Below, piece after piece: positions 1-64,000 of a DNA stretch of 64,000 nucleotides. The stretch comes from Gibbula magus. Taxonomy: Eukaryota > Mollusca > Gastropoda > Trochida > Trochidae. Every line of letters begins with the position of its first letter. Positions within the stretch are counted from its first letter, which is position 1. Made by a program: the position numbers and the translations under genes. Where the stretch lies: assembly GCA_936450465.1 (NCBI GenBank), contig OW388293.1, positions 46,862,040 through 46,926,039 on the forward strand. The letters are read 5' to 3'. The notes beneath the pieces are model-generated. The model saw only the letters and a program-made list of their open reading frames with translations. It was not told the DNA's origin and searched no databases.

Positions 1-2990
1 GAGACGATTGTATCCTTTCAAGTTAATGAAATTGTAATAGGATAACTTCTCAAATGCCACTGCCTTACTGTTGCGTTTGGGTAATATAACCTTTATAGAG
101 AGTTACATAATGGCAACTTCAAGATCTTCAAGACCTGACACTAAAGTATTGCTACCAGTGTTGCAATCCACTTGGAAACTGTTGGTATGGAAGTGTCCAT
201 GCGGCCTGTTATCATTGTAGGACTAGTTGTTACACCTTGTCGTATGCAACCTGTAAATAACCTGAACCTGCATCAGATCTGTTGATGGACTCTACACAGG
301 AATAAACCATTGCAATTGAAGCTGTGTGCTACAATTATTTTGCGATAAATCGTACTGTAGGAACGGGTCCGAGAGTTTAGCCTTGATGTTAATACAGTAA
401 TGAAGTAAACACATTATGAATACCATAAGGTGATTTAAGATTATTTTGCAAAGTAAATACACATAATTTGTATCCTTCAAAATAGACAACTAAGGTTTGT
501 AATTATTTTCCAACGCCATGTTCCTTGTTGGAAATTTATTTAATGAGGTTTAACCCTTTAATGTACACATGCCAGCGAAAAGAATGATTCTGCGGTGAAG
601 CAAGTTAAGATTATTTTGCAAGAACTTTATCAATTATTAACCACAATGATTGTTTCTGGATTTTTACCCGATTTTATTTCGATTTTTTTCAAAATGTTTA
701 CGATCAAACTGAGATGACCTTTGGAATTAGATAGTTCTCCCAGAAACCGTTAAAACCTTACAGCCAGATCTTGGAATGTCGGGAAGATAAGAACGTGTAT
801 CTAGCAGTGCTGTTGCATATACCTTGTTTTTGTTGACTCCTTATCATAAAGCGGCATGCGCAGTAGTCCCTATCTCCCATCCTTGTAGATAGAAGAACTT
901 TGTCTTACCTCGGGCACTAGACAAACAAACACACATGATGTAGCCTCACATGAAGTCTCCTGATATTTTTTTGCTGATGTTTTTTATACTTCCGGGTTGT
1001 GTTTGAAACCTTATTTTTCTAAACTGAGATAAAGAACTCTGGCTCTTCCATGAACTGACCTTAACTCAACCAATCTTAAGTAAATATTTCAACATTGGGT
1101 GAAGATTGATCTTTGGGATAAGATTGGTTAGAAGAACAGCACCCAGGCTAGGTGTTATCGAAACGTTCTCAGCCATTACGGAATCCATATGTGAGATACA
1201 ATCAAAGTTAAGAACAAGTATGGTAAAGAACATTTCGAGAGTACGGACCCTGAAATGTCATGACTATGAAGGGTAAATGCATGGAAAACGTTTATACAGA
1301 GTGATGTATGTATGCTGTCTTGAAGGTTATATAAACAGTTGACTAGACACTCCGATCCTTGAAACATGTTTAGGAATCCAATATAAAATATATCTATAAC
1401 TCAATTGAAAAACGAGTGGCTAGATTCCGTCAACCCAGTGTTGTCGTTTTATATAATTTGATATTAAATATATAAATAGTAAACTGAAATCGTGATATTT
1501 CAGAGACTACAAGTTAGTCAGGGTCTTGGACATGTAGAGGTTATCAGAATTGATCTTCAGATTTATTTATCTCGCCAATGCTCGCAAAATACATTGTTTA
1601 TTCCCATTGCAGGATATTGACCATCCCAAAACACAATCGCTTGATAACCTCTATGAATCTTACACCCTACCCAAGTAGGAATGATATCCTGTCTTTTGTG
1701 TATGTTGGGATATGACAAAACTGTCATCTGTAAAGGTTCATGTTTTAATGGTATCGTACAGGTGCAGCAGGTTGGGCGGGACATGTTTACTCTCTGTCGT
1801 GATTATCAACAGTACACCTGCATACCTAAAGTTTGTTAATCTACATGTGTATCTTAGTGCAAATATCATGTAAATTGACGTTCTTTGTTACGTGAATAAA
1901 ATTATATCACATGCTTTGACACTGAATCGTGATATATCCATGAGTAAAACAATCTCAAACGTATTCTGTAATCGTCACGGCAGTAGTGCATGTTTATGCA
2001 ATTTGGCCTACTGAAATGGACAGAAAGAGTCACATTTTGAAAATTGAATCTTCATTAATTTTCGAAAAAAAACCTTTCATATTGACTAAATGAGAACAAA
2101 ATCATCACAAATACCTTGAATGAGTATAAGAGAAAATATATGGAGTATGTTTGACCAAGTGATACTGAATATTTCACAGAAGAAAATATAAGGAAAAGTC
2201 TCGTCCTTTTCGCATGTGACGTCATACATCGATTAATCTTGGCGTCAGTGTAGTGGACTATCGAAACAGAAAGAAGCGTCGACCGTTTTATAACTATTTC
2301 AATGATTTTTCTGTTTGAATAGAATATTACGTATTCATATAAAAGTGCACATACGATTATGATGGCCCCGGTTATGTTGTAATAGATGAGTAACATACAA
2401 CACAGGGCGTGTTGAATGGTGAATGCTATGCTTAAATGAGATAGTAAACTGTTAAAGGGGGGATTAATTTGCTTCTTTTTCACGCTTCCTGTAGACGATG
2501 CAAACATGCGTAGAAATTAAATGACTGTAAATGAAGTCTAAATATTTTATCAAAACCATTAGGTGTCACAACACATTTATTTTACCCTGCCAATGCTCAA
2601 TAGGGAGAAAATAATGACATTGTTATAACGCCGTATATTATGATAATGTAAAGGCATGAGTCATGTCATAGAAAATATTTTAACAGGAATACTGCTCAAT
2701 GTAGATTAACAGGGAAGTCAAGTTGGCGAATCAAAAATTTCCATCGGATATCCGGCGCGTGCAATGCAGATCGACAATCGCTAACTTGAAACAATAATAT
2801 TAACTTATATCCTTACAACATTGTCTATATATACTGAACAATGTTTAATTTATTTTTTTGGGCCATTCCCGAACATAAACTGACAGGCAAAAGAAAGTAT
2901 TCACTTTTTAAATGAAATTACTAAAATTAATATTATTGATGTTGACAGTAAGCATCGGATACACAGGGCCTGAACATTAACTTTTGTTTT
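1..2990. other. no gene recognised
   Basis: AT-rich sequence without a convincing gene. The longest open frame (2055-2507, minus, 150 codons) is full of Phe, Ile, Ser and Tyr, has no recognisable motif and no splice context, and looks like chance in AT-rich DNA. I see no strong repeat here. Confidence 0.6.
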
Positions 2991-3730
2991 TAGCTCATCA
3001 GGCCTGAAAGACGTCCATCCGTCCATCCGTCCGTAAACTTTTCGCTTTTTCGACTTCTTCTCCAGAACCAATGACTCCACAGAGCTGAAATTTTATGTGC
3101 AGACTCCTTGGCCAATGGGGATTTTAAATTGTAGATTTCGTGACCTCATGACCCCAAATGGGGTCACAGGGATCCAATCCTTAAAAACCTATTTTCATCT
3201 TCTTCTCCAGCTCCAAAAGGTCTAGAGAGCTGAATAGTTGTGTGCATACTCCTTGGCCAATGGGGATTCTAAATTGTAGCTTTCATGACCCCGTGACCCC
3301 AAATGGGGTCACAAAGGTCACATCCTTAAAAACCTATTTTCATCTTCTTCTCCATTTCCAAAAGGTCCAGAGAGCTGAAAAGTTGTGTGCAGACACCTTG
3401 GCCAATGGGGATTCTAAATTGTAGATCTTGTGACCCCGTGACCCCAAATGTGTCACAGGGGTCATATCCTTAAAAACCTATTTTCATCTTTATCTCAATT
3501 ATGTAAAGCTCTAGAAAGGTGAAATGTTGTGTAGAGACTCTTTGGTCAAAGGTGATTCTTAATTGTAGGATTGGTGACCCTGTTACTCCAAATGTGGGTC
3601 ACAGGGGTCATGATTTAAAAACCTATTTTTTGCTTGTTTACAATATATTACTTGAGGTCACTTAGATATTCAACCTTACATAATAAATCAATGAAGTCCT
3701 GATCAGCTACAGAGCCCATGGCTCTATTTT
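2991..3730 (+). repeat. dispersed molluscan-type repeat with internal 143-bp tandem units
   Basis: The repeat opens with TAGCTCATCAGGCC followed by a short GTCCATCC run and closes with a segment reading ACAGAGCCCATGGCTC. Between the ends, a unit of about 143 bp is repeated four times, starting near 3056, 3199, 3342 and 3487. Each unit has a 'TTCTTCTCCAG' start, 'AGAGAGCTGAA', 'CCTTGGCCAATGGGGATT' and a 'GACCCCAAATGGGGTCACA' palindrome. Related copies are at 8534-8836 and 15868-16476. It is non-coding; the short open frame inside it is a by-product of the repeat. Confidence 0.8.
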
Positions 3731-5994
3731 TTAAAGTTAAACTAAAACCAGATTAACACATTTTGGAGAACATTGGAAAATATTGATAATCACGTGACTT
3801 TCGTACTGGTGTAAAGTCACGTGACACATAGATTAAAATGCTACACATTATTAATGTTGGCCATCTGTGAAAAAAACACATAAAACCCGTCAAAAGTAAC
3901 ACCAGACAAACGTTAATAACTTCTGAAATTTGACAAAAGCTTGGCAACGGATATCAAAGCTACAAGAGTTGCCCTTGTTCCTGCATTTCTAACATCAATG
4001 TGTTGTCACATTACAGCCGAGTTTGGGGAGATATTTGACAATCCCAGAACACAAAAACAATGGTCTTTTTGCCCCATGAAGGCTGATATCTGCTTGCGTT
4101 CGACCGACGCCAACGCTATCTCTGAGTGACGTCATTGACGGCGACCACCATAGATTGGCGTGCCACTATGCACACGTGCACCAGAAGATCTTGAACTGGT
4201 AGGTACTGACCGCTGAACTTTGGTGTATGGCCAATGTCAGTATGGCTGTGGCAACGTCGGTTTGACATGCAACGTTACAGCTTTACAATAAATTCTATTT
4301 TCTCAAGATTTGTCGCTGAGTGGACAACTGTCTGACGGTCCACAATGGCGTGCTAGAAACAAAATACACCCTTTTAATTTTAATTCAAACAGACAGTGCA
4401 TGTAATAATGCGTTGACACACGAATCGACCCCATTTGGCACCCATGTGGCACATTTTACAAATTGAACTTTGGATTTCTTATGTGCAAAACTGGCTGATT
4501 AAACGTTAAAGTTTAGGATTTTGATGTTTTCCAAAATGAATGAACTATCCGTTGTACCTCATCTCAAACTTCTACCATATTTAGTTTTTTAAGTATAGTG
4601 ATTTAAAAAGAGGTGTTCCTTCTTTCTTTCACCTGTTTATTTTCAACTACATGTATGTATTTAGTCTGAGTTAGCAAGTTGTATATTACCATTTCAGTGT
4701 GTGATAAGAGTTACACATGTGTAAATCAATATATCGATCATATACTGAGACCACGACAAGAAGAAGAAGACATTATGTTCGAGCCATATGTTTGCAAATT
4801 CAAAACTAAAACTTTTACGTTATGATACTGGATTATTTTACCCAGCAGAATCCTAAACTTGTTATGTTTTACACTTTAGAATGTTCCTTTTTATGCTTGC
4901 ACTTCGTGTGTATTGTAATACCATGTACGCATTGGGTAAAGTAAAAAGGAAATATTAATCTGTAAAGGCATATTATATAATTTTTATTCAAAATATACAG
5001 TTATAAATTTCAATATCATAGAGAAAGAGCCTTAATCCAAACTAAACTTTCAATGTTCTCGAGGAGAGATTACCAACCTAATGTTTCTCTGGGTTAGTAT
5101 TCTCAACACGCGATGTGACAATCTCAGTGTCCGGCTATTAACTAAACATTAGACACCCCCCGTATGAATTTGTCATCTGTGTTGATTAATTACATACAGT
5201 CAATTTCCCGTCTATTACAAGCAGCTAGATCAGTACTCAACAAGGCGAAAAGCCGCGCTAATGGAGTAAGAAGCTCTCTTTCTCGTCTTGCAGAAGTTAT
5301 CATGCTTTTCTGATTCTGTTGTTTTCGACTGTGGCGCCGCTATCGATGAGTATGCGTCTTCCAATACACGCAGTTTGTTGTTGACAGTGAGATGGCTTTG
5401 ACTTATCAATATTTACTAGAGTCGTTGCAGACGAAATTTCAATTTTTATGTAAAGTGTATGTTGTATCCAAGGATTCGTGTTATCTAAATTGAAAATAGA
5501 AATATAAAACTGTAATATATATTCATTGTAAAAAAAGACTTACTTAATTCTTAAGAATTAACAATCATGACAATGAACCAAATATGCTCATGTTTTGATT
5601 GCATCTAAAAGTAATACTCAAGATTGTTCCTTTTGAAAACGTCCAACTCTCCATTTTATGTTTGATAATACTTTATGTAGTACTGTAAGTGAATGCCCTT
5701 GACTTACCCAAACATGGCATGCTTCTCACGATTATTACAATTAAGCACGATACATTGATTATTACACAAATAACTGTTATATTCGATGATGTTTACGAAA
5801 TTAGTTTGTATGTTATGCAATAAAGGAACGACAGCAAGTGTCATCCATAATTTTAGAGTATTTTGTAAATGGAACACTTTTTAGTGAATGATGGTACCAT
5901 TATTATTACTGTTACTCTATGTTAAAATTCCGGGTCGTTTGAGTTACTTTAAATAACAACAATCAGATTTTCTGAATATATGCTCACTCTCACA
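3731..5994. other. no gene recognised
   Basis: AT-rich sequence without a supported gene. A short GC-richer patch near 5270-5350 follows a splice-acceptor-like TCTTGCAG, but its reading frames close quickly and I do not call an exon. Confidence 0.5.
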
Positions 5995-6120
5995 TTCAAC
6001 ATGATGAAGGAGTAAATATATACTCCGAAACGTCCTGTATTTTCACATAAAGTTTTTATCTAGAAAATCTTAATGTTCTTATGTATGCCACTTCTAAATG
6101 CCATTCAAAGACTTTCAATA
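5995..6120 (+). repeat. fragment of a dispersed repeat (copy 1)
   Basis: The segment contains 'GGAGTAAATATATACTCC', 'AAACGTCCTGTATTTTCACA', 'ATCTAGAAAATCTT' and 'GCCACTTCTAAATGCCATTC'. The same ordered blocks recur near 32628-32745 and as both arms of the foldback at 37195-37440, so this is one dispersed family. No terminal structure is preserved here. Confidence 0.6.
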
Positions 6121-6168
6121 ACTGCATAATGTCTGAGAGGATTTCACATCAAACGTCGTGCAGTGAAA

Positions 6169-6345
6169 ATGAGTGCTGGGAAAAGTTTTATTAGCATATG
6201 TGTCAGTATGATATTTATGACTCTGCTCACGAGTAATGCGTTCTTCTGGCTGATCGTCAGCACCGAGCTGCTGTTGACGACGGAGGCGCCAAGGTCGATG
6301 CTACTCAAGATTAACTCTGACATGCTTTTATCTGCTTTGACGTGA
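6169..6345 (+). CDS. weak candidate exon for a small hydrophobic peptide
   Basis: A 58-codon open frame starts at an ATG five bases after an acceptor-like CAG (6161-6163). Its stop lies nine bases before a good donor-like CAAG|GTGAGC (6354/6355). The segment is clearly richer in GC than its surroundings. The predicted peptide starts MSAGKSFISICVSMIFMTLL, which resembles a signal or membrane segment, and continues with a second hydrophobic stretch and TTEAPRSM. I do not recognise the family. The opposite strand is also open across the same region, so the coding strand, and whether this is coding at all, is unsettled. Confidence 0.2.
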   Translation: MSAGKSFISICVSMIFMTLLTSNAFFWLIVSTELLLTTEAPRSMLLKINSDMLLSALT

Positions 6346-6359
6346 CTTGCCAAGGTGAG

Positions 6360-8284
6360 CACGATACTTTATGCAGCAAGCTAGTCTCGAAGGTATTGCT
6401 TATCTTTCTAGCTGGAACAGTAATTCTCGACTAAGTATGTGTGTGTGGTGTTTTTATATTCAAATAAAAAGTTTTGACATGAGGATGATTTTTTTTCAAT
6501 TTTCTCGTGTTTATTTCCTGCTTGGGATATTTGAATTGGAATTTGAATGAACTCAGATTATAACGTTTTCGTAATACGGCCATAGGAATATGTTTTACAC
6601 GGATATTTTCATGGTAATTCCCTCATTTTAAAGTTTTCATTGTAAATCACTGATTTTTCTGTAATTCTCTGGTTTTTATTCTCTGATTGCTTTCTAGTGA
6701 TTTCATGACGTTTCATATCATTTGACTGAAATGAACGTTTCCATGGTAACTGTGTACGAATGTTGAATGAATATAACACTTCTTCTCTATTAGAACACTT
6801 TATATTATTGAGTTTCGCTAGATAGTGAAATTAACCTTTCGAGTTACTAAGCTGAAGTGTAAATTTCCGTGGTAAATTCAGAACATTAGGAATTCATGTT
6901 CTGATATATGTTCCTGTATTTGAAAGAGCGTACACGTACATGTTCGTCAATTACGTTATACTTGGCAATGGTAGTTTACTGCAGTAAATTGCGTATTTGA
7001 ATTTGGTCCGGGTTCGAATCTCCAGTTTGGTTTGGACTCAATGATACGATGAAAATAAGTGTAGTTCACTGTCAATCAACACAGGTAAATTTTCAAATCA
7101 ACCAACAGAATGAAGAATACAATAAAGTCATGTTACAATGTTTGGTTTATGCTCACCATGTCCAAGCTAACAGTCCGAGGTTTCTATGCAATGACTAACC
7201 AACGTGAAGCTGCTTACTGCTAATCATGTTAATGGTTCTCTAAGCTTTGTGATGTTTTATATAGTTCAATTTCACCGGCTTATTCACTGTGTTTTAAAAT
7301 GGTATTTGATATACTCATAGCGTCTATACCCTTTTCAGAATGAGGTGAGAGATTTGAGAAATAAGTTTATTTTTCTTATCTGAGCTGAGACTTCTGAATT
7401 TTCAGAAACCTCTTCAACACACTGATAATGGGCAGCTAGTTAGTCAGTAATGTGTTCTCGGCGAGGGGGATTAATTTCCTCTAATGGTAACCTTGAACAG
7501 AAAAGCAAAACAATGTCACATGAAAGAATGCCTTGCTAAAACTCTCTTTCAAACTTCCGTAAAGTTCGTATGAATAATCATTTAATTACTTGCAGTTATT
7601 TTAATACCGTAAGCGAACACGAAGCTTTCTATGAAAATTAAGAAAGTTCCTTCAAAGTTTTAAATGATAAGACTTAAAAAATAAAAAAATAAAAAAATTG
7701 TGGTGAAATAAAAGCCCTTTTCTCAATAAAAAAAATACAACAAAAATAAAATAATATGAAGGCCAGAAACTTGAAATGAAAGCATCAGCAAATGAAGTTG
7801 CAGTTCCGTTAATAGGACTGTACACAATTTATGTGTGCATGGTACTGTATTGGCTGAAGCCCAACGGAATCATGATGTACGGCTTAGCTGTGAAGAAACA
7901 TTGCCATTTAATGACTTATAGGGCTTATCTGTACTTATCTTCGGCTGCTACTGTCCCGGATCAGTGTTGTGTGAAGATAAACTAACGTTGATGTTAATTC
8001 CTCGTGTAGATCTAAGATTATGAAGAAATCGTTTTCTTTGCTTTGTATTTTCACCGTCTACTTTGTCGTGTTGTTTACGTTATTAGTAAACTTTTGCTTT
8101 ATGGATTTCTGAGGGTATTTACACTACCTGTGCTAAGCTTAACCAGGCTTCCGCATCGTTCCCTGATTTATTGGGGTATACTGTAAGTAATAACAAGTTA
8201 CCGTTATGTATACGCTTCCCAGATCGAAGAGCCCCTGTGTTATCAGATGTGTTTATTAACACTTTGCTTCATCATCTACAGCCA
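6360..8284. other. no gene recognised
   Basis: AT-rich DNA. A GGGTTCGAATCTCC segment near 7010-7023 looks like a tRNA B-box and may mark a decayed SINE. An A-rich low-complexity tract lies at about 7673-7760. No supported gene. Confidence 0.5.
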
Positions 8285-8513
8285 AGGATGTAGCACAGTT
8301 GGTAGAGTGTCCGATCATCTTGAAGGTCGGGGCCTCGTCATATCGAAAGACGTTAAAAGATGGGAGTTGTTGCTTCCTTGATTAGTACTCAGCATTATAA
8401 GGATAGATTAACTATTGAACTGGCGCTGCACCGTCGCTGCTCGGTGACAGGAACCCGCAAAGAATTTCCGAATTTACATTGTAATGTGGACAATAAAGCG
8501 TTATTATTATTAA
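8285..8513 (+). mobile_element. tRNA-derived SINE
   Basis: The 5' part is tRNA-like, with an A-box-like TAGCACAGTTGGTAGAG at 8291 and a hairpin-like GATCATCTTGAAGGTC after it. A non-tRNA body follows, containing 'AAAAGATGGGAGTTGTTGCT', and the 3' end is AATAAAGCG followed by an ATT repeat (to about 8513). This head-body-short-tandem-tail layout is that of a SINE mobilised by a LINE that recognises a simple-repeat tail. The small open frame overlapping it at 8360 is not a gene. Confidence 0.7.
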
Positions 8514-8533
8514 CGAAAGCATGTTTACATTTT

Positions 8534-8836
8534 AGCTCATCAGGCTTATGGGCTTATGGCATGGGCCGTTGGCTGGCGTCCGTCGGGCGTCGGGCGTCGG
8601 GCGTCGGGCGTCGTCCGTTAACTTTTCACATCTTCGACTTCTCCTCTAGAATCGCTACACCCCAAAGTTGAATTTTGGGCCCTGTGCATCTAGAGGATCT
8701 GTTATGTACTGATAGGTTTGAAGACTGAGATTTTCCAGGGTAAGGGAATGTGTATTATATTGAAAACAATTCATTTTGGTTTTCTACCTCAAACAATACA
8801 ATTCCTGATGAGCCACATAGCCCATGGCTCTATTTT
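8534..8836 (+). repeat. dispersed molluscan-type repeat, short copy
   Basis: It opens with TTAGCTCATCAGGC and ends with GATGAGCCACATAGCCCATGGCTC, as in the copy at 2991-3730, so the outer ends are roughly complementary. Inside is a GGGCGTC heptamer repeated about four times (near 8585-8612) in place of the GTCCATCC run, then 'GTCCGTTAACTTTTCACATC' and a single degenerate copy of the 'CTTCTCCTCTAGAA' unit. It lacks the 143-bp amplification seen in the first copy. Confidence 0.75.
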
Positions 8837-11703
8837 AATAGTCGGCGTCAAAGTCAAGCCGTATGCAACAGCTCGCTACTCTTAGTTCTAGTGCTTGGGA
8901 TCACACCTGTACATGCATACGATATGCTAAATATTACATACATGTAGATGATAAATGAAGCGAATGATGTAGGATTTAACGTTACTTTCAAGAGTATTTA
9001 ACTTAACCTTATCACGCAATCTATTCGCCTATTTACAGAAAAGCATGGTTTATTAATATGATCATCCAGAGCAACTATGCATGGATATCCTTACATTTCC
9101 AAGATGCCTTTTGTTTTTGGGCAAAATTTAGCAGCGGAGGAAACCTACTTTTGCGTGTCGATATTATGTGAAACAATGTCGCCTGTGTTTAACAACGTAA
9201 CAATAAGAAACAGATAATATGGGTTCCAGGAAGTTCGAGGTGAGGTTAACTGAGTCCAAAAAGTTACTCCTTTTCTGAATGCATTTTTAAAAAAAAAAGG
9301 CAAAGTTCAATTTGAATGAATTTTAAAAATGTAGACAGTTATATTTGTTCATCCTTCTTCATTACCTCAATATACAGAGTTCAGGAGAACACTGACAGAA
9401 GGAGACGTAGCTAACGGATTTATCGTGAAGTATATTAGAAATATAAACATTTATGAACATTTTAGTGACTTGTTTTAAGCTATTGCGTATTCATACTTTC
9501 ACACGAAGTACATGGCTTACAATGCCCTATTTGTTTGCTTCCCGGTGGCTGTCACTCAAGTCGGGTTTAAAGTCAGAAATTGTATCATGTTTTGCTGACA
9601 TGGTATATATTGCTGTTCACTTTATCATGTTATGGCTCGAACTTTAGTTAGTCTCAAATGTCTTTGGAAGGTTCTACTTCTATATAACTTAATTAAATCC
9701 TCAGGTGAAGGATTGCTCTATATTCGAGCTATTCTTGTCCGATGTGCCATATAAACTGTAACGTCACGTGACCATAACTGACAATGTTGTCGTCTGCTTG
9801 TCACTCGCAGACGACACCACAACGCAACAGTCACAGGTGTGTTGTAGAAACTACTTCGCAAATAGTCCATGGATGCTGAGAATCTTCCATCTTTACAAGG
9901 CGATTTCTCTTCCAAAGGATACATTTGTGCAACCATCGATTTGTGAATGATAGATCGGCAAACCACAGTTGTGGTATGACAAATTGGCTAGCGAATTCTG
10001 CGTGAGTATACAATGTGTGAGAACTTGCACGACAGTCATGTATATGGTATGCGGTCTCCGACTCGCTAAACACAATAAGCTGAGTTGATTGCAATCGACA
10101 AGCATAGGTATACTGTAACAGTTTATGTGTACCCAGCTCACTGACTCGCAACATGGGGCGTATTAGGGAATGAATACATTATTGCAGTTCCTCTGTAAAT
10201 TAGCCGAGCTTTTTAAAGATCTGTATTAGGCTCGACCTTGAGCTAGTTGGTAATTTACCAGTAATGGTTTAGACATATGTGGATGCCATTCTTTATCTTA
10301 TATTCGTCGTGTACGTGTCTAGTCTTTCGAAGATAGTTGTTTACAATGAGGTTCTTAAAACCAAGATGCTTCATAACAGTTCGTGCCGTGTAGCTTCATT
10401 GGTCAAACGTCACTATTGCACAAGATGTGGTTTTATTTATGGCACATCATCCACAATGGTTAACTTGATAACGAGGGTGATAATCCACTATGTAGACCCA
10501 CAGTTCATTCCGGCAGTCACCAATCACTCTGTGTTAAGCTTATACGTGATGTGAATCCTTGCTTGTTTCAATGATAGCATGGTCAGTCTGGACGCTTTTC
10601 GCTCTCCCGGTAACGTGTTTGTAATTATCGATACGCATTGTCCATCGTTGTATGAATTTGTCTTGTTGAATAGAACACGTAGAATCTTGAAACTGGTCGT
10701 AGAACAGCTCCCCGGTTCCCCCAGAACAAAGAACACCACGGCCCTCTGTCTGTCTTTGATAATCGGAGACGGTATCCTTCTCGAGAAAACAACACGTCGT
10801 TCTGAGTTCTAGGCTATAGGACACTCGCACCTTGCTTTCTTAGATACAAAAACCGTCTCCATCCCCACCTACCCCACATTTTTTAGACACAGGAAAAATA
10901 CCGTTTCCACTCCACCTACCCCCAAATTCTTTTTGAGACACAGAACACCTGCCTATTGCTTAGATCCAAAGGCTACCCTCGCTTCACCAGACTCTTTCTT
11001 CTACCTCAAGATACCAATCCTTTTCTGAACACTATATTATTTATACATACAGGTATGTACATTGTTTCTTAGGCTGTTCTTTGCCCTGTTGCAAAAAGCT
11101 ATATGGATATGTTAACTCATTACCGTGCCTAATATGTAATGTTAAAATATAAACTTTAAGCTATGCCTACCTGCCAGGGTTCTGCTTTCTGTGGTATCTC
11201 AAGTATCTTTGACTCCCTTAGCGCCAAAAAGGCGTAGATTTTATCAAAAGAGATTCACCTAGGTTTACATGTCAGGAGCTAATAGTTAAAGGCGATGTGA
11301 AGGACAAAGGTTAAAAGTATTGAGTACACTAGACAAAGTGCCTTTCATTATGATACCATATGGCAGCAGATTAAAAGTCTTTCTTACAGTACGGTTTGAC
11401 AAAACGACTAGTGACATTAAACATATTAACAAGAGTCTTGTGTATATGTATGTCTTCAGTAACACCGTACAACATTATGAGTATTGTAGTGTAATATATT
11501 TGTGGTTACATCACCATTTTTCATAAAATAAAAGAGGAATTTGTAGGACAATTTATTAAATGTATTATTTGATGCAGTTTTAATGATAAACCATAGTACC
11601 TTCCTTGAATAGAATGTTAAAATCACACCGTTTGTGTTGTATGTTCAGTTTGCCATCAAAACCAAGCATAGAGAACGGATAACCAATGTTTCAGGGCCTA
11701 TCT
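8837..11703. other. no gene recognised
   Basis: Several open frames of 60-107 codons overlap on both strands between 9.7 and 10.8 kb, but none has a motif, splice context or an exclusive strand. A perfect 9-bp-stem hairpin lies at 9789-9815. A CT-rich stretch at about 10830-10950 contains two diverged copies of a CCACCTACCCC/AGACACAG segment. Confidence 0.5.
9789..9815. other. perfect 9-bp hairpin
   Basis: GTCGTCTGC, a nine-base loop, then GCAGACGAC. It stands alone, with no U-run after it and no adjacent gene. Confidence 0.6.
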
Positions 11704-11962
11704 ACTGAATGACATGTTACCCTTTATTGAATGACATGTTACCCATTACTGAATGACGTGTTATCCATTATTGAATTACGTGTTGCCCTTTACTGAATGC
11801 CATGTTACCAATTACGGAATGGCATGTAGACTTTTTAGAATGACATGTTACCCGTTATTGAATGACATTTTACCCATTACGGAATTACATGTTACCTATT
11901 ACTTTATTACATGCCACCTATTACTGAATGACACGTTATTCCATTACTGAATGGTATGTTGG
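11704..11962. repeat. 22-bp minisatellite
   Basis: About a dozen diverged copies of a unit close to TGAATGACATGTTACCCATTAC in tandem. The open frame that runs through part of it is a consequence of the repeat and should not be read as a gene. Confidence 0.85.
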
Positions 11963-13492
11963 ATGACATGTAACGTATATATGTATATGCATTAATATCA
12001 ATAAATATGTATTAAGTGAACACGAAAAAATGATTTAATAGCGTGACATCTAATTCAAAGCATGTGTTGCGCACTGTGTTACCGTTTGTCAGTAGTATAG
12101 TGTTGTGCACTTAACAACGATATATCGTAAATGATATCATATTGCAATCAGTTGTAGTATAGGTTACGAGTTTTATTTTTATTTTTATGATTTCTAAATT
12201 AATTGTTCACCAGCATGGAAAAGCCAAACCGTAAAACACGAGTTTCCTAGAGATTGTTTATCCTTATTTATCTGAAGATAAACCGAGACGTTTAAGAGCT
12301 TTTCTTTGATTAACTGTCTGATGAGGGAAACGGAACCGGAAGTAAGTTCAACATCCGGGTAGACTTCGTCAACCAATAAACAAGCGTCAGCAAATGTTTA
12401 GTGCATATCTATGTAGGTGTAATTACATGTACCGAGTTGGGTTGCATGGAAGTGTATTTAAACGCATGCACGATGGGATGGGTTTGTTTACGTGGGAGTG
12501 CCTTACTTTGTTTTGGTTTAATTTTGTAATGTACATAACGATATTTAAAGGAGCAGCGAGACGAGTTTTATGTGGAGATTACGTTCATTGTATGTTATTC
12601 TCCTATAATCATTTTCATATATTTCTTCTCAAAATGGTATTTTATCGATGTATTTCAGTTGCTTGTATCAAGTATCGGCAGCATAAATCCACAAAAGTAT
12701 TAATTGTGTATATATGGTGACGTGAGAAGGGTTTCATGATAGACACGGGGTCTCACGCCTGGAAATGGTTTCTTTATACATTGATGGCCTCCTTGACTGG
12801 CGGGTTTATCGATGTATCGTCTGTAGTCCAGGCTACGTGAATCATGTGAAATGTGAGAATGCTGTATTTTCACCAAACATCTAATTCAATATATCATCAA
12901 ATATCTATTGTTAAAATATCCCCTTATCCGCAAATATGTAGTCGTGAGACATGTCTCGTTACCGCTGTTTTTCACACTCGTAGAGCCGATGAATGGCTTC
13001 ACTGTTCGTATTTTTTAAATTTGAATGCATTATTCATAATTCTTTTCAAATTGTCAACTCTGAAGCCACAATAACACCCTAATTGGATGGACTTTGTTTT
13101 ATTCATTTTATTATACTTATATGCATAAATAGACAAATGTTCTCGACTTTTCATCGAACTCTTCCTTTTCACAAACATCATAATAATTGCACCTTGATCC
13201 CGTCCGTATTGTTAAATGCATACTAGTAAAATCCATTTGTTAAAATCCCTTCCATTTATGGTATATTTTAATATACTTACTTTGTTTCTCTCAAATAATG
13301 AAAAGCACAATTATATTTTTAAATGTACAGACAAGGTATAAAGAACATCGAAAAATATGTATTTGAGTCCCTAAATTAACCACAAACCTTAAAATTTACC
13401 TTCATTAACCTTCAAACTTCTGTGTTGCGTTACACTCTGTGTATGAGACTGGTTTAGTCTTTCACTCAAATGCTCAAGAGAATGTAATCATA
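11963..13492. other. no gene recognised
   Basis: Two open frames (12194-12376 minus, 12394-12720 plus) have no recognisable domain and no good splice signals. I see no other structure. Confidence 0.5.
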
Positions 13493-13595
13493 AAATATCA
13501 ACATTTTATTTAATATTGAAAAGGAGCCTATGAGAAACAGGATTATCAGAAGCAGATCAGGGCTCCTTTTCAATATGTAATAAATGTTGATATTT
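13493..13595. repeat. hairpin MITE with AAAAGGAGCC arms
   Basis: Imperfect arms of about 35 bp (13493-13528 and 13561-13595) share AAATATCAACATTT, AATATTGAAAAGGAGCC and their complements, around a spacer of about 32 bp. Related 'ATTGAAAAGGAG' sequence with a nearby inverted counterpart occurs at 34770-34845 and 36640-36740, so this is a dispersed foldback family. Confidence 0.7.
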
Positions 13596-13667
13596 CCAAA
13601 ATACAAATAAGAACTAAAACAATAAAATGCAAAGATCTACAATATTTATAATGATTGTAGATTTAGA

Positions 13668-13815
13668 CAATAACTAACGAGTGACGGGGAATGACAGATT
13701 ATCTTTCCCGAGTTATATCATTTGAGTAATTCTCGAGCCTTGGCGAGAGAATTACACACAATTGATATAACGAGGGAAAGATAACCTGCCATTCCCCGTC
13801 ACGAGTTGGTTATTG
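13668..13815. repeat. large palindromic MITE
   Basis: Arms of about 53 bp (starting CAATAACTAACGAGTGACGG at 13668 and ending with the complement at 13815) are nearly perfect and surround a core of about 40 bp that is itself partly palindromic around CTCGAGCCTTGGCGAGAG. CCATATG followed by AAATTAAAG-like sequence flanks it at 13828, and a similar segment recurs near 14548, so the repeat unit may be larger than the palindrome. Confidence 0.75.
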
Positions 13816-15165
13816 TTTATATTACCCATATGACAAATTAAAGTAAAAACGCGAATATTAAAAGCCAATAGCTTCTCTAAAAGGATCCGAGAAGGAGATG
13901 AATCTCCATATCCATTCGCGTGTGACGTGGATTCACTTCTTACGTACCTATCCTTGTTTACTCCGCACGATTAAAATGTCCCCTGCGAAAATGTCTTTCA
14001 CAATAAAAGAAAGATGTGGCTTTAGTTGAAAGTTTTGTATTCCTGCCAATTACTATCAATCCATGATTATACATATAAGTTATTGCAACATCCATATCAA
14101 GAGGTGTGCGAAGCTCAAAAACAAGTCGGCTCAAACCGAAAAGCCCTGTGACGTTACAATCGACACTGTGACGTCATAACCGCTCGCGCCTATGACGTCA
14201 TTACATTCGAACGATCGCCGTCGCTCTTGAAGCTTTCCGTGGTTATACAGTCAAGCAGTAATCGCTATTTTCTTTAAATTTCGGACAATTTAACTGCTTC
14301 TTCCGACATTTGATGCGTCGGCACATGTACGAAAACGCTAATTTCAACTGCGGGAAACAAATAAAACATGTTAAAGTGCAGAAGACAGTTTCTAAAGTTA
14401 CTAGTCGGGAAAAGTAAGAAAGATGAATGAAGTAGTTCCGGCAACCAATGAAATTCTTATTTTTCTGTAACAGCCAATCAAAAGCCAGAAAAAGGTGTAA
14501 CTCCCATGTGACTTACAGGAAAAATACTACCCTGTGTCCGTCTTCCCATATGGGTAATATTAAAGTGTAACCAATGTGGAGAATATTTAAACACTATATT
14601 CCTACCAACCAACAATATTACTTCAAACTATAGTATATAGGCCTATGTAGGAAAATAACCATTTAGCTGCCTTCAAAAACCATGTTCATTTATACATATG
14701 TGCACAATGTACAAGCAAGACGGGTTTGGTGTAGTTCCTATATGTCTACCACATGCAGTGCTGATAGATATTTACCTTACGCGAGACACATGGAGCCGAG
14801 TATGTTTGATACAGTTCAGTAGACACTACGGACAGGTAGACAACGTTAGTTGGCGTGACTTGTCCTCCAGCGCGGGTTAAATATATTCTAACTATTGCAG
14901 ATCAGTTCATTGAGTACATTGGCATATAAGACCTGTCTGTGTACTTTGTAATTATTTTGTTAAAGTGGCAGAATGGCGTAAAGAGACTTTTTATACCTTC
15001 GAAAAATATTATTTGTTATCGGGTTATAAGTGTGAGTGCGCCTATGAGTAAATAGTTTCTGGCATGAAGTATTTTCTATCACAATGTTCTTGCAGAAGGA
15101 AAGGTCCTGACAGTGTATGTTTATCGTTTAGTTAAACGCACTGCAGGTTCCCAGAGCTAACGTTA
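13816..15165. other. no gene recognised; CRE-like sites
   Basis: No supported gene. Two TGACGTCA sites lie close together near 14171 and 14192, within a locally GC-richer stretch at 14120-14240. The region is flanked by repeats, so the sites may belong to a transposon. Confidence 0.4.
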
Positions 15166-15720
15166 CTGTTGAGTGTATTTGAAACAGAATCAGAAGCGTT
15201 TTGACATGGCGTGTTGATTTAGAGGCTATTCGTGGCAATTGTGTACAAAAGGTTGGAATTCCTATGTATTACGTAACAGATGTGAAACGCATTGACATAT
15301 AGAGTTGTTAATAACTATAGAGTGAATTTGAAACAGGGAGACATGCTTGTATTGATTCGGAGACGATCTATAACATATGTGATTAAATTTAATGTCCATC
15401 CCACATCATTACGTGACATTTTTAAAACACAATAACATGTATAGTTGGTGATATTTGAGTGTATTTGAAACAGAGAAAAACGTTTGACATTTTGTGTTGG
15501 TTTAGAGTCTATTCATGGCAATTGTTTGCAAACGATTAGAATGCCAATGTATTGAGTAACACATGTACGGCTCATTGATATATAGAGTGGTTGTTGTTAC
15601 TGGCGGTTCGTTTTTAAACAGAAGGAGATGTATGTTGATATGGCGTGTTGATTTAAAGATTATTTGTTGCAATCGCGATGCAATACGTAAGGTTCATTGA
15701 TCTATATATATATATATGGT
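15165..15720. repeat. degenerate tandem repeat of about 150 bp
   Basis: Four diverged units begin near 15170, 15320, 15450 and 15595. Shared blocks are 'GAGTGTATTTGAAACAGA', 'TTTTGACATGGCGTGTTG' or 'ATGGCGTGTTGATTTA', 'TTCATGGCAATTGT' and 'ATTGACATATAGAG'. The array ends in a short TA repeat at about 15703-15716. Confidence 0.65.
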
Positions 15721-15867
15721 ACTTCAGTTTTTGAAAAGCGGAGGAAACAATGTGATCATTGTATTGTTTAAAATGTTATTCATTGCAATTGTAAACAGAC
15801 ATTTTATCTTCAATACTTTCATTTTCTATTTACCTGTATTGTGGGTAGCATTTGAAGCACACCTTGT

Positions 15868-16476
15868 CTGAAATTTTGCACTTTTGGACCTCTTCTCAAG
15901 AACCGAGAGCTGATATCTTGTGTGTGAACCAAATATTGGTCACAGGGGTCATAAACCCAAAATGCTTTTTTCATCTTCTTCTCCAGTACGAAAGGGTCTA
16001 GCCGGAAAGCTAAAATGTTGTGTACAGACCCGTTGGCCAAGGGGTGTTACAAATTGTAGATTTGGTGACACTGTGACCCCCCAAAAAGGGTCACGGGAGT
16101 CATGACCTAAAAACCTATTTTCATCGTCTTCTCATATTCATCATCTTCTGTACATATTTCTTGGATTCCTGGAGATTATGAATTATAGATTTGGTGAGAA
16201 AGTGATCCCTAATAAACCTATATGTCTATTTTCATCTTCTTCTCAAGAACCACTAGCTCTAGAGAGCTGAAATGTTATATATAGTAGATTTGGTGCTTCA
16301 TGGGTCGAACCCTAATATAAATGTGTGTGTTCTACATTACAACCTTTGAAACATACTTTTCTTTTCTTTTCAAGAATAAAAGCTTTAACAGACACCTTGG
16401 CCAATGTTGGTTAATAAATTGTTGATTTGTTAACCCCCTGACTAATAAAGCCTGATGAGATACATAATCCAATTCT
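15868..16476 (+). repeat. dispersed molluscan-type repeat, decayed copy
   Basis: It contains four degenerate copies of the 'TTCTTCTCAAGAACC ... GAGAGCTGA' unit and 'GTGACCCC ... GGGTCA' segments, as in the copy at 2991-3730, and ends with GCCTGATGAGATACATAATCC. The 5' end is worn and its boundary is approximate. Confidence 0.6.
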
Positions 16477-18884
16477 TTTATAATAGATGGTTCATTATGC
16501 TGTGCACTTTATATATGAAAACTACTTCGACGTTTTGTTTTAGAACTTTCCAAATGGAAAATGGCAAATAAAGTGAATGATAACAATTTTTAACAATGTT
16601 ATCATGTCATCCACATGCAGGAGGAGTTTGCTGTCTGAGCTGGTATCATTAACTTAAATAAGGACATTGAGGTGATATATTTCTAAAGGAGTCCTATCCT
16701 TATCAATGTTTGCTATAGGATACCTTAGTTTTTGTCCAAAATATGGAAATATTGGAGAGACAATTGCACAGACTTTGTTCATGACAACACTTATAATTAA
16801 TTTCGTATTGATGTAGAATATTACATTGATGTATGAAGTACAATATGTTGTACTAATGCAGATCGTGTGATGCAAAATACAAAATGTGGTATTGATGTAT
16901 GATAGTGCCTTGTCCTTTAGTGCCAACAGGTATTTACTTATGTCCCTCAAAGAGAGAATTACCGCAAAGTGGTTTAAGTTGAGATTTTTATTTCAAAATG
17001 AGATCAATATTTATTATTTTATATTCATATATGTATCCCAATGTGATAATTACATCGCGAAGTAGTTTAATTTGCCTCAATAACTTGAGTGAAATGCTAA
17101 GGGCAATGTTTATGATGAGATAATTAGGGATTATCAAGATGTTAGTGCAGCGAGCTTTGAATTGAGCCTTACATTAGATGTGGATAACGTAATACAGCAG
17201 AATTACACTCAGTACATTAGGGTGGGAGTTACATGATAATAATAGTGTGAAGTCGTACATGGATATAGAAATGTGCAAAATTGAGAATGTTTTTCGTAAT
17301 TAGGTAAACGTACATTTTTATTTTATGAATATATTTCTTTATTAACGTGAAAAGTATTCGGTTCTATTGTCTATTGCAATAAAGAAACTGAAGTTGTCTT
17401 TAGAACATCTTCTTCTTCTTCTTCTTCTTCTTGACATCAGCTTTTATCATGTCTATCAACGAAATATTGGGTTTCGTGTCCATGCAATTATTTGAGCTGA
17501 AAATATGATATAATCGGGTTATAATGCACTTACAAGTATATTGTATTTTAATGTTTGATACTGTATTTGGATATGTTTCATCATTAAGACTAAAACTAAT
17601 GAAATTTATTAATTTTCTCATCTAATGACTGACTAATCTCGTACCAAAATTTAAGCATTACATCAGGAAATAGTTCAAGTTGGTTCAACAAGGCTAGTAA
17701 GTGCTGAATGCACGAGATATGATGTTTGTGAGATTTATAGGAATTACAATGGTGTAAGCACACTACCCTGTAGTTGAACTATTGCATAAAGGATTGGTAT
17801 AACCTTAGTACATTGGCGTTGGAGTAGTGTTATAATCAAGATGTGTAGCTGCTCTGTATATCGCGTCGCCTTTACATCCAGCAAGTAAGTGTGTATTATT
17901 TATCATTATGTATGTTCTTTTTATCAAGATGAAAACGAATGGATAACATGTATTGTAAAGGTACTTTCCGCTTTTGAAATGAAAACTAACTTACATGATT
18001 AATATTTATTTCGGTATTGAGGGGAATGAAAGTTATTTTTCTGAATCCGGCAAATGTCGGATTCATTTTGATATGATTGAATAAGCAACAATACATCATT
18101 TTGAGGATGAACTTTTTATATATAAATATATTTCGTTATTCAAATGAAGTGGATAGAAATAGGGATAGTTATCGTTATTGCAGTAAATAATTTGGATAAT
18201 TTCGTTATTTACATGGTACCAATAATTTAGCCATTCACATGAAAACTGTATATTTGTTATTAAGGTAAATGTATATTTTATGATTAAACTAAATGAATAA
18301 GGAAGAATGATGAATGCATAATTTTAGCTTTTCTAGTGAAAACTAAATGAATATTTGCTTCATAAAGATGAAAACAATCAAAATGTGTCTTTATACAGTG
18401 AAGTTATTTACTAATCTCGATGAAAATAAACGACGTTGTTTTCGAGTTGATTTTTATTTTATTTCAATGATAGATCTCAACATATCGATGCCGGACATAT
18501 CATAAATTGAAAATTTTGAAAAATGATTTTAGATGGTAAAATGATTCTCACCTAAAACCTTTCTATTTGTCTCCAAAATCATCCAAAATCATGTGTCAAG
18601 TGTTTGCAATGAAAAATATACATCACTTAACACATTACTGAAATTAAAATTGCAGAATAGTGAGATAATAGAATTGTGACGTCATTGACTCTATGACGTC
18701 TTAACATTATGGTGTTATCAGGTGTTTTACTTTCTTGCATTGTGACACATCTACTTGATGTCAAAACATTATGATTTCATAGGAGATATCGCTTCATCTT
18801 ATACAAACATTATTTCCCATGGATCATAGTTTCGGAAGTTGAAGCATTATATAACAACATGTTCACAACAGTTTCAAGTGGGCA
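16477..18884. other. no gene recognised
   Basis: Very AT-rich DNA with a TTC microsatellite at about 17408-17431. No coding signal. The open frame overlapping the microsatellite at 17400-17621 is not convincing. Confidence 0.5.
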
Positions 18885-18995
18885 CAACATTATCATTATT
18901 GCATCACAACATTATCATTATTGCACTACAACATTATCATTATTGCACTACAACATTATCATCCAAGTATCACAGCATTATCATCCATATACCAC
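18885..18995. repeat. 22-bp minisatellite
   Basis: About five copies of a CACAACATTATCATTATTGC-type unit in tandem. The reading frame through it, rich in His, Tyr and Ile, is a repeat artefact. Confidence 0.8.
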
Positions 18996-19520
18996 AACAT
19001 TTACACAGCAATGACTTCAGCCATCTACCTGTAATGCAATCATCATTTACTCAGGTAGAGATCTATTCTCTTGACGTGAGGAAGAGTTCAAAGAAAGGTC
19101 GAGGCACACGCTGAACAGGAAAAGCAGGTATAGACGGTGGTAAAGAGATGGGAAACATCAAACCGTCCAGGTTTATAGAGACGGACACGAATAAGACGCT
19201 AATTAATGCCCAAGAAAATCGTGTTTATGGACGGGAGCTTCACACACGTTTGTGAATGAAGTCCATTGAAGATGCTACAGGCATAAGATCAAAGAGTCAA
19301 GGGACATAACTCACATGGCTTAGTAACGGGCGGTAACCCTAATGGTGCATCTCAATCATTGACTTAGACATATATTGGACTAGTAAATATTTTTTCTGTC
19401 GGTGTGTTGTTAAACATTGCTAAACATTTACGATTTTCACATATATGTCATTATTTTATTTAATACTGTTTCGTCGTTATCATGTTTATGATATACAGTT
19501 TTGATACCAACAAGTGCAGC

Positions 19521-19593
19521 CTCTTCCCACAGAGGTTAATCTCTTAGCCTCTGTTACGAGAAAAATTGAAGGGAGTAACCTCTGTGGGAAGAG
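19521..19593. repeat. hairpin with CTCTTCCCACAGAGGTTA arms
   Basis: Arms at 19521-19537 and 19576-19593 are complementary (CTCTTCCCACAGAGGTTA against TAACCTCTGTGGGAAGAG). A diverged relative lies at about 36333-36395 (CAACAGAGGTTA ... GTAACATCTGTGGGGAGAG), so it is a dispersed short foldback. Confidence 0.65.
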
Positions 19594-20525
19594 AATACAA
19601 TAATTGGTGCTAGGGATTAAACATTACATTGGACAAAGGTTTGATAACACATCCCTCTGAGATGTCGTATTTAAAACCAGAATGAAACCTGTATTACCAG
19701 CATCTAGATATCTTAGCATCTAAGTGTAAGTGAACTTATTATATAGTGCCTGGATGGTGATGGCACTGGGTTGGTTAGTGTTGGTGGTCCTTTAGCTTAC
19801 TAGAATTAACTTGAACAATAATAAATGAACACAGATGCAAACTAGTTCCAAGAGATCGAGACACTGGTTGATACTAGCCTTGAGTTTCGTGATGTAAATC
19901 TTGTGTTACGATGAAGTACACTTTCTTAAATGTTGAAATGTACATCCATTTCTATATTTATATAAAACTATAAGTAACATCATCATCAAATTATATTAAC
20001 TATTGCAGTCGTGTGTCTATGTATTCTATAAAACACTCACGATTGTATCCAAATGAAGTGAATACAACATTTTAAAAAAAAGTCTTGTACTCGTGTAGAA
20101 AAAGGAAAGCCTTGCACACAGGATAGTTCCTTACAGGCAATGACAGCGTTAGTTTGCCTGTGCAAAGTTTTTGCATTCTTAATCGTGTCCCTTCAAAGAG
20201 TTTTGAAAGCATTAATCTGGGTTGTTTTTTGTCACCCTGCTCCACCAGGGTAGTTATATCCACAAAGCTACTTCACTACCCTGATATGTACTCATACGCC
20301 ATTCATAAACTTTCTCACACCTGCAAGATCCGCACATCTAAATAGTTTGCAACTTGCGCTTTATTCAGAAAGATTCAAAAGTAACTGCTGAAAGTTTTCC
20401 CAAAATGGTTTACTGCCATAGTTAACAACTCATTTTTATTGTAACCAATGTCGCAGAATGATAGAAAATTTGTGAAAACTTGAACTGACAACCGCTCTGT
20501 TGGAATGCAAGATAGGAGTGTAATT

Positions 20526-20576
20526 ACGTCATCAAATGACGTCATGGTTAATGACGTCACAAAGCCAAGACGTCAC
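20526..20576. promoter_or_regulatory. cluster of CRE-like sites
   Basis: Two full palindromic TGACGTCA sites (20537-20544 and 20552-20559) are flanked by TACGTCA (20526) and GACGTCAC (20570), making four CREB/ATF-type sites in about 50 bp. The nearest supported gene start is about 4 kb downstream on the plus strand. A regulatory role is inferred; no TATA box or conserved exon is seen beside it. Confidence 0.35.
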
Positions 20577-23212
20577 GGCAGTGGAGCCGTCCACCCTTGC
20601 ATGCTTCTTCGCCTTGCAAGTTTAGTACTATCAAAAAATGTCTCGGAAACATAGATTGAACATGTTTGTTCATTTTTGTGATTTAGTTAAAATAGTATGG
20701 TTTAGCAATTCATGAATGGGCGTAAAGTAGTTCCGTCGGACAATCAGAACGCAAGTTACATTTAGAAAAACGGAAAATACCATGACCATTATGAACACTT
20801 TAATACCCGGCATATCTTTGTCCGCTTGGGTAAGAATAACCATATGCAGTTTCCTAGATTAATGTAAATGTTAATGAAAACCTATATTGTTCTCTGTAAG
20901 GTTGATTGTTGGCATCAGTATATCCTCCAAGTTGACTACACAGACAGGTGCGTGCTCTACTTACCAGATGTAGGTGAATCCATACCACTCCTTCATCCAT
21001 CCCGTTGTAATGTACTTCCTTGTTTACTCACCTACTTATTGTAAATTGTAAACATGCAATGGTTCCTTGACCTAAACGCTGATGTGTCCACAGGCCCTTG
21101 GGTCATTGCTTTTCAGACTTTAAAAAAACACACCAAAAAACCTTAAAACAGTTTGATTGAAAGTTTATCAGTTTTCATCGAGTTTAAATAACATCCGGAA
21201 GTGCCTTGTTTTGTCGAGAGTTTTAAATGAGAGCTGTTTCACCACCGAAATCTCTCGATTCAATTGACTACTGAATAAATTTCGCGTACAATGGTTCTAA
21301 TCTATTTTATTTTAGATGTAATTTATTACCATTTGTACTATCTTTGATTACAGCGCATCTCGTTTTGATTGTCTACGATACATTCAATTTTCGAACATTT
21401 ACTTATACATTGTACACCAACTGTATCCTGTTCCTACTGTTGAGTTTATAACGTTGTATGGTATTGATATTTCCAGCAGATACACAACAGACATTTTAAC
21501 TCTGAAACGGCATCAAATATCGACTTATCGACGTTAAAAAGGACGTGTAAAAGCCATCATTATATGGTTGAACGACGTTATGACGTCATTTCATTAAAAA
21601 CATACGATGTCGTAACTACGTCGAGTGCTGTTTGGTGGGAAAGGTAGCTGGTAGAGATAAACATGTCAGGTAGGATCATAACTTTGTCGTTTTATGGAAT
21701 TCATGTCGACTTTGTACTACAGTATTTCTATTATTTTGATACAATTACCCGTTGTACGGTATTGGTAAATCTAGCAGGCACAATTTGTAGTAGGTTGATG
21801 TTGATGATTAGCATCAACGTTCTACTTTTGTACTGCACTAGTCACAATCACTCCTTTTCCACGGAACAGGTAAGTCTAACAGGTAGGCCAGCCAGCAGGT
21901 AGAGATATACCTGCAAGGTGTTGGCGCCGTGCCCTGCCACTGGAGGATGTTAGTCAGTTTCATCCTGCCCCACATCTGTCAATCATTGGCAGCAAACCAC
22001 ATAACGAGTTCTCCTTCTGACTCAGTGTACATACTGAGTGGATGGAACCATTATGACTTCTTCCTTACAACTAGGTCATCTTACAGCGCTAAACAGGAAA
22101 GTAACTTAGCCCTTAAGTCACAGTTTGATGTTCATGCGATAAATGTTTCTGTTTATTATAATATTTCAAACAGAAATATATCGTTTTCATAAAGGAGCAA
22201 AGGAACAGAATATTATCGTTTTCATAAAGGAACAAATTGCAAAAATGTTTAACTGACAAAGGAACTAGCTATACCTCTGTTAAATAAATAACGTTTTAGT
22301 CTTTCTCTTAACCTGATTATATAAACTGATCCTGAGCTTTGATGTTAATTTTTGTTGAATGAAATTGATTGGCACGTTTATTCGCTTTCAACATCAAAGG
22401 GCGTTAGACAATCTATATGTTAATGGTAAAAAAAGGAAATTATCTTACTTGTAAAACTACAATCCATATTGGTATAAAACCTTAAGATATTTTACAAATT
22501 CCTTCAAGCAGTTTTTCTCGTTGTCGTTAGTTTACAATTACCTGCTAAGAGAGTCACCATGTTTTTGGAATAATAGACGAATAAAACTCATACATATTTC
22601 AAGGTTATCTTAAAATATAAATTGACAGTTAAAAGGTTAAAGTAAAAAAATGTCCAATGAACTAGCTAGGTCCACTGTCCAGACAGAAAAATGTCAGACA
22701 GTGCTTGACATTTCATTTGGTTTCTGTTGTACAATTACTCGTGAAGATAAATATCGCATATTAATAGTTAGTATTGTCTATGACCTGATGTATTCAGATA
22801 AAAGGCTCATGGCACGCAATATATTCCGTGTCGGGGATTGTAATAAAATGGTATTGTTACTATGTATTCTTTAGATCGTAGATTGATTAGATCATGTTTT
22901 GCTGGGTTTTAATTATTTATACTTTTATTATGATTGTTTAGTTTTATGATATTTGTCGGGTACCACTTCAATCAAATTGTAATTGTTCTGTCTGTTATAA
23001 CAGTAAATTGTCATTGGATAGGCAGATTTACGGTTTTCAATAGAACAGAGCAGGGGTTCTTTTACATGTGCTATGTTGTTCATGTTCTTAACATCTGTTT
23101 CAATGCTTTTGGTATGTATCTATTGATTTCGAAAATAATTCAAGTTTCACAGCTAAATATTCTGCAACTATCGTGTTGCCATTTTCACCCAAACAGTCGT
23201 TGTAACATCAGC
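20577..23212. other. no gene recognised
   Basis: No gene recognised. A block at about 20240-20320, just before this stretch, matches the inverted-repeat arms at 41127-41419. Open frames at 21.66-22.19 and 22.93-23.25 kb have no motif or splice support. The former begins with an ATG in a GATAAACATGTCAGGTAGG context that could be a start followed by a donor, but I cannot connect it to anything. Confidence 0.45.
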
Positions 23213-23410
23213 CGATTTAAAACTCTTGCCAGTCTCCATAACTGGCTGATTTAAGCCTTGCCGAATTTCCTTAAGAATTCCGTGCTAGGAAATCGGTTCT
23301 CACTATGAATTTGAGATGCAGCGCTCCGCTATCATAGCACGGAAAAGTGAGGGAAATGCTGCAAGGAACTAGAAAGAGTTATGCATTGCGTTGGTAACTG
23401 ACATGCACAG
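23213..23410. mobile_element. hairpin MITE with CTTGCCAGTCT arms, decayed copy
   Basis: Left-arm blocks ACTCTTGCCAGTCTCCATAA and CTGGCTGATTTAAGCCTTGC match the intact copy at 23699-23921, with diverged right-arm remnants GGGAAATGCTGCAAGG and AGAGTTATGCATTGCGTTGG. It is clearly older than its neighbour, which lies less than 300 bp away. Confidence 0.65.
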
Positions 23411-23698
23411 GCGATGGTTTGATGGAAGAAATTCAAAATCCTACAAGAGAAAAGGAGAATGTTTTTGTTCTGTGGAAAATAAGTTACCTTGATAACGTTA
23501 CAACATTGATACTCATGTCACTATCATCACTGGCTTAAAAGAAAATAAGGCGATAATGTGTCTCTTATACAATGATGTTGTTCTTTATTTGCAGATAAAT
23601 ATGTATCTACTTAACCGCTATTGATTTCAATACTAGCCTCGTGGAAAGTGTTACCGCACTGTGTAGAAGACGTGTTATCCTTTACAAATGGTTGAATT

Positions 23699-23921
23699 CA
23701 ACTTCCAAACGCAAGGCATAACTCTTGCCAGTCTGCATTTCTGGCTGATTTAACCCTTGCGGTATTTCCCTAGCTTTCTTGTGTCGAGGCAGTGAATCGC
23801 TGCACTGGAAATGCATAGCGGGCCTGGATTTCTAAACACAGATTTCTGAAGGAAATACTGCAAGGCCTAAATCAGCCAGTAATGGAGACTGGCAAGAGTT
23901 ATGCCTTGCATTGGGAAGTTG
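23699..23921. mobile_element. hairpin MITE with 9-bp target duplication
   Basis: The element starts CAACTTCC and ends GGAAGTTG. Its arms are about 70 bp and largely complementary through GCAAGGCATAACTCTTGCC and the CTGGCTGATTTA block. The 9-bp sequence GGTTGAATT lies immediately outside both ends (23690-23698 and 23922-23930), a clean target-site duplication. Long arms with a 9-bp duplication suggest a Mutator-like non-autonomous element, but the superfamily is inferred. It has no coding capacity. A third copy is at 59640-59803. Confidence 0.85.
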
Positions 23922-24396
23922 GGTTGAATTATGCGGGTTTAGGTTTACTCACTGGAGCTATGTTTCATTTGAATTCATAAAAGTACTTATAATGTTCTAT
24001 TTTACGATCCATTTTACGATAATACGTGTTGATAAGACATTTTTATCGTATGTAAGACACATTTGTTTTTAATTCCAACGGTAGTTTCTCATGTTGCAAG
24101 GTTGTGACAAGAGTGTTATTGACATTTCTATTCTTTTCCTCATCGTATTGCAAACGTGTAAACAGATGATTCATATGTATGTTCTTTGGCCTGTTTTAAT
24201 CGTTTTCTATCGTATTGATGACTCTATTTTCTATTGGTTTGTTCATGTGTTTGTAATGAATAAGAATCCCTATTTTTGGACATGTAGGTCTGTTTCAATT
24301 AAAATATTATTCCCAGTTAGTTTAAGTTTAAAAGGAAGACTCTAGGTTTTGCAGTAAGTTTTCCTGATCTCACTGCTGACGTTCCTCTTTTCATTT

Positions 24397-24576
24397 ATAA
24401 TTCTGATGTGATTTTCTTTTGTTATAGCATTCTAAAGAAGAATCAGTATTTTTCTGTTGGTTGATCTGTTTATAATTCTAATGATGTTCTCTTTGCTACA
24501 GCATTGCAATAAAGAATCAGTATATTTATGTTGGTTGACCTGTTCATAATTCTAATGTGGTTCTCTCTTGTTGCAG
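24397..24576 (+). repeat. 75-bp tandem repeat carrying three 3' splice sites
   Basis: A unit of about 75 bp is repeated twice and then partly again: 'TATAATTCT(G/A)ATG', a T-rich tract, an AG, then 'GAATCAGTAT' and 'CTGTTGGTTGA'. Each copy brings its own pyrimidine tract and AG (24426-24427, 24500-24501, 24575-24576), spaced 74 and 75 bases. The last gives the acceptor TTGTTGCAG of the exon at 24577. The first two are TTGTTATAG and TTTGCTACAG. Confidence 0.75.
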
Positions 24577-24664
24577 ACTGGTGATGAAGACGAAGTGATC
24601 CACACCGAGTCAGACCCCTGACGTCAGTCCATACGCAGCACTCAGTGTGATCCACACAGGGAAC

Positions 24665-25288
24665 ATGTCGTCCCCTGCCAAAGTCCACGACCCCCTGTAC
24701 AACTTCGAGACGCATTTCCCGGAACGTCTGTCCCGTCTTCACCTCCACCCCGAGCTTTCCTCTTCCTTCCGGAGACAGAAGCGGAACAAGAGGTCCGGGG
24801 CAAGGTATAAGACTCAGCCCGTCACCTTCGACGAGATCCAGGAGATGGACGAGGAGCCCCAGGCGGAGGAGAAGGAGGACGATACTCTCAAGCACAAGTT
24901 CAAGGTTTTCTCAAGGTCCATGGACGGACTGTTGCCAAAGATACCTACCGGATCTCCTCGTCAGAGTCACCGCAGACACTCCGGACACCCTCCAGCCATC
25001 CAGGAGATTGGCGCGGAGGTGGAGGCCAGACTGCAAGATCTCAGTCCTGAACCTCAGTCTACTGCCAAGTCTCCGCTCGCCCAGGCGAGGCTGGGGGAGG
25101 GTGGACAGGGAGCAGACGACAAGCCCAAAGCTTCTCTCTCCCCTGTCGAGTCTCTATCTTCTCCTGATGGAAGTGTACCAGTCGTGCCTCTGCCATCACC
25201 CAACACCGCACCTAGGAGACAGAAGATCACTGCTAAGGCGAAGAAGAGGCAGAAGGCCGCTGAAGAAGGCGGAGGGAAGGAGAGTTAG
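24665..25288 (+). CDS. C11orf96-like protein of 207 residues
   Basis: The exon opens at 24577 after a strong acceptor. The frame has an in-frame TGA at 24596, so translation most likely starts at the ATG at 24665 in this exon and the leading 88 bases are 5' UTR; the first exon was not found. Base composition is far GC-richer than the surroundings. The protein is hydrophilic and probably disordered. Near residues 39-55 it has an Arg/Lys-rich segment followed by ARYKTQPVTFDEIQEMDEE, the most conserved-looking part. A nearby FKVFSRSMDGL, several Ser-Pro sites and a basic C-terminal tail (KITAKAKKRQKAAEE) follow. I recall KTQPVTFDEIQE from vertebrate C11orf96 proteins, which have no established biochemical role. 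Assignment to that family is from memory and covers the motif, not the full length. The frame is sustained against two overlapping out-of-frame shadows, and codon third positions favour G/C. Confidence 0.8.
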   Translation: MSSPAKVHDPLYNFETHFPERLSRLHLHPELSSSFRRQKRNKRSGARYKTQPVTFDEIQEMDEEPQAEEKEDDTLKHKFKVFSRSMDGLLPKIPTGSPRQSHRRHSGHPPAIQEIGAEVEARLQDLSPEPQSTAKSPLAQARLGEGGQGADDKPKASLSPVESLSSPDGSVPVVPLPSPNTAPRRQKITAKAKKRQKAAEEGGGKES

Positions 25289-26016
25289 AGTGCTGGCGAT
25301 GATCCTTGTGTGCCTAGTGAAGTCTGGTGACAGACGAATGAGTTGTGTACTACTTGCTATTGTAACTATGAAGATATTCACTGGATTACATACGTAAGAT
25401 AATCTATTTTGTGGTTAGATTGGAAACTTGATGCATGTTTAGGGTCTCCAGCTCTCCAGTATATAGATACAACCCTGTAGGAGTTCTACCAGACAGGGGT
25501 ATTCTGCAATGACGTCATCAATCCGTGAATTGTCTACATGATGTCACGGCAGAACCAAAGGCTTAAGTTGTATCAAAGGTGTATTTATACATCATAATTG
25601 TGGTAAATTAATTATTATGTTCTGATATCCTTCCAACCTTTATGCGCCCCTTGTGTCCATGATATATCTGTGTAGTGTCATGGCTTCGTTTTCCGTGGAA
25701 TATACCCTATAGATGTGCCAAACACGTGGATGTCCCAGTTATGTTTCGTGCCTCGCTGTCTTCCCTCGGCTGCCGCAGACAGGTAGGCCAATCTGTGTTA
25801 AAACTAAAATCACACTACGAAATGTACTGAAGGTGCACGAAGTCACAACGCAAAGATGTCACGAGGTCAGGCTAAGCTGCTAAGGTGTTTGTAAATCATT
25901 CTCGCTAAGGTCGCCTCTGACCTCCTTTCAAACGGCCGTGCTAGATGTTACGCATTCGCCAATATACATATTCTGATACTTGTATTTGTATAACACATTG
26001 GACAAATGATCCACAT

Positions 26017-26022
26017 AATAAA
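26017..26022 (+). terminator. candidate polyadenylation signal
   Basis: An AATAAA hexamer lies about 0.73 kb after the stop of the gene ending at 25288. The intervening sequence has no other coding signal and fits a 3' UTR. Confidence 0.4.
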
Positions 26023-27058
26023 ATGTATTATTTCATTAATTTGTATCCGAGTCGTTCTCAATGTTTGATACACAAGAATACCAAACACTACATTTCAAAC
26101 AAACTGGGGTATTAATTAAATACCTTATATGTAAATATTTTGTTAAATCCTTGCAAAGACAAGAGGGACTGGATTTTGAAATACCGAATTAACAAGAGAA
26201 ACCCGATTTTGGAATTTCTCTTGGTTTTGTGTCAAGTCAGCTTTGAGCACAAACTGTCTGACGGTTTACCCACACAGCCATCGAAAGCTCGACTAACCGC
26301 CGTTGCCTCGGCTGGATCGTACCCACTACTTGGAACTTAACTCGATTGTTTGGACAACCAACAATCTAGATTGGTTCCTGACGTCCAAGAAGTTGTATTT
26401 TTGCAGAAGATCCAAAATATTACATAGGATCGCTAAAAGGCACATGAATATCACGAGGCTTTGAGACAACAGAGCATGATCTGTGGAAATTCTTCAGGTG
26501 AAGATTTATTTTTAGTTTAAACGAAACCATTAGTAGAAAATACCTTATCAAAAGAGAACCTTAATTACAAAATTCAGGAAAATTGGGATTGAGACACAAA
26601 TCAAACTATCCGCTGTTCTCAGGTCTCGTTATGACGTCAATGATGTTAATCCTGAGTTTGATTAGATGATATTGATTTGCATTGCGAGCAATACATTTCA
26701 GGATAACCTTGCACGCGTACATATTTGTTGATGAAAACCTGAAATGATGTTCATATTCTCTCGCTGCCTGTCACGATAAACACCCTATAACGTTTGATAA
26801 TTGTTTATGTTGAACAAACCCGAATATTGAATTTTAAAAAAACATAACCCCCATCTACTTTCTCACAATCTGCCTCCCTGCGGCATTTCGCAAATGTTTT
26901 CCCGTAAAGCAGATAACATTTCTCCTGCTAATAGTCAATGAAAATAGAGGATCTTGTTCTGACTCCATAAGAAAACAATCAGTTAATAACATGGTAGGCT
27001 CAATGATCGAACTATCGGCGGCGCAGGCTCCAGTTTGTCAATATCGCGATTTGAAAGG
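26023..27058. other. no gene recognised
   Basis: Ordinary AT-rich DNA between the host gene and the mobile element. One open frame (26140-26340) has no support. Confidence 0.5.
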
Positions 27059-27064
27059 CACGGT

Positions 27065-27583
27065 AGTAGTATATAGGGGTCATTTTCATAGGGTGTTTGG
27101 TTAAGGGTTAAGGGTTAAGGGATAAGGATTATTAAATCATAGGGTGTATGCAATGTGCAATGTTGCAATGTGCAATCCCACCTCTCTAGAGAGTAAAGAG
27201 GTGGGAGGTGGGAGGTGGGAGGTGGGAGGTGGGAGATTGTAGAGGTATTAATTAGATAGGTAGGAGAGCCGGAAGTAGAGCAGGTAATTATGAATTAGAT
27301 AATATTTAATGATATGTGATAAACAATTATCAATAAGGCAATATTGATTGAATGGATAGCGATTGTAAATTATAGAATGATAAAACAGGAATCATTTAAA
27401 GTATTTAAATGATATAAAAGTTAGAATAACTAAATTAAAACGTGTTTAATATAAGTATACTGTGTGAGCAAGGTGTTACATTCCACAAGGTAGAGACGGA
27501 CAAGCTAACGAAGAGCCCCCCCCCCCCCCCCCCCCCCTCTCTCTATTATGAGAAGTCACGTCCTGCACTGCGACTCTAGCTTT

Positions 27584-27618
<35 letters not shown>

Positions 27619-28315
27619 TCTCTCTATTATGAGAAGTCACGTCCTGCACTGCGACTCTAGCTTTGTGAACATGAAAACAATGTGACTTGAAACGATTTCA
27701 AAGGGAGACACTTCTATACGAATTAGAATACCGTATACCTAATGATACCTATTATTTTCGTATATGAATATGAATTAGTAAATACGCACCTATAAAAAGG
27801 CGCGAACAGCATTGTCCACTTGACTATTCATCTTTCTGGTGTAACAGAATGATATTTGTGTGTGTTGAAAAACAAGATTTAATGTGTTTACAATATAAAA
27901 CTGAACCAAACTCCTCCTTGAATTAGTGACGTATAAGATATACATATAATTATGAAGTGTACTGTCTTTAACTGTTGTTTACATAACTTGTAGCCAGTGA
28001 GTGAATACAAAGTTACTCCCGCTGTATTTATTTAAAGGTTATAAATAAGTTGTATATTGAAGTGATGCTGACTTTGTTAAGAAGTATAACTGTAAATGTG
28101 TAAGTGCACAGAGTCATAATGGACTTGTCAAGAAGTCTATGTTTTTTAATGCCTGTTTACTTTTAAATATGAACAGGTAATCGTGTGCTGTCAAGATGTC
28201 TTTCACTGTAAGGTAGTCCTTAATCAAGGATCCAGACGATTTGGTCTCCACTAGCTAGGGCCTCGTGATGCAGATACAAGCATTATCCCGAAGCGATTGT
28301 TGCCGGTAGATGTAT
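27065..28315 (+). repeat. left terminal inverted repeat (1,251 bp)
   Basis: It matches the complement of 31237-32401 essentially base for base wherever I compared it, and ends at GCCGGTAGATGTAT. From the outside inwards it holds three TTAAGGG heptamers (27101-27121), five GGTGGGA-type heptamers (27200-27234), two long C-runs (22 and 31 bases) separated by a 48-bp unit (27516-27616), and an inward-facing TATA box (27791). Compared with the right TIR it has one extra copy of the 48-bp unit plus the long C-runs and one fewer heptamer, which accounts for the length difference of 86 bp. Confidence 0.95.
27791..27798 (+). promoter_or_regulatory. TATA box in the left TIR, facing inwards
   Basis: TATAAAAAGG followed by CGCG, about 0.6 kb before the first internal gene. 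Transcription starting some 30 bases downstream would enter the plus-strand gene array after a leader of about 570 bases. A short 25-codon upstream frame begins at 27849. Promoter function is inferred from the motif and position. Confidence 0.5.
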
Positions 28316-28398
28316 ATAAATAAGACATAAGGCATTCTGTCTTCATTTGCGAGAGAAAACAAGGACAGATCAGTCAGAGGAATACTCCGGTGAACATC

Positions 28399-28656
28399 AT
28401 GCAAAGAAGATTATACATTCCTGATACACAAAAGTTTATAGACTTTTTTGAACGTCGACGTGAGGAATCCAGAGGAAACCAAAGTCGACCTTATTCATGC
28501 ATAATCCCTGTACCCAACAAGACTGAGGAAGCCACGGGAGTGCATAGGTCCAAGACCTCTCCGAAGCGTACCAAGACTATCCAAGGCGAAACAGAAGATA
28601 TTGGAGGAGGATGTAATAGCAATCATACTCCTCCTTCCAGAGATTTCTTTGCATAG
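28399..28656 (+). CDS. small Polinton-element protein 1 (85 residues)
   Basis: First open frame inside the TIRs; the nearest in-frame ATG is at 28399 (MQRRLYIPDTQKFIDFF). The N-terminal 25 residues look like an amphipathic helix (QKFIDFFERRREE) and the rest is polar and basic with SKTSPKRTKTIQG, so disorder is likely. It ends PPSRDFFA. I do not recognise the family and see no enzyme motif. Its place before a basic protein and an ATPase suggests a virion- or DNA-associated role, which is a guess. Confidence 0.6.
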   Translation: MQRRLYIPDTQKFIDFFERRREESRGNQSRPYSCIIPVPNKTEEATGVHRSKTSPKRTKTIQGETEDIGGGCNSNHTPPSRDFFA

Positions 28657-28802
28657 TAGTATATTACTAAGAAAACCGTCAGTAGAAATTATCTTTTCAC
28701 TGTCCAATATGCATGGTAATACATTTTTGCTATAAAACCGTTAAGTGAAAGGGCTCAGCATTCATTTTCCCTCTGGACGTTGGAGAGAGAAGACACATAA
28801 CC

Positions 28803-29087
28803 ATGAAGAGACCTTCGGTGAATAAACCTAAAGACATTTTCAGTACCCAAGATAAAGTAATAAAGTCCAGGAAATCAAAAACTTCAGCAAAGAAACAAGT
28901 CAAGACGCAGCGAATAAAATCTAAAAGGACACTTTGCAAGCAAAAGACCTCACCACCTGCAGTGAACATACAACACATCTCGACGACACAAGGCGTTGTG
29001 GACAGGGCTCTGGCTGCGCTAAAGAGACAGAGGCTAGAAAAGTATAAAAAGACTTCTTCTCAACCTCTCCTCACATATCTGTATTAG
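28803..29087 (+). CDS. small basic protein 2 (94 residues)
   Basis: The ATG at 28803 is in an AACCATGA context. The product is very rich in Lys and Arg (for example SRKSKTSAKKQVKTQRIKSK) and has few acidic residues, with a C-terminal helix-like segment GVVDRALAALKRQRLEKYKK. Such composition fits a DNA-condensing or core protein, as adenovirus-like viruses and Polintons often encode, but no sequence family is recognised. Its stop codon lies only six bases before the ATPase start, typical of compact viral gene arrays. Confidence 0.65.
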   Translation: MKRPSVNKPKDIFSTQDKVIKSRKSKTSAKKQVKTQRIKSKRTLCKQKTSPPAVNIQHISTTQGVVDRALAALKRQRLEKYKKTSSQPLLTYLY

Positions 29088-29093
29088 ATCGTA

Positions 29094-30797
29094 ATGGAGC
29101 TGGTCGCCTGTCCGGATTGTGGGAAGAGTTTTACACGTAAGGACAACCTACTGAGACATCAGAAGCAGAGGCATGGGTGGACTCCTTACACACCTCCGCC
29201 TCCTCCTCCGCCTCCTCCTCAGAGTGGGCAGTGGAGTGGTCAGTCTCCACCTCCTACTCCTCCTCCTCCTCAGAGTGGCCAGTGGAGCGGTCAGTCTCCG
29301 CCTCCTCCTCCTCTGCCTCAGAGTGACCAGTGTCAGCCTCCTCCTCCTCCTCCTCCGCCTCCTCATGAGCAGCGATTCCAGCTCGAGATTCCCTCCAACG
29401 CTCTCGTGGTCGGGCCAAGCGGTTCGGGGAAGAGTGTATTCGTCTTCAACCTATTACGATACGGCTTGATTCAACCATTACCAGATTCGATCGTTTGGTG
29501 CTATTCCGTGTGGCAACCTCTATACGAGAGCATTCGTCAAACCCTACCCCAGGTCCAGTTTGTGAAAGGACTACCCTATAACCTGGAGGAGGACAATTAC
29601 TTCGATGCCCATAAGCAGAACGTGTTGGTTCTAGACGATTTTCTGGCTGAAGCCAAGAATGACAAGCGAATCTCTCGTCTGTTTACTCAAACTTCGCACC
29701 ACAAAAATGTACTGATCTTTTTACTCCTGCAAAACCTATTCCCCAGAGGCAAGGAATCTCGCGACATTGCTCTTAATTCACAATACGTGACCCTTTTCAA
29801 TTCACCCGTGGACAGACAGCAAGTTAAGATATTTGCTAGGAGAATATTCCCTGATGATGTCACTAAGTTCATGACCCTATACGAAAAAGCCATTGAAACA
29901 CCTTATGGAAACTTAACCGTGGACCTTAAACCTGGTACGAGCGAGAAGAACAGACTCCATCCCAACATCTTGTCCTCTACTACTACAACCTATAGTCAGC
30001 AGGGTGGACCTCTACATCTACCAAAGGCAGAGATAAAAGACGTCTCTGTCGCCTCAGGCCATCAGTCGACTCAGGACATTGTAGCTGGAAACACGTCTCC
30101 TGACGAAAACATTGAAACAGCATCCTGTTCCAGTGAGGAGTCTGGTCCTTTCACCATGGCTACAGCTTGTGCTGATTGTGGTGTGTTGATAGACAATATG
30201 CATGATCTCCAAAAACACATCAAATCGTGGTGTCCAGCCAATGACAATGGCTTGAAAACCAAGAAGCGTAAACGGGTCATCTATGAGACCGACAGTGAGG
30301 ATGAAGAGATACAGCAGGCTGTTCAGAAAGGCGCTGGTAGCAAAGATTCAAGAGCACTCTCTCGTCACTGGAAGCCCATCAATGACATGACAGCCGAGGA
30401 ATGGCAAAATGTTGGTTTACAACGTATCTGGAGGCGGGTTTATGACCTTTATCAAAATGATATGAAACTCACCAGGAAAAAGTACAAGCAGCGTGGCAGA
30501 ACAGACGAATGGATTGAGAGAAAAATGAAACAGCTGTGGGATGCTAAATTGTTGGAAAGTCTCAACAGCGTACTCGAGTTTACTCACTATTTTAAAGATG
30601 CGCCTTTCTTTACACCAATCCTAATGAGTCTGGATGACATTGACCCAGCCTCAGATCGAACTGTGATAAAGGGAAAGATAAGGCGCTTCATTAATCCTAA
30701 AATGAAGGACATTTCAACTCGTCTAGATCGACCTGAATTGGAAAGTGACATGGAATCAGACATGGCTCCTGATGAGAGTACTGCCGATGACGAGTGA
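29094..30797 (+). CDS. packaging-type P-loop ATPase with two zinc fingers (567 residues)
   Basis: An N-terminal C2H2 finger (C6, C9, H22, H27) is followed by a proline-rich spacer (about 31-91) made of Pro runs broken by three QSGQWSGQSP-type segments. The ATPase core has Walker A GPSGSGKS at 107-114, Walker B NVLVLDDF at 176-183, and a conserved LLLQN glutamine at 213 before LNSQYVTLFNSP, ending near PYGNLTVDLKPG (270-281). A second finger with the same spacing but a terminal Cys (C359, C362, H375, C380; MHDLQKH) and a KKRKR nuclear-localisation-like patch (390-394) follow. The C-terminal 150 residues are charged and helical, ending in an acidic tail. This fits the FtsK/HerA-type packaging ATPases (poxvirus A32-like) of Polintons and adintoviruses, which drive genome DNA into capsids. 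The family assignment rests on motifs and element context, not on a search. The frame is intact, with no stop or frameshift. Confidence 0.88.
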   Translation: MELVACPDCGKSFTRKDNLLRHQKQRHGWTPYTPPPPPPPPPQSGQWSGQSPPPTPPPPQSGQWSGQSPPPPPLPQSDQCQPPPPPPPPPHEQRFQLEIPSNALVVGPSGSGKSVFVFNLLRYGLIQPLPDSIVWCYSVWQPLYESIRQTLPQVQFVKGLPYNLEEDNYFDAHKQNVLVLDDFLAEAKNDKRISRLFTQTSHHKNVLIFLLLQNLFPRGKESRDIALNSQYVTLFNSPVDRQQVKIFARRIFPDDVTKFMTLYEKAIETPYGNLTVDLKPGTSEKNRLHPNILSSTTTTYSQQGGPLHLPKAEIKDVSVASGHQSTQDIVAGNTSPDENIETASCSSEESGPFTMATACADCGVLIDNMHDLQKHIKSWCPANDNGLKTKKRKRVIYETDSEDEEIQQAVQKGAGSKDSRALSRHWKPINDMTAEEWQNVGLQRIWRRVYDLYQNDMKLTRKKYKQRGRTDEWIERKMKQLWDAKLLESLNSVLEFTHYFKDAPFFTPILMSLDDIDPASDRTVIKGKIRRFINPKMKDISTRLDRPELESDMESDMAPDESTADDE

Positions 30798-30869
30798 TCA
30801 GGACTGATTTAAAACATCTGTTGTGAGCCAACCCAGCATCAGTTGACTCCCAGTCCTCACTGAGACAGG

Positions 30870-31019
30870 ATGAGTCTACCTAACTTGCTTCACATCGTGA
30901 AAACACCACGTCCACTCAAGAGAAAGAATGACAAGAAAAAGACTATTTCCCTGTTTGTCAAAGGTGTAATAAAACTTGGACCTCCTGGGCGAAGAAAATT
31001 GAAAAAGACAAATACCTAA
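30870..31019 (+). CDS. small basic protein 3 (49 residues)
   Basis: A short open frame in the same direction, 72 bases after the ATPase stop, with ATG in a GGATGA context. The product is strongly basic (PRPLKRKNDKKK and GPPGRRKLKKTNT) around a short hydrophobic ISLFVKGVIKLG. No family is recognised. Its place in the array and its composition suggest another DNA- or core-associated peptide. It is short enough that chance cannot be excluded. Confidence 0.45.
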   Translation: MSLPNLLHIVKTPRPLKRKNDKKKTISLFVKGVIKLGPPGRRKLKKTNT

Positions 31020-31096
31020 AACTCTAAATGGTGACTTGACATATGACTCTGTTGACTTGGTTTTGTATCCCATTTGACAAGCAGATATTGAGAATG

Positions 31097-31102
31097 AATA
31101 AA
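31097..31102 (+). terminator. candidate polyadenylation signal of the element
   Basis: An AATAAA hexamer lies 78 bases after the last small frame and before the right TIR, in the right place to end a plus-strand transcript of the four genes. Confidence 0.45.
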
Positions 31103-31236
31103 TTTCTGAAACTGCTGCCTTGTTTTGTTTTCTTTTGTTTGACACTTTTCATGTGTTAGAATCCAAGAAAAGACAATTAAATATAAAAATATTATAACAA
31201 GATATATATCATAATGCATAGCAATGAAGATTTATC

Positions 31237-32401
31237 ATACATCTACCGGCAACAATCGCTTCGGGATAATGCTTGTATCTGCATCACGAGGCCCTAGCTA
31301 GTGGAGACCAAATCGTCTGGATCCTTGATTAAGGACTACCTTACAGTGAAAGACATCTTGACAGCACACGATTACCTGTTCATATTTAAAAGTAAACAGG
31401 CATTAAAAAACATAGACTTCTTGACAAGTCCATTATGACTCTGTGCACTTACACATTTACAGTTATACTTCTTAACAAAGTCAGCATCACTTCAATATAC
31501 AACTTATTTATAACCTTTAAATAAATACAGCGGGAGTAACTTTGTATTCACTCACTGGCTACAAGTTATGTAAACAACAGTTAAAGACAGTACACTTCAT
31601 AATTATATGTATATCTTATACGTCACTAATTCAAGGAGGAGTTTGGTTCAGTTTTATATTGTAAACACATTAAATCTTGTTTTTCAACACACACAAATAT
31701 CATTCTGTTACACCAGAAAGATGAATAGTCAAGTGGACAATGCTGTTCGCGCCTTTTTATAGGTGCGTATTTACTAATTCATATTCATATACGAAAATAA
31801 TAGGTATCATTAGGTATACGGTATTCTAATTCGTATAGAAGTGTCTCCCTTTGAAATCGTTTCAAGTCACATTGTTTTCATGTTCACAAAGCTAGAGTCG
31901 CAGTGCAGGACGTGACTTCTCATAATAGAGAGAGAGGGGGGGGCTCTTCGTTAGCTTGTCCGTCTCTACCTTGTGGAATGTAACACCTTGCTCACACAGT
32001 ATACTTATATTAAACACGTTTTAATTTAGTTATTCTAACTTTTATATCATTTAAATACTTTAAATGATTCCTGTTTTATCATTCTATAATTTACAATCGC
32101 TATCCATTCAATCAATATTGCCTTATTGATAATTGTTTATCACATATCATTAAATATTATCTAATTCATAATTACCTGCTCTACTTCCGGCTCTCCTACC
32201 TATCTAATTAATACCTCTACAATCTCCCACCTCCCACCTCCCACCTCCCACCTCCCACCTCCCACCTCTTTACTCTCTAGAGAGGTGGGATTGCACATTG
32301 CAACATTGCACATTGCATACACCCTATGATTTAATAATCCTTATCCCTTAACCCTTAACCCTTAACCAAACACCCTATGAAAATGACCCCTATATACTAC
32401 T
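31237..32401 (-). repeat. right terminal inverted repeat (1,165 bp)
   Basis: Complement of the left TIR (27065-28315). It has a short G-run of eight bases (31936-31943) where the left TIR has the 48-bp duplication and C-runs, and six TCCCACC heptamers (32225-32266) where the left has five. The outer end is CCCCTATATACTACT, directly followed by the target duplication CACGGT. Confidence 0.95.
31754..31761 (-). promoter_or_regulatory. TATA box in the right TIR, facing inwards
   Basis: Mirror copy of the left TIR TATA box (TATAAAAAGG on the minus strand). Transcription from it would run antisense across the ATPase gene. I see no minus-strand gene inside the element for it to serve. Confidence 0.4.
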
Positions 32402-32627
32402 CACGGTCAGTTTTTCTTTAGTTACGAATCTCCAAAGAAACTCCTGAGAAACCTCTTTGATGGATAACGTTGTGTAACTTGACATTTATCTCTCAAATAA
32501 TAAATACAATATAAAACATATTTCAGATATTTTCCACTAGTAAGACACATGATGCTGTTTGCAACAGTTCTAATTAAACACATACGAGTGCCAAAATGAT
32601 ACAATAACTTTAAAGACATTAAAACAG

Positions 32628-32745
32628 GAAGATATTCTGGATAACAACTTCTTTAATGTGAAAATACACGGCGTTTTGGAGTATATACTCTTTCCTTAAT
32701 CAGGTGGAATGTCTGCCATGTTATTAAAGGCATTGCCAAGAAGCG
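32628..32745 (+). repeat. dispersed repeat (copy 2)
   Basis: Blocks 'GGAAGATATTCTGGATAACA', 'CTTTAATGTGAAAATACACG', 'GGAGTATATACTC' and 'GCCATGTTATT' match the arms of the foldback at 37195-37440. The boundary is approximate. Confidence 0.6.
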
Positions 32746-32991
32746 GCTGTATGCTATAACGGCATTATCTCAACTACGTCAACGTTACTGAGGAATATGA
32801 CCAATGTAGTTATTGTAGGGTATGAACATCACGAAACTGTAGGATATTGTGCAATAACGTAACTGAAGGTTTTGTCAAACAAAGTTACCAAATTTCAAAG
32901 ATGTAATCGAGTTATTAGTGGATATAGCCAATAATTAGCTGTGATGCATAGTGACAATAACGTTCTTCAACGATATGACCAAAATACGCAG

Positions 32992-33850
32992 CTGAAGGAT
33001 ATGACCAATAACGTAACTGAAGGATATGACCAATAACGCAGCTGAAGGATATGACCAATAACGTTACTGACGGATATGACCAATAACATAACTGAAAGAT
33101 ATTACCAATAAGGTTACTGAAGGATATGACCAATAACGTTACTGACGGATATGACCAATAACATAACTGAAAGATATTACCAATAAGGTTACTGAAGGAT
33201 ATGATCAATAACGTTGCTGACGGATATGACCAATAACATAACTGAAAGATATTACCAATAAGGTTACTGAAGGATATGACCAATAACGTTACTGACGGAT
33301 ATGACCAATAACATAACTGAAAGATATTACCAATAAGGTTACTGAAGGATATGATCAATAACGTTGCTGACGGATATGACCAATAACGTAACTGAAGGAT
33401 ATGGCCAAAAACCTCACTGAAGGATATGACCAATAACGTTACTGACGGATATGACCAATAACGTAACTGAAGGATATGGCCAAAAACGTCACTGAAGGAT
33501 ATGACCAATAACGTTACTGAAGGATATGGCCAATAACGTAACTGAAAGTTATGACCAATAAGGTTACTGAAGGATATGGCAAAAAACGTTACTGAAGGAT
33601 ATGGCAAAAAACATAACTGAAGGATATGACCAATAACGTTAATTAAGGATATGACCAATAACGTAACTGAAGGATATGACCAATAACGTAACTAAAGGAT
33701 ATGACCAATAACGTTACTTGCGGATATGACCAATAACGTTACTGAAGGATATGACCAATAACGTTACTGGCAGATATTACCGATAACGTCACTAAAGGAC
33801 ATAATATAACAGATACTGTTACTGACAGGTATGACCAATAACGTCATTGT
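32992..33850. repeat. 25-bp minisatellite with 75- and 150-bp higher-order periods
   Basis: About 34 copies of AAGGATATGACCAATAACGT + NACTG in tandem. Within it, the marker ACGTT(A/G)CTGACGG recurs at 33061, 33136, 33211, 33286 and 33361, exactly 75 bases apart and alternating A and G, which gives a 150-bp super-period. More diverged units extend leftwards to about 32800. The 247-codon open frame on the minus strand (33658-32915), with 25-residue repeats, is explained by the array and is not called as a gene. Confidence 0.95.
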
Positions 33851-36800
33851 ATTATGTGAATTAATTGCCTAATAATATTACTGTCATGTGTATAAAAGAG
33901 TAAATTAACAAATCCAATGATGACTTATACGCAAACGCTCGCAGTATAAACACGCCTGTAGCACAACGTCGTTTTAACATAAATGCTTTTCCAATTACAG
34001 TCAATAAGATAGCATGTTTCAACCTCTCCATGGAATACGGCGTATCAAACAACGATTTCCTCTTCAGTCGTTTCACTTGGCGTTAACTTGAGGTAATGGG
34101 CGAATATATAGAAATAATATAATCTGTAGGAGTTTGCACTAAATTACTTACAGATAAAATTCCAATTAGAAGCGTTGAAATCGAGGATATTTCATCAAGG
34201 CAATTAAGGATATTACGTGCGCGGTGACCTGGTTACCTAGTTAGGAGTCAGTGAAGACCATCGCATTCATCGTGCCCTCCGCTATAAATAGACACACGCT
34301 TCAAAGGTAAATCTCTCCACAAGTATCTATCTACAACGCGATGCTTCTGTTTATGGAAGAGGCACTTCTAAGTTCTTGCTATAGGTGTTGTAGTCTGTAG
34401 GCCTATATCGATCTATAGACTAAAATAGAATCCTTGAATATTTTTTTAACATTGAAAATTAATTAAATATAATTGAAAAGAGCTCTGAAATATTGATTTC
34501 ACCAAAAGTTTAGGCTGTAGACTTAATCTTGGAAAGTCATTGTAATTCGCGTAGCTGTTACCCCTAAATCGATCCCCCCGAAAAGCAAGTGTTGGTTTGC
34601 TCTGCATTTAGAAAAATATCCTGTACTGTTTTTATTGAACTGCAGGCGAAGTTCTCGACCTTCTTAAAGAGTATTCCTTATTTACAGAGGCAAGGAATGT
34701 TGAGGGAGGATGCTGACAGTGGCTTACGTTTAGTCTCAGAAATGAACACTTTGGGAACCAAATTGCACTTTAAACATTGAAAATAAAATGAAAAGGAGCC
34801 CTTATGTCTCTTCATTTTCATTCTCTGATATTGATATAACTCTAGACTTCCTTTGAATTGTATATAATATAATAACGACAGTCTATATGCACTACAAGCA
34901 AGCTGCTGATATGGAGTGTAGAAACACCATTATGATCAATGAGACATTGCACATGACCAACAATCAGCAAGTGTGCACTATGTGTACAGCAGTCTGTTAA
35001 CTTGTCATTGTTAACTTGTTATGATGATTGTTTCTGATAAATTAAATCAAGATTTAATTGGAGGTATTCAACTATAAACATAAGTTCAAACGTAACTCAT
35101 CACAGTTGTCCTATATTATTCATTCGTTAAAGGATAGATGAAATGCATTTTTCTCAAGAATGACAGATGACTACCTCTACGTATATTGTATATCGGAATC
35201 AATTGAGCATAAAATCGAGACAATATACACTTGCAATTGATAATTAAGACGATTTTAATTCACCCATTTTAACACTATCGCAATTTGTTCGGCGAATCCT
35301 TTTGAAAATGCTCACTGTGGCGTGACTGTGAAAAGCGATAGGCGGGGCGGCTAGATAGCTTCTCCGCCGGTGTCTCGTTAATTAATTAATGATAATTATC
35401 ACTGCCGCTAAATGAATTTATGAGGTGTATTACATCGCCAAAAAGACATGTTTATGTAATAATTGTGTAATTGTCATCTGCGGAATTACCTAGTTGGATA
35501 TCTAAACATTCGATATATGGGAAATTTAAGTTAGTTTATTGAAGGTATCTTTGTGAAATTAACAATCAAAATGTTGCGAAATTACGTTGAATTGTGACTA
35601 TCGCTGAAAATCAAATTCCTCCACATACGTCACAGAAGTCATCCCTTCACGGGTCACACCCCCGCAGACTTTCATTCTGGTCGCCGGGGCTAAATCAGGC
35701 GGTTTTTTAAAAAGCCGTATATAAGTAATTTATGGACCGATTTCAGAAATTTAAAATCGAGCAATTGTCAAATTGACATCCTATTTTAATGAATCCGATT
35801 TGGACCATATGTCATTTCATCCATCCTTTAAGATCACTCTGCCGTGAAGGCTAATTGTGCTAAAAAGTGCTTGTTACTGCAAACTAACAGCAAACATTCA
35901 GCGCTTCTCCCGCAAGATTGTGGCGAGATTGACCTTGTGGCATTCTCTCCCAACCGGGCAACTAATGTCAGCTCTTCGCAAGTAACACCTGTCCAAATTC
36001 CATATTTATCGGTTTCAGCAAACAAGAAACTAGAGGCAGATGTATTTCGAACATGTCTGATATAAAATAAATGATACAAATACGATTTGTTAACTCGGAT
36101 TTGGTATTTTTTTTAATTATCAGCATGTTTATCTTAATTGTTTTCACAAATTCGAAATAGCAAACATCGATGATCCCACAGTAAACCAGAACACGTTTAT
36201 CCAAAGATGTTTTCCCATTATGACTTGTCCTTAGCCAGTGTCACATTTACAACGGCATCTCTACTCGCACAACTAACTTTGAATTTGAATCAGGTTTAGC
36301 GTCGTCGGGTCGAGAAATCGCTCCATTTGCAACAGAGGTTAAATTGAAACAAACTGACTCGAGTAACATCTGTGGGGAGAGAATGACCGCGAGACGGTCA
36401 AGGCAATCATTCGAGCAGCTACATAGCTTTGATAAGCATACCAGAATTAGAGTGGAAGATCGAGGGACACGTTAAAATGTCTTGGCACTGACATTAGACA
36501 CTGTAGAATCGTCACCAATAGAGAACAAGAAGTTGGATTTCAGTACAGCTGCTTTCATTCTTCTGCCAGGTTAAACAATGATCAGCATCCCTAAAACTAG
36601 TCTTACACTTAGACTCTGAAAACAAGTATTTATTCTGAAAAAAAATCACCATTTTATCAAATATTGAAAAGGAGACTGTAAGAAAAAGATAAGAAAGATT
36701 TTCAGATAATAAAAATGCTCCTTTTGACTATTTAAACATAATAATTCCCGAGTCTTAGTGTTAGACTACCATTAAACATGTGTCTACTTTAGCAACTTGA

Positions 36801-37194
36801 CATGAACAAATGTTCTGTTTGGCTGCAAAAAGTGCAAAGACTTTCAATACTTGTTGAAGATGCGTTCTCACAGTACGGTCTGTAAGTTACGACCTGTAGT
36901 GTTTAACTTGAGCTGCAATGTGAGAACATCAACTCATCAACGTTAGTTCAGGATGATACTACACTGTTTACTGCAAATCGTATCGTGAGAGAGGCCATTA
37001 ATCAACCAAACCTGACTCAAGAAAGTTTCAAATACAAATCAAGGAACTGTAACTATAAATACTTACAAATGATTACTTACAAACTGTAAGTAAACTATAA
37101 GTATCATTACAGTAAAGATTGATACGGTGGAGAAGAATAACTGCTATACAGTTGACATCAGTTATATTTATATGCACACAAGGCACAAACATAA
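33851..37194. other. no gene recognised
   Basis: Fragments of the AAAAGGAGCC hairpin family lie near 34770-34845 and 36640-36740, and a decayed relative of the 19521 hairpin at about 36333-36395. The short frames at 34.6 and 35.84-36.2 kb overlap on opposite strands and have no motif. Confidence 0.5.
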
Positions 37195-37440
37195 CATCAA
37201 CCTCATTAGAATTGGAAGATTGTCTGGATAACAAGTTCTTAAATGTGATAATACACGACGTTTCGCAGTATATTTTATTTAAATTTCACCTGATGAACTA
37301 ATTAGCATATACTTATTCTACTATGTGAAGTAGTAACCATATACTCCAAACCGTCGTGTATTTTCACATTTAAGAAGTTGTTACCCAGAAAAACGTCCTG
37401 TTCTTGTGTGCTCCGCTTCTAAATTTCAGTCAAAGACAAA
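37195..37440. repeat. foldback copy of the dispersed repeat (copy 3)
   Basis: Left arm about 37200-37272 (GTCTGGATAACAAGTTCTTA, AATGTGATAATACACGACG) and right arm about 37343-37410 (CCGTCGTGTATTTTCACA, TTTAAGAAGTTGTTACCCAG) are complementary, with a spacer holding ACCTGATGAACTA. Single-arm relatives are at 5995, 32628 and about 38650. Confidence 0.7.
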
Positions 37441-39478
37441 AGCCTCATTGTTAAACAAATCCACACAACAGACCGGAAATAAATCGTATCTATCGACCTG
37501 ACCTATCACACAGACCTGTTTCGGAGAACCTCATAACCTAGTACACGATTTTGGTGAGATGTCATTTATTCTAAGTTATCCAATGGGACCACTCCTTTTG
37601 CATACTTCTCTGCCCAATCTTAAATGTTATTTTAGTTTTTATCGCAAAGACAAGCGTGACTTAGTCTCCGTACCGGATCATTCACGTCAGTCAACTGACA
37701 CATAAATGACATAACTTGACATTCGTCCACGTCGTTATTTGAGATAGTAAAATACACTGCTGTAAGAGTACAACTGTAGGGGTGAAGTTCATATCAGTTT
37801 TAAAAGAAAATCGTGATTAAAAACTGAAATTAATTGCTTTATGTTGAAATCCGTTTCTTTTTCTGGACCATATTTTTTATTGACTCCATAAAACGTTTTC
37901 CATCTCGTCTTCGCAATCATTAATGAGATACACACGAGTCTGGTATACAATCCTGATATATCTCACATTTATGAGCAAACTTATATTTAGGGCACCTAGC
38001 TACTTCATAAGTATTTCCCTACAGGCTTCTGATCAGATTACAATATATTCAACATTCTATTATTCATCTCATATATCAATTCCTCGACTGTTCACTTCAC
38101 CAGTGTTTCAACAAATATCACAATATTCGATAATACCCAAAACTTTACCTATATTGTATTTTATTTTACATACTTGGTATTCCAAATACCCTATGAATGT
38201 CCCGTCCTAAATAAAAACTCTACAGATGATGGTAGTATTTAGTTGGGACATTTCTCTATCCAATAATTCATAAAATTAATATTTATACTGTTAGTATTTG
38301 GCATTTTCAGATTCCTTTGGCAGACACACAAATTGACATTCACGTCATTATTTGTACAGTTCAATTGTAGGCAGACAAACTATCCACGTGTTTTGATTTC
38401 TCTTACGAAATGTACTAAAGTCTGATTTATAGGTCCGATGCATCTTGAAAGCTTATTATTGGCATGACGAGTAAAGGTATATGCACTAACAACCGCAATC
38501 TCAATATTGACCTTATGCCATCCTTTTACATAATCATTGCACTAGTTTACTGTTTTGTAATCGGGACCCTGCATTCCATTTATCAAGACGTTAAACGATA
38601 ATAAGGTAGGTCTTTGAAGGACATTTACAAGTGGCATACCTACGAACAGGAATATTTTCTGGATAACAACTTATTTGTTATCCCATAAATCTTCTTTTCT
38701 CGGAGGTAAACAAAACATCTAAATTCTGAGTATTTTTCTGACCAGATTACCAATCGATGTACGTAACAGAGTAAACATGTCATTCAATAAGGATTTCAAA
38801 CATAGTTATGCTATAAACGATAATGAAAGTGTAAGTTATAAAACTGATTAAAATCTGAGGATTACCTAATTTTGAAATCAATCTCATTTGCTGAGATCTC
38901 AAAAACGTTCCAAAGAAGCCTAAAAAATACCGAAGATAGTAAAACACTGACAATTATCAGCCTTGACCTTTGTCTTTATAATTTTCACACAACTTGAGAC
39001 ACACACGTACAGCCGATATTCCCTCTTTGCCAAACTAACATAAAACTGGTTTATAGTCTCGATGTACCAGCTTTTATGAGCAGAGAGCACTAGCACGTGT
39101 ATGACACAGCAAACCTCGTATGTTTCATAATTCAAGCAGTACCTTAGGCTATTCTGTGGAAATGAAATTAATGGGATATTTCTGTTTTTGCATTTTGTCT
39201 ATCAATAGCTATTGAAGCATTGTAAATTACAACTTATTGTAAGATTTTGTTGTCATGTAAACTCCATCTTTCCTCGGCTGTATGGCTCCTCTTACCGATA
39301 AATTGTTACCAGCATTATAAATATTACTGATCAGAATTTGATTTACTTAAACATGAAACGATGGACACACCAGAACTGAAGAAATATCCCCCGAGTTGTC
39401 CGTACACAATTGACTCTTAATCAACGACATGAATCTTCATCTGGAAAATGGTCTTTCATCGACATGATAAATAATCAT
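37441..39478. other. no gene recognised
   Basis: AT-rich DNA. A short fragment of the foldback family (GAATATTTTCTGGATAACAA) lies near 38650. No coding signal. Confidence 0.5.
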
Positions 39479-39487
39479 GGTCCTTCA

Positions 39488-39876
39488 CATCCTCGGTTAC
39501 CCATGGTTTTATATATGCTCCGTTACTCTCCACTATATCACCCATGGGAAACCTTATCAGGAGAATCTGTACTCAAATTACCCGCCCTTAGCCGGCGTAA
39601 GCCAATCAAACTTCTACGCAGCTTGGACCTGCGAGCCAATGACAATTCATATCACTTCGTTTCAAAGCAATCCAGGTCATTGTGTTAGCCATCCGTCACC
39701 GGTTATCTCCCTTGACCATTTCCGTCTTATCCCATTGAGCATTTTCTTTGGTTACTGACTTCGTCACGCTGGGCAAGGGCGAGTAATTTGAGAACATATT
39801 CCCCTGATAAGGTTTCCCATGGGTGATCTAGTGGAGAGTAACGGAGCATATATAAAACCATGGGTAACCGAGGATG
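39488..39876. mobile_element. 389-bp MITE with 9-bp target duplication
   Basis: It starts CATCCTCGGTTACCCATGG and ends with the complement. Arms of about 95 bp are nearly perfect through TATATATGCTCCGTTACTCT and GAAACCTTATCAGG. The 9-bp GGTCCTTCA lies immediately outside both ends (39479-39487 and 39877-39885). Nearby ACCAACAAN and TCCTTCACCAACA motifs in the right flank are an unrelated short tandem repeat. There is no coding capacity; the open frames crossing it are shadows. A 9-bp duplication with long arms points to a Mutator-like origin, which is inferred. Confidence 0.9.
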
Positions 39877-40098
39877 GGTCCTTCACCAACAATATGAAAC
39901 TCCAACAACAGGTTTCTACACCAACAACGCAGTCCTTCACCAACAATGTGAAGTTCACCAACAAGATTCTACACCATCAACTTGGACCTTCACTAATCTT
40001 TAAAGGCTCTGTACCAAGTTTATTTTTGCACATTATGCTTTCTCAAATTTGCCATTCATTATTAAAGTTTATACAATATATTGGTAGTTAATGGGTAA

Positions 40099-40291
40099 AA
40101 CATCTCATTAGATGACCCAATAAGCATTAAGCACTCTGGAATGATCATCTTACCGTCTGAACTCTCAAGTTCGTATGAGACATACACATCTACCTCTCAC
40201 ACTGGAGAGTTCCACACCACAACCTTGGAATAGGGAGAACAGTTTTCTATGGATACAGCTTAATGCTTATTGGGTCATCTAATGAGATGTT
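40099..40291. repeat. inverted repeat with perfect 34-bp arms
   Basis: Left arm 40099-40132 (AACATCTCATTAGATGACCC onward) and right arm 40258-40291 are exact complements, with a spacer of about 125 bp. I found no target duplication. The perfect arms suggest a young hairpin element or a recent inversion-duplication. Confidence 0.8.
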
Positions 40292-40295
40292 GTGT

Positions 40296-40484
40296 CGATT
40301 TTCCTCCTGAATCAATAAAAATAGTTCTAAAACGAATGTACATGGTTCGGTTAAGCAATGCGGGTCCATTTTCCATTGGGCTGCCATTTTAAGGTACTCA
40401 CATTAAAATGGCCGCTTGAAGATAGTTCGAGAGATCTGATTGATGTAGACACTCAAGAGTTGGGTTGATTCAGGAGGAAGATCG
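40296..40484. repeat. inverted repeat with 20-bp arms
   Basis: CGATTTTCCTCCTGAATCAA at 40296 and its near-complement TTGATTCAGGAGGAAGATCG ending at 40484 (one mismatch), separated by about 150 bp. It starts almost directly after the previous inverted repeat, so the two may be parts of one larger element. Confidence 0.7.
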
Positions 40485-41126
40485 TGCCACAGAGCATCAT
40501 GGCTCTTCATCAACAGTGTCATTCTTCAGGATTTCTATATTGAGAGAATATTATTGAACAACACATCTCAAATTTTACAGACACCCTTCCATTTATTCAA
40601 AAATTAATAAAGTCAAGTATTATTGCTCAGGATTTCATTGACTCATACACGAACACATAGTGTGAAGTGAAGGAATATCATGGTTGTCATTGGATCCTGT
40701 TCAGGGGTTTAACCCGCTCTCCACGTTAAATTATGAAAGCACAGTTTTGTGTGTGGTCCCCAGTATACCCAAGCTGCAGCACAACCCCAATACGAAACAC
40801 ACATAAACCTGGTTTATGGTCCTTTGGTACCTGGGTTTTATGACCAGTATTATATTGTGAACACATGTAAGAAACAAACCAACTTGGCATGCTCCAGAAG
40901 CCTTACTCCGAAGACGTTTAGGTCAATAGGAGCAGACATGCCAGTTATTGTAGTTTGTGCTGTAGAGACATTATACCGACATCTGGCTCAGGTTGCATAT
41001 TGAGATCATCAGGTACTACACAGTCAGCATGTGTACTTTATTTGATGATGATGGTTTCCTAAGACACTATGCTTTTACTAGAAGATATTGGAAATATCTT
41101 AGCATAGTTGTTGAAAGAAAAGCTAG

Positions 41127-41419
41127 ATGCTCCATCAGGGTTCTTTTATCCACAAGGCTGTTTCATTCCCCTGATCCAATAAGCACCTTCCTTCTCATAT
41201 CATCCTGTAAATAACCAGCCATTAAAACGACTAAATAATCATGCAATATTGGCAGTGTCCGGAGGAGAAAACTGACATCTTGACATTTCATTGACTGACA
41301 ATACACACGCTATAAAAAGTGATGAAGAGCCAGTCGGTAAACATTACGAGTCAAAGGCATCTCATTCAATCAGGGGACTTGTAATAGCCATGCGGATATA
41401 AATACCCTGATGGAGCAGG
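41127..41419. repeat. inverted repeat with about 60-bp diverged arms
   Basis: The left arm holds GCTCCATCAGGGTTCTTTTA and CCACAAGGCTGTTTCATTCC. The right arm, read as complement, holds GCTCCATCAGGGTATTTATA and CGCATGGCTATTACAAGTCC. A third, single arm is at 20240-20320 (GCTCCACCAGGGTAGTTATA), so this is a dispersed family. Confidence 0.65.
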
Positions 41420-41567
41420 ATATGATTTACCTGCAAGACTTGTTTAATTTAAAGACTACTAGATTACTACCATATATACAATTCATATTGGTTGTATTGT
41501 ATATGCATATTATAGCACTGTACTTAATCGATAGATATTGAAGTTGAATATATCATGATACAATAAA

Positions 41568-42817
41568 CAGGGGTCCAGATAAGATGCGTATTTGCGTAGA
41601 ATACGCATGAATAATTCAGATATACGCATGAAAAATGAAATCAATGAGTGAAAGATACGCACACATCTAACAGAATACGAGTCAGATTTTGTTCACATGC
41701 GTGACGGTCAAAATAGTGTTATGTTAGCAAGGTCAAAGGACCTATAAAATTCACGGTACTTCTGTCAACTGAAATTGCCTTCCACTTGTCAAAACTTATT
41801 TATTTACTTATCAAAATATATATTTAAATGTTAATTGTCAAAACTGCCGATTAACAATAATAGTCCATTAAAATTATCGGAAACGCTAACCAAAAACGAA
41901 AGGGAGGCTACCCTTACTTCTTCTAAACTAGGCGCTGTCTGATAAATGTTTATCATACAGCGTAAACGTGCACTTATCTGTAACCAGTTATCGGCATTTG
42001 TTTAGAAATGACAGGCTCTTCACTCGGTTTTCTCGTGGTCTGTGTTTACTGTATTGACATCTGTTTAAACTTATTTTAGTGTTGATAACCTGGGAAATCA
42101 TTATTAAAACATATAAAGATGGGAATTGTCAGTGAATATTTTGTCAAATATCATTGAGCGACATTTGATACGGACCACATGCTTATTCAGTTATTCTAAG
42201 TTATATTATAAGTGACAAGTGTTTCTATTTCTATTTAGAAGAACACATTCAGGGCAGGAAAATTGTTATGTCAAATAATCAAAATTAAAATCATTAATAA
42301 CCTTTCATGCTTAGAGAAAACTTCTAACATTAAATGTACTTTTAAAAATGTATCAACTAATATTGTGTCAACTATTCAATAATTAAGTTGTCAGTTTAAT
42401 AATTCATAATTTAATGGGGTTTTCTTTATTACATTTTGTAGTGACTGAAACAGAAATTTGATTCATTCAATTTTAATTAGAAGTATATTCAACATTTTGT
42501 TTAATAAATTAAAGCACATGATGTGATTTTAGACGGTAGTGTACATAAATAGATTGAAGAACAGTATATTTTGGTACATGTAGCTGGCCAAATAACCAAT
42601 GACAGATTGAACACCTACGAGATGAAGACACTGAATGTTAATAATTGTTGAAAGTATGAAGTACTCTTAGCTTTTTGTCATTTAGTGATTTTACTCCTCA
42701 CTTTTTATTTTGATGAGTGAAATACCCATTGGCATTTTTCATTTAGTAATTTTACTCCTAATTTTTTATTTTGATGAGTGAAATACTCATTGGTGCAAAT
42801 AATTATCTGGAGCCCTG
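41568..42817. mobile_element. 1.25-kb non-autonomous DNA transposon, hAT-like ends
   Basis: Left end CAGGGGTCCAGATAAGAT and right end, read as complement, CAGGGCTCCAGATAATTA. ATAAA lies directly outside both ends (41563-41567 and 42818-42822), a 5-bp duplication. CAGGG-type ends are common in hAT elements, whose duplications are usually 8 bp, so the superfamily is uncertain. The interior is AT-rich, non-coding and holds ATACGCATGAA repeats near the left end and a 61-bp direct duplication at 42674-42794. Confidence 0.75.
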
Positions 42818-44257
42818 ATAAACCTGTCTAATTTGTATGGGATCTTAGGGATGCACTGATCTTCTGACACCTTAATAAAACTACCAATAAATATTTATTT
42901 TGGAATGAAATTTGACTTAAAACTTGAAATAAAACTGAAGTGTTGAATCAATGATTTGATCGTAACTGCGAGTGGTGTAGAATGCATAATGTAAATAAAA
43001 TGGAAAGGTGAGTTGTATCCTCAGGTTGAAAACTGAGCACCTGGAGATAAAAATGGAAAATATTTTAAATAGCTGATGTTTTGACATTTTTACTGAAAGC
43101 CAATATTTCCCTGAGGTAAATCTGTTCATAATAAATTAACCTGAACATTTTATAAAACATTTATTTAGTTGATTTGACAGATGAATTTACGACTTCCTCT
43201 TGGAAAAGTAAGTATGCTAAATATTGTCTTTCCCGGATATCAGTTGCATTCTTAAATCAAATCATCTCAAGGCTTCAAACAACAAACCAAATATAGAGAG
43301 AATAGAAATAAAGGCCATAAATAATTACACAATGACACAGTTTTTCCTTTCAAACAAACCAGTTCCTTTATTATCTATTTCTATTTGTATGGAAATATTA
43401 TTTCATAATTTTTACAATGACCTATACAGCAAAATGCATTATAATGAATCATGACATGTATTACTCACAGAATCAGTGAAGATCAAGAAATTTGACAAGT
43501 CGATCATGTGAAATGAACTCGTATTTTTATAAGGTGTACTTGTGGATGGCATTTCATTAACACTTAAGCTGCAGAATTAATTATGCCAGATCATTCTGAT
43601 AGGCAATCTACAGGAATCACAACTCTTTAACAAAGGGGATAATACAGGAAGGCCACATGCAAAAGATGGACCTTCTAGGGATATTTTAGGAGCCACAGGT
43701 AAAGGTTAACCAACACAAATACATGTTGAATTGGACAAACTCCTTTAAATTCTTATGTACCAAGGTACAAACATACATCACATTGCCATCAGAAACATAT
43801 GTAAATATATAACAATCAATTTATATTTCATATACATATGCATACCGCTTTTAGTTATTTAAAGAATGAGCCCTTTAAGGTACAGTATCATAAGGGTATA
43901 CTCCGTGGAAACAAAGTTTAATGGGATATAATGTGTATGTACGCTAATAGTGTTCAACAACATAATATCCTAAGCAATATACATAAATGGAGAGGGTATT
44001 ACTATGCCTTGGTAACTTTAAAATCATGAGTTTGTTGCAGGTATTACTATTTCCTGTGACCCCTGACTCTGCTAGAAAGGTAACTAATTCTTGGACTCCA
44101 TTACCCTGTACATTCTCAAAGATGAAGCGAAACCATTCCTGAGAGGATGAATTACAGGAATTCCAACAGGTGCTTGACTGGGGTACTATAAAAGGATCAA
44201 CTAGAGTATCTTTTCACCAGCAAGTAAAGGGTTAATAACACTATTCCAGCAGGCTCC
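42818..44257. other. downstream region of the rbm28 gene
   Basis: It follows the rbm28 stop on the minus strand, so the part next to 44257 should be its 3' UTR. I could not fix the polyadenylation site; TTTATT (AATAAA on the minus strand) occurs at several places, including near 43366. No other gene seen. Confidence 0.4.
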
Positions 44258-44398
44258 TCAGTCGAACCACTTCTGATGACCTCCGCCCCCAGCCGTCAGT
44301 TTGTTCTTGTACGACTGTACCATCTTGTCGAAGTTGTCTGTCTGTGGTCCCTTGAATCCCTTCTTAGACTTCTTCTTCTTCTTCTTCTTTGCTGACCC
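44258..44398 (-). CDS. rbm28 last exon
   Basis: 141 bp including the TGA stop, phase 0. It encodes seven lysines, [20 protein letters not shown], and the C-terminal KWFD that closes RBM28 proteins. The acceptor is TTTCAG. It lies 13.9 kb from the previous exon. Confidence 0.92.
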   Translation of the reverse strand, partial: GSAKKKKKKKSKKGFKGPQTDNFDKMVQSYKNKLTAGGGGHQKWFD

Positions 44399-47300
44399 CT
44401 GAAACACACAGAGAAAGATATTTCATGGAAAGAAATGTGTTTATATGTGGAAAGCTTGCCGTATAGATGCACATATATGCAAATTTTACTACCGTAAGTA
44501 ATTGTTTACACCTAGTTGTTTGTATGTGCAAATGTCTTACTACCATGAGAAACTGCCAATTGTTGTCACAACCTGAAGCAAAACTTGCAATATGAAAATT
44601 TTACAAAGGAGAGATTATCTATATTTAAAGAATTGGAAAAAACAATTTTGCTCAGGGGACATTCAATAAAACACCTGTGAATACAAAGCAAATTTTCCTC
44701 TGCAAACATGTGCACATTTCCTACTATAAGCACAATTTGCAATTGTGCAGAGTTCGCCATATAAACACAGCATTAAAACATGAAATTAGTTTCAGGAAAT
44801 AGCACCTGTTGCTGGTTGTCTCCCATTAAAGCACCGGTTCTATTCCTCAAAGCAATTATGTCCTGTGATGTATACAGACTGGCATGGATGGATGGATGGA
44901 TGGCAAGGCTCAGATCCAGTGAAACACTCAATTTGAAATGTACTTAACAGTCTTTTCTGAAATACTGCAACCAACGTGGTTGGCCTCTAGCATTCACTCG
45001 ATCAAGCCATTTATCTATTTCAGTATAATAATTGCGAGAACGTATACAAGTGGAAAGAAAAATGTGACAGACAAAATAAATACTCCATGAAAAGACAAGA
45101 CCAACTCAACATTGAATATATTAGCATCATATAGAGGATACCAAATGACCTTCAATTTTTTACCTGTTTTATCACACGAGTTAATGACTTGGTACGAAAT
45201 GAGCAAAAGCTGGTTTGATACCAAATAATTCTTGGGCTTAATAAAAAAGTATTACAGGTTTTATAAGATTAGTAATCTGTTTATTATTTGCTAAATTAAT
45301 CAGGCAAAATTGCAGATAGAGTGCTGAAACTAAGTTTGTGAGTCATATACCAATGTGAATATAGTGACGTCATACTTTCAGCGGTATTACACTAGTTTAA
45401 TATTGAGTGATCAGAACTGCACTAGCCCAAATTACTATTTTAACATTGTTAAACACAACCCCTGATGCATGGGATAAACTCTTTCATTAAGAATTGTTTT
45501 AATTTCCCAACAATGACTCACAATGAAACCTATACATATTATCGTTTCTCATGTTTTATAGGTTAAATGTCAGTAACTAATGCCAATCATGTTCCAACAA
45601 TATTTACGATTCTGAGAGTTTCAAGTCGAATCTGAGAGTTTCAACTCGTTAGCTGAAAATAAACCTCCCCTGGTATCAATATCCCAGTTTAACCCTTTAC
45701 CTACTCGATCACTTATTGCTCGGCAAACTTCAGAAAAACCTAAAATGATAACTATCCTAGTAACAGGGCCTCTATATTTATGACGAGGCCCTGAATCAGG
45801 ATAATTGTCATTTCAGATTTCTCTTAAGTTACATTTTTCCTGAGTTACATGATTACAAGCATCACAACTAGTAAACAAAGGCAACAGTCAAGGATTGGGC
45901 AGGTGTTGATTTAATTATTGGCAAAACTTGAATATTAAAGCTATTTTCAATTTACATGCCCGTAAAGTCAAGCCAATCATGTTGTAACAGAATTTATCAT
46001 CCCAGAGTGTTAAAACACATGAATCTTTTTTAGTTTTAGAAAAATGTACTTCCGCGAGTCATGTACCATTGTGATGGCGGTACAACTATTGTGACGTCAC
46101 AACAAACTGCACATTATTGTGACCATATGCATATGCAGCCATATTACATAAGTTAAATATTGCTGTATATATACTACACTGCAGTATCTTCTTCAGTCGG
46201 TAATAAAGTCAATCTACAGCCAATGGTCACTCTTGGAATATTCCATTGTTGACAAGTTGTGATTCCTGTAAATTGGTCACTTAGAATGGTTAAGCACTGA
46301 TAGATTCAGCAGTTAGGGAGTTAATGAATGGTCCTCAATCACTCCTGGCAACAACTAGAGAAACCAGAACCACTTCAAGTCGTTCATCACCTTCAGCCTT
46401 ATTTATACACACATATGATGTTACTGGCTTTTAAATATTTCTAATAAGATCTCCTGTAATCGATCTAAATGCCACAATAGTTTACAATAAATAATATTGC
46501 TTCAAAACATGTTGATATATCACACTCATTATGCAAAGGAAATGAATGCACAAAATATCAACTATTCTATCAGGTCATTTCAAACAATTTCTCATTATAT
46601 ATTTCTAATTTCTCATTATAACCAAACGTTAAAATTTGCCAATAATGTTTTCTAAAATAAAATCATTGAACAGAGAATTAATCAGGTGAAACTATGAAAA
46701 TATTTAGTTACTTTTTGGACTTAGTTTCTGTTGGTGAAATCGAGGGGTCAAGGTATAAACGAAAATAAACATTTCAAAAACAATCTTTACCCTCGACCCA
46801 CATTTGAAAGGATAAATGAAAAAAATTATTTATATATATATTTTCACCATCATATTCAAAAGTTATTTGGCCATGCTATAATCCCAGAGACATCTCCCAA
46901 GTACAGTGAAGCAGCTCCTCTGATGTAGTGCTGCAATACAAGACTCTCATCACCTATTCAGCTACCTGCCTCTCTAAATCAGATATCTCAATACCCTCCA
47001 TATGGGCACCCTTTGATCTGAGATTTCCTTCAGACAACACACGCCAGGGAACATGCTCAAAGACACATGCTTATCTCACAACCCTAGGCAACATGTCGAG
47101 CAGGCAATGACCTGTAAGGGCTTCGGTCACCTCCGGCTATAGTGTCTGTATGTATCATATACTATGTACTGTCTGTCAGTTAATGCATTAAATGACCTAA
47201 GGACCTGCTAAAAATGTTTGACTAGCCAATTTTCCTTCAACTTCATTTTCTTTTTGACATTCTTTAAAACAAGTTACATCTGCAGTCATAGCATTCTCCA

Positions 47301-50300
47301 TTGCTATGGCATGTATAAGCAGGCACAGTAGAACACGGATAAAGCAAACAAACGGATATAGCACTGACCAATCAAAAACACAAGGTTACATGGATATAGT
47401 TACAATAAACACAAGGCTACATAGAATTTAAGGAAATGTGCAATGGCATAGTCAGAACGTAAAAATAAATGACCAAGTTTGAATGGTATTGTAACAAGTG
47501 ATACTCATATCAAGTACAGAAGGTCTAACCATGACCAATCAAAAGTAAAAGGTAGGTTTACTCTCGGTCTGAAATTGAAAAGTAAAGCTCAATTTCACTC
47601 AAATTTCACTACATGGAACAGTTTTCTACAACAGACAATGTAACAAAGTCAAGGTTTAGATACAAGCTAAGATATATTTGGTGAGTCAATGGTGTAAATG
47701 ATACTGTTCCAATAAACGACAACAGAAGACAGCTGTGATTAATCTGACTGAGGTTGGAAATAATCCCTATAAATAATCCACGTCCATATCGCATGACACA
47801 AAGCATTAGTTGAGTAACATAACCAACAGCAGGCTGGCAATGCAGCACATACAATGAATGCAACGTCAAGTAGACACTACATAGCATCTACGCCATGTTA
47901 TCAGAGTTATAATCAAAAAGGGAACACTCAACAGCAATACTGTACAATTTACACAATATTAACCTTTTATCTGCTGATACCAATGTTCAGGAGAAACCAA
48001 TATTTTGCCAGTGTTCCGAATATTAACATGGTGAGGTGAGGTGAGGTGAGGTGAGGTGAGGTGAGGTGAGGTGAGGTGAGGTGAGGTGAGGTGAGGTGAG
48101 GTGAGTTGGGGTTTAACACCGTTTCGAAGAGTGTTTCACTTATATCACGGCTGCTAGTATTATTGCAAGGAGAAAGCCTGCAAGCAACGACTGGAACTAG
48201 CGAACCATCGGTAGTACTGCACTGAAATTCAGTGTGGCATTTCAACCAAACCTTACTGCGTGCAAAACAGTTCTCTACTACAGACAAAGTTGCCATGCTC
48301 CTGGCGGGAAATCGAACCACCTCTTGATCCGAAGCCAAACGCGCCAACCACTGTGCCATCCCGCCCCTCCAATGTAAACAAGATGTGGTCCCTGTATTTT
48401 GATAACTCTGAAATTCAGTGTCTGAATGGATTTTCACTCAGCTAAATGTGAAAGAGATATCTAAAATGTGGTATCAGCACGACTGCAACTAATTTGCAAC
48501 AAAAATACTTAATGCATATAAAAATCATCAATCATGTTGTTATGAAGTATGCACAAGTAATGAGCTTTGCAAACGATCTTGCGTAAATGTCAGGATTTAA
48601 ATTAATATAATCGGACGTCATAACATCAACAGAAAGTATTTCATCGGAACATCTAGCTATATATCTATAAGTCTTGGTAGTCAAAGAAAACTTGAATGGT
48701 AATGTATATCTCTTGGCTAATTAGTAGAAAGGAAAATGTCAAACTCAATTTTCAAATACCAGCATTACCTTCTTCCATAAGTAGAGTCTGTACACAGACA
48801 GAATGAGGACCCACTGAGGATTGTTAAGGCTTCGATGTGTCTTTGACATAGCAGCTACTTAGATTACAGGGAGATGACAATAACATTGTGACTAAATTAT
48901 TGCAGTGAAACCTGCACATGTTGGCTGGGATAAGAAAATAATTTCTTACTTAAGGAGTACTATATGAATCAGAAATTAACTAGATTAGCGTTTGCGGGAC
49001 ACCGCAAAAGCAGAGCAGCTCCGAAACTTAGGGTCTCGCCTTTCCCTGTTCCGCCTTCTCGTCAGCATCAATAAAATGGGAATTCTTTTTAACAAAATTT
49101 TTTTCATTATTCGAGTTATTACTAATCATCACTGGGGTCACTTTTCACAAGTTTGTTCTTAAAACCTATTTCTTCTTTCAAAATTTCTTTTCATTGTGTA
49201 TCACAATCATGTAATGATTCAAAGTGTTAATAGTTGAAATAAACATTTTCGCAAAAGCATGCTTAAGTTGTGACCTCGCTATGACCTTGACCTTTGACGG
49301 ATGTTAGCGAAAACCTTTTCAAATCTTAGCCTTTCTCCATAGTTGATATACACCAAATAAGAGCCTGATAGCACAAACAATTTTCAAGTTATCGTGTTTA
49401 CAAGGATTTTTTTAGCGATTTCAGAACTCGTGACCTTGACCTTTGACCTTGAATATGAACATGTCAAAATCATTCCCCAGGGACATAAGTAAGAAGTTAT
49501 GTATATGAGGTGTTGATACCTCATTGGAAAGAAGTTATTTAGTGATTTCAGAACTGGTGACCATGACCCTATGTCGTGACCTTGACCTTAAAAATTCAAG
49601 GTCACACAATCAGTGATCACTTTTCATTGTGTATCACAATCATGTAATGATTCAAAGTGTTAATAGTTGAAATATGACATTTTCGCAAAAGCATGCTTAA
49701 GTTATGACCTCGCTATGACCTTGACCTTTGACGGATGTTAGTGAAAACCTTTTCAAATCTTGGCCTTTCTCCATAGTTGATATACACCAAATAACAGCCT
49801 GATAGCACAAATATTTTTCAAGTTATCGTGTTTACAAGGATTTTTTTAGCGATTTCAGAACTCGTGACCTTGACCTTTAAGATTATTGTTCGCACCAATT
49901 ATCAGCCTCTCTGAATTGCCAATGATATATATGAATATGCTTAAACTCAAACCTTTAAAGAGTCATGTTATATGCTCAATTGTTTCTAGATCCACCACTG
50001 GTTTTGATTCCTGTATATTGGTCACTCAGAATTGTTTAGCACTAAAACAAATACCCACCAATTGTTTTTCCGAAACCCCCTCCCCCTCTTCAAGGTGAAG
50101 GAAGGAAAAATCACCTATTGTAGAATGTAGAGGTGAAGAGAGGTGAATTGGTGTTTAACGCCGCTTTCAAAAGTATTTCAAGTATTTCGCAGCTGTTAGT
50201 ATTATGGCAGGGAGAAAGCCCGCAACATCATGTGGCTATGCGATGAAACCTGCAAGCATCCGCTGGAACTAGTGAACCTTGGGTGGTACTACTCTGAATT

Positions 50301-53300
50301 TCAATGTAGCATTGCACCCAAACCTTACTAAGTGTAGAACAGTTCTCTACTGCAGACAGGGTGGTACTACTCTGAATTTCAGTGTAGCATTGCACCCAAA
50401 CCTTACTACGTGTAGAACAGTTTTCTACCGCAGACAAACTTGCCATGCCCCTGGCAGGATGTAGAATGTAGATTCAGCAGTAGAAGTACATAGTGCTCTT
50501 TCCCTGACAGACACTGTGCAGAAGAGGTCACAGTGACAGAGAGGTTGTTGACGTTCCAACATCCAGACACGCTCCTTCACTAATTAGATAAGTAACAGAG
50601 CTTAAGATAATATACAAGCATCACTGTGCAGGGACTTCACATGTCTCCTGCAGTACCAGTCAACCTGAAGAAGCAATTAACTTTTCTAATAAAGGTCTTC
50701 GGTGATGAAAGATATTTACGACTTTTGGATTAAGTGATTTTTTAAAAGAAAGACTGTTTATGAGTTTTGAAAAGTTACATTAAGAAGTAGATGTTTTATT
50801 GGGATAGGATTAAAATAGTTCAAACATAAAGCTTTTGAAATTACCAAAGTTCTGTAGAATTAAATAATATCTTTGGTCAGTAAATAATGACAAATGTGGC
50901 TAATTTCCTGTTCATCTATGTGTCTAAATCACAATAGAACGAGAGAACTTGAACAGTTCAATCAATAGGTATTTCTAGAGAATCAACTTGGCAAATGTTA
51001 TGCAATATATCTGGAATCATCTTCACAACGGAATAACGGCATAACGGAAAGATTTCCATATCTTCTCCTCCCACCTTGACCTCAACCCCCGCATTTTCAG
51101 TGCTAAGATTTTAACGTACTGCAGGCTAATCAGATAAGCCAATCAGAAGACAGTTGTATTGCCTCTGTGACTGTGTTGATCATCACTTATTTTGAATTGG
51201 TTCCGAATGTAAACGGCGACTTCATTGGCTGTATGTAAGGTAAGGGATGTAACTCGTGATCACAATAGGTGCCGCTGATTCGTTTCACCAATTATGCCTA
51301 TGTTGAAGGCAAAGTTAAAAAATGGAGAGATACATTTTCACCTTGCCGTGGGAAGATGATCTAGAATAATTTCCAACATGATACCAGGCTTTCATTGAAG
51401 ACTGAAGATTTCATCATAGAAAAAATAGGTTTTGTTTTTTTTTATCGCTCTAGCTCCTATAAATGGGTCAAAAGTTACCACATTTTCTACGATTTACATA
51501 CAAATAAGTCTAGGAACATGAACCAAAAGAAAGCTTAGAGTATATTGATTCAATGCCATATCACAAGTCCTTATCAGCTTGTAATGTGTTTCTTTTTTAA
51601 ACTACAGTTACCACAACATAGTTATTTCGTGGACAAGCTAACAAGCAATGTAAAGAATGTAATTGGTAACGGTTCCTTATTTTGGACTTGTTGATATTCC
51701 TTGGCACTGAGAGAACAGTTATAAATTAAGCCGAGCGCTTATGACTGTCTTTAAGTGTTAAGGAGATGTGGGACCCAGAAATCGAACTCGCTTACGGTAA
51801 CATTGTGCAACAACAACATATTGTAGTGAATAAGTCTAAAAATATATGGATTACGTCGTTTGGGGCATACGCTTATCCATACACTAACGGAAAGCGCTTA
51901 AAATTGCCGTAACGCCTTTTTAACGGTCATTTTACGACATGCCGCATAACGTTATCGTCACCTATATTCGCGGTAAATATGTTACCGTGTGTGTTATTCG
52001 AATTACATAAGTATCTTTAGTTAGTGACGAATTTAAATAACCTGGTATAATCAACTGATAGTTATTCTTTCACCATGTACTCTTAGATTGATATGTTCAA
52101 TAATGATTAAACGGTAGGCCGTCAAAGTTACACTTGAAACCATCAAAATTGCCGTGACGTTAGGTTTTAACGTTGATGAAGGTAATTTAAAAAATGACGT
52201 TAAAGTGATGAAAAACCTCCGGTGACCCCCTATTTTTATTTCTGAATTCGTTTGTTTATTCAAATGTGCACATTATATTGTATTTATAGCAATATCTAAA
52301 ATATGCGTGTCAGTGAGAAATCCTGTTGAATATGCGAAAAATGATGAGAAAAATGCTGTTTTTAATTAAAAAGTACTTAATTTAATTTTGTTTCTCTTTC
52401 CAGTGTCATTAATTTTCAAAATATAGACTAGCTATACATCCCCGTATGTAACTGAAATGTATTTGAAAGGATTCTGAGCTTATTCGTTGAAAGTGAGCGC
52501 TTCATTTAAATACATCAAATCAGTCAAAAATGGCGTAATTTGCCGACGGGAGTATTATTATTAATGCCGATAACTATTTAAATCGTTCGGTGACCCCCAA
52601 ATTTTCTTACATTTTTGGATAAAAGACACAATAAACCTGCTATTTTGAAAAATAGACCAATTCTAAAATATTTTGTTTCATCGTCCCATCTCTCCTTAAG
52701 AGGCTTTCAAATCTGGGCAAAGGATATTAAAACCAGAACAAAGAAGATTTTGCGGATAAAATACAAATGCTAATGTCTGACAATCCAATCCTCCTCAGTA
52801 ACTGAAGTAATGCCATGTAGAAACTGATGTAAATACTAAACTTTAATTACTGTTGAGTATCCTAACACTTTACATGTTGTTGGCTGGAGGATACAATTCA
52901 ATATAAACACTTCATTATGTAGTCAGCAAATACAGAGTTAAAGGAATTAAGGCAACATATAATTTGAAAGAAGAAGCAGAGTCAAGAAGCAACACCTGCA
53001 AAGTCTTCAAAGATGGCGGCGACAGCATACCAAAGTGACAGCATTGAGTTACCTCCCCTTCTTGACCCTGTTGCAGAAGATGAACAATCTACAAGTGAAT
53101 AACCTCTGCAGAAATGTCAGCTTCAAGATGGAGGCGTAGATATCTACAAGAAAATATTTACCTACATTCTAGCTGTATTGACAGAAAACATCCCCGAGGG
53201 AAAGGGAAGTCTGATGCGAGGTCAAAGGTCACTGTGGGAGTTTCTTGAACTCTTTGAGTGGACAAGGTGAACATGGTATTTTGGTGATTTGAGGTTTAAT

Positions 53301-56300
53301 GCAGCTTTCATAATCATGGCTGTTAGTTTTATTGGAGGAGGAAAGCCTGCAACCATTATGGCTATGCATTGCAGTGAAACATGCAAGCTGCGAGCCGTGA
53401 AAAAGACTCAGTAGATCTTGTTGACTGAACCCATGTTATCAATGATCATCCAAAATAACTTAACAAATCACCAATTTCTTCAAATGGACTGTTTTATATC
53501 GTGTAGTTATACAGCACAAACAGGACTTGAATCTTGCTTTCACCAAAAAATCCCCTTAACCTAAATACAAGAGGGGTTCACATGATATGAATTTCTTTTC
53601 AAAGAAAAAATTTGGTCAAAATGATTTGTTTTTATTTATTGATATTCTTCATCATTTTGTTCATAGCCTGAGAAAGTGGTTTGATAGCAAAATGATCATT
53701 TCAAATTACAAATTATAGTCTAGACAATAATGTAAAACAAGACATTTGAAAGTGAAGGAGTCAAAATCTCTTTCCTTATTTTCTTGAAAGTTTGTCCTTT
53801 GAAATGAAATTATCTAGAGAAAGTGGTTCAATTCAGATAATTTGGTTTCAAAGAGCAACCTTGGGTCTTGCAAACATTATAACCACAGGGAGTGTTATTG
53901 TGTCTTGCTTGATAGCACTTGAGGAGGTACATGTGTTTCTGATTGGAAGAAGCAGACAACAGGGGGCGCTAGCTGCCTATTCTTCTTCTCTTTGAGACAA
54001 GCACCATACAGGTACAACCGAGGTTACAGTGAGGCTACAGTGTGGTTGCAGTGAGGTTACAGTGAGGTTACAGTGAGGTTACAGTGAAGGTTACAGTGAA
54101 GGTTACAGTGAAGGTTACAGTGAGGTTACAATGAGGTTACAATGAGGTTACAGTGAGGTTACAGTGAAGGTTACAGTGAGGTTACAATGAGGTTACAATG
54201 AGGTTACAGTGGAGGTTACAGTGAGGTTACAGTGAAGGTTACAGTGAGGTTACAATGAGGTTACAGTGAGGTTACAATGAGGTTACAGTGAGGTTACAAT
54301 GAGGTTACAGTGAGGTTACAATGAGGTTACAGTGGAGGTTACAGTGAGGTTACAGTGAAGGTTACAGTGAGGTTACAATTAGGTTACAGTGAGGTTACAG
54401 TGAGGTTACAGTGAGGTTACAATGAGGTTACAGTGAGGTTACATAGGTGAGTCGATCTGGTGGAAGAGTTGGTACCATTGAAGGGCGAATGAGTTCATTG
54501 CAATTGTGGTTATCCATTGTGGTGAAACCTGAGAGCTAAGGCTGGAATTTGCTAACTAGGGCTGGGACGGGTAACCAGATTTACCCTGACGTGTAATGAC
54601 TATGACCCGGGTATCCTTCACATTATCAGGACCCGTTATTATCATGTGACTGAATATTAAAGAGTTTAATTTGTAATTTTGTTCAATACAAGATTGCAAT
54701 TATTTGAAAATTCCAACCCTATATTAAATTCAAATGTTACTCATACTAAAACATTTTTTGAAATAGCCATAGATCTCTTTTCTTTAGCTTTCTAGCTCCA
54801 TCCTTCAGCCTATCAGTTGATTAAAGTATTACAAAATTTTACAAAATAGATGTTGGAGATGGACAAAACGGGTATCCGGATAGGGTAATAGGGGGTCGGG
54901 TACACATGTTTAAAAAATCTACCCGTCCCAGCCCTATTGCTAACCATGAGTGCATGTATTTCAATGTCGTTGTGGCTATCAATTGAGGTGAAACCTACAA
55001 GCTTAGGTTGGAGCTTAGGCTTAAGCATAGGTGCAAAGTATTACATTTGAGGTGAGTAAGGGTTTAACGTCTGGTCACTTTCAAGAGTTTTTCACATATA
55101 TCATGGCTGCTAGTATTAATGCAGGGAGAAAGGCCGCAATGCCATGGTGGCTAATAAGATTACTTATATATTTTATTTGGAGACATATTTCGCAATTGTA
55201 AATGAATAATTATAAAATACAAAGAACTAATGTAAACGCAATAGAAATTGGAGTTTTTAAATTAGCATACCTCTTTATAACGTGTGTCATCATGTAAATG
55301 CGATCGCGTGTTCGTAGCGTCATACAAACAGTGTTTGACTACATAACGTCTTGTTAAATAATATTGCTAATTATTTGTTTTTGATAGGTTTATTTATTTT
55401 GAATTTGTATAATAACTTTACCATACATCGATATTGATCTATCACATTTTGATACCTATGTTTTATGACTGAGATATATATATTATTAATTTATCGAGAT
55501 TCAAATAGCAAAATCTTAATCTGTAACAAATTCATGAATCACCGGTACGGTGAAGCCACACGTTCATGCAAAGTTTATCTTTGACACAATTTGTTTACAA
55601 TGCGATGATAATGAAATCTTTTTCGTAAATAATGTTGTGAAATGGGTCACATCTTTCAGTCACTAAATGACACTGAAAATATCAATTAAATATCAAACAG
55701 TAAGTGTTTTTTCTGCAGAAAATTATAATTTACTGAAGATAATGATGATTGATGTGGTGCCTCGTGCTGTGAAGAATAAATGTGACTTCTTGACTGGAAC
55801 AACATATTTCAATTTCATAAACAATTATGACCGACACAAGCAGGGCGGTTTGCCTTTATTTAATGCTTGTAAGTTTAGTTTTCCTTTTATTTTCTGCAAT
55901 TGGTCAACTGATGTCCGATAGGTCAATTTTCCATTCGGTCAAACTGGATTTACAATCGGACATGTCCGGCAAATAGACCGATTTCTGCATCCCTGGTGGC
56001 TATGCATTGTGGTGAAACCAGCAGGCATTGGCTGGAACTAGCAAACCATGGGTGGTACTGCGCTGAAATTCAGTGTAGCATTGCACCCAAACCTTACTGC
56101 ATGTAGAACAGTTCTCTTTAGCAAAGTTGTTGAGCCCAGTGGCAGGATTCGAACCCCGGACCCCTTTGATCCAAAGCCAAACATGCTAACCACTGGGCTA
56201 TCCTACCCCCTATTACATTTAATCAAATGTTAAGTTTTTCATGTTTTCAAGAGATTTACCTCACAAATCAAGGACTATAAACAACATTTTGTCAACTCTC

Positions 56301-59300
56301 CATCAGCTTTGACATCAATGCCATTTTTCATAAAACTTTTACACACAAAGCACCACTAGGGATTATTTTTTTTTCGACAATTTTGTCACAGACAGCATGT
56401 CATGCATGTGCAAAGTATCACTGCATTAAAGTCATGATTGAAAAGCACAGAACATTCTGACCAAAATCATCATAGGTATTTAAAGATTGCTGTATAGTTT
56501 CTTATGAGCGAGTTCTCGAATCAAGAGTGTAAAGCTTGAAGGCTGACAGACCATACAGTATAAAGCTTCTCCTTCACTTATCACCAATAATACACAGGAG
56601 CTCCAAGATAAGGCTTTTACATTTGGCAATGGAAATCCTTTGGTTCCCTAAACACACATCAAACTTATCATTTATTGCACTAATCTGTCATACACTGATA
56701 GTTCCACTATCCGCTACAATAAACTGGGTCATCTGATAAGTGTCGGAGGTCACAGTTCCCATTACTGAAGATCTGCACAAAGACAAAGATTGGATGCTGA
56801 CATGGAGGGCAAGTTTGCTGTCTGAAACATTGTTGTCTGTTGAATGAAAAGTCTGACGTCTGCTGCAGGGCAAGTTACATGTCTGCGGGAGGAATTTAGT
56901 TTCATGTCTGATGGAAGAAAGTTTGCCGTTTGCTTGAGGGACAAATTCATGTCTGTAGGAAGAAAAAAAATTTGTCTGAGGGAGAGAAAGTTTGGTTTCT
57001 GCTTGAGGGACAAATTCATGTCTGTAGGAAGAAATTTTTTGTGTCTGAGCTAGAGAATGTTTGACTCTGCTTGAGAGAAATTTTATCAACTGTCAGAGGC
57101 AAGTATGATGCTAAGTTGAGGGCAAGTTTGGTTTCTCTTGGAGAGAAAATTTGGCGTCTGCTGGAGAGAAAGTATAGCACCTACTGTCTGTAACTAAAGA
57201 TACAAGATGGACTACAAACAGACAGATGCATAGAGTGCAGGATTTCATAGCTTATTATGTATAGCTTCTATTTACACTCATAAAGATAAATCTATATCTC
57301 ATTTCGTTAAAGAGATGGGCAAACAGGGAATTTATTTGGGTATTCTTTAAAATCACAATACTTCTTGACTTCTGAGTGACAGGAACTAAAAGAAATTGAG
57401 AGGAGCAAGAGTCCCTCCCTTTGCTGAATTTTGGACCAAACTGAAACAGCTGAAAACTGTCATCCCAGGAAGCCTGAAGACTCAAGAGAACAGAGAAGGT
57501 GGTGGTGGTGGTGNNNNNNNNNNNNNNNNNNNNNNNNNNNNNNNNNNNNNNNNNNNNNNNNNNNNNNNNNNNNNNNNNNNNNNNNNNNNNNNNNNNNNNN
57601 NNNNNNNNNNNNNNNNNNNNNNNNNNNNNNNNNNNNNNNNNNNNNNNNNNNNNNNNNNNNNNNNNNNNNNNNNNNNNNNNNNNNNNNNNNNNNNNNNNNN
57701 NNNNNNNNNNNNNCACTGCGAACAGTGACTGATATAATTTGACATCATTAAACAATGGTCTCACTCGGTGAATTGGCTTATGACGTCACAGTGTTGCTGT
57801 GGTGACAGGCTGTTCCTAGCGGCCACTCGGCGTGAAAACGACCCTTTTCGGCCGTAATTACAAGGATAACATCATATAATAAACAGAGTATCTGTCAATT
57901 CTTGACAAATACCATGTTTATCTCATCTCATGAGGTAGAAAAGTTATATATTTTCACTCGTGGCTGCGCCACTCGTGAAAATATAGCCTTTCTACCTCAC
58001 TCAATGAGATAAACATGGTATTAGTCAAGAAAAGACAGATATCCTCTATATATTTTGAAGCAACAATCGGATAAAGTTCATCCAGGAAATAAGATCACTC
58101 TGAACAACACTTTTTTAAACATTTATAGTTTTCACACTTGCTTGTGGAAAAGCATTTGCAGTTTTGTGTCTATTGCAAAAAAAGATGATGGCAATACAAA
58201 GAAAATGTTCTTGTTTTTACATAAAGCAATGCATAAGTATTCTAGTTCAAGGAGATAATATAAACATAGTGATAGTGAAAAGGTGAGCAATGGAAATGAA
58301 TAAATAAATTACCTGTTCAGAGTTATCCTCCCTTGGCCTCTTCTGACCTTGATCATGTTCCTTGACTTCATTCTTTCCCTGACCTTGACCCTTCCCATGA
58401 GCATTGACCTTTTTCTTTGTCTGACCTTGACCTTGACCTGGCCTTGTCTTGTGTCTAATCTTTGGCCCCGAGTGAGATGGAAGACCCTTGGGACCCTTAT
58501 ACATGCCTCTAGCCACGTCATCTTGCTCAGTTGTTCGTTTTAATTTTCCTTTCCCTCGTCGCCTGTTCTTCAGTTCAGGTTTTCCTTCGTTGCCTTCTAG
58601 TTTTCCATCACTTTTCATAGCATTTGCAGCATTTCTAGACTAAAATATGAAAACAAAACCAGCTTTTGAACATCACTGATGCAAAGATAAAGGATTGTAC
58701 ATGAAAATATTAATTTTTCAAAGCAAATATTACGAATACACTTTATTCTGTTTTTACTTTACTTTTTATTTGCTTACCAAGACACAAAATTAGGTAACAA
58801 AATGCTATAAAAAAATATATTCACCTTGACTTTCTCCAGCTTTTTTTGCTGAGCGAGCACTTTCCTCTGGTCTTCAAGTGAGAAGTGAACAATGAGTCTC
58901 TGGAAGATGTAAAGGATTTGATGTGAAGGGAATGAGGAATTAATCAAATGTGAACTGGTGATACACTTAGTTTTCTCAAACTGTCTGAAAAGTCTTCTGT
59001 TAATTGCTGTGAAATATCACTTCCCTAACAACTGTGACAGTATCAAGTATGAAATCAATGAACAAAGGTATAACAAAACAGTATGTGACAGGAGGGATAA
59101 TATTAAAGACTGCATAAAACAAATCAAATGTGTCATGGCACAAATCTTCCAAAAGTGACAAGGGCAGTAGGACTTTCTTTTTACTTTCTGTTGGAACAAA
59201 TAATGACGAGGAAGGACTACATTTGATTTTTTACCATCAGAATACAGCTTGAAAGTGCTAGAAATATACAAAATAAAAGTACTATGTTTGGTGGACAAAT

Positions 59301-62300
59301 GGATGTTGATGTTGCGCAAAAATGATGTGGCAAATTCATTCATAAGTTAGTTTTTTAAATGAAAAAAAAATGACATATAAAAATGATGCACCAATTACTG
59401 AGAAACATTTCACTGAAAGATAAAGTTATAGATGTCAATTTCCCTATTTATTTCACGACAATTCCCTGTTACTTCTTGCCCCTTCTTCACATGGATGAAG
59501 ATCCACCTGAAGAAGAGGCAAGAGGTAACACAGAAATATTGTGTGAAAAGAAAAGAAGTTGACATCCATAACATTTGTCTCTCATTGCAATACCAACTTC
59601 TAAATGCTTTTGAGGAATTGTAAACGTTTCACTAAGCCTTGCAGTATTTCCCTCGCTTTGATGTGCCAAGATAGTGAATCCCTGCACCAATAATGCAATA
59701 GTGGACCCGGATTTCCAAGCACAGATATCTCAAGGAATTATGCAAGGCCTAAATCAGCCAGTAATGGAGACTGGCAAGATTTATGCCTTGCATTGGGAAG
59801 TTGTATAGCCTGAGACACATAGTATGGTAGGAAATTACGCAATATTGATGACCCAAATTACAGAACACCTGCTACATGGCGTACCTTGCCACTGAAGACT
59901 GTATTGTTGGCAGCTCGGAGCACTGTCAATGCATGCTGATGATCTGTGAAGCCCACAAACGCAAAGCCTCTGGATTTTCCTACACCCTTCGCATTCACTC
60001 GTTTCATGTCTCGCATGATGCGGCACTGCAATGTTCAACAACGAATTGTTAGGTTAAGTATGAGATTGAAGTAACATTTTACCTGCAAATGCAGTAACAG
60101 TTAAGACGAGAGAATCAAATATTTCATTTTTCAAAACTTAAAATCAAAATATATATTTCAGAATCGGTAATTTACATGCTGACTGAGGAATAATCAAAAC
60201 CAAGATGATGTTCATGTGTAATAATGTAAAAAAATTATACTTAATTGTAATATTTATATCAAGATTCCTGCAATTCACAGGAATCCAAATTTCCAAAGGA
60301 AAAAATATTTAACAACTTAATGAGATGGGGTGATTTTAATTTAGATTGCTGTCTTTCAAGAATATTATTTCACTTCCTGGATAACTTCTCTTTCCCAAAG
60401 ATGCAACAAGAGAAGGAAGTTTGGAGGTGTAGACTTTTGAAAGAACATATCAATCATAACATCCTTCCCTGTATTCAGGGATGGTTTGGGTCTCGGTACA
60501 TATCAGCAGTTCAGCTGGCCTATTCTCCTACCTCAGTGACCTTGATGGACTTGTCGTCCCCCACGTCCACCAGTTTCTGTCGGAGTGTCTTGTCGTCCAC
60601 CTCCAGGGGAAGGTTCTGGATGCAGAGTCGGGTCGAGGACACAAAGATGTTAGCATTCTTCAGCTTTTGACGCATCTCACTCTCGATCTGTGACAAGGGA
60701 GACAACTATGTAAACAGGAGGTTTAAAGAAATCTGTCCTCAAATTAGCTAAAATTATCCAAGTGTTATGATATATATTTTCACATATTGAAAAAGGGGAG
60801 TGCGCATCCCCTTATCCCCCTCTGGGTACGTCGCTGATGTTGATAATTTTGCATGATCGATAGTGGTTATTTATAAACATGACCTAGATTTTCAAAGCAA
60901 TAACATTTTTGAAAGCGAATGCTATCATATATATGTACACCTAAGCATTTAGAGATTTTTTAAAATTTAGGCCTAGAAAAGACATCTCAACCGATAAAAT
61001 ACCTTTTTTAAATTCAGTTTTATTTGATAGACACAAAATCATCGAAAAATCTGATTAAATTGTATCACACAGTAGCTCATTTTATATCCTCTATATTTTC
61101 AACAGGTGATGTTCAGACTTCCTCACCTTGGTTCTCTTCACCAGATCAGATTTGGGAATACCTTCAGCAGCAGCCGTTCCAGGTCGTATCACTGCAACGG
61201 AGGGGAGGTCTCATTAATAATGGGCTTGTCCATGACACTACATTTGAGATAACTACAGTCAACCAGGAGAATACCAAGGAGAATAGCGGCAGGGATTGAG
61301 AAAGGCAGGGGTCATGGGTCATTTTGCACAATGGATGAAAAGATGGCCCATTTGAATTTTAAATTTACTATTGCTTGAAAGGGGAATGGCCAATTTAATA
61401 TAATGAAAATTACTAAAAGCCCTAAAAATGACCCATTGTCAAAGGTGTCTTTCCCAATCCCTGTAGCAGTGAAGCTGGTTACATGTTTTGGGAGTCAGAA
61501 CCCATTCATCAGATTCAGTCTAATCACTTCCAACATGTGACCACCTCCTCGGCTACCATCTCCATAGTGATGCTGTTCAAGGATCCAGAGAAGGAGTCAG
61601 GTCAGGGGGTTTTGCATGTAAATGTGATGAACTCCAAGTGGGAAAACCCCCAACCCCTGTTGATAAGTGAACCCTGCACTTTCAAATTCCAGGATCTGCA
61701 TATGTAAGGACTCCTACTTGGTTGACAGTACTGATATTATTCTTTATTATATGACGAGCAATGAAATACCGGGATTTATCAGTGAAATAAACTGTCTATC
61801 AAGCTACAGTGAAAATAACTTATATTTTCACTGCTGATTTATTTGACGTCATAAAACAATGGTCTGATGCAGCAAATTGGCTTATGATGTCACAGAGTTA
61901 CTGTGGCGACGGGCTGTTCCTAGTGGCCGCTCGGCGTGAAAATGACCCTTTTGGACATTTTTACAAGGATACCATCATATAATAAATAGAATATCCATCA
62001 AGTCTTGACAAATACCATGTTTATCTCATCTCACGGTTGGTAGAAAAGTTATATATATAATTTCAAGAGTGGATTCACTCGATGAGATAAACATGGTATT
62101 ATTAAAGAATTACATATATCCTCATCCAAAACCGTGTTCAACAGGAGATATCGCTTCTGTGTTTTGGCAGTAGATTTTGCACATGATATCAGAATGCTTT
62201 TACACCATCAAGCAATGACATCACAATTCTATGATGTCATAAACATGATGACATCAGAATGCTATTGCATCACAAGTCAAATAGCAGTGTTGTGCTTAGA

Positions 62301-63966
62301 GATGCACAATTTCCTTGAAGCGTGATGAAGAATGATTTAAGATGATGAATAGAATCTCACCCTCGTGTATTCTGATATCAAATATATCAACACTCGTTGA
62401 TAAAAGTTACATATTCTCGACAAGCCTCGGATATTTGAAACTGTTATCAACTTGTGTTGATATATTTGATATCAGAATACACTTGGGTGAGATTCTCTAA
62501 ATACTTTCGTTTTTAGATCCATCAGTGGGTCCAAATGAATGAATTAATATATTTGAAACTAAACTACAAATTCATTTAACTAAACATCCTTCAAGAGTCA
62601 ATCAACTCACAGCCTTCTCTAACGAGGAAGAGATTCCTCTTGTCTGTTGTATCTTTCTTCTTCTCCTTCTCCTTCAGATCCACGGCTTCTTTCCTCCGTA
62701 AAGCCTTCGATATTTTCAATGGACGTTCACTCAACACAATACCCCCATCCTGGAACACAGACAACAACACAAGGCTTCAAAACTATTTGTAATGTTGAGC
62801 TACTGTAGAGATCTACCGTCAACATTTGTCATTGGCTTATATATTTCCAACACCTTCTGAACACTTACCCATGAACCTCATGTAATTTTCAGAACACCAC
62901 ACTTATTCCTGCAGTGCATGAATTGGTGTGGAGGACAACCAGTACAGAACTATGATTTTGTTAATTTCATGTTAAATTAAAGCTTAAACCCAAAAACTTT
63001 ACCATTCAAGACAATAAGTAGGCAGCTTATGAATGACTGTCTTATTTCATACACTGCTTCCGATATTTGACAGACTTGAATCAATATTTGTCATCATAAA
63101 GTTTAACAATTTCTAGATAGTTTCTCATTGGTTAGTTTACAAATTGAAAATTTGTCATATCCAAGTTTAGCAATATTAAATTTGAAACCTTCCATTGCAT
63201 TTATATTCACTATTGTCTAATTCAAGTATACTTATAAATAATCAGTTCCGATGGAACGCAATTGAAATCTTTGTTTACTTTCAGAACAACTCCTTGTACC
63301 TAGCAATCAGGGGGAGGTGCTAACCACGTAAAATATACATGAATACGGTATGTGTTACAAATGTGGATCAAATAAATGATTCATGGCGGTACACAAGGGT
63401 TAAGAGGCTCGAGGGCCGGAGGGTACGGTCAAAACACAAGGTTACACATTAAAGAATTCATAGATTTAATGATTCGTTTTGAAACCCGTTAGGGCGGCTT
63501 CATCAGGCCTAGTCTGATGAAGCTGCCCTAGCAGGTGGCGAAACATCACATTAAATCTATGAATTCTTTAACTCCGTTTTCTTGATTTGGGTATAATCAA
63601 GATATATGTGGGTATGATAATATGATATTCATAAGTGTCAAAAGTCCAGCGTCTGTGATGTCACAGAACAATTGAACATCATGTAACTAAAATGTTGGAT
63701 ATGAGAGATGATTACATTTTGTATATGATTCAAAGGGAATAATATTGGTATTGGTAAGTGTGTAACTCAAGTAGAAAACATGCAAAACTATGCAAAGTTA
63801 ACTCTGAAAGTACACTCATTTCATAAAATGTTTTGACTTATTTACTTGCATTATTTTCTGTAAGAATCACAAACAATGAGTTTTAAGTTTACCTTGCTGG
63901 TATCTTCAGCCTTGGCAAGACACTTGTCAGCTTCCTCCACCGTGCTGAACTTCACAAAGGCAGTTC
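44258..63966 (-). CDS. RNA-binding protein 28 orthologue, 3' part (eight exons; 5' end outside window)
   Basis: Eight exons with GT-AG borders join in phase from 63966 down to a TGA at 44258-44260, giving about 372 residues. RBM28 (yeast Nop4) is a nucleolar protein with four RRMs, needed for 60S ribosomal subunit assembly and also reported in snRNP complexes. Visible here are the end of the third RRM ([17 protein letters not shown]), a linker with [12 protein letters not shown] and the conserved [11 protein letters not shown], a full fourth RRM (RNP2-like LCIQNL; RNP1 [10 protein letters not shown]; closing [13 protein letters not shown]), a basic low-complexity segment with [10 protein letters not shown], and the family C-terminus ([12 protein letters not shown] ... 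KWFD). The same blocks occur in the same order in vertebrate RBM28, by recall. The last intron is 13.9 kb, the others 0.2-1.4 kb. The first half, with RRM1-2, lies beyond the right edge. Confidence 0.95.
48031..48105 (+). repeat. GTGAG microsatellite (15 copies)
   Basis: Fifteen perfect GTGAG copies. Read on the minus strand it is the 3' tail of the SINE that follows, which suggests that the tail has expanded. Confidence 0.95.
48106..48366 (-). mobile_element. tRNA-derived SINE, full-length copy on the minus strand
   Basis: The tRNA-like head is at the right end. On the minus strand the A-box is TGGCACAGTGGTTGG (48345-48359) and the B-box GGTTCGATTTC (48308-48318). The body contains GAACTGTTTTGCACGCAGTA and TGCAGGCTTTCTCC, and the tail is the GTGAG/CTCAC array at 48031. 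Other copies are at 50136, 53283 and 55050-56209. The longer minus-strand open frame across it is not a gene. Confidence 0.85.
49188..49878. repeat. 433-bp direct duplication with GACCTTGACC motifs
   Basis: Copies of about 260 bp start at 49188 and 49621 (TTTTCATTGTGTATCACAAT) and share AAAGCATGCTTAAGTT, CTATGACCTTGACCTTTGAC and GTTATCGTGTTTACAAGG with few differences. Between and after them are further GTGACCTTGACCTT motifs, common in molluscan dispersed repeats by recall. Confidence 0.85.
50136..50460 (-). mobile_element. SINE copy, headless, with internal duplication
   Basis: The tail side starts GAGGTGAATTGGTGTTTAAC, followed by the same body as at 48106. A 79-bp body segment (GGTGGTACTACTCTGAATTT onward) is present twice in tandem (about 50281 and 50360). 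The tRNA-like head is missing. Confidence 0.75.
53283..53400 (-). mobile_element. SINE fragment
   Basis: It contains AGGTTTAATGCAGC, ATCATGGCTGTTAGT, GGAGGAAAGCCTGCAACC and GTGAAACATGCAAGC, matching the tail half of the SINE at 48106. The head is missing. Confidence 0.65.
54020..54443. repeat. 11-bp minisatellite
   Basis: About 38 copies of GAGGTTACAGT, with frequent 12-bp variants carrying an extra A or G and common CAATGA forms. Confidence 0.95.
54557..54936. mobile_element. 380-bp hAT-type MITE with 8-bp target duplication
   Basis: It starts TAGGGCTGGGACGGGTA and ends with the exact complement. TTGCTAAC flanks both ends (54549-54556 and 54937-54944). TAGGGCTGGG ends with an 8-bp duplication are characteristic of hAT elements. 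Inner sequences such as ACCCGGGTATCC and GGGTATCCGG are also complementary. It has inserted inside a SINE-like segment (CTGGAATTTGCTAAC). Confidence 0.9.
55050..56209 (-). mobile_element. SINE copy split by a later insertion
   Basis: The tail half (GAGGTGAGTAAGGGTTTAAC) is at 55050-55154 and the head half at 55996-56209. On the minus strand the A-box region is TAGCCCAGTGGTTAGCATG (near 56182-56200) and the B-box GGTTCGAATCC (56146-56155). The halves join at GTGGCTA, matching the continuous GTGGCTATGC of the copy at 50136. Confidence 0.8.
55155..55995 (-). mobile_element. insertion of about 840 bp inside a SINE
   Basis: The inserted segment is bounded by GTGGCTAA (55147-55154) and GTGGCTAT (55996-56003), an 8-bp duplication with one mismatch. 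Its right end, read as complement, is CAGGGATGCAGAAATCGGTC, a hAT-like terminus. The left end (TAAGATTACTT) does not match it, so one terminus is degenerate or the element is of another kind. An 84-codon frame inside (55667-55921) has no recognised motif. Confidence 0.6.
56800..57180. repeat. degenerate minisatellite, about 22-45 bp units
   Basis: The array alternates TTCATGTCTGTAGGAAGAAA-type and TTCTGCTTGAGGGACAAA-type units. One pair, with the 45-bp segment GCTTGAGGGACAAATTCATG onward, is nearly identical at about 56930 and 57001. The open frames on both strands through it are repeat artefacts. Confidence 0.75.
57514..57713. other. assembly gap (200 N)
   Basis: Exactly 200 unknown bases, preceded by a GGT repeat. 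The round size suggests an arbitrary gap length. It lies within the last rbm28 intron, so no exon border is affected. Confidence 0.98.
57740..58045. repeat. palindrome-ended dispersed repeat, copy A
   Basis: It contains TTGGCTTATGACGTCACAG, CTGTTCCTAGCGGCCACTCG and CATCATATAATAAACAGAGT, then a palindrome of about 140 bp (57893-58040) with arms CTTGACAAATACCATGTTTA / TAAACATGGTATTAGTCAAG and a centre TTCACTCGTGGCTGCGCCAC. It lies next to the rbm28 exon ending at 58313, inside the last intron. Confidence 0.8.
58313..58639 (-). CDS. rbm28 exon, basic low-complexity region
   Basis: 327 bp, 109 codons, phase 0. The acceptor TTTTAG is chosen over a TCTAG four bases on because it keeps the frame ([12 protein letters not shown]). 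The exon encodes basic runs, [16 protein letters not shown], a family motif, and several GQGQ units ([23 protein letters not shown]) written mostly with AAGGTCA-type DNA repeats. It probably serves nucleolar targeting or RNA contact, as basic tails of this kind do. Confidence 0.92.
58825..58899 (-). CDS. rbm28 exon, last strand of RRM4
   Basis: 75 bp, 25 codons, phase 0. It encodes [13 protein letters not shown], the closing strand of RRM4, followed by a Lys-rich helix. The borders are CTTCCAG and GTGAAT. Confidence 0.93.
59640..59803. mobile_element. hairpin MITE, left-truncated copy
   Basis: The right arm (GCAAGGCCTAAATCAGCCAG, TGGAGACTGGCAAGATTTAT, GCATTGGGAAGTTG) matches the intact element at 23699-23921. 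The left arm is reduced to GCCTTGCAGTATTTCCCTCG. No target duplication remains. It lies in an rbm28 intron. Confidence 0.75.
59885..60025 (-). CDS. rbm28 exon, RNP1 of RRM4
   Basis: 141 bp, 47 codons, phase 0. It encodes [10 protein letters not shown], the RNP1 octamer region [10 protein letters not shown] and [13 protein letters not shown]. The splice borders are TTGCAG and GTACGC. Confidence 0.95.
60532..60687 (-). CDS. rbm28 exon, start of RRM4
   Basis: 156 bp, 52 codons, phase 0 at both ends. It encodes [20 protein letters not shown], with the RNP2-type strand LCIQNL, then [11 protein letters not shown] of helix 1. The acceptor is GTCACAG and the donor GTAGGA. Confidence 0.95.
61127..61191 (-). 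CDS. rbm28 exon, linker
   Basis: 65 bp. Together with the previous exon's last base it reads [20 protein letters not shown], matching the conserved segment before RRM4. The acceptor is TTGCAG and the donor GTGAGG. The larger open frame on the opposite strand is a shadow. Confidence 0.92.
61740..62115. repeat. palindrome-ended dispersed repeat, copy B
   Basis: It has the same order as copy A: TTGGCTTATGATGTCACAG, CTGTTCCTAGTGGCCGCTCG and CATCATATAATAAATAGAAT, then the palindrome with CTTGACAAATACCATGTTTA and GAGATAAACATGGTATTA, with a shorter and more diverged centre. It also sits in an rbm28 intron. Confidence 0.8.
62351..62496. repeat. 146-bp palindromic MITE
   Basis: Arms AGAATCTCACCCTCGTGTAT and ATACACTTGGGTGAGATTCT, extending inwards through TGATATCAAATATATCAACA, with about 55 bp per arm and a central core of about 35 bp. 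It lies in an rbm28 intron, 115 bases from the exon ending at 62611. Confidence 0.8.
62611..62749 (-). CDS. rbm28 exon, RRM3 end and linker
   Basis: 139 bp, phase 0 in and phase 1 out. It encodes the final RRM3 strand ([12 protein letters not shown]), a Lys/Glu run, and [12 protein letters not shown], a motif conserved in RBM28. The donor is GTGAGT. Confidence 0.92.
63449..63571. repeat. 123-bp hairpin element
   Basis: Outer arms TTAAAGAATTCATAGATTTA and its perfect complement, then diverged inner arms around TTAGGGCGGCTTCATCAGGC / GTCTGATGAAGCTGCCCTAG. It lies in an rbm28 intron. Confidence 0.85.
63893..63966 (-). CDS. rbm28 exon, end of RRM3
   Basis: 74 bp between TGCAG and GTAAAC. It enters with two bases of a Gly codon and leaves in phase 0. 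It encodes [20 protein letters not shown], the RNP1 strand and following helix of the third RRM. It is the first exon visible in the window. Confidence 0.9.
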
Positions 63967-64000
63967 CTGCATGTATCAAACAAATTAAATGAAATATCAA

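What the first reader, a model, noticed from the sequence alone, without database searches (positions are those of the whole stretch)
27065..32401. Complete miniature Polinton that keeps a packaging ATPase but no replication, integration or capsid genes
Seen directly: TIRs of about 1.2 kb, a 6-bp duplication (CACGGT), AG...CT ends, and a 2.9-kb interior with one 567-codon ATPase frame plus three small frames. Established: Maverick/Polintons make 6-bp duplications and normally carry polymerase, integrase, protease and capsid genes. Inference: this is a satellite that borrows replication, integration and capsids from a full-length relative but keeps its own ATPase, perhaps to direct packaging of its own DNA. 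Keeping the packaging motor while losing all else is unusual, because non-autonomous elements normally lose every gene.
Basis: partly seen in the sequence, partly recalled or inferred. Interest (0 to 1): 0.88.

Follow-up and report, generated by a model that had tools for sequence, protein, structure and literature searches.

The report
Polinton satellite carrying packaging motor gene
A short virus-like jumping element in an animal (probably mollusc) genome has lost the genes for copying, inserting and coating itself but keeps an intact DNA-packaging motor gene; many such copies share a genome with full-length relatives, some of which have matching ends, which suggests a family of satellites that live off larger viruses.

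Summary
Window 27065-32401 is a complete 5,337-bp insertion: AGTAGT tips, CACGGT duplication, 1.2-kb TIRs without a substitution, four same-strand frames filling 82% of a 2.9-kb interior. The 567-aa protein is a packaging ATPase by fold and homology, with a zinc finger on each side. In the host genome (1.47 Gb) a capped search scored 77 places with this ATPase (69-100% identity), 62 without an in-frame stop (frameshifts not counted). Twelve complete copies, this one included, have twelve different 6-bp duplications. None of the 77 lies within 20 kb of 111 Polinton integrases found. The genome also holds 16-kb Polintons whose tips match satellite copies over 108-113 bp but whose ATPase is a remote type (36%). 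Another full-length lineage carries the fingered ATPase (64%, below the 77) with a p94 homologue directly upstream. ATPase dN/dS is 0.25 and 0.17 in two comparisons. This is an amplified satellite lineage of mosaic origin, not a one-off deletion. That the ATPase directs packaging of satellite DNA into helper capsids is inference. The literature searches made here listed no description of such elements.

The parts
27059..27064 (.). Left target-site duplication CACGGT
32402..32407 (.). Right target-site duplication CACGGT
27065..28314 (+). Left terminal inverted repeat, 1,250 bp
   Evidence: aligned to the right repeat without substitution
31238..32401 (-). Right terminal inverted repeat, 1,164 bp
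27065..27070 (+). Tip AGTAGT: two copies of a 3-nt unit; possible start site for protein-primed replication (inference)
   Evidence: AGTAGT also begins most satellite and both 16-kb copies listed
27099..27235 (+). Three arrays of 7-bp repeats: GGTTAAG 27099-27131, TGCAATG 27149-27176, GAGGTGG 27198-27235; mirrored in the right repeat
   Evidence: window 27139-27262 aligns with the two ends of the C16 16-kb Polinton at 94% and 100% over 124 bp
27176..27206 (+). Subterminal hairpin, 10-bp stem
   Evidence: DNA fold z = -5.17, 0 of 200 shuffles as stable
28313..28318 (+). TATA-like element at the inner edge of the left repeat, 86 bp upstream of p85 (prediction)
28399..28656 (+). p85, 85 aa, homologous to the 124-aa protein of 16-kb Polintons
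28803..29087 (+). p94, 94 aa, pI 10.9, homologous to the 79-aa ORF upstream of the ATPase in full-length lineage 2
29094..30797 (+). Packaging ATPase, 567 aa: N-terminal C2H2 finger, proline-rich linker, FtsK/HerA-type core (residues 97-289), C-terminal C2HC finger, helical domain
30870..31019 (+). p49, 49 aa, lysine/arginine-rich
   Evidence: same frame in related copies
31097..31102 (+). AATAAA polyadenylation-like signal after p49 (prediction)

Best explanation
It is a satellite of Polinton/Maverick (adintovirus-like) elements. Shown: it is a complete insertion of a multi-copy lineage whose complete copies keep four genes (p85, p94, fingered packaging ATPase, p49) and lack integrase, polymerase, protease and capsid genes; full-length Polintons with the same tips are present in the genome; the ATPase and p94 lineages evolved under purifying selection. 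Inferred: helper polymerase and terminal protein copy it from the AGTAGT tips, helper integrase inserts it (6-bp duplications), and helper capsids carry it. Inferred with less certainty: the satellite makes its own ATPase, with zinc fingers that could bind its repeat arrays, so that its own DNA is pumped into helper capsids in preference to the helper's; p85, p94 and p49 would be accessory or DNA-binding proteins. It would work like a phage satellite that redirects packaging, with a whole motor in place of a small specificity subunit.
For: Structure and duplication. Copies: 47 TIR-end matches; by my reading they form 19 facing pairs, 16 of them 4.2-6.3 kb apart, one 2.1 kb and two about 16 kb. 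12 copies with the cassette and 12 different exact 6-bp duplications: window, L010, L013, L014, L016, L018, L021, L023, L024, L025, L032, L036. ATPase: 77 places scored, 62 without stops; 0 of 77 within 20 kb of 111 integrase places, the nearest at 20 and 49 kb. Full-length lineage 1: C16:24782656-24798607 (duplication AATAAT) and C12:67900332-67916445 (GACGGT), rve+chromo integrase and a 1,507-aa frame with polymerase-type motifs; satellites L016 and L018 match the C16 element exactly over the first 108 and 113 bp. Lineage 2 (C3:52.11-52.12 Mb): integrase, Peptidase_C5, capsid-like frame, fingered ATPase 64% identical over residues 89-448, p94 homologue just upstream. Tree: the eight satellite rows, lineage 2 and P0001 in one clade 95/90, lineage 1 elsewhere. 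dN/dS 0.25 (0.20-0.33) against L025 and 0.17 (0.12-0.22) against L036. Fold: STIV B204, IVa2 and A32-like packaging ATPases.
Against: No virion, transcript or replication data. The searches score only the best candidates (77 of 8,297 for the ATPase, 111 of 1,400 for the integrase), so the open-frame fraction is biased upward, and the 77 stop at 69% identity: the lineage-2 ATPase (64%), which does lie beside an integrase, is not among them, so '0 of 77' says only that the closest relatives are unlinked. Stops were counted, frameshifts not. Of the five more divergent loci fetched (L032-L036), only L033 and L036 have the ATPase open in full; L032 and L034 are split and L035 lacks the front. Window versus subfamily B differ mainly in a 1-kb segment, so that dN/dS rests on a short stretch; against L036 dS is 1.2. 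Within the window's own subfamily pairs differ by 1-5 synonymous and 0-4 replacement changes, too few to judge. p85 against L025 (2 and 6 changes, 0.84) and p49 against L022 and L025 (0.63, 1.11; these frames do not align in full) show no clear constraint. Selection could have acted in a full-length or other master copy. Lineage 1 has an ATPase of its own. In the tree the satellites are together in only 76% of bootstraps when counted against the full-length rows. No DNA binding by the fingers is shown.
Confidence: 0.72

Rival explanations
1. Deletion derivatives that hitch-hike: short copies arose by internal deletion from a lineage-2-like Polinton, are mobilised because their ends are intact, and the ATPase cassette is only what the deletion left; its conservation reflects selection in the full-length source.
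For: In lineage 2 the p94 homologue and the ATPase are neighbours, so one block could survive one deletion. Gene-free short elements with the same kind of tips exist (L017, L019), and one short element with a lone penton-like frame (L020). Three of five divergent copies have a damaged ATPase.
Against: Three ATPase classes (98-100, 86-92, 69-78% identity to the window's; 14, 16 and 47 of 77 places) have stops in only 2, 4 and 9 places. A divergent copy, L036, keeps all four genes in the same order. p85 and p94-ATPase are not neighbours in the full-length elements read, and p85 is closest to lineage 1. The ends match lineage 1, not lineage 2.
Confidence: 0.17
2. Interference rather than carriage: the satellite ATPase blocks or poisons helper packaging, and the cassette persists because hosts carrying it suffer less, as proposed for integrated virophages (recalled; see also abstracts).
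For: The ATPase is kept while capsid genes are lost; the fingered ATPase is a different type from that of lineage 1.
Against: The lineage multiplies as an element (12 different duplications), which host benefit alone does not explain. The P-loop and the DD motif are kept, whereas a poison subunit need not keep them.
Confidence: 0.1
3. One part of a divided genome: short elements carry the packaging cassette and partner elements without an ATPase carry the rest, so that both need each other.
For: None of 77 ATPases is linked to an integrase. One copy of the commonest integrase class (L037) showed a protease but no ATPase match in the 3.5 kb fetched.
Against: The three other copies of that class that I fetched have an ATPase frame of 221-224 aa at the expected place (L043, L044, L045), and lineages 1, 2 and 3 have ATPase frames too.
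Confidence: 0.03

Closest known systems
Polinton/Maverick elements (adintoviruses)
   Same: 6-bp duplications, AG...CT ends (the end rule is recalled), long TIRs, FtsK/HerA-type packaging ATPase; full-length members lie in the same genome
   Different: 5-6 kb against 15-20 kb; no polymerase, integrase, protease or capsid gene. Krupovic et al. 2014 (PMC4028283, passages read) report that nine Polintons without capsid genes also lacked protease and ATPase; here the ATPase is kept without them
Phage-inducible chromosomal islands (PICIs)
   Same: Satellites that use helper capsids and encode a protein that acts on packaging specificity (Rpp binds helper TerS and switches it to PICI DNA; PMC6739421, passages read)
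   Different: Different viruses and hosts, no homology claimed; here the encoded protein is the motor ATPase itself. The likeness is of working principle only and is untested
Transpovirons of Mimiviridae
   Same: Small linear satellite-like DNA (about 7 kb) with TIRs of 380-520 nt; transpoviron proteins found with virophage particles and suggested to act in packaging (PMC7031253, passages read)
   Different: Plasmid-like DNA of giant viruses; core genes are a helicase, an unknown protein and a zinc-finger protein; no 6-bp duplication and no packaging ATPase mentioned in those passages
Gene-free non-autonomous DNA transposons (MITE-like)
   Same: Short, intact ends, moved in trans
   Different: They have no genes under selection; here 62 of 77 ATPase places have no stop. 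Gene-free copies with the same kind of ends also exist (L017, L019)

Membership tests
Polinton/Maverick (as mobile-element superfamily) | 6-bp target-site duplication | tested here: met
   12 satellite copies, 12 different duplications
Polinton/Maverick (as mobile-element superfamily) | Terminal inverted repeats with AG...CT ends (rule recalled) | tested here: met
   tips shared with full-length copies
Polinton/Maverick (as mobile-element superfamily) | rve integrase | tested here: not met
   no ORF above 98 aa in the element besides the ATPase; six of its ORFs scanned with Pfam, none an integrase; none of 77 ATPase places within 20 kb of 111 integrase places
Polinton/Maverick (as mobile-element superfamily) | Protein-primed family B polymerase | tested here: not met
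   no ORF above 98 aa besides the ATPase
Polinton/Maverick (as mobile-element superfamily) | Double jelly-roll capsid, penton and adenain-type protease | tested here: not met
   no ORF above 98 aa in the element besides the ATPase; none of six ORFs matches Peptidase_C5
Polinton/Maverick (as mobile-element superfamily) | FtsK/HerA-type packaging ATPase | tested here: met
   fold and homology, clade with a full-length element's ATPase
Polinton satellite (proposed here) | Several copies at different sites with the same gene set | tested here: met
Polinton satellite (proposed here) | Possible helper with matching ends in the same genome | tested here: met
   C16 and C12 elements
Polinton satellite (proposed here) | Genes under purifying selection | tested here: met
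   ATPase and p94; the branches on which it acted are not resolved
Polinton satellite (proposed here) | Packaging into helper particles | not testable with these tools
   needs particles or encapsidated DNA
PICI-like packaging redirection (working principle) | Encoded protein prefers satellite DNA ends over helper DNA ends | not testable with these tools
   needs a binding or packaging assay

The most novel reading that the evidence does not exclude
Animal genomes host a class of packaging-redirecting virus satellites: short elements that share replication and integration ends with one Polinton lineage but carry the zinc-finger packaging motor of another, so that helper capsids are filled with satellite DNA. 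It would be an animal counterpart of phage satellites, with exchange of the front half of the motor gene between satellite families as its way of changing specificity.
Probability: 0.4. Interest if true: 0.93.

Novelty: new variant of a known kind. Interest (0 to 1): 0.82.

Why it matters
Whether animal Polintons still make particles is a long-standing open question (my statement from general knowledge). A lineage that keeps a packaging motor and three small genes, and kept the motor under selection while depending on others for copying and insertion, is hard to explain unless packaging still matters. It also gives a testable animal example of a satellite-helper pair within one genome, and a reason to look below the size cut-offs of surveys (one recent survey kept inserts of 6-80 kb, PMC12220804, passages read, which would drop this element).

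Tried and rejected
One-off deletion: rejected by copy number, different duplications and several divergent classes. Chance or recombinant TIR: rejected by an exact duplication at exact tips in 12 copies. Host gene in the interior: rejected by fold and by phylogeny. Other 6-bp-duplication superfamilies (IS3EU, TA..TA; GingerRoot, mostly TA..TA; PMC10045372, passages read): ends do not fit. Divided genome: tested further when one full-length copy (L037) lacked an ATPase match; three sister copies have one. Inferring the same structure from the short contigs of database relatives P0001-P0006: dropped, since relatives outside this clade also sit on short contigs.

Led nowhere: IMG/VR scans with the ATPase, alignments A1 and A2, the 31-bp tip, p85 and p94 found no relative. 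The p94 protein search found none. p94 against the N-terminus of the Haliotis protein P0005 was no better than shuffles (288 of 1,000 as good). p85 against lineage 2's 116-aa protein and lineage 3's 163-aa protein was weak (77 and 50 of 2,000 shuffles as good). p85, p94 and p49 gave no tblastn match below 1e-3 in L038; p94's relation to the 79-aa ORF was seen only by direct alignment. The 1,507-aa frame gave no Pfam polymerase match and no useful PDB match; I call it polymerase by two motifs (NSAYG and DTDS; motif meaning recalled). Penton-like and capsid-like are my labels from gene position, length and recalled sequence character; no call confirms them. The protease frame of the lineage-1 copy L029 has no Pfam match; its relation to Peptidase_C5 proteins is by the sister copies and L038.

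Rows left out of counts: of 18 loci, L017, L019 and L020 hold none of the four genes; of the other 15, nine show both tips and an exact duplication. L015 has an altered right tip beside a CATGAT duplication; L011, L012, L022 and L027 were cut before an end or its flank; L026 is rearranged. L011 (one stop) and L026 gave no ATPase frame of 430 aa and were left out of ATPase dN/dS; L032, L034 and L035 entered as their partial frames (453, 476, 461 aa), not. Ends of L033, L034 and L035 were not resolved.
Full report
What is there. The window holds a complete insertion, 27065-32401, flanked by CACGGT on both sides. The inverted repeats are 1,250 and 1,164 bp and agree without a substitution; they differ by one 7-bp repeat unit and by 93 bp of poly-C with a tandem duplication in the left arm. 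The first 171 bp carry the tip AGTAGT, three arrays of 7-bp units and a hairpin that is more stable than all of 200 shuffles. The 2,923-bp interior has four frames on the + strand: p85, p94, a 567-aa protein and p49; they fill 2,397 bases.

The large protein. It has a C2H2 finger, a proline-rich linker, an ATPase core, a second (C2HC) finger and a helical domain. The model (mean pLDDT 67; blocks within the core 63-90) matches the packaging NTPase B204 of STIV2 first in the PDB; the viral library lists A32-like, IVa2 and an adintovirus FtsK-like protein among the best. The first protein search gave 21 relatives, some named Haliotis, Mya, Pecten and Mytilus; a profile search gave 70. In Mya a gene model joins such an ATPase to a chromodomain end (P0007), as the lineage-1 integrase has. 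Between the window and its nearest database relative P0001 the core is 156 of 193 identical and the C-terminal finger 20 of 25, against 25 of 64 and 18 of 48 in the two linkers.

The host genome. The genome became reachable: 1.47 Gb in 140 contigs, unnamed. Mollusc is my inference from the relatives. The first 136 bp of the element gave 47 matches; by my reading they form 19 facing pairs, 16 of them 4.2-6.3 kb apart, one 2.1 kb and two about 16 kb. I fetched 16 of these pairs and two p85-bearing places. Fifteen of the 18 hold genes of the cassette; nine of the 15 show both tips and an exact 6-bp duplication, each different, and match all four genes. With the window and two divergent copies, L032 (its ATPase split) and L036, that makes twelve.

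How many and how intact. The ATPase search scored 77 main places (8,297 first-look candidates): 14 at 98-100%, 16 at 86-92% and 47 at 69-78% identity, with stops in 2, 4 and 9 of them (recount: 15 of 77). Frameshifts were not counted. p85 gave 144 matches, 36 of them at 91-100% and all 36 without a stop. For comparison, by my count of the rows, 18 of 111 integrase places contain a stop. None of the 77 ATPase places is within 20 kb of an integrase place; two are within 50 kb, at 20 and 49 kb. Two limits: the 77 end at 69% identity, so lineage 2's ATPase (64%) is outside them, and five more divergent satellite loci (L032-L036) are outside too; of those five only L033 and L036 have the ATPase open in full.

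Candidate helpers. Lineage 1, two copies of 16.0 and 16.1 kb (C16, C12) with duplications AATAAT and GACGGT (end positions read), has an integrase (PF00665 and chromo), a 1,507-aa frame with polymerase motifs, a capsid-like and a penton-like frame, and a 223-aa finger-less ATPase 36% identical to the satellite's over the core. Its tip matches satellites L016 and L018 exactly over 108 and 113 bp; the window shares only the first 9 bases of the tip exactly, but a 124-bp stretch behind it is 94% and 100% identical to the two ends. Lineage 2 (C3:52.11-52.12 Mb, a second copy on C5) has an integrase 54% identical to lineage 1's, a Peptidase_C5 protease, a capsid-like frame and a fingered ATPase 64% identical to the window's over residues 89-448; its tip begins AGTAGG where the two copies start to agree (the other end was not read). 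A third lineage (L039) has a finger-less ATPase. The commonest integrase class (about 80% identical to lineage 1's) has a finger-less ATPase 66-73% identical to lineage 1's in three of four copies looked at; the fourth, L037, shows none in 3.5 kb.

Origin of the cassette. In the tree of ATPase cores the eight satellite rows, lineage 2 and P0001 form one clade (95/90), with lineages 1 and 3 in a distant one (98/94; these two are long branches, and the tool warns about their join). p94 is homologous to a 79-aa frame directly upstream of the lineage-2 ATPase (0 of 2,000 shuffles as good), p85 to the 124-aa frame of lineage 1 (0 of 2,000) and only weakly like lineage 2's 116-aa frame (77 of 2,000). 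The satellite is thus a mosaic: ends and p85 like lineage 1, p94 and ATPase like lineage 2. Satellite subfamilies also exchange pieces. In 250-base bins the window and L024, L025 and L027 are mostly 96-100% alike (88-93% in the poly-C bin of L024 and L025, 92% in one late bin of L024, outermost repeats of L027 not aligned), except about 28815-29815, most of p94 and the front of the ATPase, where identity is 68-92%.

Selection. By the Nei-Gojobori method the ATPase gives dN/dS 0.25 (bootstrap 0.20-0.33) against L025 and 0.17 (0.12-0.22) against L036. p94 gives 0.21-0.28 in the nine comparisons with enough change; p85 gives 0.41-0.45 against the divergent class but 0.84 against L025 on eight changes; p49 gives 0.23-0.34 against the divergent class, 0.63 and 1.11 against L022 and L025, whose frames differ. 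Within the window's own subfamily there are too few changes to judge. The data show a selected lineage, not that selection acted in the satellites alone.

How it most likely works. Shown: mobility as a family, lack of its own integrase, polymerase, protease and capsid genes, full-length elements with the same ends. From print: 6-bp duplications are typical of the rve integrase and of Polintons (PMC12220804 and PMC10045372, passages read). Inferred: protein-primed copying from AGTAGT; in L020 one tip has an extra AGT unit inside an exact CCTAAG duplication, which fits slippage at that repeat. Inferred and least sure: the fingered ATPase selects satellite DNA for helper capsids.

Comparison with print. 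Krupovic et al. 2014 (PMC4028283, passages) describe joint absence of capsid, protease and ATPase genes in nine Polintons; this lineage breaks that pattern. Searches for Polintons with non-autonomous, satellite, zinc-finger and related terms listed no paper that I recognised from title and start of abstract as describing such elements, on six exact phrases, found none. Subscription papers and Repbase entries were not searched.

I added the limit of the 77, the damaged divergent copies, L037 with its three sister copies and the weaker dN/dS values.

Noticed in passing
L020:240-2402 (G000 C8:52.194 Mb): A 2.2-kb element with lineage-1-like tips, CCTAAG duplication and one penton-like 142-aa frame; its right tip has one extra AGT unit.
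   Followed up: partly
L017:252-5165 and L019:286-4530: Short elements with similar tips (L017 shares 126 bp exactly with lineage 1) and 6-bp duplications but no frame above 81 aa: gene-free non-autonomous copies beside the gene-bearing ones.
   Followed up: partly
window 28815-29815 against L024, L025, L027: Mainly p94 and the front of the ATPase differ between satellite subfamilies that are otherwise nearly identical, as if this module were exchanged.
   Followed up: partly
L026 (G000 C6:15.16 Mb): Two inverted 1.9-kb arms at 99.9% identity holding two p85 and p94 copies and only the front of the ATPase.
   Followed up: no
L033:4074-4670: A 198-aa frame in a divergent satellite locus, beginning MSRKKLKTVEMHRGRK, not seen in the window element.
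   Followed up: no
L037 (G000 C1:8.3365-8.3400 Mb): Beside an 81% integrase copy: protease match but no ATPase match in 3.5 kb, unlike three sister copies.
   Followed up: partly
L001 (contig of an Ignavibacteria MAG): Probably a mis-binned adintovirus-like contig: ATPase end, small frames and a Peptidase_C5 protease.
   Followed up: partly
database protein P0005 (Haliotis cracherodii): Named eukaryotic translation initiation factor 5B-like, but it holds parts of an ATPase like this one, with the C-terminal finger and helical domain.
   Followed up: no
window 32955-33844: Array of about 35 copies of a 25-bp unit starting about 550 bp beyond the element.
   Followed up: no
window 24599-25285: Host exon-like frame with a DUF4695 match, 1.8 kb upstream of the element.
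   Followed up: no
G000: At least 111 Polinton integrase places of several divergence classes, 93 of them without stops: a genome rich in apparently intact Polintons.
   Followed up: partly
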